This document shows, in pieces, positions 1-64,000 of a stretch of 64,000 bases of DNA. The stretch lies in the NCBI RefSeq assembly GCF_003144195.1, contig NW_020290009.1:70181-134180 (forward strand), read 5' to 3'. Both the position numbers and the translations under genes were made by a program. The stretch is from Ceraceosorus guamensis (taxonomy: Eukaryota > Basidiomycota > Exobasidiomycetes > Ceraceosorales > Ceraceosoraceae). How positions within the stretch are numbered: the first letter of the stretch is position 1; every line of letters starts with the position of its first letter. The notes beneath the pieces are model-generated. The model made no database searches. It saw nothing but the letters and a program-made list of their open reading frames with translations, and was not told the DNA's origin.

Positions 1-1999
1 AGATGGCGTACCCGGGGCCGCAGCGGCCATGCTTGCGCTTGTAGTGGGCGCATTGCCAAATGAGAGCGTCGCAAAGTCGTCCAACAAGTTACCAGCGCCG
101 CTAGCAGAGGAGCTCCCGGCAGCAGCGCCGCCCGCCTCCTCTGGATCGTCAAAGGAGATTAGGTCCGAGATCTTGGCAGTCGGTACCGCATCCGCGCCAC
201 CTTTCCTCGGATCGATGCTACGGATATGGAAGCTCGAGTGTTCAGTGGGTTGCAAAATCGGGTATGGGATAAGAACCGCACTCACGAAGCGTCAATCGTG
301 ACCTTTGCTTCCCTGTCACCCCGCGCAAAGGCTTGATGGCGATCGCAGATCTGGTTGATCAGATCATTGATTAGCAGCAAGCGGTCTGGACAGATAGGAA
401 ATGAGATCAGTAAAGATTACACATTACTATTGCTGAATGCTATACCACTCACCCATATGCTCGCTCTCCTCCTCCTCTGCTTCTCCGATCCATTTTTGCA
501 ACCTCGGCTGGACGCTCCGAAGGTGATGAGCAATTTGCTGTGTCGTTCACAAAGTGACTTTTCAACAAATGAGAGCGCTGCCTGGGAACGAGACGCACGT
601 GTTCAAGACTTTACTCACATCGTAAGCATCGCCCTTGACGAACTTCTCCGCTGGCGTAGCATTGTCGAGCATGTCGTTCAGCAGAATGGCTCGCGATTGC
701 ACCTTGTCCAATTCCTTGCCAGTCTGACTCTTGTAGTCCGGCTTGCTCTCTGGCTGAGCACCGCTCATGATCACCATCAGCTCTTGCGCTTGTTCCAAGT
801 CTCTTGGTGTACCCCGACGAATAAGCTCTTGGAGTTTCTGCAGCAGTCGCAAGGCGCAGGGTGAGAGCTCTGACGTGACAGCATCGGCGGGCTAACTTAC
901 AGCGGCCTGTGCTTCCCGATCCTCCTCCTCAAGCTCTTCAGGTGAGCGCAGCGTGCCCTCGGGATTCATGACGCTGGCAGCCCTAGAGTCTAGCTGGGGA
1001 AAACGATAGCCTGTGCGGTGGTGGGGCGAATCGATCAGCCCACCGTCTTCGAGCGCGCGAGTCCGCGCCACGCTTACCCTTGTAGCCTAGCAACCGGTGC
1101 ATGTCCCTAATGTGCACCAGATCCTCCTTGTGCTTACTGCTGACGCATATCGTATTCTTCCACTCATGAATCAGCTCGAGCACCTTGCTCTGCTGAGGTG
1201 ACAGGAACATAGGCGGTCGTTCGGGGAACCTCTTGACCAATTCGTTCAGGAATTCCTTCGTACTGATTTGGAGGTGGAAAGCGTACCCGCAATTTTTGAC
1301 AAGATTATCGAGAAGCTAGACGGCGGCAAAGAGTGAAGCTCAGCACAAAGCATTCTAGCTGGCCAAAGAAGCTATTTACGACTTACATGCAAACCTAGCA
1401 TGGCTACGTGTGGATGTCTGGAATTGATTCTCGCAACAACTTCTATCGCGGCGTCTCTCGGCCTGCGACACGTTAATCAGTGCAGAGGAATGCTACACAG
1501 CGATCAGTCATGTTCGTGACGCTAGGATCACGCAGCTGAGAAGCCCTGTCTCACGTGTTCGCCTTCTTGCTCTTGATGTAATCTGCGATTTCCAAGTTCA
1601 GGGCCAGGTTGGGTTGACGATTGTGCAGAGAGCATGCTCGCTCTGTTGCAAAGCGAGCATACAACGAGCGTGAGTCAGGGTGCAGAAAGCACCCTCGGAG
1701 CGCAAATCCATGAGAGGTCCGATCAGACAAAGCTGGCTGCGTCATTGCGGCTCACCTATCATCTCTCCGACAGGAGTGATGCGTTCTTCCAAGCTCTTCG
1801 CTGCCCAATCAGCCCACGCTCCGATCTGAGCAGCAGCAGTAGTAGCAGCCGATCCGCTCCCTCTGTTTCCGTGCGATGACGATGACCAAGCTCCTCTAGG
1901 CGGGGGAGCCGAACCGTAACCTCCGCCATACCCACCGCTCGACGAGCCGGATCCGGATCCGGATCCCGACCCCAGAGCTCTCTGCTGATGATTGTACAT
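1..1999 (-). CDS. LSB5: VHS-GAT domain endosomal/actin adaptor (Lsb5-like), 3' part off the window
   Basis: Nine exons fit one frame (minus strand): 1999-1756, 1642-1555, 1462-1387, 1315-1078, 1010-901, 837-619, 537-453, 385-286 and 217-<1. All have GT..AG ends. The N-terminus is a Gly/Ser/Tyr-rich tail including a (GS)n run encoded by repeated GGATCC. The VHS domain follows (ALNLEIADYIKSKKANT, then LLDNLVKNCGYAFHLQ and HEWKNTICVSS), then a GAT domain (IAHHLRSVQPRLQKW, LLLINDLINQICDRH). The end has an acidic DLISFDD stretch of the clathrin-box kind. Yeast Lsb5 and animal TOM1/GGA proteins with this order bind ubiquitinated cargo and link endocytosis to actin. The start is the first ATG of the frame. 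The C-terminus lies beyond base 1. Family call is firm; the exact orthologue is inferred. Confidence 0.85.
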
Positions 2000-2978
2000 G
2001 CCGTTGCTGATATCGTGTGGACAGGCCGAGAAAAAACAGGAGAGTCGACTGCTTCTGCTGCCACGTTTGTTGGGAGGGATTGGCGGGATGGTGCCTGAAT
2101 GCTGCGAAGCGACGCGCCCGGGCTGACTTCTTCCGAGGCCCAAAGATGAGAAGGATGAAAGTCTTTCGAGCCGTTGAGATGACTGAGTAGAGAGAGATCT
2201 CAACGTACGAAACCTTTTGCAAGATTACGAGATCGTGAATCGGGCGAGTGCAATCTGACGCTGTGGAGGAAGGTGGCAGCATACACGCGCTTGGATTTTG
2301 GAGTGTTGAGTTACAGCGAGGCTGAAGTAGCACGAAAGCACGGAATGGTGCATGGCTGCGCCGCTGCTGTAGCTGTGCATGCGCTGCTGTGAGTATCCGG
2401 TCGAGAGTTGAGCAGTCATGCAGCAGTCACGAGTCACGAGTCAGCCGCGCAGCCATGTCAAGTCAAGAGTCTATAGAGTCAAGAGTCACGAGTCTATATA
2501 GAAGAGTCTTGAGTGGAAGCGTCGTTGCACTATCACGTGACTACCTCCGTGTCCCCTCCACCCAACTCGTGACTCGCAACTTGCTTGAATCAGAATCTTG
2601 ACTTTGGCAAGTATAATTTGGGAACTTCGCAGGCCTTGTATATGGAGGCCGCGGGCGAAACGTATGGATTGGTAGAATCAAATCAAGAATCACGAATGCT
2701 CGCCATCATCCGAGCATCACAATCAAGAATCAAGAATTGTCAGCATTCGAAGACGCAAGAGTCCGCGAGACTTTGGACGGGTGTCACGACGATCGAGCGT
2801 GTCGCACAAGAACACGTCCCGTCAAGTCGCAAAGCTGTCGCATGGGAATCATCGAGCTCAGAGAAAAGTGTCGATCGCTCGCTTGCCCCGCATCGAAGAC
2901 ACATGCAGCTGTGAGATCAGGCCAGTACAAAGGTGCAGCGCCTGCCAGCAAGCTCCTGAGGACGCCCGCCTGCACACA
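2000..2978. other. Divergent intergenic region between the VHS-GAT gene and ALG10
   Basis: No convincing coding sequence. It should hold both promoters. Bases about 2414-2510 are a dense cluster of TCACGAGTC/TCAAGAGTC words, and 2675-2745 carries AATCAAGAATC variants; see the repeat entries. Confidence 0.7.
2414..2510. repeat. Cluster of AGTCACGAGTC / AGTCAAGAGTC words
   Basis: At least five degenerate copies of an 11-base word in under 100 bases. The same word family, with core CGTGA(C/T)T on either strand, recurs in nearly every long intergenic stretch of the window and is rare in exons. Confidence 0.7.
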
Positions 2979-4960
2979 ATGTCCTCCGTGGCGAGGACAG
3001 TTGGGCGACGACAAGCCGTGGGGCTTGCCTTTGCGCTCGTGTGCGTCGGCGTAGGGGAGCATGTCAATCGCACTGTACCACACGCGTATCTCGTGAGTCA
3101 TGCACACGAACCCAACAGCTCTAGCGCACCTTCTGACCTATGGTCCTCGTTCCAGGATGAGATCTTTCATGCCCCTCAAGCTGCCAGATACTGCGATGGC
3201 GATTACAAGACCTACGACCCCAAATTGACAACGCCTCCAGGGCTCTACATTCTGTCGTTGCTGCTCTACAGGATTCTACCAGGCTGGCTGACTGGCCACT
3301 CGGCATGCACCGACGTCTCCTTCCTTCGAGGCACAAATTTGGTCTTGCTGCTCTTGCTTCCTCACCTATTGCACAGCCTCAGAGCTCAGATCATGAAGGA
3401 CAAAAGCCAGCTTCCTCCGGCTTACACGAGACACGCTATGCTCGACGAGGCGGCTACTCGAGCTCCTCTCGAGATCACACCTGGAGCCGTTGGAGTCTCC
3501 AGCGAGCAAGAGCCGGACAGGAGGCATCCCGCTTCGCATGGTGCCGTGCCCCGACCTGCTCCTGCTCAGCACCCACGTGGAGGCCGGAGCGGCAAGTTGA
3601 CGCTTCAGGAAGTGCTCGAGGCCAGCAGGCTTTCAGAGTGGCTCTATACCCTGTCGACGTGGAGGGTGTACGAGGGGCACGTGATCGCATTCTTGCCTCC
3701 TCTTTGGTTCTTTGGCTTCCTGTACTACACGGATATAGGAGGTGTCTGCTTCGTGCTGGCTTCTGCCCGGGCTGCCCTATCATCGCGACATGTTCTAGCC
3801 GCCTGGGTGAGTCGACTGGCCAAGTGAACCTTCATCACCCTTCTGACTCTCCAGCGCCCCTCGCGGAGGTGCATACAGCTCGGCTTCGTCTCGCTGTTGT
3901 TTCGCCAGACAAACGTCATCTGGCTCATGTTCATCATGGCGACGTCCGTTCTTCGTCTTGCGCAAGTCGATTCGAACGTTGGGCACTCCACGTCTCAAAC
4001 TTTCTACTCGCTCCTGCGGCTCGTGGGCGGACCCGATCGACAGCTAGCTCTCCGCATTGTCGCTCCGTACATTCCCATCTTTATGCTCTTCGCAGCTTTT
4101 CTGCTATGGAACGATTTGAGCATCGTGCTAGGCGACAAGTCCAACCACATTGCCACGCTGCATTTTGCCCAGCTCCCTTACTTCTTAGCTTTCAGCTTAT
4201 TCTTTGGCTGGCCTGCTATGCTCTCGCAAGCCGGTGGACCCATCGCTCTCGTTCATCACACAGTACGGACTCTTGCCGGAAATGCGCGCCAAGTCTTGAT
4301 CACGGTCGTTCTGTGCGGCCTGGCCACTGCAGCGATCAAGTATGGAACGCTAGCGCATCCCTTTCTGCTAGCGGACAACAGGCACTACTCTTTCTACGTC
4401 TGGCGAAGAATCATCAATAGGACTACGTGGAGTCGGTACGCTCTAGTGCCTTTCTACGTCGTCTCGGCAAGATGCTGGATCGACGCTTTGAGTACGTATG
4501 TCGACTGCACTTGTCCAGCCGGAACAGTTGGCCGAAGCGAATCGCTCGACTTGCGCTCACGGTCCAATGCTACATCATGCTTGCAGGTCGAACGCAATCC
4601 GATCTTTGGATCTTGGGCCTGTGCGCAAGCACAGCTCTCACGCTCATTCCCTCACCTCTTATCGAGCCGAGATACTTTCTGGTTCCTTACCTGCTCATGC
4701 GACTTCACATTCCTAGCGGCCCGCCAAGATCAAGATCTTCGCAAACGCAATGTCGGTCGACAAGTCCCAGACAAGGGGAAGGAGAGGAGCGAGAAATCCG
4801 AGAAGCGCCAAGAGCAAGAGATGAGGAATCCCGTCCGGTTTGGGGCTTGCTGCTCGAACTCGCGTGGTTCGCGGTGCTCAACATCGTCACCATGTACCTC
4901 TTCCTTCACAGACCTTTCAAGTGGCCTTCCGGACAGGGCTGGCAAAGGTTCATGTGGTGA
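2979..4960 (+). CDS. ALG10: Alpha-1,2-glucosyltransferase ALG10 (DIE2 family)
   Basis: Four exons: 2979-3092, 3156-3806, 3855-4491 and 4587-4960, giving 591 aa. ALG10 adds the terminal glucose to the dolichol-linked oligosaccharide in the ER membrane, the signal for efficient transfer by oligosaccharyltransferase. The family signature is clear: DEIFHAPQAARYC straight after the first intron, then DPKLTTPPGLY, then RQTNVIWLMF. The C-terminal half has HYSFYVWRRIINR and EPRYFLVPYLLMRLHIP. Many hydrophobic segments fit a multi-pass ER protein. A low-complexity loop near residues 155-205 is longer than in animals. The chosen ATG leaves 38 residues before DEIFH, as in relatives; upstream in-frame Met codons would add an unlikely leader. 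It converges on OLE1 256 bp downstream. Confidence 0.93.
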
Positions 4961-5216
4961 AATCGACCATACCCATATGACCCACCTATTCAAAGAATTC
5001 ATCAGACTGCTTGCATCCAAGCAAATTCTCGTGAACAGGGGCTTCATTTATTCTCGTGACGATGCTGGTATGTGCGTCTGACAAAGTGAGTCAATTTTTC
5101 GGGACGAAAGCGTGAAAATTGAAGGGGACGGTGGCGTGATCAAGGTGAAGTGTGTATATGATGAGCCGAGGATGCGTGATCCAAGGCAATGAATGCCTTC
5201 GCATGACGGGAGCGCA

Positions 5217-6854
5217 TCACCACTTTCCGACGCGTCCCTGATGGTCGCGCACGTTGGCCTTCAGCTCGCCAACTTGACGGATCAGATACGTCTCTCCCGG
5301 TGTGGTGTACTTGGTAGCGCGCGCGTCAACTCCTCTCAAGTCGAGCTCGTCTTGAGGTGCAGAGAATTGAGCCTTGGGAGGTCTGGCGTTCTCGGGAACA
5401 GCCTTGTCCACCGCCTCGTTGGCAGCAGTGCGCAGCCTCTCGGCTTCCGCCAGCTCGTCGCTGGCCAATCGGTAGCCACCGTCCAAAACGCCAACGCGCA
5501 TGCCAGCGAGCAGATTGTGCGCTGCGTTGCTGTGGTCGTAGATACCTCCGTTGAATGCGGTGGTTGCGTCTTTGCCAATCTTGGCCTTGAGCAGGTGCTC
5601 TCCACCAGGGTGCTCCGCAATGAATGCAGACACGTCGTGGATGAATCCGTGGATGACCATCAAAGGACGCGTCTTAGCCTCCTCCTGGTAGTCGTCCCAC
5701 GAAATGACGGGCAGATTGTTGCTGTGCTTGGGCCAAGTGAGAGCGGCTTGCTCAGCGTGAAGCTTCTGCAATTGCATAGCCACACGTCCCTTGCGCACTT
5801 CGTTGTCGGGGAACACCTTGAGATGGCTGGCGAGACCAACGGCTTGCATGGCGCTAATGAACCACTTCGTGGGGTCGTACTGGTACCATTGCACTGCGTT
5901 GCGATAGTCCATTGGGAATTGATGGTGGAAGTTGTGGTAACCTTCACCAACGGTGACCAAAGCGGTGATGAAGTGGTCGCGAGGAGTCATCTTGTTGTCG
6001 AAGGTAGCCTCGCCGAGGTAGTGGGCGAGAGAGTTGACACAAAAGGTGGAGTGGTGAACAAACACGAGACGAGCGACGCCTGCGTAGAAGAAACCACCGC
6101 GCCAATCTCCCCAACCCAGGCCAGCGACCACGGTGGGAAAGCCAAAGCCCATGATGAAAATGAGGGGCAAGTAGAATTTGTGCTGGAACTTGATGACCGA
6201 ATTGCGGCGCAGGTCACTGATGTCTGCCACACCAGGCTTGCGGCGGGGCTTGACGATCATCCATCCGAGGTGAGACCAAAGCAAACCGAAGTGAGCGCCG
6301 TAAGGATCAAGGTCGGTGTCCGTGTATCTGTGGTGAGCGCGGTGGCCGCGAGCCCACCAGTGAATGGAGCCTTGGACGGCACCGCTGCCCCAAAGCGCGA
6401 GAATGTACTGCAACGGCTTTGAGGCGTTGTAAGATCGGTGTGCCCACAATCTGTGGTAACCAGCAGTGATGCCAAGACCTGTCCAGAAGTAGTAGATCAA
6501 CGACCAGATGGCAGTGGGCCAGGTCATCTTTGTGGTGCAGAGACCGTAGACTGCGAGCAAAGGAGTGGTGGTGAGGACGATGGCGGAGACCCATTGAATC
6601 TCGCTCAAGAGGTTCTTCCACTGGATAGGTGGCAACGCTGGCTCGCGTTCCAGTGTGCGGGTAACGTAGTCGTCAGGAATGTCATCGTCAGGGTGAAGCT
6701 TGTTCGTCGCCGCCTTCTTGCCACCTCGAGATGGGACAGCAACGTCGACTTCCTCATCTTCGGATTGTGGCGGGGAAAGCTGATCTGCTGGTGGAGTGCG
6801 GAGACCAGGTGCGATGGGCTCGAAGCCCGCTCGCTGTCTGATCTCAGATGTCAT
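5217..6854 (-). CDS. OLE1: Delta-9 acyl-CoA desaturase with C-terminal cytochrome b5
   Basis: Single exon, 545 aa. It introduces the first double bond into palmitoyl- and stearoyl-CoA in the ER membrane, drawing electrons through its own cytochrome b5 domain. The three His boxes are intact: HRLWAH (about residue 133), HRAHHR (about 170) and HNFHH (about 306). The haem-binding EHPGGEH lies near residue 414, with the second haem His in NAAHNLL. Hydrophobic segments flank the first two boxes. The start is the ATG opening MTSEIRQRAGFEP; the frame is open further upstream but without another conserved start. The 545 aa compare with about 510 in yeast, the excess being a polar N-terminus. A 409-codon open frame on the other strand is a codon-bias shadow. 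Confidence 0.96.
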   Translation of the reverse strand: MTSEIRQRAGFEPIAPGLRTPPADQLSPPQSEDEEVDVAVPSRGGKKAATNKLHPDDDIPDDYVTRTLEREPALPPIQWKNLLSEIQWVSAIVLTTTPLLAVYGLCTTKMTWPTAIWSLIYYFWTGLGITAGYHRLWAHRSYNASKPLQYILALWGSGAVQGSIHWWARGHRAHHRYTDTDLDPYGAHFGLLWSHLGWMIVKPRRKPGVADISDLRRNSVIKFQHKFYLPLIFIMGFGFPTVVAGLGWGDWRGGFFYAGVARLVFVHHSTFCVNSLAHYLGEATFDNKMTPRDHFITALVTVGEGYHNFHHQFPMDYRNAVQWYQYDPTKWFISAMQAVGLASHLKVFPDNEVRKGRVAMQLQKLHAEQAALTWPKHSNNLPVISWDDYQEEAKTRPLMVIHGFIHDVSAFIAEHPGGEHLLKAKIGKDATTAFNGGIYDHSNAAHNLLAGMRVGVLDGGYRLASDELAEAERLRTAANEAVDKAVPENARPPKAQFSAPQDELDLRGVDARATKYTTPGETYLIRQVGELKANVRDHQGRVGKW

Positions 6855-9852
6855 GCTTGACGGTACAGGTACGATGCGACTATGAATAGTGTTGCCAAAC
6901 CTGAGGAGGTACAGTGATGTTGTGGATGGCGTGTGATGGAGTAGCACGGTGCGGGATTGAAAGAAGTACGGATAGGACACAGCGAGGTTTATGTATGCTG
7001 TGACTGATGAGCCGAGTTGGAGCCAATTGCTGCACGCCACCCCGGCTTTGAGGTGAAAGCTGATTCCCGTTAGCCGGTCGAGCTGCGCCTCGAGCCAACA
7101 CAAACGTCGTGTGTCTGTTGCTGTGCGGTCGAGAGGTGCAGTCCGGGGAATGAGGCCGATATTCGAACTTTGGACAACCATGCGCCAAATCGGAGCTGCC
7201 CTTGGAGCGCAGAAACCGCGAGGTCGAGGCCTGGCCGACCGTTCGACGTGTAGATTTGCACATGCATTCGTTTAGCTCTAGACTTAGCGTTTCCTGTCAG
7301 CATCTCATGACCAAGTACTACGCTACTCTGACTGTATAGCCTCCAACTTGGCAAATGCCGAGCTCGAGATTGGGCGCCTTTAGCCCTGGAAGAGATGTGT
7401 GCTGGGGTGCTCAGCGCGCTCCGTTGTCGTGACACGTCTGCATTACTGATGCCAAACCGGGAGCGGCCGGAATTGCGCCTGCGCTGGCTTCGTTGGCTCG
7501 GCCTGGAGTTGGAATCATGCGCCGAATTCGTCCTGAGGCAGGGAGAGCACACGTCAATACAGACTGACTGAGCTCAGCGGCCCAGAGCACAGAGCTGTGA
7601 GTCGCGCGCGCAGTCCGTTAGCCGTGACCATGGGAATGAACTCTCATCATGGCTGTGCTGCATGCTGGGGAAGCCGCGCTGGAAGAAGACTCAAGACTGC
7701 TCTTGATCACGCGCGTTATCGCCACAACGGTGCATGCAGCCGTGTCCAAAAAGTTTGGGGCAGCGCACGCGGGCCGGCATTCGTGATTCGTGACTTGGAC
7801 TGCTCATACGCCCTACGAGCACACTGCATGCATGCGCCCGCGGAGGTTTGGTTTCCGCGCGCCGACATGCACGCATCAACCATCACTCACTCCTGCGTGA
7901 TTGTGGCCAGCATAACCTCGTTCTCCGGCCAAGCTCGCTGATGTACGCGCCCGCCCCAACCACGCGCTTCTGACCCTGCGCGGATCGCGTCGCTGCTGCG
8001 TGGAGGAGCCATCAGCCTTGCGTGCAAGATGGCTTGAGATGAGCCCCTCGGCCATCGGCCATTCGGCCATGTTGCAGCCGCCTTCGACCCAACCACAACG
8101 AAATGTGACTGGCGCCGCGAATGCTCGATCTTCGGTGTATGAAATCGTAAATAACCAAGCTCCTCGTGCTGCCTGTTTTTGCTGCACATGGGGCGCGGAA
8201 GTTGGATTCACGACGCGTGATTGCATGATACCATGGTGAGGGAAGAAGCCGCGCGGGATGCCGGGATGTACTGTAGGATATGATCCCTGCACAGTCACGC
8301 TTTCCGTGTCTGGCTCAAATTATCCCCATACTCTCGCCGCCTACGTCACTGACTGAAGCCGCAGACATCCAACTACTTTTGACTGTATGTGTGCTCATGC
8401 CAGATTGGGAAAGAAAGAGAAAGCTTCCGTGCGACGATGACGGTCTGTGGACTGGTGAGCACAAAGTCGGGATGGCGATGTGCTCGCCTTTGACCACGGC
8501 AACGCTCAGCGCGTACCAGAGACGTGAGAGAGCGAGTGGCTGCGCTAAGCTCGGCTAGGGAGACAGACGCGCGTCTGACGGCTGTTTGGTCTCAGTGAGT
8601 GATCGACATCGCGTCATGCTTCCAATCCAGCAGTCACCCGGCCTGTGAGTAATTTGTGGTGTGAGTCAAAGTTTGAGTTCCAGCCGAGCGTCGATCAAGG
8701 CCTTCGCGATTGAGTATTCAGATGATTTCACGCGCGCTTGCGCACGCGGCGTCTTGAGCGCAAGGCTAATAACGCTCGATCGGCCACTCAGCTTGATGTG
8801 CGCATGCTTGCATATATGTGTTGCCACTCTCAGTCAGCAGGACTCATGCATGCTGCTTGCTGCTGGTTGTGCATTATTTGTTGGGGCGGATGCATGATGC
8901 ACGCACAGACTTCGCCACCCCGATTGCGTCGGGCGCACTCACCGGCTCATGCGGATGCAGCCAGCTTGGCGATGGCAGAATACTCTCGATTTCTTTCTGC
9001 ATTTCACGCCCTCGTCTTCAACATCCAACAAGCAACACTCGCTGCAGCTGCAGCCAAGTCGTGAGTGCGACACTCAACAGCCTCTTCTTGAGGCTAGCTG
9101 CCGTTGAGCGCATGCATCCACCACTTGTGACTGCCTGTCCATCTCGTTACCTCTACTTCCATCTTCATCTTGCCATCGCACTTGCCGCATTCGACCAACC
9201 TCTGCCTCCACAACCCTGTACCGATGAACAGGGATGACCTCGTAATGGGACAGTCAGTCCCTCGTGCGCGTGCTGCGTTCGAAAGTGCACGCAGCGTCCC
9301 CCAGACGTTGGCAGTGCCTGGTGCCGAAGTGGTGTAATGATTGGGATCACAGGGACCTAGCAGTGTGGCCGGTGAAGCGTGCGACGTCAGATCACTGCAC
9401 TGCACTTCGTGTCCGTCACTGTAGCTCGCAATGATCGTTGGCCCGATCGTGGACAAAAGCAAGGCAAAGCTGCATGTTCCGTTGATGTTACTCGAGGGAC
9501 GGCAGGACCGTTTGCTTGCTCAGCCTTGAAAGCCTGGCGCGCCCACACACGCCCCGCCAACTCCTCGTTGCTCTCCTCGCGAGACGTTGGATCATTCGCA
9601 CCATCATTGTGATCTTCTGTTGCCAGCATCCATCCTTCCTTTCAACCCCCTCTTCACCCTCTTCCCTTCTAGTCAGGCCAGGTGCCACCTTTAATTTTCT
9701 ATCTTGCCCCCTCCCCTCTTTCATTTAACCATCTCCAGACTTTGGAGGAGCGGCGGGCTGCGCCTCCTCAGCCTGCCCCATCATCCCCAGCACCACGTCA
9801 GGGACGTTCGCATGGAGAAGCTGGCTCGCTATTTTTCTTATCACATTTGATC
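6855..9852. other. Three-kb divergent intergenic region, no supported gene
   Basis: It lies between the OLE1 start and the start of the membrane protein gene. The open frames here are short, overlap on both strands and show no family motifs. The last 240 bases before 9853 are pyrimidine-rich (for example 9630-9730), typical of a fungal leader. The length suggests large regulatory regions or an unrecognised non-coding transcript. Confidence 0.6.
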
Positions 9853-12800
9853 ATGAACGAGAACGCAGTGGCGGGTCCGAGCAGAAGTGCAGTTCAACAT
9901 GGTACAATGGTCGCCAACAACCGCACATCGGGCGCAGTTGCCTCTACAAGCAGCGTGCTCCCTGAAAAAGCGCGCTTGCGACCTCCTCGCAAATTCAGGC
10001 CTCGGGTCGATAGCAGCCGAGCGGGTGGCTCTGAGCGTTATGCTCGCGTAGGCCAATCCCATGCGGCAGCCAGAATCGCGCGGATCATGCTCACAGTCAC
10101 TCAGTCGGTGTCGGCAACGAGCACGCTCTCCCACGCTGGTCACGTATCGAGCGCATCCCTCAAGGGAAAGGCGCGAGCCATGGACCCGGCACCCACGGCA
10201 CAAAGGCTTTTGCGCAGACAAGATTTACCAATCAGCGTGGATGGGCTGGACAAGGACAAGGGGAACAGAAGCGCAACGCCGCCAACACAATCATTGGAGG
10301 GCGCTGACCCTTCTAACGTGGGTCTGCTGAGTGCTGGCGCTTCTTCGGTGCCTCTAATCAGCGATGGCACCACTGCGCTGTCTCTGACTGCGAGCCAAGC
10401 ATCAAGCTCCTCGTTCCTTTTGCCGCCAATGTCATCATCATCCTCCCCGAGCATCACCGCAGCAACCACAGCTGCAGTACAAAGTCTGGCACCGGCGTCA
10501 CTGATCCAGAATGCTGCAGCTTCTACGGCCAGTAGCGATGCTGAGGGTGCAGCCCCGCACGTGTCCATAAAGCACAACTTGCCTCTGCAATTGCTCATCA
10601 CGGTGGGCGCTCTCGTAGTCTTTGCAAGCTTGCTGGCAAGCTCTGCTTGGCTCTGCAGGACGCGCTTGCCTTGCACGCGCAAGAGGAGGAAGCGCCGCGA
10701 CAAGACGACGTGGAGTCCAGCCGCTGGCAGCACCGAAAGCTTTGATGTCAAGTCTGTCGATGCTCGGCAATGGGCCGCCAAGTACGCCCAGACGCCTATG
10801 CTTTTGAAGGATGACGTCCAACGGTTCGCTGCCGCGCCTGTAGTGCCTACCGATGCAGCAGTAGCGGAGCTACAGAGGCCTGCGCCTTGTGCGATGATCG
10901 CCACCAGCAATCAGCCTTGCGACCAGCAGTCCGGCGAACGAGGGTATCAATTGTGGGATGCACCAATGCCGAGCGCTTCCCGACAAAGCCCTAGTGATAT
11001 TCCGGCCACTTGGCAGGGGATGGTCGACGGCGGCGGCGGCAACTACGCAGCTGGTGCCGCCATGACTTGGACACCAAACGTGTCGGATCGTGCAAACGCA
11101 GAAGACCGATTTGCCGACTTGCACAGTCTTCCACCTGCTCGTCGACCCAGCTTCATCGAGCGTCTGCTCGTTGCCAGGCCCAACTCAGCTGGCATGCCGG
11201 ACGTCTTGCGAGGCGACGAAGAGCAAAGGATCAGTAACCCTCATCAGTCCACTACCGATGATCTTTTGCCTTCTGCGACGCAGCTGCACGAGACTTTTAT
11301 AGATCCGCCGGATAAAAGTCAGAGGCAGGTCCAGCAGCCACCGGCGACTCGCTCTGCTACGCTCCTCTCCACCGTCCTGTCGACGCTCGGTGTTCACCAG
11401 AATGCGAACTCCAAACGACCACAGAAGCACGCATCACAAGACCTCGACTCTGACTTTGAGGGCACGATTGGAGCCAAGGACGTCGAGCTGCCGATGGCTC
11501 GACGCGTCGGCAAACGAGAGTCTCGTTTTCCATGCGACATCAGCTCCGACGAAGATTCTGCTGCGACTCTGGCAATAATTTCTCGAGCGCGCAAGACGTT
11601 GGATGCATCCGGAGAGACGCATTCTAGCACGCCAAGGACACCGGGTCTTGCGGGCCTAGGATCCGCATGGGCTAGGGTAGCACCGCTCGCAGCAGCTACG
11701 AAGCGACCATCTCCCCTAGGACCCCCGTGCGTGATTCCGCCTGCCATCAGCGCGCCCAGTGTTCCTGCGCCCGCGGCTCGAGCTGGAGCAGCGCTAGGCG
11801 GAAGGACCATCACCTTGTCAGAGCTGAAGCTGTTGCAGTCGCAGAAAGATCTCGGCCACGTGCTCAGTCCGGCAAGCAACAACCGACACAAGCTCGAGTC
11901 AACTGTGGCTAGATGGCTCACGGTCAGCCGATATGCTGATCTAGTACAGCAGACTCCACTGGCGACCCAAGGTGCGCTGCCACGCATGCCTCGCAGACGA
12001 GACAGTGCTCATAGCCTCACGCAGTCCGAAGGTTCTTCAATGACGCTGGCTTCTTCTGACCAAGGTCTGTCTCGCATGCCGAGCATCGTGCCGCGCTTTG
12101 GCGCCACGACGACGCTCGAAAGCTGGCTGGAAAAGGATCCTGTTAAGGGCGATGGCTCCGATGCTGGAGTCAACGAACTCGTGAACATTCTCGGCATGTA
12201 CTCCGTGGGAGACGGTGCGTCCACAGCTGGCTCCGAATCGCTCTCGTTGGCAGACGCGCCCCCAAAGCGGCCTCTCGAAGCATCTGCGGGCGGTGCGACA
12301 CCGATGATCTCGCTGCCAACAGGCGATAGCATCCTGCCACCTTCGTACCGCAGCTTTGGCACACCCGACCGGCTGCAAAGAGGGGAGACGAAGAGCTCAA
12401 AAGGTTCTTCGAGAAGTCGCACCCAGACGTGGAGTCAAAGCAACGAGGCGCTCGAAGAAGAGAAGCGTCAAGTAGACCGTCGTCAAAAGCTGCACCGCAA
12501 GGAACAGCGTAGGAGCGCACGGATGCAAGCTAGACACTTGGCCCTGTCTCAAGAAGCCGAAGCGCAGCAGGCCACTCAAGCGGCGACTGTCGAAGAAGCT
12601 CAAGATCGCCGACACACCATCCTCGATTTTGCGATGCTGACAGCGGGTCAAAGTCCCAGAGTAGGCGTGACACGCTCACGCAGTCTTGCAAGCTCAGTCT
12701 ACTCTAACAACACTGCTCCTTCGGAGTATTGCAATGCGCCCATCCTTTCCAATCCTGCGACGGTCAATCGCCTTTCGGTCATCAAGGAGCACAAGAGCCC

Positions 12801-13299
12801 ATCATCTCAAGAGTCGCAAGCTGAGCAGGCGGTGGCAGCACCTCCTCCGCAGAGTGCCATAGAGGCGAAGGCTACGCTTCACGTGCCTGTTCAGAAGCGT
12901 AAAATTTCCTCGGCACGACTCATGGCGCCCCTCTCACCGCCCGACTCCCCCTGGACTTCGCCCGATTCTCGCACTGGGCCGAACAATGGAAGGTGGCAAG
13001 GAGGACCTCAAAGACCTCGCGATTCATTCATCGTGCCCAAGCGGTCTGCAGCTACCTCCGCGAATGCGGCTCTGCCTAGCGACAGACGCGAGCTGCTGGA
13101 AAAGAAGCGCCAAGCTTCGAAGTCTAAGCGCGATGTGATCCCGCCCACGGGTCACCTTGTCGATGTCGCACCAGCTGGTACCGGCGGCCACCACAAAGAC
13201 GCAAGACGCGTCGTCTCTGCCCTTCCGACCAAACAGGCCATGCGCAGTCAGGGCGCGCGCAGAGATCGAGCGGTCAGCGAAAAGGCATTGTTGGCGTAG
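9853..13299 (+). CDS. Large single-pass membrane protein with long disordered cytoplasmic tail, function unknown
   Basis: One exon, 1148 aa. I do not recognise a family. The first about 240 residues are Ser/Thr/Ala-rich, as in heavily O-mannosylated ectodomains. A single membrane span follows at about residues 244-265 (LLITVGALVVFASLLASSAW), then a strongly basic stop-transfer run (CTRKRRKRRDK). The remaining about 870 residues are polar and low in complexity, with many SP/TP/RS sites. A charged helical coiled-coil-like stretch lies near residues 864-920 (EEEKRQVDRRQKLHRKEQRR). There is no obvious N-terminal signal peptide, so the span would act as a type III signal anchor. Ser-rich ectodomain, one span and long tail recall Mid2/Wsc wall-stress sensors, but no Cys-rich WSC domain is present. 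The start is the first ATG of the frame. Confidence 0.8.
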   Translation: MNENAVAGPSRSAVQHGTMVANNRTSGAVASTSSVLPEKARLRPPRKFRPRVDSSRAGGSERYARVGQSHAAARIARIMLTVTQSVSATSTLSHAGHVSSASLKGKARAMDPAPTAQRLLRRQDLPISVDGLDKDKGNRSATPPTQSLEGADPSNVGLLSAGASSVPLISDGTTALSLTASQASSSSFLLPPMSSSSSPSITAATTAAVQSLAPASLIQNAAASTASSDAEGAAPHVSIKHNLPLQLLITVGALVVFASLLASSAWLCRTRLPCTRKRRKRRDKTTWSPAAGSTESFDVKSVDARQWAAKYAQTPMLLKDDVQRFAAAPVVPTDAAVAELQRPAPCAMIATSNQPCDQQSGERGYQLWDAPMPSASRQSPSDIPATWQGMVDGGGGNYAAGAAMTWTPNVSDRANAEDRFADLHSLPPARRPSFIERLLVARPNSAGMPDVLRGDEEQRISNPHQSTTDDLLPSATQLHETFIDPPDKSQRQVQQPPATRSATLLSTVLSTLGVHQNANSKRPQKHASQDLDSDFEGTIGAKDVELPMARRVGKRESRFPCDISSDEDSAATLAIISRARKTLDASGETHSSTPRTPGLAGLGSAWARVAPLAAATKRPSPLGPPCVIPPAISAPSVPAPAARAGAALGGRTITLSELKLLQSQKDLGHVLSPASNNRHKLESTVARWLTVSRYADLVQQTPLATQGALPRMPRRRDSAHSLTQSEGSSMTLASSDQGLSRMPSIVPRFGATTTLESWLEKDPVKGDGSDAGVNELVNILGMYSVGDGASTAGSESLSLADAPPKRPLEASAGGATPMISLPTGDSILPPSYRSFGTPDRLQRGETKSSKGSSRSRTQTWSQSNEALEEEKRQVDRRQKLHRKEQRRSARMQARHLALSQEAEAQQATQAATVEEAQDRRHTILDFAMLTAGQSPRVGVTRSRSLASSVYSNNTAPSEYCNAPILSNPATVNRLSVIKEHKSPSSQESQAEQAVAAPPPQSAIEAKATLHVPVQKRKISSARLMAPLSPPDSPWTSPDSRTGPNNGRWQGGPQRPRDSFIVPKRSAATSANAALPSDRRELLEKKRQASKSKRDVIPPTGHLVDVAPAGTGGHHKDARRVVSALPTKQAMRSQGARRDRAVSEKALLA

Positions 13300-15485
13300 T
13301 ATCCAAAGTCCCCAGATTGTAATTTGCAGTCCAAACAGCTTTCCCGTCATCTGACCGTTCAGGAGCAATCACAATCACAATCAAACACCTCCCTTTTTTG
13401 CCTTCTCGCCATCGACATCTCGTTTCGTTTGGCTTCTGATGTGTGTGCGTACAGACACGAGTATCGCTTGCCAAGCCGCTGCGGTGTACGCGTGCGCGAG
13501 CAAAGTGTGTCGAGGTCCTTACACGATCTGAGGGGCCACTTTGATTATGGGCTGATCCGTGTACGATCGACCGTGCAGAGCTGCTTGTACTCTTGGCGAC
13601 AGAGGAAAGAAATCAAGAGTGGGGTCGCATTATGGCACGAGCAAGAAGGAGGAGCTATAGCTGCACAGCTACACCTATACTCGCACAAGTCTTCTGGCTC
13701 AGTACGGTATGCATTTCCACAGCACAGCTCCGTGCCGAGCCCGATGAGGGACAGGTTCTTGGCGGTTCCTTGCAGCTCAGTAGCGCGCGCGGCGATGGAG
13801 GCAGCTGCTGGCTCGAGCACCCGCGCTGCTTGGATAGCGATGAGCGGCGCCGGCGAAGCTGTGAGTTGCCTGCATGGCGCCAACGAGCCTCCGCATCCCT
13901 TTGCTGCTTTCGAGTCGTGAGTGCTGATGCTTGCATGGGTGGATGGTCAGCCGGCGAAGACGCGTGTCGCGCGGAGGTCCCCGGACGCATACGCGCGGTG
14001 GATCAGATTCTTGATTTGAGCTCGGTCGTCTTGCCCGCTACAAATAGTAGTACTACTACTAGTACAGTACATTGTGATTCAGATCACGATGCTTGGCACG
14101 CCCAGGTGCCCACGGGTCGTCAATCGCCGAGCAAATACTGGGCAGGCATGCAGGAAGAGGAGGACGGGCATGTCCGACTCATTCTCCACGCCCTCTCAGT
14201 CAAGCGTCAAGGGAGGAGATGGTAGCTGCTGCTTAGCCTCGCAGATCCTCCACCATGCTTACTCGTGATTCACGATTCGATCATAGTCAACCGCATGCTT
14301 GGCCATGCCAAGCAGCAGCCCAAGCAGCAGCATCGATAAGCCGCATTGTGGTCAGAAGAGTCACGAGTCGTGAATCACAACCAAGAATTAATCGTGATTT
14401 GATTCGAGAATTGAATCGAAGCAACGAACCCTGCATGGACGGCCGGCCACGCGGACTCCCGACGACTTGTGAAACTCCGCTCGTAATCGTGCGGTCGGCC
14501 GTGCAGTCTCGTGTGGCGGGCCGTGTGCTTGCCTTAATTTGACCTTGCTCTTTCTTGAGCAGCCGGCTTGGACGATGAGGTGGTGCTCTGCTGAAGGAAT
14601 CAGCAGCAGCGGCGTCCACTCACGTTAATTTTTGAATCGGTTGCATATCATAACGTTGCTTCCGGTCTTGCGCGACTGCCGAGCATTCGAGACTTCTTAG
14701 TGTGACTTCTCTGCGCTGTGCATGGGTGCGCCACGGAGCTGTCATGCACGCGCACGAGGTCCATCTATCTCCACCTGCTGCTTTCATGCCGGCCGTCATC
14801 CACCATCGCGACACAACCCGCCAGCAAAGCAATCAATCTGCTGTGCCTTGCTTGGCGTTGATTGAATTAGTCTTGAGTTGCACATTATTCGAATCAACTG
14901 TCACCGCGAGGTGCGATCGCGTACGTGCGGGGTGTCCTGCGTTGAATTAAATCCACCTCACATTTGAGTAAAGCGTCTGCTCGATGTAGAGCGCGGGAAA
15001 TTGCACATGAACATATTCGTGATTTATGATATGCCGATACTCATCATACCAGCTATAGCTGTGAGTGTACAGATATATGTGCTCACACGAGGCAACTGAC
15101 TGGCCCTATATATCTGCTCTCCCCCTCCATCCCTTCGGACCGTCGCCACCCCTTCGTGCGACTCCTTCAGACTCTTGACCACAGTATTTGAGACGCCTGA
15201 GCGTCTTCTCAGACTGGAGCAGCTGAGCGACAACAAAGGCGCCCTCCACCCATACTGTCCTGCAGGCCGACCGACGCCCCGCTGCAGGGCGACACGAAAA
15301 TAGAAAAGGTCTTGCGAACCTAGGCAACCTGCATATTCCACTTCGCCGCACAAGTTTCTGATCCACTGCTCTTCGAGGAACACCAAGGGCAGTGTCGAAA
15401 GTGAACAAGACGCAACGTGCAATACTTGGTTCCCTCGATCATCCTCGTTGGAAGCCAAGAGCGCTTGGCCAAAAGAGCGACTAAT
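13300..15485. other. Intergenic region, 2.2 kb
   Basis: It lies between two plus-strand genes. I see no supported gene. It contains a dense CGTGATT/GAATCACGA word cluster (about 14262-14415) and, at about 14046-14063, a short run of AGT/ACT triplets. The final 350 bases should hold the promoter of the GH5 gene. Confidence 0.6.
14262..14415. repeat. Cluster of CGTGATTCACGATTC-type words
   Basis: Several direct and inverted copies of TCACGATTC, AGTCACGAGTC and AATCGTGATT. Same family as the clusters near 2.4, 23.9, 44.5 and 57.0 kb. Confidence 0.65.
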
Positions 15486-18241
15486 ATGTCAGGACACGAA
15501 TACTCGTCCGTTCCTGGCGGGCAGGCAGCTGCTACAAGTCAAGAAGAAGCTGCAGGGCCATCCACATCCACTACAGGAGCGAATGGCGGCGGATCTGGAG
15601 ACCTGGGTCTGGGCGGCAGTACAGAAGCGGCAGTCGAGGGTCAGTCGTACGAAATTCCTTCCACACTCTCTAATGCCTTCTCCTCCGCATCCATGTATGC
15701 ACCCTTGGAGGGCGGTCAGAGGGGGTCTGGCTCTGGTGCTAGTGCCTTTGGACTGCCTTCCCCTCAAAGGATAGCCATGAGCAGGCCACTGAGTTACGCC
15801 AGCTCTCACATGCTTGGTGGAGGCTCAGACTACGACTCGACGTATCGACTGAATGACCATGGAACATCGGGCAGGGACAGTTCATATGGAGATGCGTTGG
15901 CTATGGGCGGATATGAGAAGGGCTCTTGGACTCCGGACGCCGAGAATGCCACTTCGGCGGCGTACGCTGATGCCGCAACAAAGAGACCTGGGCTTGATCG
16001 GTATGGCAGGGCAGGGGCAGTGTCTCACAAGAAGAGGTGGCTGATGCTTGCTGGGGTAGCTGCAGTGCTGGCTTTGCTCGTCGTTGCAATCGTGGTGCCC
16101 ATCACGCAAATCCTTCTCAAGGACGACAAGGGCTCTGGAAGTCAGTCTGATGAGGCGGGCACCACTCAGACCGATAGCTCAGGTCACGGAACCGGCGGCA
16201 AAGTGCTCACTTCGGGCACGAACGGATCGGTCATTGACCTGGGAAATGGGCAAAGCTTCACGTACATCAATAGTGAGTATCGCTGCGACCCATGTCCGCA
16301 CTGGTTCGCGCTCATCCTTCTCTGGCTCGCCTGTGCAGACTTTGGCGGCAGTTGGCGCTCCGGCATCCTAGATGACGGCGCACAAGCGCAGAGCTACACA
16401 AAGCCCCTCAATCAGCAATGGGATTGGGCAGCAGATCAACAGCTAGGTGTGAACCTCGGTGGTTGGTTGGTGATCGAACCTTTCATCGTGCCTGGCCTTT
16501 TTGAGCCATATGAAAACACCTCCACGCCCGTGGTGGATGAGTGGGGACTAGCTCAGCGATGGCAGAGCGAAGGCAGGCTGGAGCAGAATTACAGGCAGCA
16601 CTATGATACCTTTGTCACTGAAAGGGATTTTGCCGACATTGCAGCGGCAGGACTCAACTGGTGAGTCTTCCGGGCACACTTGCGCAAACGCCATCCACTC
16701 GCTGACACTTGGCCCACTCTCTGGCATAGGGTGCGCTTGCCCGTCGGGTATTGGGCGCTGGATGTTGAGGAGGACGAGCCTTTTTTGGCACACGTGTCGT
16801 GGGAGTACTTCCTCAAGGCGATTCAGTGGGCTCGAAAGTACGGCTTGCGCATCAATCTTGATCTACACTCGGCGCCTGGACAACAGAATGAGTACAATCA
16901 TAGTGGTCGCTTAGGTCGGCCGATGTTCTTGAACAGCCCGCAAGGAATCGTCTATGGTCAGCGAGGCCTGAATGTGCTGCGCCAGATGATCCAATTCATC
17001 AGCCAGGACGAAGTGAAGAACGTCGTTCCGATGCTCAGCGTACTCAATGAGCCTAACCTCAATACTGGGATAGGAAGGGATGGACTCAATTCTTGGCATC
17101 AGGAAGTTTACTCCATGATGCGCAACATCACTGGTACCGGCGCTGGACGGGGTCCCTTCATGGTCATTTCCGACGGGTTTCTCGGCATTGGCCAATCAGT
17201 CGGCTACATGTCTGGAGCTGATCGGATTGGTATCGATGTGCACAAGTACATCGCCTTCACCCCTCCCTTTAGCACCAACAGCGCGAGCGGCGCCCTGGCA
17301 GTCACTGCTTGCAATGGATACCGCGGAGACGTGGAGCAGGGTCTGACTCAGTTTGGTCTGACAATGGTGGGCGAATGGTCGCTGGCATTGAATGGTGAGT
17401 CTCTGATACGGTCGACCTTTCAGAGCGCACAGACTCAAGCAAACGTCCACTTCCTTCGTTCACAGACTGCGGCCTGTTCTTGAATGGTGTCACTGACGGG
17501 GTGCGCTACGACGGAAGCTACAATGCCCGCGGACAGACGGCTACCAGACAGGGAGATTGCCCATACTGGGATGACTGGGAAAACTTTTCCGCGGAGCAAA
17601 AGACGAGCTTAAGGCAGACTGCGCTTGCCCAAATGGACGCCTACCACAACTTTTACTTTTGGACCTGGAAGATTGGAAACAGTTTGAGGACTGGCAAGCC
17701 GGTGAATCCGAATTGGTCGTATCAGCTGGGTTTGCAGAACGGTTGGATGCCCACGGACCCCCGAAGAGAAGCCCAGAATTACTGCCGGTCTTTGCAATCG
17801 ACCTTTCCCTCCATTACCGGCACCGCGTTCACCAGCTGGTCTTCGACTTTCTCCAATTGGATGACTGGCGCCGCGAGCACTTTTAGTCCTCCTACTGCCT
17901 CATACGCCTGGCCACCACAGAGCATAGCATCGAGCGGGACGGTACCTGTACTAGCAGTGTCGACGCTAGCTCAACTTACCCCTACAGGCAGCATTCAGAT
18001 CCCGCCTACGCCGACATTTTCGGCCACGTTCAGAGGAGAAGCGGTACCCACCCTAGGCGCTATTGCCAACCCTTCGTACAGCCCAGGTTTCTACGTACAA
18101 GCTTCTGGCGGGAACGCGCGCAGGGATTTGCTCGGAGCAGAGCCTGTGAGACGAGCTGCTGCTGCACCTGTGCCCACTCCAGCTCCTCTCTTGCCTCGCG
18201 CCTCCAGTGCTCGGTCTCATCCGCGGGACGTGAACCCTTGA
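15486..18241 (+). CDS. Membrane-anchored GH5 exo-beta-1,3-glucanase (glucan 1,3-beta-glucosidase D type)
   Basis: Four exons: 15486-16272, 16339-16660, 16730-17394 and 17466-18241, giving 849 aa. A Gly/Ser-rich cytoplasmic N-terminus precedes one span at about residues 183-208 (LAGVAAVLALLVVAIVVPIT), so it is a type II membrane protein with the enzyme outside the cell. The catalytic domain starts at LGVNLGGWLVIEPFI. The general acid is in SVLNEPN (near residue 476) and the nucleophile Glu in MVGEWSLALN (near 584), both intact; INLDLHSAPGQQNEYNHSG is also typical. The Ser/Thr/Pro-rich C-terminus (about 120 residues) is likely O-glycosylated. Known relatives trim and remodel beta-1,3-glucan in the wall. 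The family is sure, the substrate inferred. Confidence 0.93.
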
Positions 18242-18269
18242 TCCGCAGCTTCAATCGGCCCTCACAATG

Positions 18270-18686
18270 TCACAACACTTTGTTTCTTTGACCCTCTTGG
18301 ACAGTTCTCTCCTTGTATTTCCATTTCGCGAGCATGGCAGCGATTCTTTCTCGCCCGCTACGAATTTCCGCGGCGGCCTCTTCACCCCTTCCCTGTAGAA
18401 CTCTGGACAATTGCTCGATACCGACGTGACTCTTCTCGATCAAACGCTTGTGCGCGTGCGACGCATCGACGTAATCTCCATGCAGACGGATCGGCGATCC
18501 CAAAGTGCAACGCGCGCTGGCCGTTTTTTCTCGGACTGATCAGGACGTCGGCTTTTTGAAGAGATCATCAAAAGATTGAAGTATGATCGCTCCGTATAGC
18601 TGCTAGTTGTACGCTTGCCCGAGGTTTGATTCCTTACGATTCGAACTGAACACTCGCCAGTCTACGCGCCCACGCATCGCGCGCAT
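18270..18686 (-). CDS. Possible small two-exon coiled-coil protein, unrecognised
   Basis: Exons 18686-18638 and 18535-18270 (minus strand) give 104 aa with a GTAAGG donor and a CAG acceptor in phase. The body is charged and helical (YVDASHAHKRLIEKSHVGIE, then RGEEAAAEIRSGRERIAAML) and looks protein-coding, unlike the random frames around it. The second exon has no early Met of its own, which is why a first exon is needed. The stop lies 28 bp beyond the GH5 stop, so the two would share a convergent 3' end. I cannot assign a family. The frame could also be chance. Confidence 0.35.
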
Positions 18687-18855
18687 GCTGTCGTCGACTT
18701 TACGAAGTGGTTGCTTTTCCGCTGAAGATGCAGCTCGTCACGCGTCCCGTTGATCAGCATGCGCGCCACCCACCACTCATGACTAGCAGGATATCATATA
18801 TCTTGCTTGGCTCTTTGATGTACAGTATATATACGTGTAACATTCCATTCCGAAT

Positions 18856-18975
18856 ATCTACGGCCATACCACGGGCACCGTACAGGAACCCGTTTGATCT
18901 CCTAAGTCAAGTGCAGCGAGCAAAGCGAGCTGCACGGGATGATGGGAGTGAGAACCCTATATATATCTGTGACAT
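18856..18975 (+). pseudogene. 5S rRNA-like relic (5' half preserved)
   Basis: It begins ATCTACGGCCATACCAC and continues through CCGTTTGATCTCCTAAGTCA, matching the 5' half and A-box region of 5S rRNA. After about base 18912 the match is lost: the conserved GGTGGGGGACCAC box and the closing stem are missing. It lies 132 bases upstream of a fuller unit in the same orientation. Confidence 0.55.
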
Positions 18976-18987
18976 GAAAAACTTAGT

Positions 18988-19107
18988 ATCTACGGCCACA
19001 CCACAGGAAAAGTGCCTGGTCCCGTCTGATCCCAGAAGCGGAAACCCTGTAGGGTCTGGTCAGTAATGAGGTGGGGGACCACTCGTGAATCCCAGATGCC
19101 GTAGGTC
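18988..19107 (+). rRNA. 5S ribosomal RNA unit (120 nt), possibly a slightly decayed copy
   Basis: It starts ATCTACGGCCACACCACAGG and ends GATGCCGTAGGTC followed by TTTT, so the 5' ATCTACGGC pairs with 3' GCCGTAGGT as the 5S closing stem and a pol III terminator follows. The core boxes TCCCGTCTGATCCC, GGTCTGGTCAGTA and GGTGGGGGACCAC..GTGAATCCC are the 5S hallmarks. The A-box position, normally AAGTTAAGC, reads AAGCGGAAA here, so transcription may be impaired. The length of 120 nt is right for 5S. Single 5S units scattered among protein genes are common in fungi. Confidence 0.72.
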
Positions 19108-19497
19108 TTTTGTCTACGCCAACGCTTTTTGCTCACCCCGTTGTGCTGTTGCGGAGATGGAGTCGAAAGGGTAAACAATGCATCAGTTGTAGCGCATTTC
19201 TGCTCCTTCGCGAGTTCATCATCGCTCATGGCTTTGCCGTCAGCACAAAAGACCTCTGCCAAACGCTGGGATGCGCTAAATCGACGTGTAGGCGAAGCAG
19301 AGAAAAAATGCAGGCTTCGACAAGCCAAAGCAAGCGCTCCGCAGCGGCACAAGGAGAAAGTGTTGACATCGCACATTTCAAGGCCCATCGTCAGGTTCGT
19401 AAAAGAAAAATAATTTGTCGCATTGACCGGGAGTGCGTGCGGGTCAACATCATTAGCACCGTCGTTGCAGCAAGTCGTCGTCTGGATCAGCCAAGCA
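19108..19497. other. Intergenic stretch between the 5S unit and the fusion gene
   Basis: This is 390 bases. It should hold the 3' UTR and polyadenylation region of the minus-strand nuclease/carrier gene. I see no coding or repeat signal. Confidence 0.6.
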
Positions 19498-22400
19498 TCA
19501 GCTGCCGCCAGTTCTGCCCGAGCCGTGATCGTTTTCGGCAATCCTGAGCGCAATGACGGTGAGGATGACGGTGGTGGGAGCGCTAAGTATGACGTAGGCC
19601 ACAAAGATGGTCTTGCTGATGAGCCTCTCGAAACCTCCATTCTTTGAGCTCTGGGTGATTTGTGCTAGCGTGAGAGCTGGTGGACTTCCAATGAGCAAGA
19701 GGGCACAGACAATGAGCACCGGATCATCCGCCACATTTTCCCTCGTGGCGATGCAGTAGTAGGCAAAGATGGGAATGACCACTAGCGGAGTGATGACCAT
19801 CCTAGCCAAGAGCGATACGGCAATGGTGCGCCTCTCCTGAGACGCTTCTCGACGCTCTGCCGCTTCGCGCGCGCCTACTCGAGAAGCGCCGCCGCTCTGT
19901 TGACGCAGCGCTGACCCAGCAGGTCCAGCTGCGTTGCTTCTTGCGTTCGAAGCGGCTTCCGAGCTCGGACGAATGGCCTCCGAGACCGAGGCCGTGCTCG
20001 CTTCGCTAGCCGCGCTGCTCCAGCCGACAGAGTCTCTCCGGACTCCAGCCTCTACGTCCTGACCCTCCTCCAGCAGTTGCGACTGCGAGCCCCAAGGATT
20101 CCGCATCCACGGCAATTTTCTGGTCGAAGATGCGCCCTTTTTCTGGTCGGCTTGGGTACCATCGCCAGCAGGATCACTTTCGGGATTCGGATGACCAACG
20201 AGCGTCGAAGCTTGGCTCAGACCTTCGCCCGACTGAGCGGCATCCGGAGCGGATCTGGAAGAAGTCTGAGCAGCCGGCGCTTCCGCCTTCTTCCCGGGCT
20301 CAGGTGGCACAAAGTAGGCTCCCAAGACGACCATGGTCAGTGGAACACTGACAGAGCCAGCGGTTTGCAGAGCTCCAACCAGCGGTTCGATGCTGCCAAT
20401 CGCAACTTGCAAGGGACGAATCATGGCCACAATGAGACTGATGACGGCGGCCCAGAGCGGCATCGTCATGAAACCCATGAAAGCTCGATAGGGCTTGAGC
20501 ACGTAGCGATGCGCAAAGGATTTGCGTTTGTGCGCGGAACGGCTGCTGGCAGTCCTTGCCCACGCTGGACGACGCGTGGCATCAGAGTGCTGAGAGGCTT
20601 CCTCCCCATCGCTCTCGTCATCGGACCCACGCTCGGAGGAAGGCGCAGTGGGCGTGTTTGGGAAGCTGCGCGTCCAGTGCACAGGGCGCGATCGGGAAGG
20701 TCGCCGCTCGGTCAACGCCGGACCGCCAAGATCCTCATCGCCTTCTGCATCGGCTCGGACGTCGCCGGTAGCTCTGCGGATCTTGATGGACGGAGGTCGC
20801 CTTGGCTCGACGGCACTGTCATCCACATCGATCAGCGTTCCTGTTCTGGCAGATGAGGTAGGCTCGGGATAGTCGGCGTATTGCGCTCCACTTGGTCCGG
20901 CCGTCGCGTCCTTCGAGGGCTCTTCATCCACAGTTGCAAGCAGCTTGGCACCGATGCTCCACCTGGTGAGCATGCCCAGAGTCGAGAACAGCACGAGATA
21001 CGTGAGAGCTCTGCCGAGCATACCGTCTACAGTATCTTCTGGTTCCCCCTCTTCCTCCCAGTGCAGTTGTGGCACAGTCATTACAAGACTTTGCATCAAG
21101 GCTACCGGAAGACTGTTGGAGTTGGGACTCATCGCGCAGGCGATGGCAAAGTTCCTCTGTGCGCGCGTAATGCGGGCTATCCTGGCCAAGACGTACGCCA
21201 CAATAGCGCTGAAGGCGCTCACAACAACAAAGCCTATGGGCACGATTGCCAGCTCGGCAAGTCGTCCAGGGTTGAGCGTGAAGGCCACCTTGCTAAAAAG
21301 CAGAGCGGGCGTAAAGAAAGACACGTTGATCTTGTTCAATTTCGTCTGCGTCGTCTTGTCGATGACCCCTCTTCGAGCCAAGAAGTATCCTACGACGCTG
21401 AGAAGCGCCACTTCGATGATGCTAGAGGCTGTGACCTTGATGAGCGGCCACAAGGCACCGCCTGAGCCTCCAGAACCATCGCCGTCATGCCGGCTCGCGA
21501 CGTCAACGAAAGGGACCTGATCGATCTGAAATGCGGATAAAGGCAATTGCGTGAAGCTGCTGGGAGCGAGGACGGTTGATGCTTTGGCGGCCTGCGCTTC
21601 AGGTAGAAGAACCGTGTTGAGCACAGCGGCAAGCCGTGTTCCTGCCATTGCAAATTGGCGCTGCAGCACGAGGTCTCTGCGTGCGAAGGAGGTGCAGTCA
21701 GCAACAAGGAGCGAAGGCGGCGCAGAGACGAATAGGGCGATGCTCACCTGTCGACCTTGCCAGCATAGTCATCACCATCGAGCTCTGGGCGCTCCTCGCT
21801 GCCTGGGATAGGCACTGGGCTGGCGAAGCCATACTTGCAGACCAGAGGATGAAGAGGTTTGGCCCAAGAGTATGGGCACAAAGGCTGGCTAGAGTCGTCA
21901 GAGTCGTCTCCGGGGGCCAAAGACTGCAAAGACCTTGCTTGGACAGCTACGCTGGCGGGCAGGGGCAACAGTCCTGCCACATTCTTGAATGCTTTGGTGG
22001 TGTGAGGTAAGAGGCCGTCCGAGGAGAGCCATGTATGCGCCGCACCTTGACCCGGTATGTGCTCTGCTCTACTCGATCGACTTGCAGTAGTGGGGCACTG
22101 AGACCATTCTTCCGCGTCTTCCCACCAGGCCTGCTTGCCTCCCTCGAGCGTCTGTCCGAGACCTTCCTGCAAGATCCAGCGTATGTACGCGTCGTACGGT
22201 CTGCGTTGGAGGGCTGACTCGATGCGCGCGGATCGGAGGGGCGAGGTGTGATTGGACAGGGTACGAATCTGACGATTGAGCATCAAGCTGTCCCACACTG
22301 TATGGAGCTTGGCAGCTCGACCTTCAAAGTGCACCCAAATGTCGTTACCTCCTCGAGCTCTTCCCGTCAAATGAAGCGGTTGGTGCATGTCGCCCAAGAG

Positions 22401-22965
22401 ATGAACCACCATCCGCAGAGCCATATCCCTCTCCCACTTCCTTTCCTCTTCCGTCAGACCCGTATGATCTGCAGTGCCCGGAACGAATTCCTTCAGCCTT
22501 CGTGTGTAGTTTGTAGCTGCTGTCAAAACATTGTCGCTGCTCGTCCATCCCCCATCCTCGCCATAGGTGCAATGCGTTGGAGGTACGTCGTTGAGCGGGT
22601 TGACATAATGCAACTTGGAAGCCCAGGGGTATCTGTTGCGCACCGTGTCTGCCCAAGAAGACACAGCTCCCAGGTGACAGCTGCGCGCGGTGCCAAGCAG
22701 AAGGGGAGCCCATTGAGTCGCTTGCATCGCTCTCCGTCCCTGCAGAGTGTACTCACTGTTTGTGCGGTGCGCCCTCTCGGGGCCACTCGCTTCGATACGC
22801 TGACCATTCTGGCAGGATTTCGCAGAGGTAAGATCTGACATCTGGATGGAGCATGCTCTGCGCGATCGTAGCTACGATGGAATGTCCGACCGCGCCCCAC
22901 GCTTCGACGGAAGTCGAAAGCAGGGACACGGTAGCCAGGGCAGCCAGGAGGCTGAAGACTCGCAT
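19498..22965 (-). CDS. S1/P1 nuclease spliced in frame to an auxin-efflux-carrier (PIN-like) membrane domain
   Basis: Exons 22965-22757, 22680-21748 and 21676-19498 give one 1106-aa frame. Residues 1-22 are a signal peptide; cleavage would leave Trp23 of WGAVGH as the mature N-terminus, as zinc ligation in S1/P1 nucleases needs. Other ligands are present: HLGAVSSWAD, LHYVN, VVHLLGDMHQPLH and LHTVWD. The last conserved helix (AMAGTRLAAVLNTVL) lies in exon 3, across a splice that joins cleanly after YAGKVD. The same frame then runs into a Mem_trans carrier: first span near residue 456 (SSIIEVALLSVVGYFLARRG), conserved CAMSPNSNSLPVALMQSL, a long acidic loop, and a C-terminal block (IGSPPALTLAQITQ). 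Relatives of each half are normally separate: a secreted single-strand nuclease/3'-nucleotidase and an ER or plasma-membrane transporter. Alternatively they are two overlapping genes; the only Met before the carrier is inside the nuclease helix. Confidence 0.8.
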
Positions 22966-24891
22966 ACCGTAGTTACGCTCGGGCCGTGCTGGAGAGGCTT
23001 GGCAATGAGCAGCGTTGGACGAAATCTATGAGCCCGAATGAAAGGTTGAGGCGATGATGTGCGACCTTTTACGTGCGAAGGGTGTTGTGGAGGTCAAGCG
23101 TGCGCGCGTCCGACCAGGCCGAGCTCGGAGCACGCGACACGTCAAGGGCACGAGGGGTAAGCCAACCGGTTGAAGGAGAGATTGGGCCACAGTCACGAAG
23201 TGTCGTGAGGTGGAGACCAGTTGATTGTCAGAAGCGAGAAGCAGAAGAGGTTTGCTGGAACATACAAAAGATCCGTGATTGTGATTCGGCAAATGAGACG
23301 CGAGGGCAGATAACAAAAGCATCGGCAGCAGCAGCTACAAGCTAGCTTACAGCGTTTACCTTGCTGCTGGGAAGGTGCATGCCGCTCTCACTGCTGTGAC
23401 TGCATGCTGCAGCAGCCAAAGCGTGAAGAGTGGCCGCACAGCAGCAGCAGCCCGCGCTCGAGCATGATGCATCCGTGCGCTCCATCACATCGCCGCCAGC
23501 ATCTGGCTGCTGCTGCTGCTAAGCCGCCGCTTCCGTATAGCCGTTTCAAATTCAAAAGATTGATAGGTCTTGGCATCATCTCGCGGGCCTCACATGCAGG
23601 CTCTGAGCTGAGCTGAGCCAACCCTGAATTCACCATTGGCGCGGCATGACGACCGTCAGCCCAGCAGCGAAGGACCTCTTACAGAAGATCGGGATCGCTC
23701 GTTCATGTTCCCTTGACAGCTATAGGTACCTATAGGCATAGGCATAGAGCTGGATGCAGCAGTAGAATGGTGATTGGGTGCCGAGTCTTGAGCCTGTTCG
23801 CAATTTGAGATTCACGATTCACGTGATTGCTATACAAGTGGCTGAGCATCCATGCAGCATGAGACACGACACGATCCGAGTCGGAGTGGCTGCATATACA
23901 TGGCGCGAGCTGCCCGCTTCCCTCAGCAGCAAATCACGGAGCTGATGTCTCGAGACTCACGACTCACGACTCACGACTGAGGGATCAGCGAGGGTGCAAG
24001 CATCAAGCATCGACCATCTCACCAGCTGTGCAGCAACGCTACGTGTACGATGTATAATGTAGCTTGCATGGGCAGCAACATCCGTGTGTACATAGGGACG
24101 GGCGATGCTGATGAGGTGCGCGGTCATCGCGAAATGACGACTTTCGACGCGCGCGCGGAGATCGAATCGCTCAAATCGTATGTACCGGTACAGGTAGGTA
24201 CATATATGCTGTGTCGCTCAGCGCTCGTTGCACTCTGACTGCTGCTGGTGACTCGTGACGGGTGCGTGGTGGATGGGTGCTGTTCAGAGGAAGTCGCGCA
24301 CAAGTAATGACAATCGAGCATGACATTCACAATCACATATCCGCACACCAGAGACGCCATCAATCCCAACTCCAATCAACATCTCATTAGGCTCGTATCT
24401 TTGTCCCCTCACTCACACGCAAGACTTGACTCATCACTCCATCTCTCACTGATCCGTCTCGTCTCGTCTTGTCTCGCCTCGGCTCACGTGTATGCGCGCA
24501 GACCCTCGCTACTCTTGACTCTGGCTGCCTCCTTTCAGCAGCCGCACGCATCGGTGCCTTGCCGATAAGTTCTTCCTTGTCGCGCATCCAACCACAGCAT
24601 TTGCGGGGACAATCGGCACGCCTCTGGCCATTTGGTTTGCTTTGAAGGCATAGGCCTCGATATCGTACCTTCTTGGCTGTCTTTCACGCCCGGGCAGCTC
24701 CGCTCTTACCCGCTCCTGATCGATATAGCACAAGCGGTTCCAACCAACAGCTCCGACGCTCGCCGCTATCGTGTCGAGCAAGAACAGGACATTGCCGAGG
24801 ATTCTACATTTCCACAGCGTGACCACACTTCTGAACCGTTCATCACGACGCCTGTTGCCCTTGCGCATCATCCTGCTCCTGCTCGTGCAAG
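22966..24891. other. Divergent intergenic region, 1.9 kb
   Basis: It lies between the nuclease-carrier start and VPS24. No supported gene. It holds CAG/CTG triplet runs (about 23445-23525), short tandem TATAGG units (about 23722-23748), a CGTGATT/CGTGACT word cluster (23810-23985) and a pyrimidine-rich leader (about 24395-24500) before VPS24. Confidence 0.6.
23810..23985. repeat. Cluster of TCACGATTCACG / ACTCACGACTCACG words
   Basis: Contains GATTCACGATTCACGTGATT and, 140 bases on, three back-to-back copies of ACTCACG. Same dispersed word family as elsewhere in the window. Confidence 0.65.
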
Positions 24892-25750
24892 ATGCAAGCA
24901 GTGTCCAAGCTAATCTTTGGTCCGACGCAAGAAGAGCGAGTCAAGTCGGTCCAAGCCCAATTGCGTTCCGAACAAAGAGCGTTGGATCGAGAAGTGCGAC
25001 AAATAGATGCAGCTTCGTCCAAAGCCAAGATGGAGGTGAAAAAGTTGGCAAAAAAGGGAGATACGAAGAATGCTAGGATATTGGCCAGAGAGATTGTTAG
25101 GAGTCGGAAACAGAAGGATAGATTGATCACGAGTAAAGCTCAATTGAATAGCATCAATATGCAATTGGGACATCAGTTGGGTGAGTCGCGCCCTTAGCTT
25201 GCATGCCTTCGAGCGCATTGTGGATGGCAGTGCCGCACTCGGACCCGATGCTCATTCGTCTCATCTTGACCCACACAGCCATGTACAAAGTGACGGGCAG
25301 CATGCAAAAGAGCACAGAGATCATGAAGATGTCCAATCAGCTGGTCAAACTTCCCGAAGTGTCCAAAGTGATGAGGGAGATGAGCGCAGAAATGACAAAG
25401 GTGAGCCATCATTTCCGCTTTTCAGCCAATTCATCCAGTGTTTGCGCTTGCTGCCTGTCTCACATCTCCCCCTCGCATCCGCACAGGCTGGAATCATGGA
25501 AGAGATTTTGGAGGATACGCTCGACTCTTCCGTGCTAGGCGAGGAAGATGACCTGGAAGAGGAAGCTACGGGCGAAGTGGACAAGGTGCTGTTCGAGTTG
25601 ACGGATGGCAAATTGGGTCAGGCTGCTGGCACGGAGCATCTGCCAGATCTCGTCGCGCCAAAAGCTGCAGAGGTGCACGAGGATGAGGAAAAGGAACAGG
25701 AAAATTTGGAAAGGATGCAAGCTGCTCTGGATGGCCTTTTGAGAGGATGA
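24892..25750 (+). CDS. VPS24: ESCRT-III subunit Vps24 / CHMP3
   Basis: Exons 24892-25180, 25279-25400 and 25487-25750, giving 224 aa, close to human CHMP3 (222). Vps24 co-polymerises with Snf7 and Vps2 on endosomes to bud and cut intralumenal vesicles. The N-terminal helical hairpin is basic ([33 protein letters not shown]), followed by the family hallmark [15 protein letters not shown]. The C-terminus is acidic and ends in a MIM1-like helix ([13 protein letters not shown]) that binds Vps4. Intron positions follow domain joints. The start ATG is the first in frame and gives [12 protein letters not shown]. Convergent with the RNase II gene 336 bp away. Confidence 0.95.
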
Positions 25751-26086
25751 GAGGTGATAGCTGCTACCTGAGCCGCAGCGCCACTAGCCACGTAGTCAAG
25801 ACTACATTGCGCACTCGATCCCGTCACGTCTTCGACTGTCTTCACGACCGCTCACGCTCGGGCGCTGGACCCGAGCGAGCGAGCAGCTGGACCTGTCTAG
25901 AGTCCCGCAAGCACCAAGGCACCCAACAAACACCACCACACGACCGACCATCACAGTCACAGACCTCAGACATGTACAATTAGGACCAGGGAGGCATATC
26001 AGCGATGAATGCATTGTTGGCATCGAGTACAGCTACATGAGCAATGCGAGGAGCCGACGAGAGGAAGTGGGCAGTAGCGATCGAGG
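25751..26086. other. Convergent 3' region between VPS24 and RNase II
   Basis: Short shared terminator region of 336 bases; no coding or repeat signal seen. Confidence 0.6.
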
Positions 26087-29000
26087 TCAGACTTGCGCAG
26101 GTTTGACGATGAGCGTAATGATGGCGCCAGTGTAGAAGATTTCGTGCACCTGCACGTCCAGCACGGTGCCGATAGGTAAAGGCGGCGTGGCCCTATCCCA
26201 AAGCATCTCGGCAGGCAATCCGAGATCGGTCAATTGCACCCTGACTCGAGCGTCATGTCTGACCCTGTTGAATCTCAGATCGGCCAAAGAGACCACTGCC
26301 GGCTGAGGTTTCAATAGCGCAGCTTCTACCTCTGACAACTCCTCCCCTCTGCCCCTCTTTTGCAGAACGCGGTGCAGCTTCATGCATGCCCAAAATTGAT
26401 CGATGGTCCTTTCGTTCGCCGACATTCTTTGTTCCATGAATTTGAACCTGGGCAATTCCCCTTGCAGCTCTTGCACGCTCCACCTCGGTTTGGCACCTCG
26501 AAGCGCAGATTTGATCTGCCAGTGCGTGATCAGATCGACATACCTACGAAGTGGAGAGGTACCTCTAGAGTAGCCTCCTTTCGTGAGTGCATCTCTCACT
26601 CCCTTGGTACCGTCGGCCGTGATACCAAGGGCAAAATGAGGCACCGGAACGGTGGATGCGTATCCCGTGCTGACCCTAATATCGCTAGTCAAAAAATCCA
26701 CTTGATTGATCCTTCCCATTTCATCCCTCCTGCGCAAGATGCGCGACACATCGGCTGCGGAGGGAGAGCTTTGTCCTCGATAGATGACTGGCACATTCAG
26801 ATCAGAGGCTACAGTACCTGCTACCCTGCCGGCCAGTATCATCGCTTCGGCCACCATCTCTTGAGCTATGCCAGTAAAATGGTTCGACTCTCGCGAAGCT
26901 GCAGAATGCATCTTGAGATCAATCGACGGGAAGCCCTCGTAGATGTTGAGCGTTGAAGCAGCGTCTGTCGAGGGATGCAGCGGCAACGGCATGGGCTCCA
27001 CCTTGACGTCGACGTTCGTTCTCGAAGCGAAAAAGGCGCCATCCTCGACTCGGCGGCGCATCAACGACTGGGTCACTTTGTGCAGCTGTCGCACGGTCTC
27101 TGCGTGCCCTGAGATGCTTGGAGGAGAAGCGCCTTCTCTTCCTCCTAGTATCCTACCAATCTCTTCGTACGTAGTCACCTTGACGTTCTTGACCAAAGAT
27201 GGTCTCACCTTGTAGTCGTGCACTCTGCCCCTTTCGTCGACCTTGGCGCTGTAACTCAACGCTCTGAGACCTTCATCCTGCCTCCTCTTGGCCTCTGTCT
27301 CTTCCAAGCCTGCTGAGCCAAGATGGCTGGCTACGGTGAAAGAGTGAGGCAGCATTGAGATCTGCTGACCGGATAGATACGTGCTTTCATGTCTTCGCTT
27401 GGCTTCAATAGCGACTGGATCGCTCGATTCTAGAAAAGCCGTTGGGTCGGCCACATGTACATGCATCCAGTAGGTTCCCGGTGATTCGGGTACTTTCTCG
27501 ATCGAAACACCGTCATCTAGCTCGAAAGCCATCGCATCGTCGATGACGAACACTTCCAGCTGGCCAAAGTCGTGTCTCTGAGTCTCCGCTTCTGCAGCCG
27601 TGAGCTGCACCTTAGTCGAAGCTGCGGTGGACTTGTCTGCAGCAAACAGCGTCTTGTAGTAAGGATCGAGATCCAACGTAGTCTGCCAAGGTGCCAGAGC
27701 TCCGAGTCGAAGTAAGAGATGGTGCGTGACGGCGTGTTGCAAGTCAGTCGCGCTATCGATGACATCGCTGCCTCTTCCTTCGAGGAAAGGCGGCACTTCA
27801 GATGGTTCACCCTGAATCGTGGGTCTGACTGCAAAGTCCAGACCACATCCCTTCACAATCTGCGACGCAAGTGCGCCGTAGTCGTTGCCTTGGAGAGCAC
27901 TCGTGCGCCGTGTGCCAAGCATGGTCTTAAGGAACGTGATTATCGTCGCGTCATCCTTATTCCATTCCACTCCCGGCCCATCGCAATTTTGCAGTGTGAC
28001 GGCGCGGGGTGCGCCCTCTTCAAAGGACACATCCTGTTTGCTCCTCCAGTCCAAAACCTTTTTGGCTTTGGAGCAAAAGGTTTCGATAATGCTCCGACCA
28101 GCTGAGCCAGACGGAGAGCGTGCCCAATTCTTGACGAGCTCCATCGAGGTGCGCTCTTCAGGTAACCGACCGGCATACAGCAGGGTCTGCAGATACGCAA
28201 AGGTATCGGGCAAGAAAGCGTGTGTATGCTGGAAGAGAAGCTGATGAACTGCTAAGACGGTGATGGCTCTCAAGCCCGGATCTTCAACCTCCAACTCCTG
28301 CTTCTTTTCCAGAACGTATGGATTTTTCCCAGCCTCAGCCTGCGCCTTAAGCGCTCTTCTCATCCGCACCCTGGTAAGCGGCTTGGTGATGACTCGATTG
28401 ATCTTGGGAACATTCGACGAGGCGATCGCATAGAGTGCCTCATCTATGTCCGAAGCGACTTCTTCAGCTGAGAATGTCCCGCCTTCCTCGCGCAGGGCAT
28501 CAGGATCCGAAAGGCAACGTCGGGCGACGACTGGAGCGAGCCTCTTCTTCTCCTCGTCCAAAACATGGGCAAAGACTCTCAGATCTCTAGTGATACGATT
28601 TCTGGCACTGAATCGGTCTTCGTCGAACGGCTCCTCAAACGGATTGATGGGATGCTTGGCCCGGTCTTCTGTCGATCTTGCTGCTGCTTCTGAGCCTTGC
28701 AGCTCTGTTTCGAACGAAACAGCATTGCCTTGCTCTTTGAGGATGCGGAGATGTTCGTCAAATGTCTGTGCCGCCGGAGCATCTACAGAGTCGTTCGCAA
28801 AGTACTTCGCCTCGGTGGGTGTCGCTCTGGCTGCCAAATCACGGTTGAAGAAGTCTGCGATTCTGAACATGAGTTCTGACGAGGATGCCAGGTAGACTGA
28901 ACCTTTTGACGTCAACAACGCCTTGTTGTTTCTCGCGATAAGAGTGTCCCCTCGAGACCTTTCGCCAGTGCTACTATAGTCCTCGTCACCCGTCACCTCT

Positions 29001-29920
29001 GGCATCGGCAAGATGGCACACAGCTCCGGCGACCCACTTTCGCCCTTTATCCACTCCACCACATCTCCCGGTCTAGCATCCACACTGGCAGCGCCCACGC
29101 TCGGCGCCTCGAACAGCATGGCCCTGATGCGCTTCTTGAGTCTTTCGATGCTCGATTTGGCCTCGCTATCTCGCAACGACCTGGCGTGCACCTGAGCCTT
29201 ACTTTCTTCGGGAAGCGGCGTCTTGCCTGCGCTTCGAACGCCAAATTGGAATCCAGGCTGTGGGCGTCCAAAAAGAGTGCCAGGCGCTTTCGAGTCAGAG
29301 CTGGCACGTCCGTCATTTCCAAAGAGGTCATGCGTATCTTTTGAGCTGCCTCCGACATTTGTCGCGTCTTTCGCATCATCTGCTGGAGAGGCATGGCCCG
29401 CATCGTCTCCGTCTGGAGGGGCCATTCGCTTGTCTGCAAGCCTTGCGACGCCGTAGAACAGCGCATCCTTATTCCTCTCTGCCTGCTCCATTTCTGATCT
29501 TCTCCTAGCCAGCCGCGCATCCCGTGCACGGTCGATCTCCGCCCAGTGAGCCTTTTCCTCGAGTATTGCGGCATTCTTTTGCCTTGACCTTTCCCTGTAC
29601 ATCATCGCCTTTTCGGACACCGCTGGTCTGGGCGGTACGAGGTCCTGAAATTTGTTCCTAGCCTGCGTCTTTTTGATGTAGCCAGACTCCTTGGCGGACA
29701 TGTCGCTTGGATCGTATGCTAGCTGTCTGAAACGCCCATTGATTCGCAGGGAAGACGAAGTGTGCATGCATGAGGTGCTCGAGCAGCCAATAGCTGTGGA
29801 CGTCCTGCGAGTTGTCGCGTCAACCTGAGACCGTGCAATGGAAGACGACGCAAGGGTGCCCGACCGTGACGGCCCCGCCATGGTGCTTGGGGGCCGCCTC
29901 AGCTTCATTGCGTGCATCAT
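26087..29920 (-). CDS. DSS1: Mitochondrial 3'-5' exoribonuclease, RNase II/RNB family (Dss1/CYT-4 type)
   Basis: Single exon, 1277 aa. Dss1 is the ribonuclease of the mitochondrial degradosome with the Suv3 helicase. The first about 65 residues are rich in Arg, Ser and Thr with few acids, as in a mitochondrial presequence. A long family-specific N-terminal region follows. The RNB domain starts near residue 790: FVIDDAMAFELDDGVS gives the Asp cluster that binds metal, then HVHVADPTAFL. Further RNB signatures are SMLPHSFTVASHLG and RGTSPLRRYVDLITHWQI near residue 1125, and the C-terminus is an S1-like fold. Two adjacent ATGs open the frame (MMHAM). It is divergent from SAC3 with 616 bp between starts. 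Other RNB proteins (Dis3, Ssd1) lack this presequence and layout. Confidence 0.9.
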   Translation of the reverse strand: MMHAMKLRRPPSTMAGPSRSGTLASSSIARSQVDATTRRTSTAIGCSSTSCMHTSSSLRINGRFRQLAYDPSDMSAKESGYIKKTQARNKFQDLVPPRPAVSEKAMMYRERSRQKNAAILEEKAHWAEIDRARDARLARRRSEMEQAERNKDALFYGVARLADKRMAPPDGDDAGHASPADDAKDATNVGGSSKDTHDLFGNDGRASSDSKAPGTLFGRPQPGFQFGVRSAGKTPLPEESKAQVHARSLRDSEAKSSIERLKKRIRAMLFEAPSVGAASVDARPGDVVEWIKGESGSPELCAILPMPEVTGDEDYSSTGERSRGDTLIARNNKALLTSKGSVYLASSSELMFRIADFFNRDLAARATPTEAKYFANDSVDAPAAQTFDEHLRILKEQGNAVSFETELQGSEAAARSTEDRAKHPINPFEEPFDEDRFSARNRITRDLRVFAHVLDEEKKRLAPVVARRCLSDPDALREEGGTFSAEEVASDIDEALYAIASSNVPKINRVITKPLTRVRMRRALKAQAEAGKNPYVLEKKQELEVEDPGLRAITVLAVHQLLFQHTHAFLPDTFAYLQTLLYAGRLPEERTSMELVKNWARSPSGSAGRSIIETFCSKAKKVLDWRSKQDVSFEEGAPRAVTLQNCDGPGVEWNKDDATIITFLKTMLGTRRTSALQGNDYGALASQIVKGCGLDFAVRPTIQGEPSEVPPFLEGRGSDVIDSATDLQHAVTHHLLLRLGALAPWQTTLDLDPYYKTLFAADKSTAASTKVQLTAAEAETQRHDFGQLEVFVIDDAMAFELDDGVSIEKVPESPGTYWMHVHVADPTAFLESSDPVAIEAKRRHESTYLSGQQISMLPHSFTVASHLGSAGLEETEAKRRQDEGLRALSYSAKVDERGRVHDYKVRPSLVKNVKVTTYEEIGRILGGREGASPPSISGHAETVRQLHKVTQSLMRRRVEDGAFFASRTNVDVKVEPMPLPLHPSTDAASTLNIYEGFPSIDLKMHSAASRESNHFTGIAQEMVAEAMILAGRVAGTVASDLNVPVIYRGQSSPSAADVSRILRRRDEMGRINQVDFLTSDIRVSTGYASTVPVPHFALGITADGTKGVRDALTKGGYSRGTSPLRRYVDLITHWQIKSALRGAKPRWSVQELQGELPRFKFMEQRMSANERTIDQFWACMKLHRVLQKRGRGEELSEVEAALLKPQPAVVSLADLRFNRVRHDARVRVQLTDLGLPAEMLWDRATPPLPIGTVLDVQVHEIFYTGAIITLIVKPAQV

Positions 29921-30536
29921 TGCGCCTGTTCAGGGGGTGTCCAGCCGCCGAGTGCGAAGAGGATGGAGGTGACATAACTAGTCAGCGCTCAGCTCCAAGG
30001 TACTTGGTCAGCGTGCTGCCGAATTGCCCTTCTTCTCGATTACGAACCAAAAAAAAGCAGCGTAGATGTGAAGCACGTGATGGCCACGCTTTCAGCTGGC
30101 TGCATGATGGTCACGTGCGCGCCGTCAGCCCGTCTGCGCGCGCCCGCGAAGGTGACCGTGAAGCCGGCACGCGATGAGCTTCGCGACGTACAGTCGCGAG
30201 TCAGCTTGTTACCTTGACTCATGACTGTACGGTCGATGACTCTTCTATGTCCCTCTGCCTCCCTGGACACTCGGAGCCGTGATCGACGACGCTTGCGTTC
30301 AGCATCTCAAAGACGTCCGTCCTTGCATGCGCAAATTTTCAGAGATTCTGGCTACTACCACAAGTACAGAACGCGATCATCATTGGCCTTTGAGTGCGTG
30401 CTGGAAGGCCGTCCACCAATCGAGACACTGCCCTACCTCGTTCCATGGCGAGAGTTGTTCCATCGAGGAGAAACTCGCTTCGAAGTGCACGAAGCCTCGC
30501 TCATCAGCCTTCTTGTCTCTCGAGGAGGCGGCGACC
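29921..30536. other. Bidirectional promoter region, RNase II / SAC3
   Basis: This is 616 bases between divergent start codons. No gene seen. Includes a palindrome-rich stretch with CACGTGATGG and GTCACGTGCG near 30073-30120. Confidence 0.6.
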
Positions 30537-33500
30537 ATGAATAGAAACTCATCCCACGATGCGCCGGCCAAGCTGCTGTCGCGTCGCAAGGGTGCCGCGC
30601 CTGTAAGCACCACGCCCAAATCCACATTCTCGAACCAATCGGCGGTGTTTAGCCAGGCCGGCGAAGGGGCATCGTCTCCTTCGGCAGCTGCCTCAACACT
30701 CACAAATGGTGCAGGGGTTGCAAATGCGCCTAGTGCGTTTGGGAACACGTCATGGAAGCCAGCTGCATCCACCACGTCCGCAAGTCGTCCCATCGGTGCG
30801 GCGTTCGCAGCAGCCGAAGCATCCGCAAGCTCGTCAGCCATGCCTTCATATCTTTTCGCTCCCGGCGCCGGTGATCCGGACCCGCCTTCTTCTTCTTCTC
30901 CTGCGCCTTCTATCGGTCAACAAGGGAGTGGACTGGGTCGCTTCATGCGCTCGAGGGAATCTCCTGGCCCTTCGACCATATCGGGCCAGAGGAATGCGCT
31001 GGGAGGAATGGTCGAGACGGACGCTGAGCGCAAGAAGCGATTCGACAAGGATACTGTTGGAAGCGCGATTCGATTCCAGGAGGTGAGCATCGCGTGCCTG
31101 CACAGCCCTCCTTTCCTTCACCACGACTGACAAGCCCGCTCTTTGCCCGTCGTAGCTCAAGGAGCAGCGCGAAGCGATGCGGGAACGTTACATTCGTCAA
31201 GGCGTCTTGCCAGATGATACGAAAGCCCAGGATCTGGCTGCGACTCAAACTTTGCGTGGCACATGCATGGAGATGTGCTCAGAGTTTGAGCGTGTAGAGA
31301 GGGAAGTTCAAAAGGAAGCTGACCCACCCGAGCTTGTGAGTCTCTGTTATGCCTCCCGTACCGCCGCATTAGGTGAAACACACGTTGACAATTTCTCGCG
31401 CACACTCTGACCAGTATCCGGGTACGGAAAAGATAGATCCGAGGCTTGCAGTCAAGATCTATCGCAGACCGGCAGCTGGCCGCGAACTTCCTCTGCCCGA
31501 CGATGTTCGTCCTCCGGCCGTGCTTCGGGTGCGTGTGAATGTTGCTTCTCATTTTTCACATTCTTGGCACGATGTGCTCACTACGTTTCCCGCATACAAT
31601 TGCAGCGCACGCTCGACTATTTGTTTCACACCTTGCTTCCCACAGATCCGTCTTCGACCGAATTTGCCCAAGTCCAAGGTTTCATCTGGAACCGGACACG
31701 AGCTGTGCGACAAGACTTCATAGTTCAGGGTCAAGGCGGACCAATGACCATCGAATGCCACGAGCGAATCGCACGCTACCACATTCTGTGTCTACATTGG
31801 AAGGGCGGTCGAGGCGCGGAAGAATGGAGCGAACAGCAGGAGATGGAACAACTTCGAAAAAGTGAGTGCCATGGGTCGACCAATATGGGAAGTCTGCCGC
31901 GACAGGATCGCTGATTTTGCTTCATTTTGCGCGTTATCACAGCCATCCGAAGTCTGTCCGAATTCTATGCCGATCTTCGAGCGCTGACGGGCAAGAGCGC
32001 ACCCAACGAAGCGGAATTCCGGGCATACGAGCTGTTGCTGCATCACAGAGATCCGGACACTTTGCGAGAGATCGAAAGACTGCCCCCCATCATCTTCGAC
32101 TCGCCTACTCTGCAAACGGCATTGCGGCTGCGAGGCCTTGCTCAGGGCGCGGGTCCCGACAAACCGAGGGACGGCAGTGAAGGCTCGCTCAATCTGTGGA
32201 CTCGTTTCTTTGCGGAGACAAAGAAAGCACGAGTCCCCTACCTGCTGGCTTGCTTGGCCGAGACAATCATCCCGACGGTCCGAGCGGGCGCTCTGCGAGC
32301 GATGTCCTCGGCATACATGGCACAACATCCACCGTTGCCCGTGCAAGACCTGACCAACGACCTCTCATTCGACAGTCAGGAAGAGGCTTTAGAATTTGCC
32401 AGGAATCGGGGCATTGGCGAGCAATGGACGACGGAAGAATCAGGCAAAAAGACGCTAGCTGTGCGGATCGACAACAAGACGGAACGAGCATTAGGTGAGC
32501 GGGATGTCAAAGTAGCCCATAAAGTGTGGACTAACTGCTATCTTATGACGGCTGATGGCTCTCTGATGACTTATCGCACAGTGTCGGATGTACAGCTTGA
32601 GCGTAGTAAAGCAGTCCCCTTCTCTCAAATCGTAGTGGAGAGCAAACGCCAGCGATGGAGCTGCCGCGACATTATCGACGGAGTCGCGTCAGGTGCGACT
32701 CCACTTCTCAACCACGATGGCGGACAGCCACTGCCTGCGCCTTTCCATCCTGCTCGTCAACCATCCGCAGCACCAACGGTACCTTCGAGGCAGTCAGCGA
32801 CGCCGGTGACGGATCACTGGAACGCGCCTACCTCACGCAAGGCTGCACTACCACCACCAGTGATCTCAAGACCAGTGCAGCCCTATTCTGCGCCTGTAGC
32901 GGCTACTTCTGCGTTCGACAATTCATCATCAGGAAGCATCTGGGGTGCGTCTCAACTGCAGTCTCGTTTGGGAGGGGTTCAAACAGATCTGGTGTCTCTA
33001 GCATCGGAAAGTCAATTCGGATCGACACCTACCCCTTTTAGAGCTTCCACATCAGCTGCTGCAAGATCGTCAGCACATCCTTACACCAAACCGTCTTCCT
33101 CTTCCTCTTCTTTCTCGTTTCCGTCTAATACTTCTTCCATCACTGCCCCCTTCTCCACAGCCCCAGGAAACGCAACTTCAACGATGATGGGGCAGTCTAC
33201 CAAAACAGCTAGTAGTGCGTCGATACCGTCTGCCTTCCCAGCACCTGCTGCTGCTGTAACCGCCGGTGCCGCATCTCTGCGCGCTACAGAGTTGCCAAGC
33301 GGGCTTGCTACTGCGGCTGTTGTGCCACAAGCATCAAACGCGCAGGTCGTGAGCGGGAAGAGGCGAAAGGCATCCGATTCTTTCGTCTCCTCCCCTTCTC
33401 CAAGCTCTCCTTCGCACGGCAAGCAGCGAGAGGCATCCAACATGCAAAGTGCAAGAGCTGACGTTGCTCCTCTGCCCGTCGTACGCTCGCTCAGGGAAGA

Positions 33501-35568
33501 AAAAGGGGAAGCATGCGCCGCGCTAGATGCGAGATCACCCTCTGGTCGGCGAGAGTGCATTCAATTTGCAGCCGAAACGCTGTTTGACCGTGCGTTGGGT
33601 GAGGTGCTGAGCTCGGACCTCGACCTCGACGAGCTAGCTCAGCAAGGTGCTGCGGACGCGTTCAGAGACTGGAACATTGCACAGAATGCTTGGGATCTCT
33701 GGCTCGGTCGCCACGACTCTGTGGTGGAAATGGCAAAACAAGCAGAACGACTGGAAGCGGTGCGCGCAAAGCTACGGAGCAGCCGTTTGGGACACGATGG
33801 GGCAGATGCTGATGCTGAGATGACCGATAAGGCGAGGTCGAGCAGTAGACATCTTCTGGGGGATCGCCATGCAGCTAGGCAGCGGGAACAGGACTTGCAA
33901 ACGTTGTCACCGGTAACGATCAGGGCTGGCAAAAAGGACGACGACACGATCAGTGATGGCTTGGTCGTAGCCCAGGCGGACAGAGAAGACCTTTGGGAGC
34001 CCGGCACCTTCTTTGACATCGTCGCCACATATGTGGAAGCCATCACGACTCCGGCACTTAGGCGGTGGCGGAGCGTACTAGTCACGCAAACGTCCGACTC
34101 GGCGTCGGAGTGGTTGGTCCGGAAGCTCATGTTGCCAGGCAATTTGGATGAGTCGATCTCTCAGACGACCCTTTCCGACAGCTCCGGAACGCAGGTAGAA
34201 CTTGCGCACACAACTTTGCCCCGAAAATCTGCCGTCATCGCCTCGCGCGACGTGGCGCTAGTTATCTTCGCGAGCTCATCTGCAGAGACGCAGAGTGACG
34301 AAGCTGCACTCGAGGTCGTTGAAGGGGCACTTGTCAATGCGCGAGGACGCTTCGCGCCTCACATGCTCATGCTCAGGTGGGGCAGTGCTGCGCCTTCTGT
34401 AGCTGAACTGCGGCCGGCTCAGATTAGAAAGCGCGAGGACGCCTTTGGGACGCGAATCTGGTCTAATGTACAGGAAGTTCGTCTGGAAGGCTCGCTCGAG
34501 CAATTGGAAAGTGCTTTCGGGAATGGTCTTGACGAGCTGTTGAGGTTCATCCCATGGCGCAAACAGTCGGCTAGCCAATCCGATGCCCGAGAAGTGCTCA
34601 GCGCTCTCTGGACCCCTCTGGCGGCTGCGGCTCAAGCGACAGACTCCTGCCTCAGGCACTTGCTCGAGGACAAATTGGTCACCGCAGCGACCCCTCGCGT
34701 GTCCGCCGAGACAGCGGCCAGGGTCTTTGATCTGCTATGGCATACCATCAACGCCGTCTCTCGCATCGCATCGAGGCTCTGGGAGGACGATGAGAATGGC
34801 ACGGAGAACGACTTGCTGGTCCTACCGAGCGACGTTGCCAAACTCTTACCTGAGGACACCCTTCCCCTTCAACTGCTCCTAGAGGCAGCTCGAGAGAGTT
34901 ACGCAGAGCTTGGCATCATGGAAGACGTGACTTTACGTGAGTGTGTGACAATGTTCCAAGTTCCACATGCGTGCTGACCACCTTTCCTCACGCTATGTCT
35001 CAGCGTTCTCTGTCGTGCGCTTTGTCGAACAAGTGTTCCAAGGCATAATGGAGAGAATGATTTTGAAGTGCGATGACGGAATGTTACGCCCGAAGAATGA
35101 GCTTCTTTCAGCCATCGCCCGGGCTGAAGAAGTTGCAGCGAAGAGCATTAACGCGATAGCCGCAGAAGATCGCGCGTGGATCGATCTCGCGCGGGTCAGG
35201 CAAATGTCGACGAGCGAAGCATCCTCCCTGCAACCCGTCGCCGACAGGCCGATGAAACAGGCAAGTGCGGCGCTGCCATCTGCAATGATCACGTCGAGCA
35301 AGCGCTCCCCGTCCGAGTCGAGGTGAGCAAGCACGAAAGATTCGATAGTGTCCAGACTGCCATGTTTCTGACGTTCAAGTTTCTTGCCCGTCCATTGCGC
35401 AGCTCGAGGTCAAGCGTTGCTAAGCGAGCCAAGATTGTCCGACCGTCTCGTGCGAGCCCGACCTCGTCCGAGGCTGCTCCTCGTCATGCCGTCGCCACTT
35501 TGCGAGAGCTAATGTCGAATGCGGAGACATTTCTGGAGACCAAGCCGGTCGATGAGTCCTTTGCTTAG
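30537..35568 (+). CDS. SAC3: Nuclear mRNA export factor Sac3 (SAC3/GANP, TREX-2)
   Basis: Eight exons: 30537-31082, 31156-31335, 31415-31528, 31606-31861, 31943-32494, 32582-34936, 35004-35322 and 35403-35568, giving 1495 aa. Sac3 is the TREX-2 scaffold that ties SAGA-transcribed genes and mRNPs to the nuclear pore. Residues 1-182 are Ser/Ala-rich with FG-like patches, as in the Mex67-binding region. The SAC3/GANP domain has GTCMEMCSEFERVERE (near 217), DYLFHTLL, QDFIVQGQGGP, SLSEFYADLR and FRAYELLLHH. A long Ser/Pro-rich middle precedes a CID-like helix. The fifth intron (87 nt) has no stop and is a multiple of three, so retention would add 29 residues. It converges on NUP84, another pore gene. 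Confidence 0.93.
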
Positions 35569-35763
35569 CTGCTGCAAACCACACCATGTCCCTGTTGCGC
35601 GATGCGGATTGTAATGCTGCCATGATTGCTCTCATAGTCACGAGTCATTTTGTGTAGATTTGAATGCACAGTACACGCCCCGCCCGGTCCCAGACTGCTG
35701 CACAATCAACCTCTCTTTGTACGCACACAATGACAATTGAGATTGCGACGTTGCGTCTTGTTT

Positions 35764-38648
35764 TCAAGATGCGCCCAACAAAGTAGGAGCGGATGCGGCA
35801 GCCTTGAACGAGTCGGTGCCGAGTCGATCGAAAGATTCTAGGTGCGCTTGTCGGACAAAGGCGAGGTACTGCTTGAGCGAATTGCCGTGCAGGGAGATAA
35901 AGTCCAAGTAAAGCTTGTGCTTCTCATCCGCCACCAAGTTTGGCAAGTTCAGGGCAATCGCAAGGTTGCTGAGTGCGAAAATACAAGGGTTGGCCCGATG
36001 GTGCAAGTCATGGAGTCAGCTTTCTCTCCTGCGATGGCGTGCACGTCGGCAAGAGGCGATACTGGTACGTACCCAGGAATGAACTCGGAAGAGTCCAGGA
36101 GCATAAAGTGTAGCCTAAAGATGAGCTCCGGAATATAGATCTTGCGTATGCGAGTCAATTCCAATGCTCTGCGTTCAGCCTGAACATCGACGAGCACCAC
36201 CTGGATCTTCAGCCAATCCATCTGCAATACCTCTTCCATTTTTTCCTGCGCCATCTCGACGATCTCACGGAGCGCTTGGACGAAAGCGTGCCTCGAAGTC
36301 TGTCGCGCATGATCCGACCCCATCGTCGTTGTCCGTTTGTTCCAAACCTCGCTGAACTGGACGTGCGCCTCGTACGCTTCGAAAAAGGTCTTCCAATGCA
36401 GATGCTCCGTCTTCTCGTCCTCGGCCACTTGCGCATCGTCCAAGACGAAGAGAGCGTGCTCAGGCACATGTTCGAGCACTTGACGAGCCGCATTGACCTT
36501 GCCAGAGACCAAAAAGAGCCTGAGCAACAAGTTGCTCTGCAAAATGACATCCTCCGAAGTGGACTCGTCGTACGTGAGCCAGTCGATAGCGCGAATGAGA
36601 CAGATCTCCTCCTCGCTCAAGGGCGCTTCGAGAGGCAAAAGCGGTTGTTCTGGGTCCAAGCCGCTCGGCATCATCTGCACGACACGCCAACACAAAGTGT
36701 CATCCCAATCCGCGTCAGTGAGGGCTACTCGATATCAAGCGGGAGAGACAAGACTCACCGGAATGAGCTCATCGAAGATCATCGCGACCGTCATGCGAGC
36801 CACAGCAGCAACGTCGAGATCGTTCTCGCTGGCTCTTGCAAGTGCAGCTCTACGCTCCTCTTCCGTCGCGGTGATGGGCATAAGCTTGAGGAAATGCGCA
36901 TAGCTCTGCGTAGCGCTTTCCGGTTCCAAAGCGCTAGCGTACATGGCAACCAAGCTATCCTTCGCGCCATCCACCTCCAGCACCTCGACATAGGCGCGCA
37001 AGATCGAGTTGGCCACCACATCCGACGGAGGTTTGTCCACCTGCAATCTCCTCAGAAAGAGCACGAGATGTGCAAAGAATCTGACCAGCCTGGCGTATAT
37101 CCTCGGATCCGCCGTTTCGCGCATATCCAACAGACGCTGCTCCACATGCATCAAGAACTCGTTGACGTTGTCCAAGATGACTGCTCGTTGCACCACGGCG
37201 TACGGGTTGTTTGCTTGTTCATGAACCCCATGCGACTCTGTCTGGGCGAGCACCTCAAAGATTTGTTTCAATTCTCGATTGATCTCGCCCTTGTCTGCTG
37301 ATCCTATCGTCTCCGTCGTGTTGGCTCGTCGAATGATGGCGAGAGCGTCGGGAACGACGAGTTCGTTGAGCTTCACAGCCCCAACTTGACCGCACGCTTC
37401 AGGAAACGTGTCTGTAGCGCCTTGACTCCACCAGCCTGCCCGCGCATTCAGTCCCTTGTCGACGGCCGCTTCCAATCTGGCATTGACATAAGCCCACAGA
37501 TGCGCTTCCCAGCTGCTAGAAACGGCCAGCACAGATTGCAAGTCGCCGCTAAGCGCGCCGTACAGTGCCCTTTCGTGCTCTTCTATGCCGCTCTTGGATG
37601 CCAAAGTCCGACAAATGGCCTTCCACAACAAGCGATTGCGATTTCCAGTAGCTTCCTCTGGCTCGTCTAGCGCTTCTTCGTCGTCGCCGCAACCAGGTCG
37701 CCAATGCAGTATCGCACCTCTCAGACTGGCAGCTCTCCAAGGTTGATCCGCTTGTCTGGTCAAATCCAGCGCCTCCAAAAGTCTTCCAGCTCTGACATAT
37801 TCGAACAGCGCTCGCGTCAACGCCTTTTCGTACGTCGCATCCTCACGAACTTCTTGAGGGGCATCGGGATCCAAGCTTTGTGTGCGCGGAATCTTGATCT
37901 TGTCTTCGTTCAAACGCGAAGCTGGTTTGTTGGATCCTGTGCGCTTTTCTGAGCGAATCTTGTTGCGCGTGTATGGCCTATAGCCTTTGCGCACTTCCAC
38001 TACCGACACGTACTCGCCCAGATATTCGGAGAGCCAGGTTCGGACGAGCTTCACGTGGGTGCAAGGTGATGGGTGAGTGGATTAGCGCCAATTCCAAATC
38101 GAGGAGATTGAAGATCCCTGCGATCGGGACGCACCTCGAGCTCTGCGAGACCGGGACTCTGGGCCAAGAGCCTCTGCACCGAGCTGAGCGGCGTCTCGTA
38201 AGGATGGGAGCTGGAGCCTTGGGAAGCTTCCAGCTCGGCAGCTGGCTGTCTCGACAAGCGATCGCTGAGCAGCGGCACATGTCTATTGGATCAGTGCCAA
38301 GCTCGTCCATGTGCGCCATCCTACCATCACAAGTACTCACTGGTACAGCCTAGCGATGAGCTGCCAAGTCCTGGCTTCTCTATTCCAAGCATCGATATCT
38401 TCCTGATCCAACGCTTCCCCTCCTGTTGCTCCTCCCACTTCTTCGCCTTCGTGCGCCCCTTCATCCCTTCCCAACGATCCCACACCCCCTCTGACTTCTT
38501 GCTCGGCTTTAGCGCTGTCAGCTCTTCCTTGACAAGATGCGCTGAACCATGCTGCTAGGCCCGTCTTGAGATCCAACAGTTGAGATCGATCGCTCTCTCG
38601 AGAACCCAGAAGAGCATCGGCAAAATCTTGTCGTACGCGATCGTACAT
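35764..38648 (-). CDS. NUP84: Nucleoporin Nup84/Nup107, Y-complex scaffold
   Basis: Exons 38648-38341, 38282-38135, 38048-36759, 36674-36073 and 35968-35764 (minus strand) give 850 aa. It is a structural helical-solenoid member of the Nup84/Y complex of the pore. Diagnostic pieces are LFEYVRAGRLLEALDLTRQA with QPWRAASLRG (Nup107 crown), RFFAHLVLFLRRL, and the near-invariant C-terminal NLPNLVADEKHKLYLDF. The third exon acceptor is AAG rather than CAG or TAG, the least certain junction. The start is the only ATG before the conserved frame (MYDRVRQDFADAL). The N-terminus has an acidic, Gly-rich insert. It lies 195 bp from the SAC3 stop and diverges from the WBP11-like gene by 569 bp. Confidence 0.92.
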
Positions 38649-39217
38649 TATCGCTTTGTATGGTCCAGGTGCTAAAGGTCTGCATGACCTGGCTGGCGCG
38701 AGTGACCCACGACGAGTTCGAATGCCAAGTACGAAGGTTGCGTGCAAAGGAAAGAAAGGGTAGCGGAAACCTGAGCAAGCAGTGTTGAGTGTATGTGGGT
38801 GGGCCGGAAGAAGCGTGAAGCGCTCGCAAAGCACATCGACCAATGTGAATCTTGAATCATTCTTGATTGCGGCTCACACCTCGTGACCCGCCGTGACAGA
38901 AGACACGCACCGACAACCGCGCGCGAGGGACGCGTCCGCATGCGCATGCGCATGCGATGCGGTGCGAGTTACCTCCGCAAAGATTCGCAATCAACAGCAG
39001 CTCTTCTTGTGCGCACAGCCGAAAGGTAAGTTCGCAATCTACACATCTGAGCTTCTCTTACCCAAACACCATTCAGCACTCAAGCCAATCTTCCGCGCTC
39101 AGTGTCTGGATACTTAGAAGCTAAAAGATCGGGACAGGTTCCGTCTTGGAGGAGGAGTAGGGGTCCATCCATCACGTTTACTCGATTGCGCGCGCCTGAC
39201 AGGCTGGAGAGGACAAG
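38649..39217. other. Divergent promoter region, NUP84 / WBP11-like gene
   Basis: This is 569 bases between divergent starts; no gene seen. Carries a GCATGCGCATGCGCATGCG alternating tract at about 38939-38957. Confidence 0.6.
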
Positions 39218-41081
39218 ATGGCGAAGAAGTCGAGCAACCCGATGGATGCTGCGCGTGAGTCGAGGTCTATAATGTCAAAGGTCCGCACCACCAAAGGCAA
39301 GACGGAGGAGCAGACAGCTGACTGCGCATCCTTTCCCCGCCCTCGACACTCGATTTGCAGGCAAAGCAGCGCGCAAACGAGAGTTGGAGAGAAACAAGGC
39401 ATCTCGACAAAAAGTCAGAGACGAAATAATGATTCGCAAAGATCCACGTCCTCTACAAGCCGAAGTCCGACGATTGGAGAGATTGAGCTCCACTGGCAAT
39501 GGCAAGTTGTCTGCAATCGATTCGAACGAGCTCAAGGAGAAAAGGGCAGAGCTGGAAGGAATGTTGAGGTTAAAGGAAGAGTTTGTAGCCAAGCATCCCA
39601 ACAGCCGTAAACTCGTCTTTCCAGGCGAAGAAGAGGAGCGATCGGAGAAAGAGAGACAAAGGAAGGCTGAAGAGGAGTCTAAAATGGGTGCTGGTGCTGG
39701 CAAAGCATCGGCTGGGCCAGCAGGTGGAGGACAGTATGCTGGCAGAATCCCGGAAAGAAGCGTGTATTACGATCCAGTGTTCAATCCGACCGGTGCACCT
39801 CCTCCTGGAATGCCGTACAGAGAGAAACGTGAGTAGCATGTTGGTGATCCATCCACCCGCTTCTCTTTGACAGTGCATTCCTCTTTCGCGCCGCTCCTCT
39901 GCGTCTTCCCAGCGCCTGATCAGTGGCCTGCACCCCCGCTACCCTCGTCGCCACCACCAAGCTGGCCAACGACTTTTGACACCACGTCCGAAGCGCAAGC
40001 ACGTGAGGAGAAAGCCGAGGTGTTGTATGGTGATGAAGTCGGCACCCCGAATTCGGACACAGACTCCGACTCGAATTCGGACGAAGATGGGATTCAGCTT
40101 CCCGAGGGTCCTCCACCTTTACCTCCAGCTGCCGAAGTCGAGGTCAAAGAGGAGAGCGAAGAGGATGACGAGGATGATGACGGGATCATCATGCCCTCTG
40201 GTCCGCCTCCCCCCAAAGTTGGATCGAACGCTCCAGCTGGGCCAGCTCAAATGCACTACACTGGTCCGCCACCTGGCTTCGGCACGCACTTGGGCACAGC
40301 TATGCCTCTGGCCGCTCCCAATTGGACAAGTCACGGTCCAATGTCCGGTGCTGGACCTTTTCCAGCAGGGCTTAGCGACCAGATGAGGCCTCCGACATGG
40401 CAAGCCGGGCCGAGCCAATTCAGACCACCGCCTCCTATGCGTTCCTTTCCAAGAGCAGGTGCACCAAGAGGGTTTGAAGGGTACGCTGCGCATGCAGGCG
40501 GGGGCGAAGGCGTACGTGCAGATCCAATGGCCTTGAATGGAGAAGTGAGGCCCACTTTTCAAAGCTGGCGCGCACGACCTCGATCTTCTCCTCATACTCT
40601 CCATCCCTCTCAATCCGGACCAAATTCCGTGCCAGCAAGAGCTCCGACCGGTCCTTCCGCCTCTTCTGCCGCTACCGCTTCCCATCATTCCCGGCCACAA
40701 GCTCCCGGTCCACCACCAGTGCGACCGCCAACATCCATCTCCGCCGCTCCTCAAATGCGCGATTTCAGAAAAGAAGCTGCAGAATTTGTTCCGCCCGCCT
40801 TGGCTCGCAAGAGAGCCGCGCAGAGAGCTCAGGCTGCTAAAGGAGGTCTGCCAGGAATGATCGATGCTGCACCTGCATCTGGACCAAGAGCAGATCAGCA
40901 AGAGGCGAATTCTTCAAAAGAGGACACACAAAGGATCGGCCTGATGGACAGGCTCAAACCTCATCTCAACACGAGCTGGGATGCGCAGGAAGCAAGTCCC
41001 AAGTTTGGCCAGGCTCCAGGCAGGAGGAAGAAGGATGACGAGTATGAACGATTCTTGGGCGATATTGGGGATCTACTATGA
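39218..41081 (+). CDS. WBP11/Npw38BP-like pre-mRNA splicing factor
   Basis: Exons 39218-39254, 39361-39828 and 39913-41081 give 557 aa. WBP11 proteins sit in the spliceosome and bind WW-domain partners such as PQBP1 through proline stretches. The N-terminal Wbp11 domain is clear after splicing: SNPMDAARKAARKRELERNK, then RKDPRPLQAEVRRLERL. A charged helix with EEEERSEKERQRKAEE follows. The rest is proline-rich (PPPGMPYR, GPPPLPPAAE, PSGPPPPKVG), with an acidic EESEEDDEDDD run. The C-terminal QRIGLMDRLKPHLN is a conserved short block. The first coding exon ends after 12 codons. It converges on RAD52 132 bp downstream. Confidence 0.88.
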
Positions 41082-41213
41082 GCTTCATGCTTGACACTCT
41101 TGCGCCAAGCGACAGGCAATGGACAGAGTCATGTATGCGACGAGCGTGCAGGTGCTCCAACGGTACCAGCGCGTCGCGCCCGAACTTTGCATCCGGCACC
41201 TCTAGCATTCCCA

Positions 41214-44021
41214 TTAATCTTGACGCTGCCTCTTCACGGCGCCACTTCGATCTACAGGCAGCTCACCAAGAGGCTTTCTGCCGCCGCTCCATGCTTGATG
41301 CGGACCAGCCACGAATCCGCCTTGCCGCTCTCGATGCTGCTGGTTGCGCACTTGTTGCTCCGCATACTTCGCGTCTAGCGGCGCAACGACAGGTCGGCCG
41401 AAGCCAGTGTTTGGTCCCACGTAGGCATGACGCACAGGCTGCCCGTCGGCTCGAGTAGACATTGAAGAGTGCGCTGCTCCAGGTATCGCGCGACCGCTTG
41501 ATGGCTCGAGATTCGAGTTGCCCACGCGCGCCGCTGGTCGGCCCCTGACGATGGATGTCGCAGCTCTGCGTTGTAGCGAGCGAGCAGGAGAGCTTGTTGG
41601 AGAAGCCGCTCCTACTGCTGGCTTCGCTGCAGCTGAGCCACCCACAGTGGTCACAGAGGTCTGTTGGGCGTGACGCTGTCAGTATGGAAGATGAAGCAAA
41701 ACGTTAATGACGTGCCCAATGCTCACCTCTGCTGGGAATCTCGACGACCCGACGTTGGACTGTGCGCCCACGAAATGACCTTTGCTGGGTGCTCTTCTCA
41801 TCACTGGACTGCTAGGGTTGCTTGGAGGAGCATTGCTCGCGCCCGCGCCACTGAGTCCGCGTTGATGAGTGGGCAGAAAAGGTCGTCGATCAGGAGACGT
41901 GACCGATTCGATTCTTTCCCTCTTGACATCCATAGCCGCTCTGTAGTCTTGCAGACCTGCCACACCGCTGTCATCGCAATCCATACCGTGCGCTTCGTGT
42001 GCTTGAATGGACGCGACGCTCAAGCATGCTCGCTGTTCCGACTGCTGCTGCTGTTGTTGTCGCGGCTGGACGGGACGGAAAGGGCCTCGGACCTGGTATG
42101 GCTCAGACTGTTGCGCTTCTTCTTCTGCCGCCAATTCCAAGTACATGGCAGCTGCTGCTGCATCATCGTCCTCCAAATCGCCATACTCGCTCAAGTGATC
42201 CCCATCCGCAATGTGCTCCATTGCACCATCCATCGGCACATTTGTGACTTCTGGCCATTGAGGCGGAGGACGTCGTTCCAGTCTCTGTTCGGCAAGCGCC
42301 ACCGCTTCCGACATCTCTGCGTCCCCAACATCGCTCATCATCTGAGCAGTCGTAGGACGACGAAGCTCATCAGGGGCATGTGCGTTGAAAGATTGTCTGG
42401 AGGCCGCGCCCATTTGAGAGGCATCTTGCTGGACTTGTTGACTTTCCGGAGAATGAATAGGCCTCTGTCCAATAGGCGCCAAACTCTTCGACCGGCGCAA
42501 GCGATGGTCTTCCTGCTTTTGCGCTGCGAGGGCTAAGCGCTCGGCGCGGCCCTTGTCTGGCGACTCGGATCGCACGCGTGAATCTGCACTGCTGGAGTCG
42601 TGTTGCAGAGGCCGCTCGGGTTCGCGCACTGCTCGTTGACGTTGTGGCGCTTCTTGTCTAGGCATTGTCTGTGCGCGAGATAGCGCATTGGCCTGAGGCG
42701 CTGCTGCGCTGATGGACTTATTGCTGCGGTTGGCCGGCACAGGAGGTGGACCCATAAGTTGCGCAGCACTCCTTGAGCCCTCGTCTCTCTGGTCGGTGGG
42801 GCTTGCCCTTGCCATTTGTTGCTTGTCATACTCTGCAAAGTATGCTGCTTGTTGTTCGCGAGCCGCTTTGAGCGCTCCGGGATCTGGCGCTCTTTTGAGG
42901 TCGCTCAGGTCATACGAAGCTGGTGCCGCCTTTTCCTGCTTGGCGAGCTGGTCGGTAAAAGTTCTGTCGTACAGACAATTGCCCACCATCCTGCCAAACG
43001 ATCTCAGAGCTCTCTTGAACGCATCCGTCGTCGCTTCTTTCCGTGCCTGATGCATTCCGAGTAACAGCTTGTCCGTGAGTCCGTCCAACACTTAGCTTTT
43101 GCTGGCACCTCAGCATACACGCACCTTTTCGAAAGCTTGCCCCTTGTGTTTGCTTCCTTCCATCGCACCGTACCCAACGTCTTCATGGAAGGTTCCATCG
43201 CGAAGGGTAATTCTAATGATGCACGACATCCCGATCCTTACTTTGCCGTCGTTGTCAACATCGCAAAAGTCCGTATCCATCCGCACTATGGAAGTGGACC
43301 AGCCATTGAAGCCAAACACCTCGTTGGCCAAATCAATAGCTTTCCAGCCCTCTAGGTACGACAGCTTCTTTCCTACAAAATCATGAGTCCTGCCCCTGAG
43401 TCAGCCTGTGAAACATACTGCCAAGCAGTGCGACTCACCACCAGTGCCGTAGCCCGCTCGTGTCTGAATATACTCGGGACCGAGTCGCCTATTGAGGGCG
43501 GTCTGCAGCGCCGAAATCTGTCTCAAGCCGTCGACTCCAGGTCGAGGCGGCACACTCTGACTGGCAGGGAAAGGCGATGGCCCATTCTCGCTCCCGCTAG
43601 CGCTCGCGAAGCATGCGAGCATGCTCTCCGCCAGCATTCGACCAAGCCAGGCGGCGTCTGCAGGGTTCTGCCCAGCGCCAAAGTTGGTTTCATTCTGAGA
43701 AGCGGAAGGTTTGATCGAAGTAGGGCCGTCTTGAGCATCATTGACACGTGCTGAAGGACCTGCTCGGACGTCTCCGGCACCTGTAGGGTCGCACGGTGCC
43801 ATGCTACGTGTTTGTCCTTCGTTCTCGCCAAAGTGCCTTTGCGCTGCGAGACCGCCGTAGGGTAGATGAGATACGACCCTCCCACCGTACAGTGCGACTG
43901 GTCGACTTTTGGCCTCGGCAGAAGCGGCAGCTGCAGCCTTCGCGTGGGAGTGTAGCTCAGCTTGTCGGCGCTCGTATTGGAAGATGTTGATATCCGAGTG
44001 TATGCTAGACTGATTTGACAT
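41214..44021 (-). CDS. RAD52: Homologous recombination mediator Rad52
   Basis: Exons 44021-43439, 43372-43125, 43046-41727 and 41660-41214 (minus strand) give 865 aa, longer than yeast Rad52 because of low-complexity tails. Rad52 anneals single strands and loads Rad51. The ring-forming DNA-binding domain lies at about residues 165-345: ALNRRLGPEYIQTRAG, then KLSYLEGWKAIDLANEVFGF, NGWSTSIV, RDGTFHEDVGYG and ATTDAFKRALRSFGRMVGNC. The tail is Gln/Pro/Ser-rich with poly-Gln (QPRQQQQQQ) and should hold the Rad51 and RPA contacts. The N-terminus of about 160 residues before the conserved block is poorly conserved. The start is the ATG giving MSNQSSIHSDIN; an upstream in-frame Met is possible. Confidence 0.94.
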
Positions 44022-44439
44022 GGATGCTGTAGGAGCGCGAGCCCAACGGCGCCTTACGTCGGGGTGCACGTCGTCTTACCGCAGTCTCCGTTTCGGCACG
44101 GAGGTGGGGGATGGTGTATCTGCTGAGCAGCACTGGAGCGAACACGTTTGAGCTAAATCACCATCCACGGGAAACTGTGTTGGGGCGGTAATGTAGACGA
44201 CTCGAGTTGTGGAAAGATGGAGTGCAAGACTTTCACATGTTATTGGATGTCAAGAGGACGCCGATGTCGAGAAGACATCCGCGCGCAGTCGCGAGTCAAG
44301 TGTTGGACCTGAATGCCGCGGCCAATCGAATGACCTCAGCGGAGAGCGCTCCATCAGACGCGGCGCGCGCGCCGCGCGTGCTAAGCAGACTTGCACGTGA
44401 CCCAAACATGCATACCCTCTAGTCTGATGCTTTCCGCTT

Positions 44440-44730
44440 TTTGGCTATGACTCTCGAGGTGGACTGACGCATGACTCCATCACTCACTCATCAAGTCAAG
44501 AGTATGGTAGTCAGCTGTGCTATCGAATCAGAATTCTGAATCTTGATGAATGTTTGAATCTATTGGGCCGACGAGCTGCTGGTGACAATCACGTGAATCG
44601 GAATCAAGAATCTGAACCGAGGGCATCGACTCGGGTCCACCCAGAGACTCATCAGAACTCTTGACTGTGACTTCTGAGACGAGCAATGAATCAGAGTCCA
44701 GAAACTGACGCATTTGCAAGATAGCTTTCA
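44440..44730. repeat. Field of GAATCAAGAATC / GACTCTTGACT words
   Basis: Many degenerate copies of the 9-11 base word with cores CAAGAGT, AGAATCT and CACGTGAATC on both strands, spread over about 290 bases. Confidence 0.6.
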
Positions 44731-45844
44731 GACAAATCAAGAATGTATGTCCTGGGCTGTCCGAGTCCGGCAAAGATGCTGTTGTGCCTCGTCACCCGTC
44801 ATTCTTGCTCGTGACTGTATTGATGGTGGACTTGGTATTAAGAGACGCAGAGCCACGTTCAAGATTATGAGGTACAAACTTCTAGATCTGTGTGCATATA
44901 TCTGCGTATACTCTCGACATCCGACTCGTCGCTTGAGAGTGACTGGTTGCCTGTCCTTCCGCGCTTGCTGTCAAGTACAAGATCTTTTGAGATCTGGCAT
45001 GGAATGTGGGTCCATCCACACACTAGACTGTTGTATGTACCTGTAGCACCTGACCGGCATGAGGGGTATAGAGCCGACCGAGCATGGCGCGCACGATCGC
45101 TGCCTGTAGCCCAGAGCAGCAAGAGGCCGTAGCGTGGTAACGTGGGTAAGTGTGCATCACACTAGCCTGCTGGTCGTGAATAAAATAAGCAGCAGGCCGA
45201 GTGAGATCCGGGACACGTCTAGCGTGCTTGTATACGTACACATCGCAACGCGCGCAGCCGAGTCGCTTGCCCTTGCTGGCGGGACTTTTGTGCTGCCTCG
45301 TCGGTGGAGCGTGCTCCTTTCAGCGCTTGCTCCTGCTGGAGCGTGCGCACACTCGATCTCACTGTGCCATATGGCGGTTGCACGAGAGTTACAAGTGGTG
45401 CGCGACTCACCATGTGGTGAATCAAGAATGTGCGAGTCGCCCGAGCTGGCCTGTCCAGTGGACAAATCAGACGCGTGACTCTTCTGACTCACGACTGCCG
45501 CCTTTGTCAACTCGACCAGTGTTGTGAGTGTGCGCCTGTGCCGAGGGCCAACCTCACGCCTTGAACACCTCCCGATCGAGGGCCGAGACGCCGCACGCAG
45601 AAACGCGGTAGACGCGTACAGCAGCGTCGGAGATATACATATCCAGCATGCAGACAACGCGGTTCATTGACCCTGACATGCTGACTGGTCGGCATCAGCC
45701 GGTGTCATCGTGAATGGCTTAACGGTGGAGAGGATTGTGACCAGCGAGTGCTGGTCTCCGCCAGATTCAAGTCGCGCCATGGAAGCGCTACTGCTGCTGC
45801 CGCTACGACTACTGCTACTGCCGCGGCCGCTAGAGAGCTACACC

Positions 45845-45861
45845 ATATATATATATATATA
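45845..45861. repeat. (AT)n microsatellite
   Basis: About 17 bases of alternating A and T, then ACTATTATTATATG. Confidence 0.9.
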
Positions 45862-46170
45862 CTATTATTATATGTATTATACAGTACCAAAAGGCGCGCA
45901 GCAGGGGGCATGCGCGCATAGGACTATAGCTATAGCAGCACCTATACGCGTCCATCACCATAGCACCACACATGATATGTTGTCACGACTACATTTTAGC
46001 TGTGACTGCATGATCCCGACTCGCGCGCTGCCCAGGCGCGGCGATCGTGTATCAGAATCACGAATGCTGACGCGCGCGCCCAGCAATCGTGAATACATCA
46101 GCAGCGGCCGGAGCACACGCGTGCTGCATCCACGGTTGTCGTGTGGCGCGGCTGCCATGCATGCATCTTA

Positions 46171-46239
46171 TGCAGCATATGCAGCATCATCAGCAGCAGT
46201 CGCAGCAGCAGCACAGCAGCAAGCAGCTGATGATGATGC
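46171..46239. repeat. CAG/CAT triplet-rich tract
   Basis: Interrupted GCAGCA and TGATGATGATG triplets in intergenic DNA upstream of the kinase gene; not in a supported coding frame. Confidence 0.8.
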
Positions 46240-46738
46240 AAGCCCCCTCGGCGGATCGATTTAGGCGGGACCCGCACCGCGCGCGAACGTTGCGTGTCAG
46301 GACGGAGCTCCTTGCTCTTCAGCGCGACAAGCAGCGCAGGTGTTGAGCGGGTCAAGCATGTCTCCTCCATGCTGTACGGCGTACGACGAACGGCTTCTCA
46401 GCGCTTTCATGCTGTCTAGACCCAAGCCATCGCCCACCACCTCATCTCTCATTGTGCTTCCGAGCAGCCATCATCACGCAGCCTAGAGCTGTCCGATAAG
46501 CGAAGCCGTCATCAGCGCCCGTCGTCGGCGTGCGGTAAGCTCCATCGCTTCTCGACCATCAGCCGCGATCAGCTTCGCATCAGCCCTCCATTCCGTCTGC
46601 TAGGTCCGCCTTCATTAGTCCCATCACACGCTACGCCCAAGCACTCGCTGTTGCGCGTGTGCGAAGGATCAGTATAATTTCGTTGAGGTTGGGATAGGGG
46701 CAGTCCCTACTCTTTCGAAGGACAGCGAGACATTCAAG

Positions 46739-49497
<2,759 letters not shown>

Positions 49498-49884
49498 CCA
49501 CGGTGACCGTTGTCCGGACCAGTGGTGTGCGCCATGAAACACACGATTATGGCAGTATCGCCGTTCACGGTCGCTCGCCCACCAATCCCGGCGTGATGCA
49601 CGTCCGCGTCGCGCTCTTCGCCAGCCCCTGTACTCATCTCTATGCTGATTCTCGCTAATGACTCGTGTTTTGTCTGCACGAAGTTGCCCACACTATCACG
49701 CGCAACCTGTACACCCTCGCACAAAAGTGTTCAAGGTGACCTCACTCGAAGCGCTGCCTGCGCGAACCTCGCACTTCGTCTTCCCTTACCAACATTGCAC
49801 CATCTCGCTCGAATTCTCCCATCGACAATCATTCAGGCACACTCGCATCACAGCTCCAAGAAGCAAAGCCGCAGAAGCAGATTT

Positions 49885-49897
49885 CCCCCCCCCCCCC
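49885..49897 (+). repeat. C13 homopolymer tract
   Basis: Thirteen consecutive C residues in the 3' flank of the kinase gene. The exact count is prone to sequencing error. Confidence 0.9.
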
Positions 49898-50026
49898 AAC
49901 CAACGATCATTTCCCCAGCCGTGCATGCAATGAATCCATTATCTGTCCATTTCCGCTTGTCCTTGCGGTCTGCCTTCTGGCCCTGGCGCCCCTATGGAAG
50001 GTGGAGGACGCATAAGGTTACACACA

Positions 50027-50041
50027 TGTGTGTGTGTGTGT
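50027..50041 (+). repeat. (TG)n microsatellite
   Basis: Seven TG units plus one base, preceded by CACACA. Confidence 0.9.
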
Positions 50042-50294
50042 CTTGTCCTGTTGTCATGTCTGTGATTTGATTGCGGTCAGTCGATTGAGTGCATTCGAGT
50101 GCGTATGCAATTCGATTTGATAGTCAGGACACGGGTCACCTCGGGGATAATGGCAGGTGTGAGGACAATTGCGCGGGATGCGGTGATGTTACACGGCACG
50201 TCAAGGTATGCGTCGATGCAACAGAAGTTTCAACATGGCCTACAGCGACAAACACGCCTGGCAGGTCTCACTCATGAGAGACGCCAAGGACGGG

Positions 50295-53058
50295 CTAAGA
50301 AGACTCCAAGAGTCCGAGATCCGTCTCGTTTTGCAGATCCGCAAAGACGCTCTCGTGAGGCTCTGGGACTTTCCATGAGCAGGGAAACCGATTGAAGAGG
50401 TCGGCAAATCCGTACTTGAGAAGCTTGCGTCTCTCCAATGCGTCGTAAAACTTCTCGTCGAACTGCGGTGGCGTAGGTCCTGTGTGATGCGCGAGGACGC
50501 CATTTGGCAGAGGCTTGCCGTCGGGGCCCACTGCTTGGGTAGAGCCGCCCGCAGAGTCACCCGGCGTGCCGGCAGAAGCGGCCGCCGCGGCCGCTGCTGC
50601 TGCTGCCGCTGCAGCAGCCCCGCTCTTCTTCTTCTTGGGAGCCAAGCTGCGCTTGATGATCTGCTGTCGCTTGTGCCAATGTGCTTCCAGCTCTCTTTCT
50701 TGTGTGCCCAAGAAGCTCGTGTACTGCTGATGCGCCATCCGGAGCTTGCCAATTTCGTGTAGACGCTCACAGCGAGCTTTGTTGATGCCCTGTTGAGCAG
50801 CCAGTCTGCGCTGAACGTCTCGCAAGGCCGAAGAGATCTCGTCATCCTTCCGCTCCGCCCAATCAGTCTGTGTGTCAAATCAGATCAGGATGCTCTGTCA
50901 ATGAGCGACTGAGGATCAGGGTCGATCCGCGTTCATGCTCTCATCTACTCACAGGTTCAGGATCGATTGCGTCGAGCAGCCTTAGCTCACCCTTGAGGCG
51001 CTCTTCAAACTCCCTTGTATCTTGTGGCGGAGCACTTGGAGGTGCAGCATATCCATTTGCTCCGTTCGACCGTGTCAGGGACGCAGGATCGTGCGTCGGA
51101 GGACTCTTCCGTTTGCTGTCGGCGCGAGTAGCATATCGATCGAGTGGGGTGCTGGTCAGGCCACCTGTACCGGATGGACCGGAAGTAGAAGAGGTAGCAG
51201 CATATGCATCTCTCGTGTTTGTGAGAAGGCTGGTATCTTGGGGTGCTCCCGGGCGTAGAGCCGAAGGACGTTTGACGGGCAAGAGCGCAGAAAGCACACG
51301 CTCGGCCAAAGGCCCCACCCGTGCATCTTCATTTGAAACGCCAATTGCATGCTCGTCACGTAAGGAGCGAGGTTCGAAACTGGGCGGTGGTGGAATTGCG
51401 AGCGAATCATTCGGCTTGTTCTCCGCATCCATGCTTCCATTAATCGCGGTCGATTCGCCAGAGTCCTGTTCTGCCCACACTTCGTTGTAAGGCCTACCAA
51501 GGGGCGGAAACTGGAACAGAGCATCGTCGGCAAGCGTTGGTGACTGTCGAAATCGATGGTCCACGTTGGCAGAGGTCAGCCGACACCGTCAATGCAATGA
51601 CCGTTCAGCGGTACTTACCTTCGGGGCGAGCCACGCAAGGTCGTCCTCAGTGATGGTGCGAAACCAGGTGTCGGCGTAAGCCTGAAAGATGTTGTGAGGC
51701 GTTTGTTCTCCTCGCTTGTCCTTGGCTCTACTGATGGCCGTCGAAGGGCCAGGACCGCCTTCTTGATATGCCTCGAGTCTATCTCTTTCTCTCTCTCGCT
51801 CCTTCCAATCTTGAGCGGAGAAGTCCATCGTCACTTCGACTGGACGCGTAGGATAGGGGCGCACGCTTTTTGGTGCCCGCACTTTCGGCACTTCAAATGT
51901 CGTCTTCGGCAGCTCCCACATAGCAGCGGGCTGAAGCGGTCCAGCTATGCCATTCGCTTGTCGGGTTCCAAGACGAGTGACTGCTTGGGACGAGGATTGC
52001 TGCACGATCCAGGGAGGTGTCAGCAAGACAGATACAATGAATGGATTGCTGAAACTTACAGCTTTGCGTGGCGCTGGATTGAGCTTCAATTTGATGTTCA
52101 GAGGCGTGCCCGAGAGCGAAAATCGATCACGAGATTGTTGCTGTCCAGACGAGATGTGCGAGCCTCGTCGACTTGCCGTAGCGCTGCCTTGAGACCCAAT
52201 ACCCGCGTCAGGAGCCAGCAGCCCCGGATGCGCTGCAGCGACAGGTGTGCTAGCTGTGGCTTTTGCCGAAGGTGATTGGGTCTCGCTGTGGTCCGAAAGG
52301 TCGGAGTCTGAATCGACGTTGGTTCTCTCACGCTTCCGTTTGCGTTTGTTACTTCCGTACGTCCGTCCAGGCCTCGAGGGACCAGCATCGTCGTCTCCAT
52401 CCCACTCAGCTGTGCCTGAGCGTGCTCGCGCAGGTGCACCTGAGCTACCACCCGAGCGTGCCCCTTGCAGAAGAGCAGGTGCAAGAGGAGCTGGAGTCTC
52501 TGGTGCAGCTGAGGCTGAGGCACGGTCGGGATCTAGCTTGACCTTGATCCTGCGAGCTGGCGGAGGTGGGCTCTGAGCTGGTCCAGACTCCGAGACTCCG
52601 ACAGTGGTCGTCGCAGTCGATGCGCCTCCATTATGAGAGCCGGTGCCAAGGGATGGCGTGGCGCTTGCGCGGAGAGGATGTGATGCGCTTCCACTCCCAA
52701 TGCTTCCAGTCTTGAGTCTGGCTTTCGCTTTGTCTTTGAATGATGCAGAGATTGCGCCCGACAATTTCTCCACCTTGTCGTCTTGGAGCAGCTTCTCTCT
52801 GTAATCCTGCGCTCTCCTTTTCATGTCCTCAATGGATGCTGCTAACCTCGAGAGCGAGCCGGGACTCGGCACACTCTCGTGCGTGGAGCTCGAGGCTGTG
52901 TTTCTTGAGCCATTTACGCCATCGGTGGCTGGTAAATACGTTCGATACAGAGGCGGAGATTTAGGTGGAAGCGGCGACATGGACTTTCCCATCTTAGACG
53001 ACCCCCTACCCGCTGATCCAGCTCCCCCTGACCCAGCACCAGCCCGAGCAGAGGACAT
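50295..53058 (-). CDS. NGG1: SAGA/ADA histone acetyltransferase adaptor Ada3/Ngg1
   Basis: Exons 53058-52060, 51999-51619, 51543-50953 and 50867-50295 (minus strand) give 847 aa. Ada3 bridges Gcn5-Ada2 to the rest of SAGA. The first 330 residues are Ser/Pro/Gly-rich and disordered. Conserved blocks follow: WELPKTTFEVPKVRAP, PYPTRPVEVTMDFSAQDWKE, DTWFRTITEDDLAWLAPK, AERVLSALLPVKRP and LRLLDAIDPEP. The C-terminal Ada3 domain opens DWAERKDDEISSALRDVQRR and ends in EKFYDALERRKLLKYGF. A poly-Ala run of about 15 follows KKKKSG within this domain. Intron 1 (60 nt) has no stop and is a multiple of three. The start is the first ATG of the frame. It converges on the kinase gene. Confidence 0.88.
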
Positions 53059-56000
53059 GCCGGGCGATCTGACCGCGAGTTGCAAGCGCTAGCGAAGCTT
53101 GCCAAACAGCTGCGCAAAGCCTTGACCCCGTAAACAGGGTACTCGGCTAGCATGCAGTCCTTCTGGGGTCCGGTCCGGTGCTGTCCCAAGATGCGCCTGC
53201 TCGCCTTGCGAGGGTCTCGATGTGATTGATGTATGCGTGGAGAGAGTCGGTCAACCGCCACGAATGACCTACGCCGAGTAGATGATCGAGACTGAGCAGC
53301 CGGCAAGTGTATGATGGCTACGTCGGATGAGCTTTTGAACGTAGATGAAGGGGAGCTACTCCAAGGAAGAGGAGTTCCCAAAAAGAGGCAACGGTACCTC
53401 CACCGCCCGAAGCAGAGTAACGTCCAGACTGAAATGTGCTCAGCAGGCCCTGGAAAGACTTCCACCGTGCAAGAGCGTCCAGAGGTGCTCTATCGCTGCT
53501 GGACGCGATGCCGAAAGTTGTAACGTAGAGGGCGAAATGCACTCTGACTCTCTGAGTGGTACAAGGCGTCTTGCTCCCGCGTGGGGCTCCAGAGCTCTAC
53601 GAATGCACGACTGGATACGCGTGATGGGCTAAAGAGGGCAGGAATATGTCGTGATGAAGGGAGATGCTGGCGCTGAGGTGATGTGCCCCGCAACGAACTC
53701 AGTGCTGCTGCAACAGCATCATGCCGCGAGGTGTCACGATGCTTCCGAGACGTCAGTCAGCGCGAGTCTGAGTCGTGTGTATGAGGGTGCAAATCGGTGG
53801 TGGAGCGTGTTTCCAGCACGGTGGTCGGTGTTGTCTACCACCGCGCGCGCCCGTGAGCTACGCTGCAGGCTTATTTCGATCGCGCGCGTGTTGCTGTGGT
53901 GCAGCAGCCCCGCGTGAGACGAGACTCACATGCATCGCATATATGCGCTACCAGCACTTTTAATTGCTGCAGATGTTATTTAAAGCTGCTGCAAGAAGCT
54001 CTGCAACCGGCGTTCACGGCCTGTTCGCGATACAGCGGTTCATGCATGTCAAACATTTTGATCAAAGTCAAAACTCCGAACCAATTAATGAACGGACCGA
54101 GAGACGATTAGAAGCTGCGAGTCCGAATCAAGTACCGAATCCTAGACCGAATCAGGACTACTGTAGTCGCCGAATGAGAAACACAAAGGTCAAAGACCAG
54201 ACAGACTCACCCTATACGCCTATATATAGACCGTGACTCTTTGATTTCTTGAGTTCACAAGCTAGGCGCAACTCGCAGGGCTAAGATGTTGCCCTATACA
54301 GCGGACTTCCAACAATTAGCAAACTTGATATGGCAGCTATAGGTGCCTGGCCGCGATTTCCACGCTAAGCTCGCCGCTTGACATCTCGGATCTTGTTACG
54401 GTCTTGCTCGCGTCGACGTAGCGAAAGCCACCGCGCGGAGTAAGGAGAGTCGTGCCAGTCGTGAGACTTCGAGTGATATTCACGAGTGTGAGTTACGAGT
54501 TCTCTGCATGCTCTTTGCTCATCGTGACTCTTGTCTCGGGACCGTGGCTCTCCTAACCCCGCGAGCCACCTCGCAGCATGTCGCAGACCACCTGCTTGGC
54601 AATGTAGCTATATAGCTGCTCGCCATCCAGCTAAATTGCGTAGCAAGCACCCGCGCTCTTTCCGCAAGCGCAAGGCGGAATCTGAGTGCACCGCCTTGTT
54701 CATCGTCAGTTCAACCTGCTCGACGCTGGTGACTTGTCGGCAGCATAACCCGTGAGTACGCTGGCACATCTATCCGTCACACGAGCGTGTCTCGTGTCAC
54801 ACGATGCATGCAGCGGTATACGACGTACGCCCCCTATCGTTGGGTCAGGGGCTGTACCTATAGCCAAGATTCCTGATTCGAGACATGCACCATTCCGGAC
54901 TCACGATCCACATCTGCAATTGCAGGTTTCTCATTGATAGGTTCCAAATTGCCCCACGGGGTCGATATCGGTAGCAGCGCGTCACGAGTCCGACTCAAGT
55001 GCTGGCGACAATCGAAAAGGTTCACAACAGCTAGTCGCATGACCATGATGCAGCCTGCCAGCCATGCAACAACCCGTCCCTTGCCCCCTGTTCTCCTCTT
55101 TCCGGGCTGAGTTCTTCGGCCTGCTCTTCGCGCCCACGCATACCTGTCATGTGTAGGTGTGTGTTGTAAATCTCCGCGATTGAAATCCCTTTGCCACTGC
55201 TATAATTTCGATGCGTGTAACAGCACGGGTATAGCATGCAGCTCCTTGGCGTTTGGCGGGCTTTTGCATGCCTGCTTGCTGCTGCAAGGCTGACCATTGC
55301 AGCAGCATCGACGGTAGTGTTGAGCGCAGGCCCCTGTCTCAGCTGTGCTTGGCCCGTAGAGCTGCCAGCTGGAGAGTCCCGCGCACCGCTACTGATGACA
55401 CGCTTCCCGTCCTCAGTCCGTTTCTTCAACAATGGACCTCGGATGCCTTGCATTCACGATTGCGGGAAGCGGGGATCAATTCTTTGAGGCTGTGTACTCT
55501 TGATCCCTTTCTACTGCGCCCTTGTTCGGAGGCGTAGTCGGAATCGTTCGTGGTCAGTCAGTCAGCTTCCGTATATTGATCTATGCAGTTGAGACTTGAA
55601 AGCGCAAGGTTTGCTCGTAATTGGGCTCAGTCTCACCAGCAGTGGCTGCGTACAGTGAGAGGCCGTCAGCTCAGACCGCTACCAACATGAAGAGGTAAGA
55701 GCGGGTACATCAGCTGAGGTACGAACGGTCCTTAAGCAAGAATTTTGCTGAAGGCAGGCTTTAGAACCACACGTACAGCCTCGTAAAGATGCGATGACTC
55801 TAAAGCACTGCGCCTGCCTAGCTACGATTCATGTTGTACGTATATACGCTCATCAAACTCGACTGTGTGACTCGTGACTCAGACTGTTTAGGAGGCTAAG
55901 GGCTGATTCGTCTTTTCTGCGCTTACTTCAGCGGATCTGCTGCAAGAGCCTTGAGTCAGTTGAGTGATGGGCCAGGCAATCCGATTGACTGAGCGACCCA

Positions 56001-57500
56001 GACGAGTCGATCGATGTGCGTCGCAAAATCGAAGCTCGTCCTGAGACAACGAATTGTCAGGCCGCCTTCTGTGCGACCGACGGTCTGCCTTGGTCCGTTT
56101 TGCGCAGCAACGCGTGCAATCGTGAATGGCCGCCGTGTAAGTCGCGCAGACAAACAGCGCCGTCGTGAGTCGATTAGTCTCGTGATATTCATCTTGATGT
56201 AGGCATGTGGCGTGCGCACCTATATATACACATCTCCCTTTCTCATCAGTACGATATCATCACAGAGCCTTCGAGAAGAGCATCTACTCGAGTCTGCTAA
56301 ATCTCCATCAATGACTTCTTGCTATCCAGACGCTCGACTGTGGTCTCTCTGCGGTGTGGGAGTAGCTGAAGGAGGATCTGCCACCATCGCCAGGCAGAAT
56401 GCATTCGTGATTTGAGCTCCTCACGTTCTCTTCGCTGAGTGAGCGTCTGCTGCATGCTGCAGATACAACGACTGTAACAGTGATTGGACCGCTGAACGGG
56501 CATGGCACGGCAATCTTGGAGCGGAGGGCTTTCATTAGTCATTCGCGATTTCATTTTTGATTGGATATTCGAACAACGCGTCAAATTGAGCGGGCCGGAC
56601 AGCGACGGGGGTGACGCAGCCAAGCAACGCATCAGCGAGGAGTAAAATGAGAGGACGAGGCTGCATGGCGCAATCTCGAGGAGTCGAGGATGGGCACCGC
56701 CCCTCGAGCTCGACTCCGGCCGATCTTGCATGGTTCCTCCATGACGGCGCAGTCAACGAATCAAGAGTGGAGTGATGATGCATCCCAGGTAGTCGCAGTC
56801 GGAGTCAAGGGCAGTATAGTAGCAGCACTGAAAGGACAGAACGAGCTGAATGAGTGGGTGCGTGGATGGTCGGTGGTCGCCTTCACCGGGGATCGGCTCA
56901 TCAGGAACACGGCTCTTTATGGAACATTCAATTCTTCCTCGCTCTACCCTTATCGTCAATCTCATCTTGCATATGGACCCACGACTCAAACTTGCTCCCT
57001 CACTCGTGACTCCTGCCGTGCTTGTCAACACTTTTGACTCACTCTGACTCATCAGACTGTGTGCGGCTCTTCGATTAGGTAGCGCTAGCGCGAGCGCTTA
57101 GCGTCGGAATACGAGGAATTGCCGGCGGGGCGCTGAAAGAGTGGAGCATGCATGCAGCAGCACAGAGCGTCAGTCCTTCTTCGCGCCTATATAATGTCCA
57201 GGGCTCTGATTGCTAGCTCTACAATCTCAATCTCTTGAGCCCTTATCCCCTCTCCCAGCTCTCCCTTTCCCCTTTAACACCCCAAAGCAAGACTTCCATT
57301 GTGATTGAAAAGGCGCTCAGCGGTTCCAGGCACCAAAGAGGCCTAATCAGAAGTTGGAGCGCATTTAGGCCACCTACCGCTACGGTACCGCACGCGCGTG
57401 GAGAACCCTGCAGCAACGGCAGCGCACATCTTATTCAAGATTACAGCCGCTCGGTCCACAAGCCCGCATCTTGCTTCTTGATCGTCCATCATCCATCGAG
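53059..57500. other. Long divergent intergenic region, 4.4 kb
   Basis: The largest gap in the window. I see no gene with family motifs or a convincing spliced frame. It carries scattered CGTGA(C/T)T words (54470-54540, 55865-55885, 56990-57050) and a short AT-rich stretch (CTATATATAG near 54221). A short open frame with a hydrophobic start at 55236-55487 is discussed among the rejected items. Confidence 0.55.
56990..57050. repeat. CGTGACTC / TTGACTCACTC word cluster
   Basis: Contains ACGACTCAAACTTG, CACTCGTGACTCC and TTTTGACTCACTCTGACTC in 60 bases. Confidence 0.55.
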
Positions 57501-60095
57501 ATGGCCGACCTTGCTGTGAAGCCTAGGTCAACGAGATCGCTGCGACTGTTCCACCTTCTGGCTGGCTCCGCGGTCCTTCTGCTATGTCTCGCCCTGCTTC
57601 CTGGCGTCCACGCAAAAGCTCGCCGTCCGACCAGTCTGTCAGGTTTGGTGCAGCACCGACGCAGCCAGGCGCCTCTTCAGGAATCTTACTTGTACACGCG
57701 CACTGCCGTGAGCGAGCCGCAAGAGTATTCAACGGGCGTCAGTCTGTCCTTGACCCTCCAGTCTGAGAAGGATCCCTTGCAAGGCAATTCGAAGACGGCG
57801 CACTCCAAGTCGCGCTTCCGATCGCAAAGTGGGATCATGGAAGATAGCGGTGAGAACAATGACGGCAAAGGTGCGGACGAAGGCGCCGGTAAAGGCACGG
57901 ACGCAGATACTGGTAGCGGGGCGAGCACGGTGCAAAGCGCAACACCGCAAGCTGAGCCATCGTCCACAGCCACACCTGCACCATCGCCGGAGAAGGCGCA
58001 ACCTCTGCTCAACTTTGAGCCAGCCCCTCCCAGCAGGCTCTATGGAGAATCGCATGGACTCAAAAATCACACCATCGTCCTCATCAGGCGTGTGTTCGGT
58101 CATAGGTGAGCACGTGCAGTATCACCTGCGCACACCAATAGAATGACGCTGATGCTGCCGCTCTCAAACCAGCTATGGCAAACCATCCGTCCTCAAGTAC
58201 TCGCCCAAATTGTTCCCTGCAGAATTTTCTGATCCATTGCAGTGGCGCGGATTACTCATGCGACAAGATGGCGTCTCGATTGGCAGGCAATTCGACAGAC
58301 TCGGAAGCGTTCAGATTGGCGGCACGGAGATCTGGCGAACGGACAATGCGGAACCACGAAACGTCAGCGATACCACGTGGTCCACCGAGAAGCAGGTCGA
58401 TCAATACTTTGACTTGTTCAAGCAGGATCGCAATCTCGTGTTCGACTACCCTAACATTGTCGATGCTACCTACACCGGCTACTTGAATAGTGAGCTTAAC
58501 GGGGCGCTGCCTGGGCAGCACGAATGGCACTCACAGCTGCTCTTGATTCTCTTCAGTAACGCTGTCCCTGACAGTCTCTATCGCGGATCCTCGAGCGCCT
58601 CGCTCAGAAGACAAGACGAACAGCATCAGGGCACCCTTGGCAGATGCGTCGCCCATGATCTTGCCCCTTGCCAAAGGCTTTGACGATGACAACGCTTTCT
58701 TCGAGCTTGGCGGGCCCAACCAGTCTGACACTGATGGATTGACCAAAGTCAAGTTCCCTTCGAACGCCGCGACTGCCGTTGTGGAGATTTTTGCTTCAGG
58801 CACAGCACAAGAAGAGTTCTGGTACACGAATCTGCCAGATGCGGTCTACAATAGCTCTACCACTGATCTCAGCAGCGTGGGCATCTTTAGGCACGGTCCT
58901 TATAGGGAGCTTCAATTGTCGATCGATGGCAAAATTGCCGGCATCGTCCTGCCGTACCCTGTCATCTTCACCGGCGGAATCCAAAACCTCATATGGCGAC
59001 CTCAAGCTGCATATGGGGCCTACAATCAACCGACATACCACATCGACATCACTCCCTTTCTCGGTTCTCTGACAGATGGCCAAGAACATGACATTAAGCT
59101 CGACGTGGTCAGCGGCGAAAAGGACCGTCTTTTGGGCACATACTGGTTCGTCACGGGCAACATACAGGTTGTCCTGGATACGGTCCCTGGCCGCACCACC
59201 GGCGCTCTGCACAAGCATGTGATCGAAGGTGGCGATTTGATCAGCACTGGCTCCGTCGAAGGTAACCTCAGCACAAATGGCTCTTTCACAAGCTTCACCC
59301 ACTCAAGGACACCTCGCACGGTTCTAATCGAGGCGCGCATTCAGAAACCGAGCCGCAGAAACCCCGTCAGCGTCACCTGGTCGCAGACGGTCGACTTTGA
59401 AAACTCGCAGAAGTACGCGAGCACATCCGCGGCCAACACAATCAACCAAAAGGCCCATGGATCATCAAATTCGATGCACGCCGGTGCCACTTTCTTGGCC
59501 TCGACCTTCTCGTACCCGCTAGATGTGACGTACAATCCAGACTATACCAAGACAAGTGTGAGTACAATCGCGCTCAGAACGGAGATAGCGACGCTCTGGA
59601 TGCTGAACGCCAATCTGCCTCCGTTGCCGTGTCAGATCAACCACACTTACTTTAATTCGCTCCAGCTTGAAGATCCGAAGTACGCACAGCCACAGTGGCA
59701 GACGACGAATGTCATGCAGACCGGATCCGTGGACATGGGACCCGACAAAAACACAGGAGGTCTCTCTGTCAGGGTAAATGCCAGGGCCGAGACCAATTAC
59801 GAGGTGCGTTCCTGTCTCTTGCAAAGTGATGCAGAGCGACCAAGGACGTAGTTTGACGAGTGATCTGTTTACCCTCGATGATCAGGATGCCAACAAAAAC
59901 AGTTTCAAGCGCATCACTGTCAACAAGTGGACGTCGGACGGCAAAGTGGCAAAGTTTGACATTGTCTCGGACGAGGTTTACGGATCGCTCAAGCCGTACG
60001 CACAGCCCGTCCAGACGTCGCCGGAGACGGAAGCCTATCGTCAGCAATTGGCAAAGCAGCCGGCAGCTTTGGAACAATTAACGGACCCAGAATAG
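57501..60095 (+). CDS. Secreted peptide-N4-(N-acetyl-beta-glucosaminyl)asparagine amidase A (PNGase A)
   Basis: Exons 57501-58105, 58173-58489, 58557-59803 and 59886-60095 give 792 aa. PNGase A enzymes cut N-glycans, including core-fucosylated ones, from glycopeptides; fungal members are secreted or vacuolar. Residues 1-38 form a signal sequence with the core LAGSAVLLLCLALLPG. A polar, Ser/Ala/Pro-rich spacer of about 130 residues is unlike the shorter plant enzymes. The family blocks follow: QWRGLLMRQDG, GTEIWRTDNAEP, FDLFKQDRNLVFDYPNIVD, ATYTGYLNITLSLTV, PLAKGFDDDNAFFELG, YRELQLSIDGKIAG and TYWFVTGNIQVVLD. Many N-X-S/T sites occur. Splice phases agree throughout. The next two genes downstream also encode secreted proteins. 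Confidence 0.9.
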
Positions 60096-60714
60096 AGCCG
60101 ACGTCCAATGATTCCGAGAGGTCACACTCGTCCAAGGCATGACGCCGTGTACTCCCATTCATCCAGCGGCTGCAAATGTGCCTGATGGTGCGTGCCGCCA
60201 TATGAATGTTGATCAACCCTTTGTGTTGCTTCAGACTATGCCAATCTGTGAAACCAGTCTGCTTGGGATGTGATGTCTCGCAGGTCGCAAGCCGACCGTT
60301 CTTGGACACGGTGTGGCACAGCTAGCAACGTCACACAAGCGGACCGATCGTGAGACGAGCCTCTCTGCATTGCACCCCAAATTGCCAAAATGTGAGTGGC
60401 CAGACAAGCAGAACGGCCTCGCAGCGACGGACATTTTGCTTGAGCAGCAGGGGCTGATGTCCGTGTACACGAAGGGACTCGCACATCACAGGACAGCAGC
60501 ATGGGGACCTCTACAGTTCTCGCTCACTATTCGTGCAAAGCTGAGACGAAGCTTGCCAGATTGCGAATGACCGTTTCAATATAAGGCTCCGTGCGACGAG
60601 TGCCTAGAGTGTACTGACGCGCCCAACGCTAATCATCACAGCATCGCCATACAGAGTTTTCGTGCTCATTCGTCCGGCAAAGCCTCCTCACCAATATCAA
60701 AGGCACCTCTGAGA
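60096..60714. other. Intergenic region with promoter of the first small secreted gene
   Basis: About 620 bases. An AATATAAG element at 60578-60585 sits 130 bases before the next ATG and may be its TATA box. No other gene seen. Confidence 0.5.
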
Positions 60715-61373
60715 ATGAAAATCTGGGGCCTTGGCATCTGCGTAGTCCTGGCTGCAGCAGCGTTCGCTGCCCCTGCCTCGGCGTCTTCGCAAAAGCGTAC
60801 TGGAGCGGTGTCTCGTGAGTGGCCCATTTGCCCTTTGCGAATCGCATGGCACGTCCACTGAATCAAGAGATGGACCGCCTGGTCGCAACAGAAAATGCTC
60901 TCGAGACGCGTCAATCGGGAGTCGTTTCGGATGTGCAGCCATCGCGTGAGTCAGGTTTGCGACCAGTGACCAGACTCGTCCTCTACTTCCATCTTCAGCA
61001 CCTTACTCGTAACGCCCCATCGATTGTGGCTGGCTGTGTTTCGGGCTTTGCCTGTGCCGCGCTGCGGGCAGAATCAATTTTGAAGACTACCGGGTCATTG
61101 GTGCTGACATTTATTTCATTCCGTCACTCCCGTCCCTCCAATAACGATACCTCCAAAGTGTTTCCAACCCGCCTCCCATACACGGCGGTCATTTCCGGCC
61201 TTCTGCTGGCTCGTGCAGCTCTTGATGAGGCTAGCAGCGACCGCAAGAAGCACAAAAGCTGTCCACTCTGCTGCTTCTCCAGACTGTCGCCCTGCGTTCT
61301 TGGCGGGTGCCCGAAGCCTTGCCAGAACCCGCCAGCGCAGACTCTGGCGCGCGGCTCCACAGCTCTTGATTAG
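60715..61373 (+). CDS. Small secreted Cys-rich protein, effector-like
   Basis: Exons 60715-60814, 60892-60945 and 61219-61373 give 102 aa. The first 23 or so residues are a signal peptide (GICVVLAAAAFAAPASA core), followed by a Kex2-like SQKR site. A short linker exon leads to a Cys-rich end (CPLCC, then CVLGGCPKPC; seven Cys in about 20 residues). The last intron is 273 nt, long for this genome, and its acceptor (GCTCGTGCAG) was chosen because it restores an open Cys-rich frame; other acceptors lead to early stops. Intron phases (both phase 1) match those of the next gene, so the two look like diverged tandem paralogues. The role is unknown; small size, secretion and Cys content are what fungal effectors or surface peptides show. 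Confidence 0.5.
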
Positions 61374-61750
61374 GGCGAGACGAAGTCTCGCAACCACTGG
61401 CTCACAAAAGGCTTCTGAACCCGGGAGGGTTGAGACAGAGACTCGCGGCTGTCAATAGCACTCTAGTGCGGGGCGCGGCTTGTTCTTTGCTGGCAAGACT
61501 GATAGCCAATCGTGAGACTTGGAAGACACCACATTGTTTCCCAAATCAATGCTGCTGCTGAATGTTGATCCTCGAGACGTAATGGGAGCGTCTACCGCGA
61601 CGATCGAAGCAGTGTCGATGCACTCACTCACTCAGCCCTCCTGCTGATCATACATTCGTTGATGTCTTAGTCCAAGGTCCACGTCTCAATGGACACGGAT
61701 ACAGGAGTCCGAGACAAAATGAGCACTCTTCAAGAGCGCTCGATCGTTTC

Positions 61751-61858
61751 TTCCTAGGCCGCGGACCGTCCGATAGCAATTGAACCAATGAGCGAAGCGC
61801 TTCTTTCAAGGCCGCGGACCGTCCAGTGGCAATCGGACCAATGATCGAAGTGCTAAAC
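61751..61858 (+). promoter_or_regulatory. 53-bp tandem repeat with CCAAT boxes
   Basis: Two imperfect copies with period 53 share GGCCGCGGACCGTCC, then a spacer and CCAATGA(G/T)CGAAG. The first CCAAT is near 61785 and the second near 61838. GGCCGCGGACCG is GC-rich with a CGG..CCG half-site look, as bound by Zn2Cys6 factors. They lie about 240-340 bases upstream of the TATA box of the secreted gene. Confidence 0.6.
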
Positions 61859-62090
61859 CGGATGCCACTTTTGCAATCAAAGTGACCAAATAAATGCTAC
61901 GCCGACGTCCCTTGCGACCAAGTGGGCAATGAGAGCAGGGTGAGCCAGTCATATGGCTGTGCAAGTACCCAATCCTCAGCAGTCAGAATGACAAAGCTCG
62001 CGGCACCACGTCTTCGCTCGACGCTGCTGCTCGAAACGCTGCGCTGGCAGCATGTAGTCGGATGGAGCGCGAATTGAGCTCAGCAAAAGG

Positions 62091-62097
62091 TATAAAG
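62091..62097 (+). promoter_or_regulatory. TATA box of the secreted multi-exon gene
   Basis: TATAAAG followed by GGG, 106 bases before the ATG at 62197. The leader between is pyrimidine-rich and has no ATG. It is the best TATA element before any gene in the window and fits a highly or inducibly expressed gene. Confidence 0.65.
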
Positions 62098-62196
62098 GGG
62101 GAACTTTGCGCCTTCAAACCTCCCTCACTTTCTTCACAGTCCAAGCAAATTGACTCGAAGCACTCACTCTACTATCAGCTGAACTTCAAACTCAAG

Positions 62197-63154
62197 ATGC
62201 TCGCCTTCAAGCTGAACGCTGCTCTCCTGGCTGTCGTTGCCATTGCCTTGGTCTCGCCTGCCATGGGCCGCCCTTCGCCAGACGCCAAGGATGCTCCAAG
62301 TGAGTACTGGGACAACGTGGGACGAGCGAGGCCTGTGACTGAACTGAGACTCTCCGCCGCCCCTTCTAGCTGCGCTTGTGGCGCGTGAGGGTGCTTCGGA
62401 GTTGCGTGAGTAGAGAATCACCTCCTTGCTTTCATGATTTTCTGTCTTCCCCTTCGAGCATGTGAGCCGCTGGACACAGGATAGAGCAAAGCAGCGATTC
62501 GTTCGTCGAGCCGTGCTCTAGTCTTCCCAATGACTGCAGCCTCCCAGCCTTGGCTGAAAAACAGCGCTCGGCAATGACGATCGGCCGGCACATGCAGACG
62601 AGACTGACGAGCAAGCTCGTTGATGCATATCGTCCAATGCTCGTGCGCGGGACACACTCAAGGTGCCTCCTGCTACTACAGCGTTGAGCAGCACATTTGC
62701 TTAGCTTGCGGTACCGGACTACAAGTGACTTGCCAGAATTGCGCATACAGCTCCTTGGGCTTGCTAGAAGGGCTCACGGTTAGTGGTATCGAGACTAGCC
62801 GACTCGCCTGTCGTGTGGGGACATCGATGCGCGTGCACAGCGTAGAACGAGCAAAGCGAGAGCACATCGACGTGGCTACAAAGAGCTGCTACCCTTGGGC
62901 ACTGGCGATATAGTCTCCTGTCGCCACTGCGGCGTTCAGCCGTTACGACTAGCGGGGCGTTGAGGGTCAGTCGCTGACGAGCAACGTGGCTTGCGCACAT
63001 GACTCCTTACTCGTGCTTAGTCACAGTGCGCCAATTGACCTACACGTGCTACGTCGACAATCAGAGGGGCGGAAAGTGCTACAATTGTGCCTACGGATAC
63101 GAACTCACCTGCCTCAATTGCGCGCCCAACTCCCAAGGCTGCTCGACAGACTAA
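62197..63154 (+). CDS. Small secreted Cys-rich protein with several possible terminal exons (isoform ending in module 2)
   Basis: Exons 62197-62299, 62370-62405 and 63027-63154 give 88 aa. The signal peptide has the core LLAVVAIALVSPAMG; a VAR site in exon 2 could be a processing site. The terminal exon reads YTCYVDNQRGGKCYNCAYGY then ELTCLNCAPNSQGC: a C-Y..C-x-x-C..C-x-x-C pattern with seven Cys. Its acceptor (TTAGTCACAG) is the best in the region and joins in phase 1. Three other Cys-bearing 3' exons nearby can be joined to the same leader (separate entries). Gene order, signal peptide and phases match the preceding gene. The function is unknown; zinc-knuckle-like Cys spacing in a secreted peptide suggests disulphide bonding rather than metal binding. 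Confidence 0.5.
62663..62913 (+). other. Cys module 1: proximal alternative or relic terminal exon
   Basis: After an AAG acceptor this encodes ASCYYSVEQHICLACGTGL then QVTCQNCAYSSLG, colinear with module 2. Joined to the leader exons it gives 129 aa in phase 1. The exon ends, like module 2, 39 bases after TGCGC at a GTTAGT donor-like site, so the two are duplicates that include flanking intron sequence. Read past that site, the frame runs to a stop at 62911. The weak acceptor suggests a copy losing use. Confidence 0.4.
62887..62960 (+). pseudogene. Decayed Cys module between modules 1 and 2
   Basis: AGCTGCTACCCTTGG at 62884 and TGTCGCCACTGCGGC at 62919 match the CY and CxxC of the neighbouring modules. 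The spacing is 26 rather than 21 or 24 bases between them, so the frame is shifted, and a TAG intervenes. It looks like a further dead copy of the exon. Confidence 0.35.
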
Positions 63155-63193
63155 GAGGTTAGTGCTGACGATTGTCTCCTCCGCGATTGCCAG

Positions 63194-63327
63194 AGCCTCG
63201 GTCGGCGTCGAACCCCGCAACGTGCTACTTCGCAGGTCCGAACGGTCCTTGCTACGACTGCAGCAGCGGGATCGAGCATCTGTGTGGCGACGGGTGCGCG
63301 GCCAGCAAGTACCTCTGTGGCCAGTAG
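63194..63327 (+). other. Cys module 3: distal alternative terminal exon
   Basis: After the GATTGCCAG acceptor this reads ATCYFAGPNGPCYDCSSGIE then HLCGDGCAASKYLCGQ and stops. The CY..C-x-x-C pattern matches module 2, though the rest has diverged. Joined to 62197-62299 and 62370-62405 in phase 1 it gives 90 aa. It begins 39 bases after the module 2 stop. No donor before that stop would let modules 2 and 3 share one protein, so 3 is an alternative end or a relic. Confidence 0.4.
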
Positions 63328-63457
63328 TTTCGACCGAGGCCAACCCACTCAAAGGTGTATGTGAAATATCAGACATCTGGCTACTTGCAAAGCGTCAGCA
63401 CTCACGACTCTTGTGACCGCCTCACTGACCTTTTACATTTATGCCTCCTGCTCATAG

Positions 63458-63786
63458 GTTTCGACCGCGCTCACCTTTTCTCCATAGCCAAGTCGATCAC
63501 GAAGGGTGAAGACAACCGATGCGGCGGGGTCGTTGAAAGCCTTTTAATACAACCTACGCTCCGAAGAAAGATCCGTGAAACCAAGAAAAGCCAATTCCCC
63601 CAAATCTCTCTCCATAAATCCGATCAAAATTTCCCCCACTCTTGTCTGAAATGTGTGCCCGGCTGCGACTCTTGTGCTACATCTTTCCCATACAAGGACA
63701 TTCCGCCTGCTCATACTCACACTGAAGAGATGCCGCTGCAGGCAAAGGATGTGATGGACACTCTCTCCTCTGCTTGGATGACCTGA
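63458..63786 (+). other. Possible fourth terminal exon with CxxCxxxCxxC cluster
   Basis: An acceptor with a good pyrimidine/branch context (CCTCCTGCTCATAG) precedes a 108-codon frame that is again in phase 1 with the leader. Near its end it has SCLKCVPGCDSCATS (63640-63684). The rest lacks the CY motif and is polar, so homology to modules 1-3 is doubtful and the frame may be chance. Confidence 0.2.
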
Positions 63787-63866
63787 CGCGCTCAGCCTCA
63801 GGACGAAGGAGGTCGCGATGTATCGCATCGCAATGCGCTGAATGGGCAAAACTTGGTTGCGGCCAT

Positions 63867-64000
63867 TTATTCCAGATTTACATAAATGGCGTAAGGCCTG
63901 TCTTGCGGGTATGGCTTGCTACCCAGGTCCGAGAGGCCTTCGTGTAACGATGATGGAGCAGAGGGTGAGAGCGAAGCTGGAGATCTCGGCCGTCGCCAGC
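63867..64000 (-). CDS. C-terminal exon of a gene running in from the right edge
   Basis: An open minus-strand frame of 44 codons from the window edge ends at a TAA (63869-63867). It reads Pro/Ser-rich (SPASLSPSAPSSLHEG), then an ordered-looking end DLGSKPYPQDRPYAIYVNLE. Composition and the tidy end look coding, unlike the other frames of the same bases. Family unknown; the rest lies outside the window. Confidence 0.4.
   Translation of the reverse strand, partial: WRRPRSPASLSPSAPSSLHEGLSDLGSKPYPQDRPYAIYVNLE

Follow-up and report, generated by a model that had tools for sequence, protein, structure and literature searches.

Can a single gene of the fungus Ceraceosorus guamensis encode a secreted nuclease and a membrane carrier in one polypeptide and, if so, of what use would such a protein be? 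The question is raised by a spliced frame on the minus strand of a 64,000-nt stretch of contig NW_020290009.1 (hereafter, the window; Table 1). Splicing of its three exons gives 3321 nt encoding 1106 amino acids with zero internal stops, and the only Pfam domains detected in the product (E <= 0.001) were PF02265 (S1/P1 nuclease) and PF03547 (PIN-like carrier), the latter ending the chain. The initial annotation had described a single frame, divisible by three, that runs from a signal peptide through a nuclease into a carrier, and our analysis bears this out. We consider it very likely that the frame is translated as one polypeptide.

Table 1. Parts of the fusion gene and other domain-bearing ORFs of the window (positions within the 64,000-nt window)
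Feature	Position	Strand	Details
Exon 1	22757..22965	-	209 nt; ATG, signal peptide, Trp23, nuclease start
Signal peptide	22900..22965	-	residues 1-22; V-E-A directly before WGAVGH
Intron 1	22681..22756	-	76 nt; donor GTGAGT, acceptor CGCAG
Exon 2	21748..22680	-	933 nt; remaining nuclease as far as GKVDR
Intron 2	21677..21747	-	71 nt; GTGAGC...TGCTGAC...CGCAG
Second candidate acceptor AG	21675..21676 (exon start 21674)	-	2 nt past GCAG acceptor, within 21674-21678
Exon 3	19498..21676	-	2179 nt with stop; last nuclease helix, linker, entire PIN-like carrier
Last nuclease helix, family-conserved	21601..21675	-	approximately residues 382-406; holds in-frame ATG 21648
Linker	21454..21615	-	approximately residues 402-455, ~54 residues; no Met, KR or RR
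PIN-like carrier (PF03547)	19501..21453	-	two long loops, predicted cytosolic
RNB exoribonuclease-domain ORF	26087-29920	-	1277 aa; near fusion gene
Cytochrome b5 + fatty-acid desaturase ORF	5217-7181	-	
SAC3/GANP-domain ORF	31927-34977	+	

No tRNA genes were found within the 64,000-nt window.

The two halves of the encoded protein

The nuclease half was identified by a PF02265 match at residues 23-220 (E = 2.1e-43; 149.5 bits versus a curated cut-off of 29.5). Nine of nine zinc ligands are kept (W23, H28, D81, H94, H163, D167, H173, H196, and D200), and exon 2 encodes the metal-ligand motifs SWAD, SKLHY, VHLLGDMHQPLH, and LHTVWD. The residue kinds of the nine ligands are listed for SmNuc1 in the available part of a published study, which also describes the N-terminal Trp of S1/P1 nucleases as a zinc ligand (PMC11705217). 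The signal peptide of the window protein, called by inspection like the others, ends directly at this ligand Trp, and the arrangement is similar in the related fusions P0002-P0006. In the six other complete N-termini examined (P0002-P0006 and P0096), position -3 is V, A, or S and position -1 is A or G, followed by the same Trp. Judged by profile, ligand set, and predicted signal peptide, the window nuclease is assigned to the S1/P1 family.

The last nuclease helix, AMAGTRLAAVLN, is encoded by exon 3. The claim of the initial annotation that the family-conserved final helix falls downstream of the splice, in the carrier exon, was thereby confirmed. A fold search with the structural model of P0006, a hypothetical protein of Exobasidium rhododendri, matched P1-type nucleases over nearly the whole nuclease chain, and helix 378-410 of this model, the counterpart of the last helix of the window protein, belongs to the P1-type fold. 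On this model, the nuclease fold is predicted to be complete, including the last helix.

The carrier half matches PF03547 at residues 466-834 (E = 2.6e-40; 138.5 bits versus a curated cut-off of 25.7). Since a sequence search of solved structures with the deposited carrier P0001 (E 0.001) gave no match, we used a fold search, in which the carrier half of the P0006 model resembled LYCHOS and PIN8 over the entire domain, with LYCHOS as the best structural match. Judged on this relative, the window carrier is predicted to adopt the PIN fold. A simple hydropathy method counted nine transmembrane helices in the carrier of the window, nine in that of P0006, and 10 in the standalone carrier P0028. 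Loop charges place the N-terminus of the carrier on the non-cytosolic side; a secreted nuclease located upstream requires such an N-out carrier. In the P0006 model, the linker between nuclease and carrier is disordered.

Deposited gene models, recurrence and origin

A different structure is implied by the deposited gene models. The deposited C. guamensis protein P0001 (100% identity to the window product over 725 aa) holds the carrier only; its start, at 21832, lies out of frame within the nuclease exon, and the residues S-T-D suggest that this model uses the second acceptor, 2 nt past the CAG. A nuclease search with restricted lengths yielded no C. guamensis nuclease among the 72 matches listed. 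For Meira miltonrushii, P0096 (nuclease, annotated as 'partial') ends at RLAAVLNTILLP and P0166 (carrier) begins at MFALDESEQPNKGKHGK; the two models list the same contig size (1,273,998). P0003, a relative from a 46.5 kb contig that is 83-98% identical over the matched stretches, is one protein of 1074 aa, in which 34 residues lie between the points where P0096 ends and P0166 begins. Two deposited gene sets, those of Ceraceosorus and Meira, seem either to omit part of a fused gene or to break it in two.

Taken at face value, the carrier-only P0001 and the split Meira models would favor two adjacent genes with separate transcripts, the carrier starting at 21832 or at ATG 21648 and the open frame being an accident merged by gene finders. 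We regard this as very improbable. The deposited start lies inside the conserved nuclease exon in another frame, and it needs a GAG acceptor 2 nt beyond a CAG acceptor; CAG is the preferred splice acceptor. A nuclease without exon 3 would lose its last helix: retention of intron 2 brings a stop immediately after VDR, and use of the second acceptor in the nuclease frame yields 405 aa lacking the helix, a possible alternative product of the gene. ATG 21648 lies inside the nuclease helix, where a Met is also present in the standalone nucleases P0097 and P0121. Finally, the frame is open in 17 of 17 fusions, although the search itself favors open frames.

The linker argues in the same direction. 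A start codon belonging to the carrier alone, the outcome that the initial annotation had named as counting against a fusion, is unlikely on the sequences compared, since no linker Met is conserved and three of the 17 fusions have no Met at all from the last helix to TM1; an internal carrier start is ruled against by this same absence. Codon statistics across a 64-residue linker stretch weakly back the fusion frame, which scored 4.7 against -6.2 and -2.2 for the other sense frames, with one antisense frame at 5.1 and one further sense frame likewise stop-free.

Also on the side of two genes are other upstream joins of PF03547, each a single entry: to catalase (P0059), to glutamine synthetase (P0090), and to PF02290 (P0065). 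These are probably merged gene models, and they call for caution with any fusion claim involving a PF03547 carrier.

The nuclease-carrier pair recurs. A search for the same domain pair in related genomes had been proposed as a check, and it succeeded: both PF02265 and PF03547 were found in one protein in 16 of the 93 homologues listed (44-50% identity to the window protein), and the same 16 were recovered among the 80 matches listed by a profile search that included the fusions. The homologue search scored 7999 candidates and the profile search approximately 8000, and the fusion counts are those among the matches listed, in which E. rhododendri is the only named species with the joined protein. 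Comparison of the 16 fusions revealed invariant columns in both domains.

Three further explanations were considered and rejected. A chance open frame is ruled out by the 16 further fusions in their clade-wise pattern, and an assembly artefact by the identical join in entries from several sources (tags ncbi, jgi, ena, and lgn). A degenerate copy of a paralogue located elsewhere is rejected because PF02265 and PF03547 were each found at one locus, the present one: a six-frame search of 23.8 Mb in 199 contigs (E 0.001, best candidates) found no second locus of either family, the two genome matches per family being pieces of the fusion locus.

To place the fusions, trees were built from hand-picked subsets: two carrier trees (47 and 36 rows, mostly from the 93 listed homologues, with P0166 and P0168 of the profile search in the first only) and a nuclease tree of 46 rows, in which the window and the 16 fusions were joined by P0096 and 28 further entries from the nuclease and profile searches. 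The structure alignment (A2) comprised 81 sequences. The 16 fusions and the Meira halves form one clade in the carrier and nuclease trees (100/99; 99/99). In the best trees, the window forms a long branch separate from this clade. All fused proteins formed one group in 0%, 14%, and 8% of 200 bootstrap trees; constraining them together was not rejected (p = 0.357 and 0.374). The trees are compatible both with an origin of the fusion that Ceraceosorus shares with the other 16 and with an independent one in Ceraceosorus.

Standalone nucleases and standalone carriers both occur in several lineages, among them Ustilago with its relatives, Tilletiaria, and Parajaminaea. The longest-contig values of the separate nuclease and carrier differ in six of seven named smut-lineage species (Tilletiaria, Testicularia, Pseudozyma flocculosa, P. 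hubeiensis, Ustilago trichophora, and Melanopsichium), a comparison that is indicative, as the clusters have several members. In Parajaminaea phylloscopi, the carrier P0018 and the nuclease P0172 list the same contig size (9,859,025).

The exon structure suggests how the fusion was built. Eight of the 29 nuclease entries P0094-P0122 (which include P0096, the Meira half) stop at GRI(E/D)(R/A/Q), that is, at the site of intron 2 in the window, as unspliced ORFs running into an intron would; the stops directly after those residues suggest that the intron phase agrees as well. Since intron 2 corresponds to this intron site of standalone nucleases, exon 3 takes in the last helix and continues into the carrier. 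It thus resembles the final exon of an ancestral nuclease, one that lost its stop and is now read into the carrier. Standalone nucleases with the helix (n = 17) terminate 6-47 aa beyond it, and standalone carriers mostly have a short N-terminus, of approximately 15-45 aa ahead of TM1, commonly with an HGxSGAPI-like stretch at its end. At the site of this standalone N-terminus, HGxSQSPI is present in many fusions; the window has RHDGDGSGGSGGALW there, its linker ending Gly/Ser-rich at this position. The 16 other fusions are all continuous across the intron 2 site; the intron is probably gone in them, because most of those models look unspliced.

Probable tethering and possible use of the fusion

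The mechanism that we propose starts from one gene and one polypeptide, in which a signal peptide leads into a zinc nuclease of the S1/P1 type and a flexible linker connects this nuclease to a PIN-like carrier that would have its N-terminus on the non-cytosolic side. Signal peptidase would release the N-terminal Trp23, enabling zinc binding, and the nuclease would fold within the secretory-pathway lumen, as expected of an enzyme in which the main chain of the freed Trp is a zinc ligand. The carrier would then anchor the nuclease in a membrane, be it the ER, the vacuole, or the cell surface. We infer a lumenal nuclease in a single mature protein, with either domain potentially active, from sequence features. 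The initial annotation had suggested a membrane-tethered extracellular or lumenal nuclease, and this stands by inference from the frame, the loop charges, and the P0006 model; that the nuclease remains tethered by the carrier is probable.

The chain could instead be a precursor that a Kex2-like protease cuts in the linker, releasing a soluble nuclease and a standalone-like carrier, so that the fusion would serve only co-expression and equal dosage. Kex2 cleaves after KR, and a KR is present in nine of the 17 fusion linkers (window and P0002-P0017), in six of these nine directly before HGxSQSP, the standalone-like carrier N-terminus; the disordered linker of the P0006 model would also suit cleavage. 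However, KR and RR are absent in the remaining eight, namely the window, the Meira-like P0002-P0005, P0006 of E. rhododendri, P0009, and P0016, and we consider a cut precursor improbable, though a genuine competitor. The KR before HGxSQSP belongs to a basic KxKR/RxKR run in P0007, P0008, and P0010-P0013, only part of the Exobasidium-type fusions; such a run resembles a Kex2 or furin site.

If the nuclease does stay tethered, the likeliest use of the fusion would be to degrade RNA or DNA locally, at the carrier's own membrane, with products, phosphate, or pH changes arising beside the transporter. Whether digestion and transport are coupled is a separate matter. Functional coupling, also raised in the initial annotation, is a tentative guess, for which the surface-anchored Leishmania nuclease and LYCHOS, with its PIN-like domain fused to a partner, offer analogies only. 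A nuclease-transporter machine, in which the lumenal nuclease supplies the carrier or benefits from it and the substrate of the fungal PIN-like protein is a product of nucleic-acid breakdown, or a co-product, is rather unlikely. The carrier may serve only to anchor the nuclease or direct it to its place, or else the nuclease may be a passenger, with the domains functionally unlinked; this competes with coupling only, is compatible with tethering, and is a serious possibility that falls short of an even chance. It draws on the view that PF03547 substrates in fungi, bacteria, archaea, and animals are completely unknown (PMC9330825, available text) and on the existence of a membrane-anchored S1/P1-type enzyme of Leishmania without a carrier (PMC8554303, available text). 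Against it, features are conserved in both domains (the invariant columns of the 16 fusions and the ligands of the window), which is still compatible with independent functions, and a full carrier exceeds the needs of an anchor.

No paper on a P1 nuclease with an auxin efflux carrier, or on PF02265 with PF03547, was found in the open-licence literature, and the main text of a PF03547 survey contains no word beginning with 'nuclease' (PMC9330825). The initial statement that no such fusion is known thus holds for that literature but not for the protein databases, in which the pair was already present (16 entries, including that of E. rhododendri). What we describe is a recurrent fusion of two known families, undescribed in the open-licence literature searched.

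A conserved fusion to an enzyme offers a functional hint for PF03547 carriers. If the nuclease-transporter machine were true, Rosetta-stone logic would suggest that the two proteins also cooperate in smuts that encode them separately, such as Ustilago and Tilletiaria. The fusion is also a natural topology tag, as a signal-peptide nuclease in front needs an N-out carrier; this orientation is disputed for plant PIN8.

Comparison with known systems

The window protein resembles the S1/P1 nucleases (P1, S1, and AtBFN2; PF02265) in its signal peptide followed by Trp and in its nine zinc ligands, and the model of its relative P0006 suggests a shared fold across nearly the full chain. Standalone members end soon after the last helix, whereas the window chain continues into the carrier. 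The standalone smut carriers (P0028 and P0037, named 'endoplasmic reticulum auxin efflux carrier') are homologous to the carrier half and share its loop pattern; an HGxSGAPI-like N-terminal stretch is common in them, but they have no nuclease.

A PIN-like domain is likewise joined to a partner in LYCHOS (GPR155), a human protein that combines a PIN-like transporter with a GPCR (PMC11574030, available text). In LYCHOS, a GPCR-like part with a DEP domain follows the PIN-like domain at the C-terminus, whereas in the fusion the partner is an N-terminal enzyme. Pfam (E <= 0.001) detected no GPCR-like or DEP domain after the window carrier, with which the chain ends. According to the same source, human LYCHOS has no signal peptide, unlike the fusion.

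The 3'-nucleotidase/nuclease of Leishmania belongs to the same class (class I, P1-like) and has a signal peptide and a C-terminal membrane anchor that holds it at the surface (PMC8554303, available text), and a role in purine salvage is described for it (PMC13232948, available text). The anchor of the Leishmania enzyme is a transmembrane domain, whereas that of the fusion would be the carrier itself.
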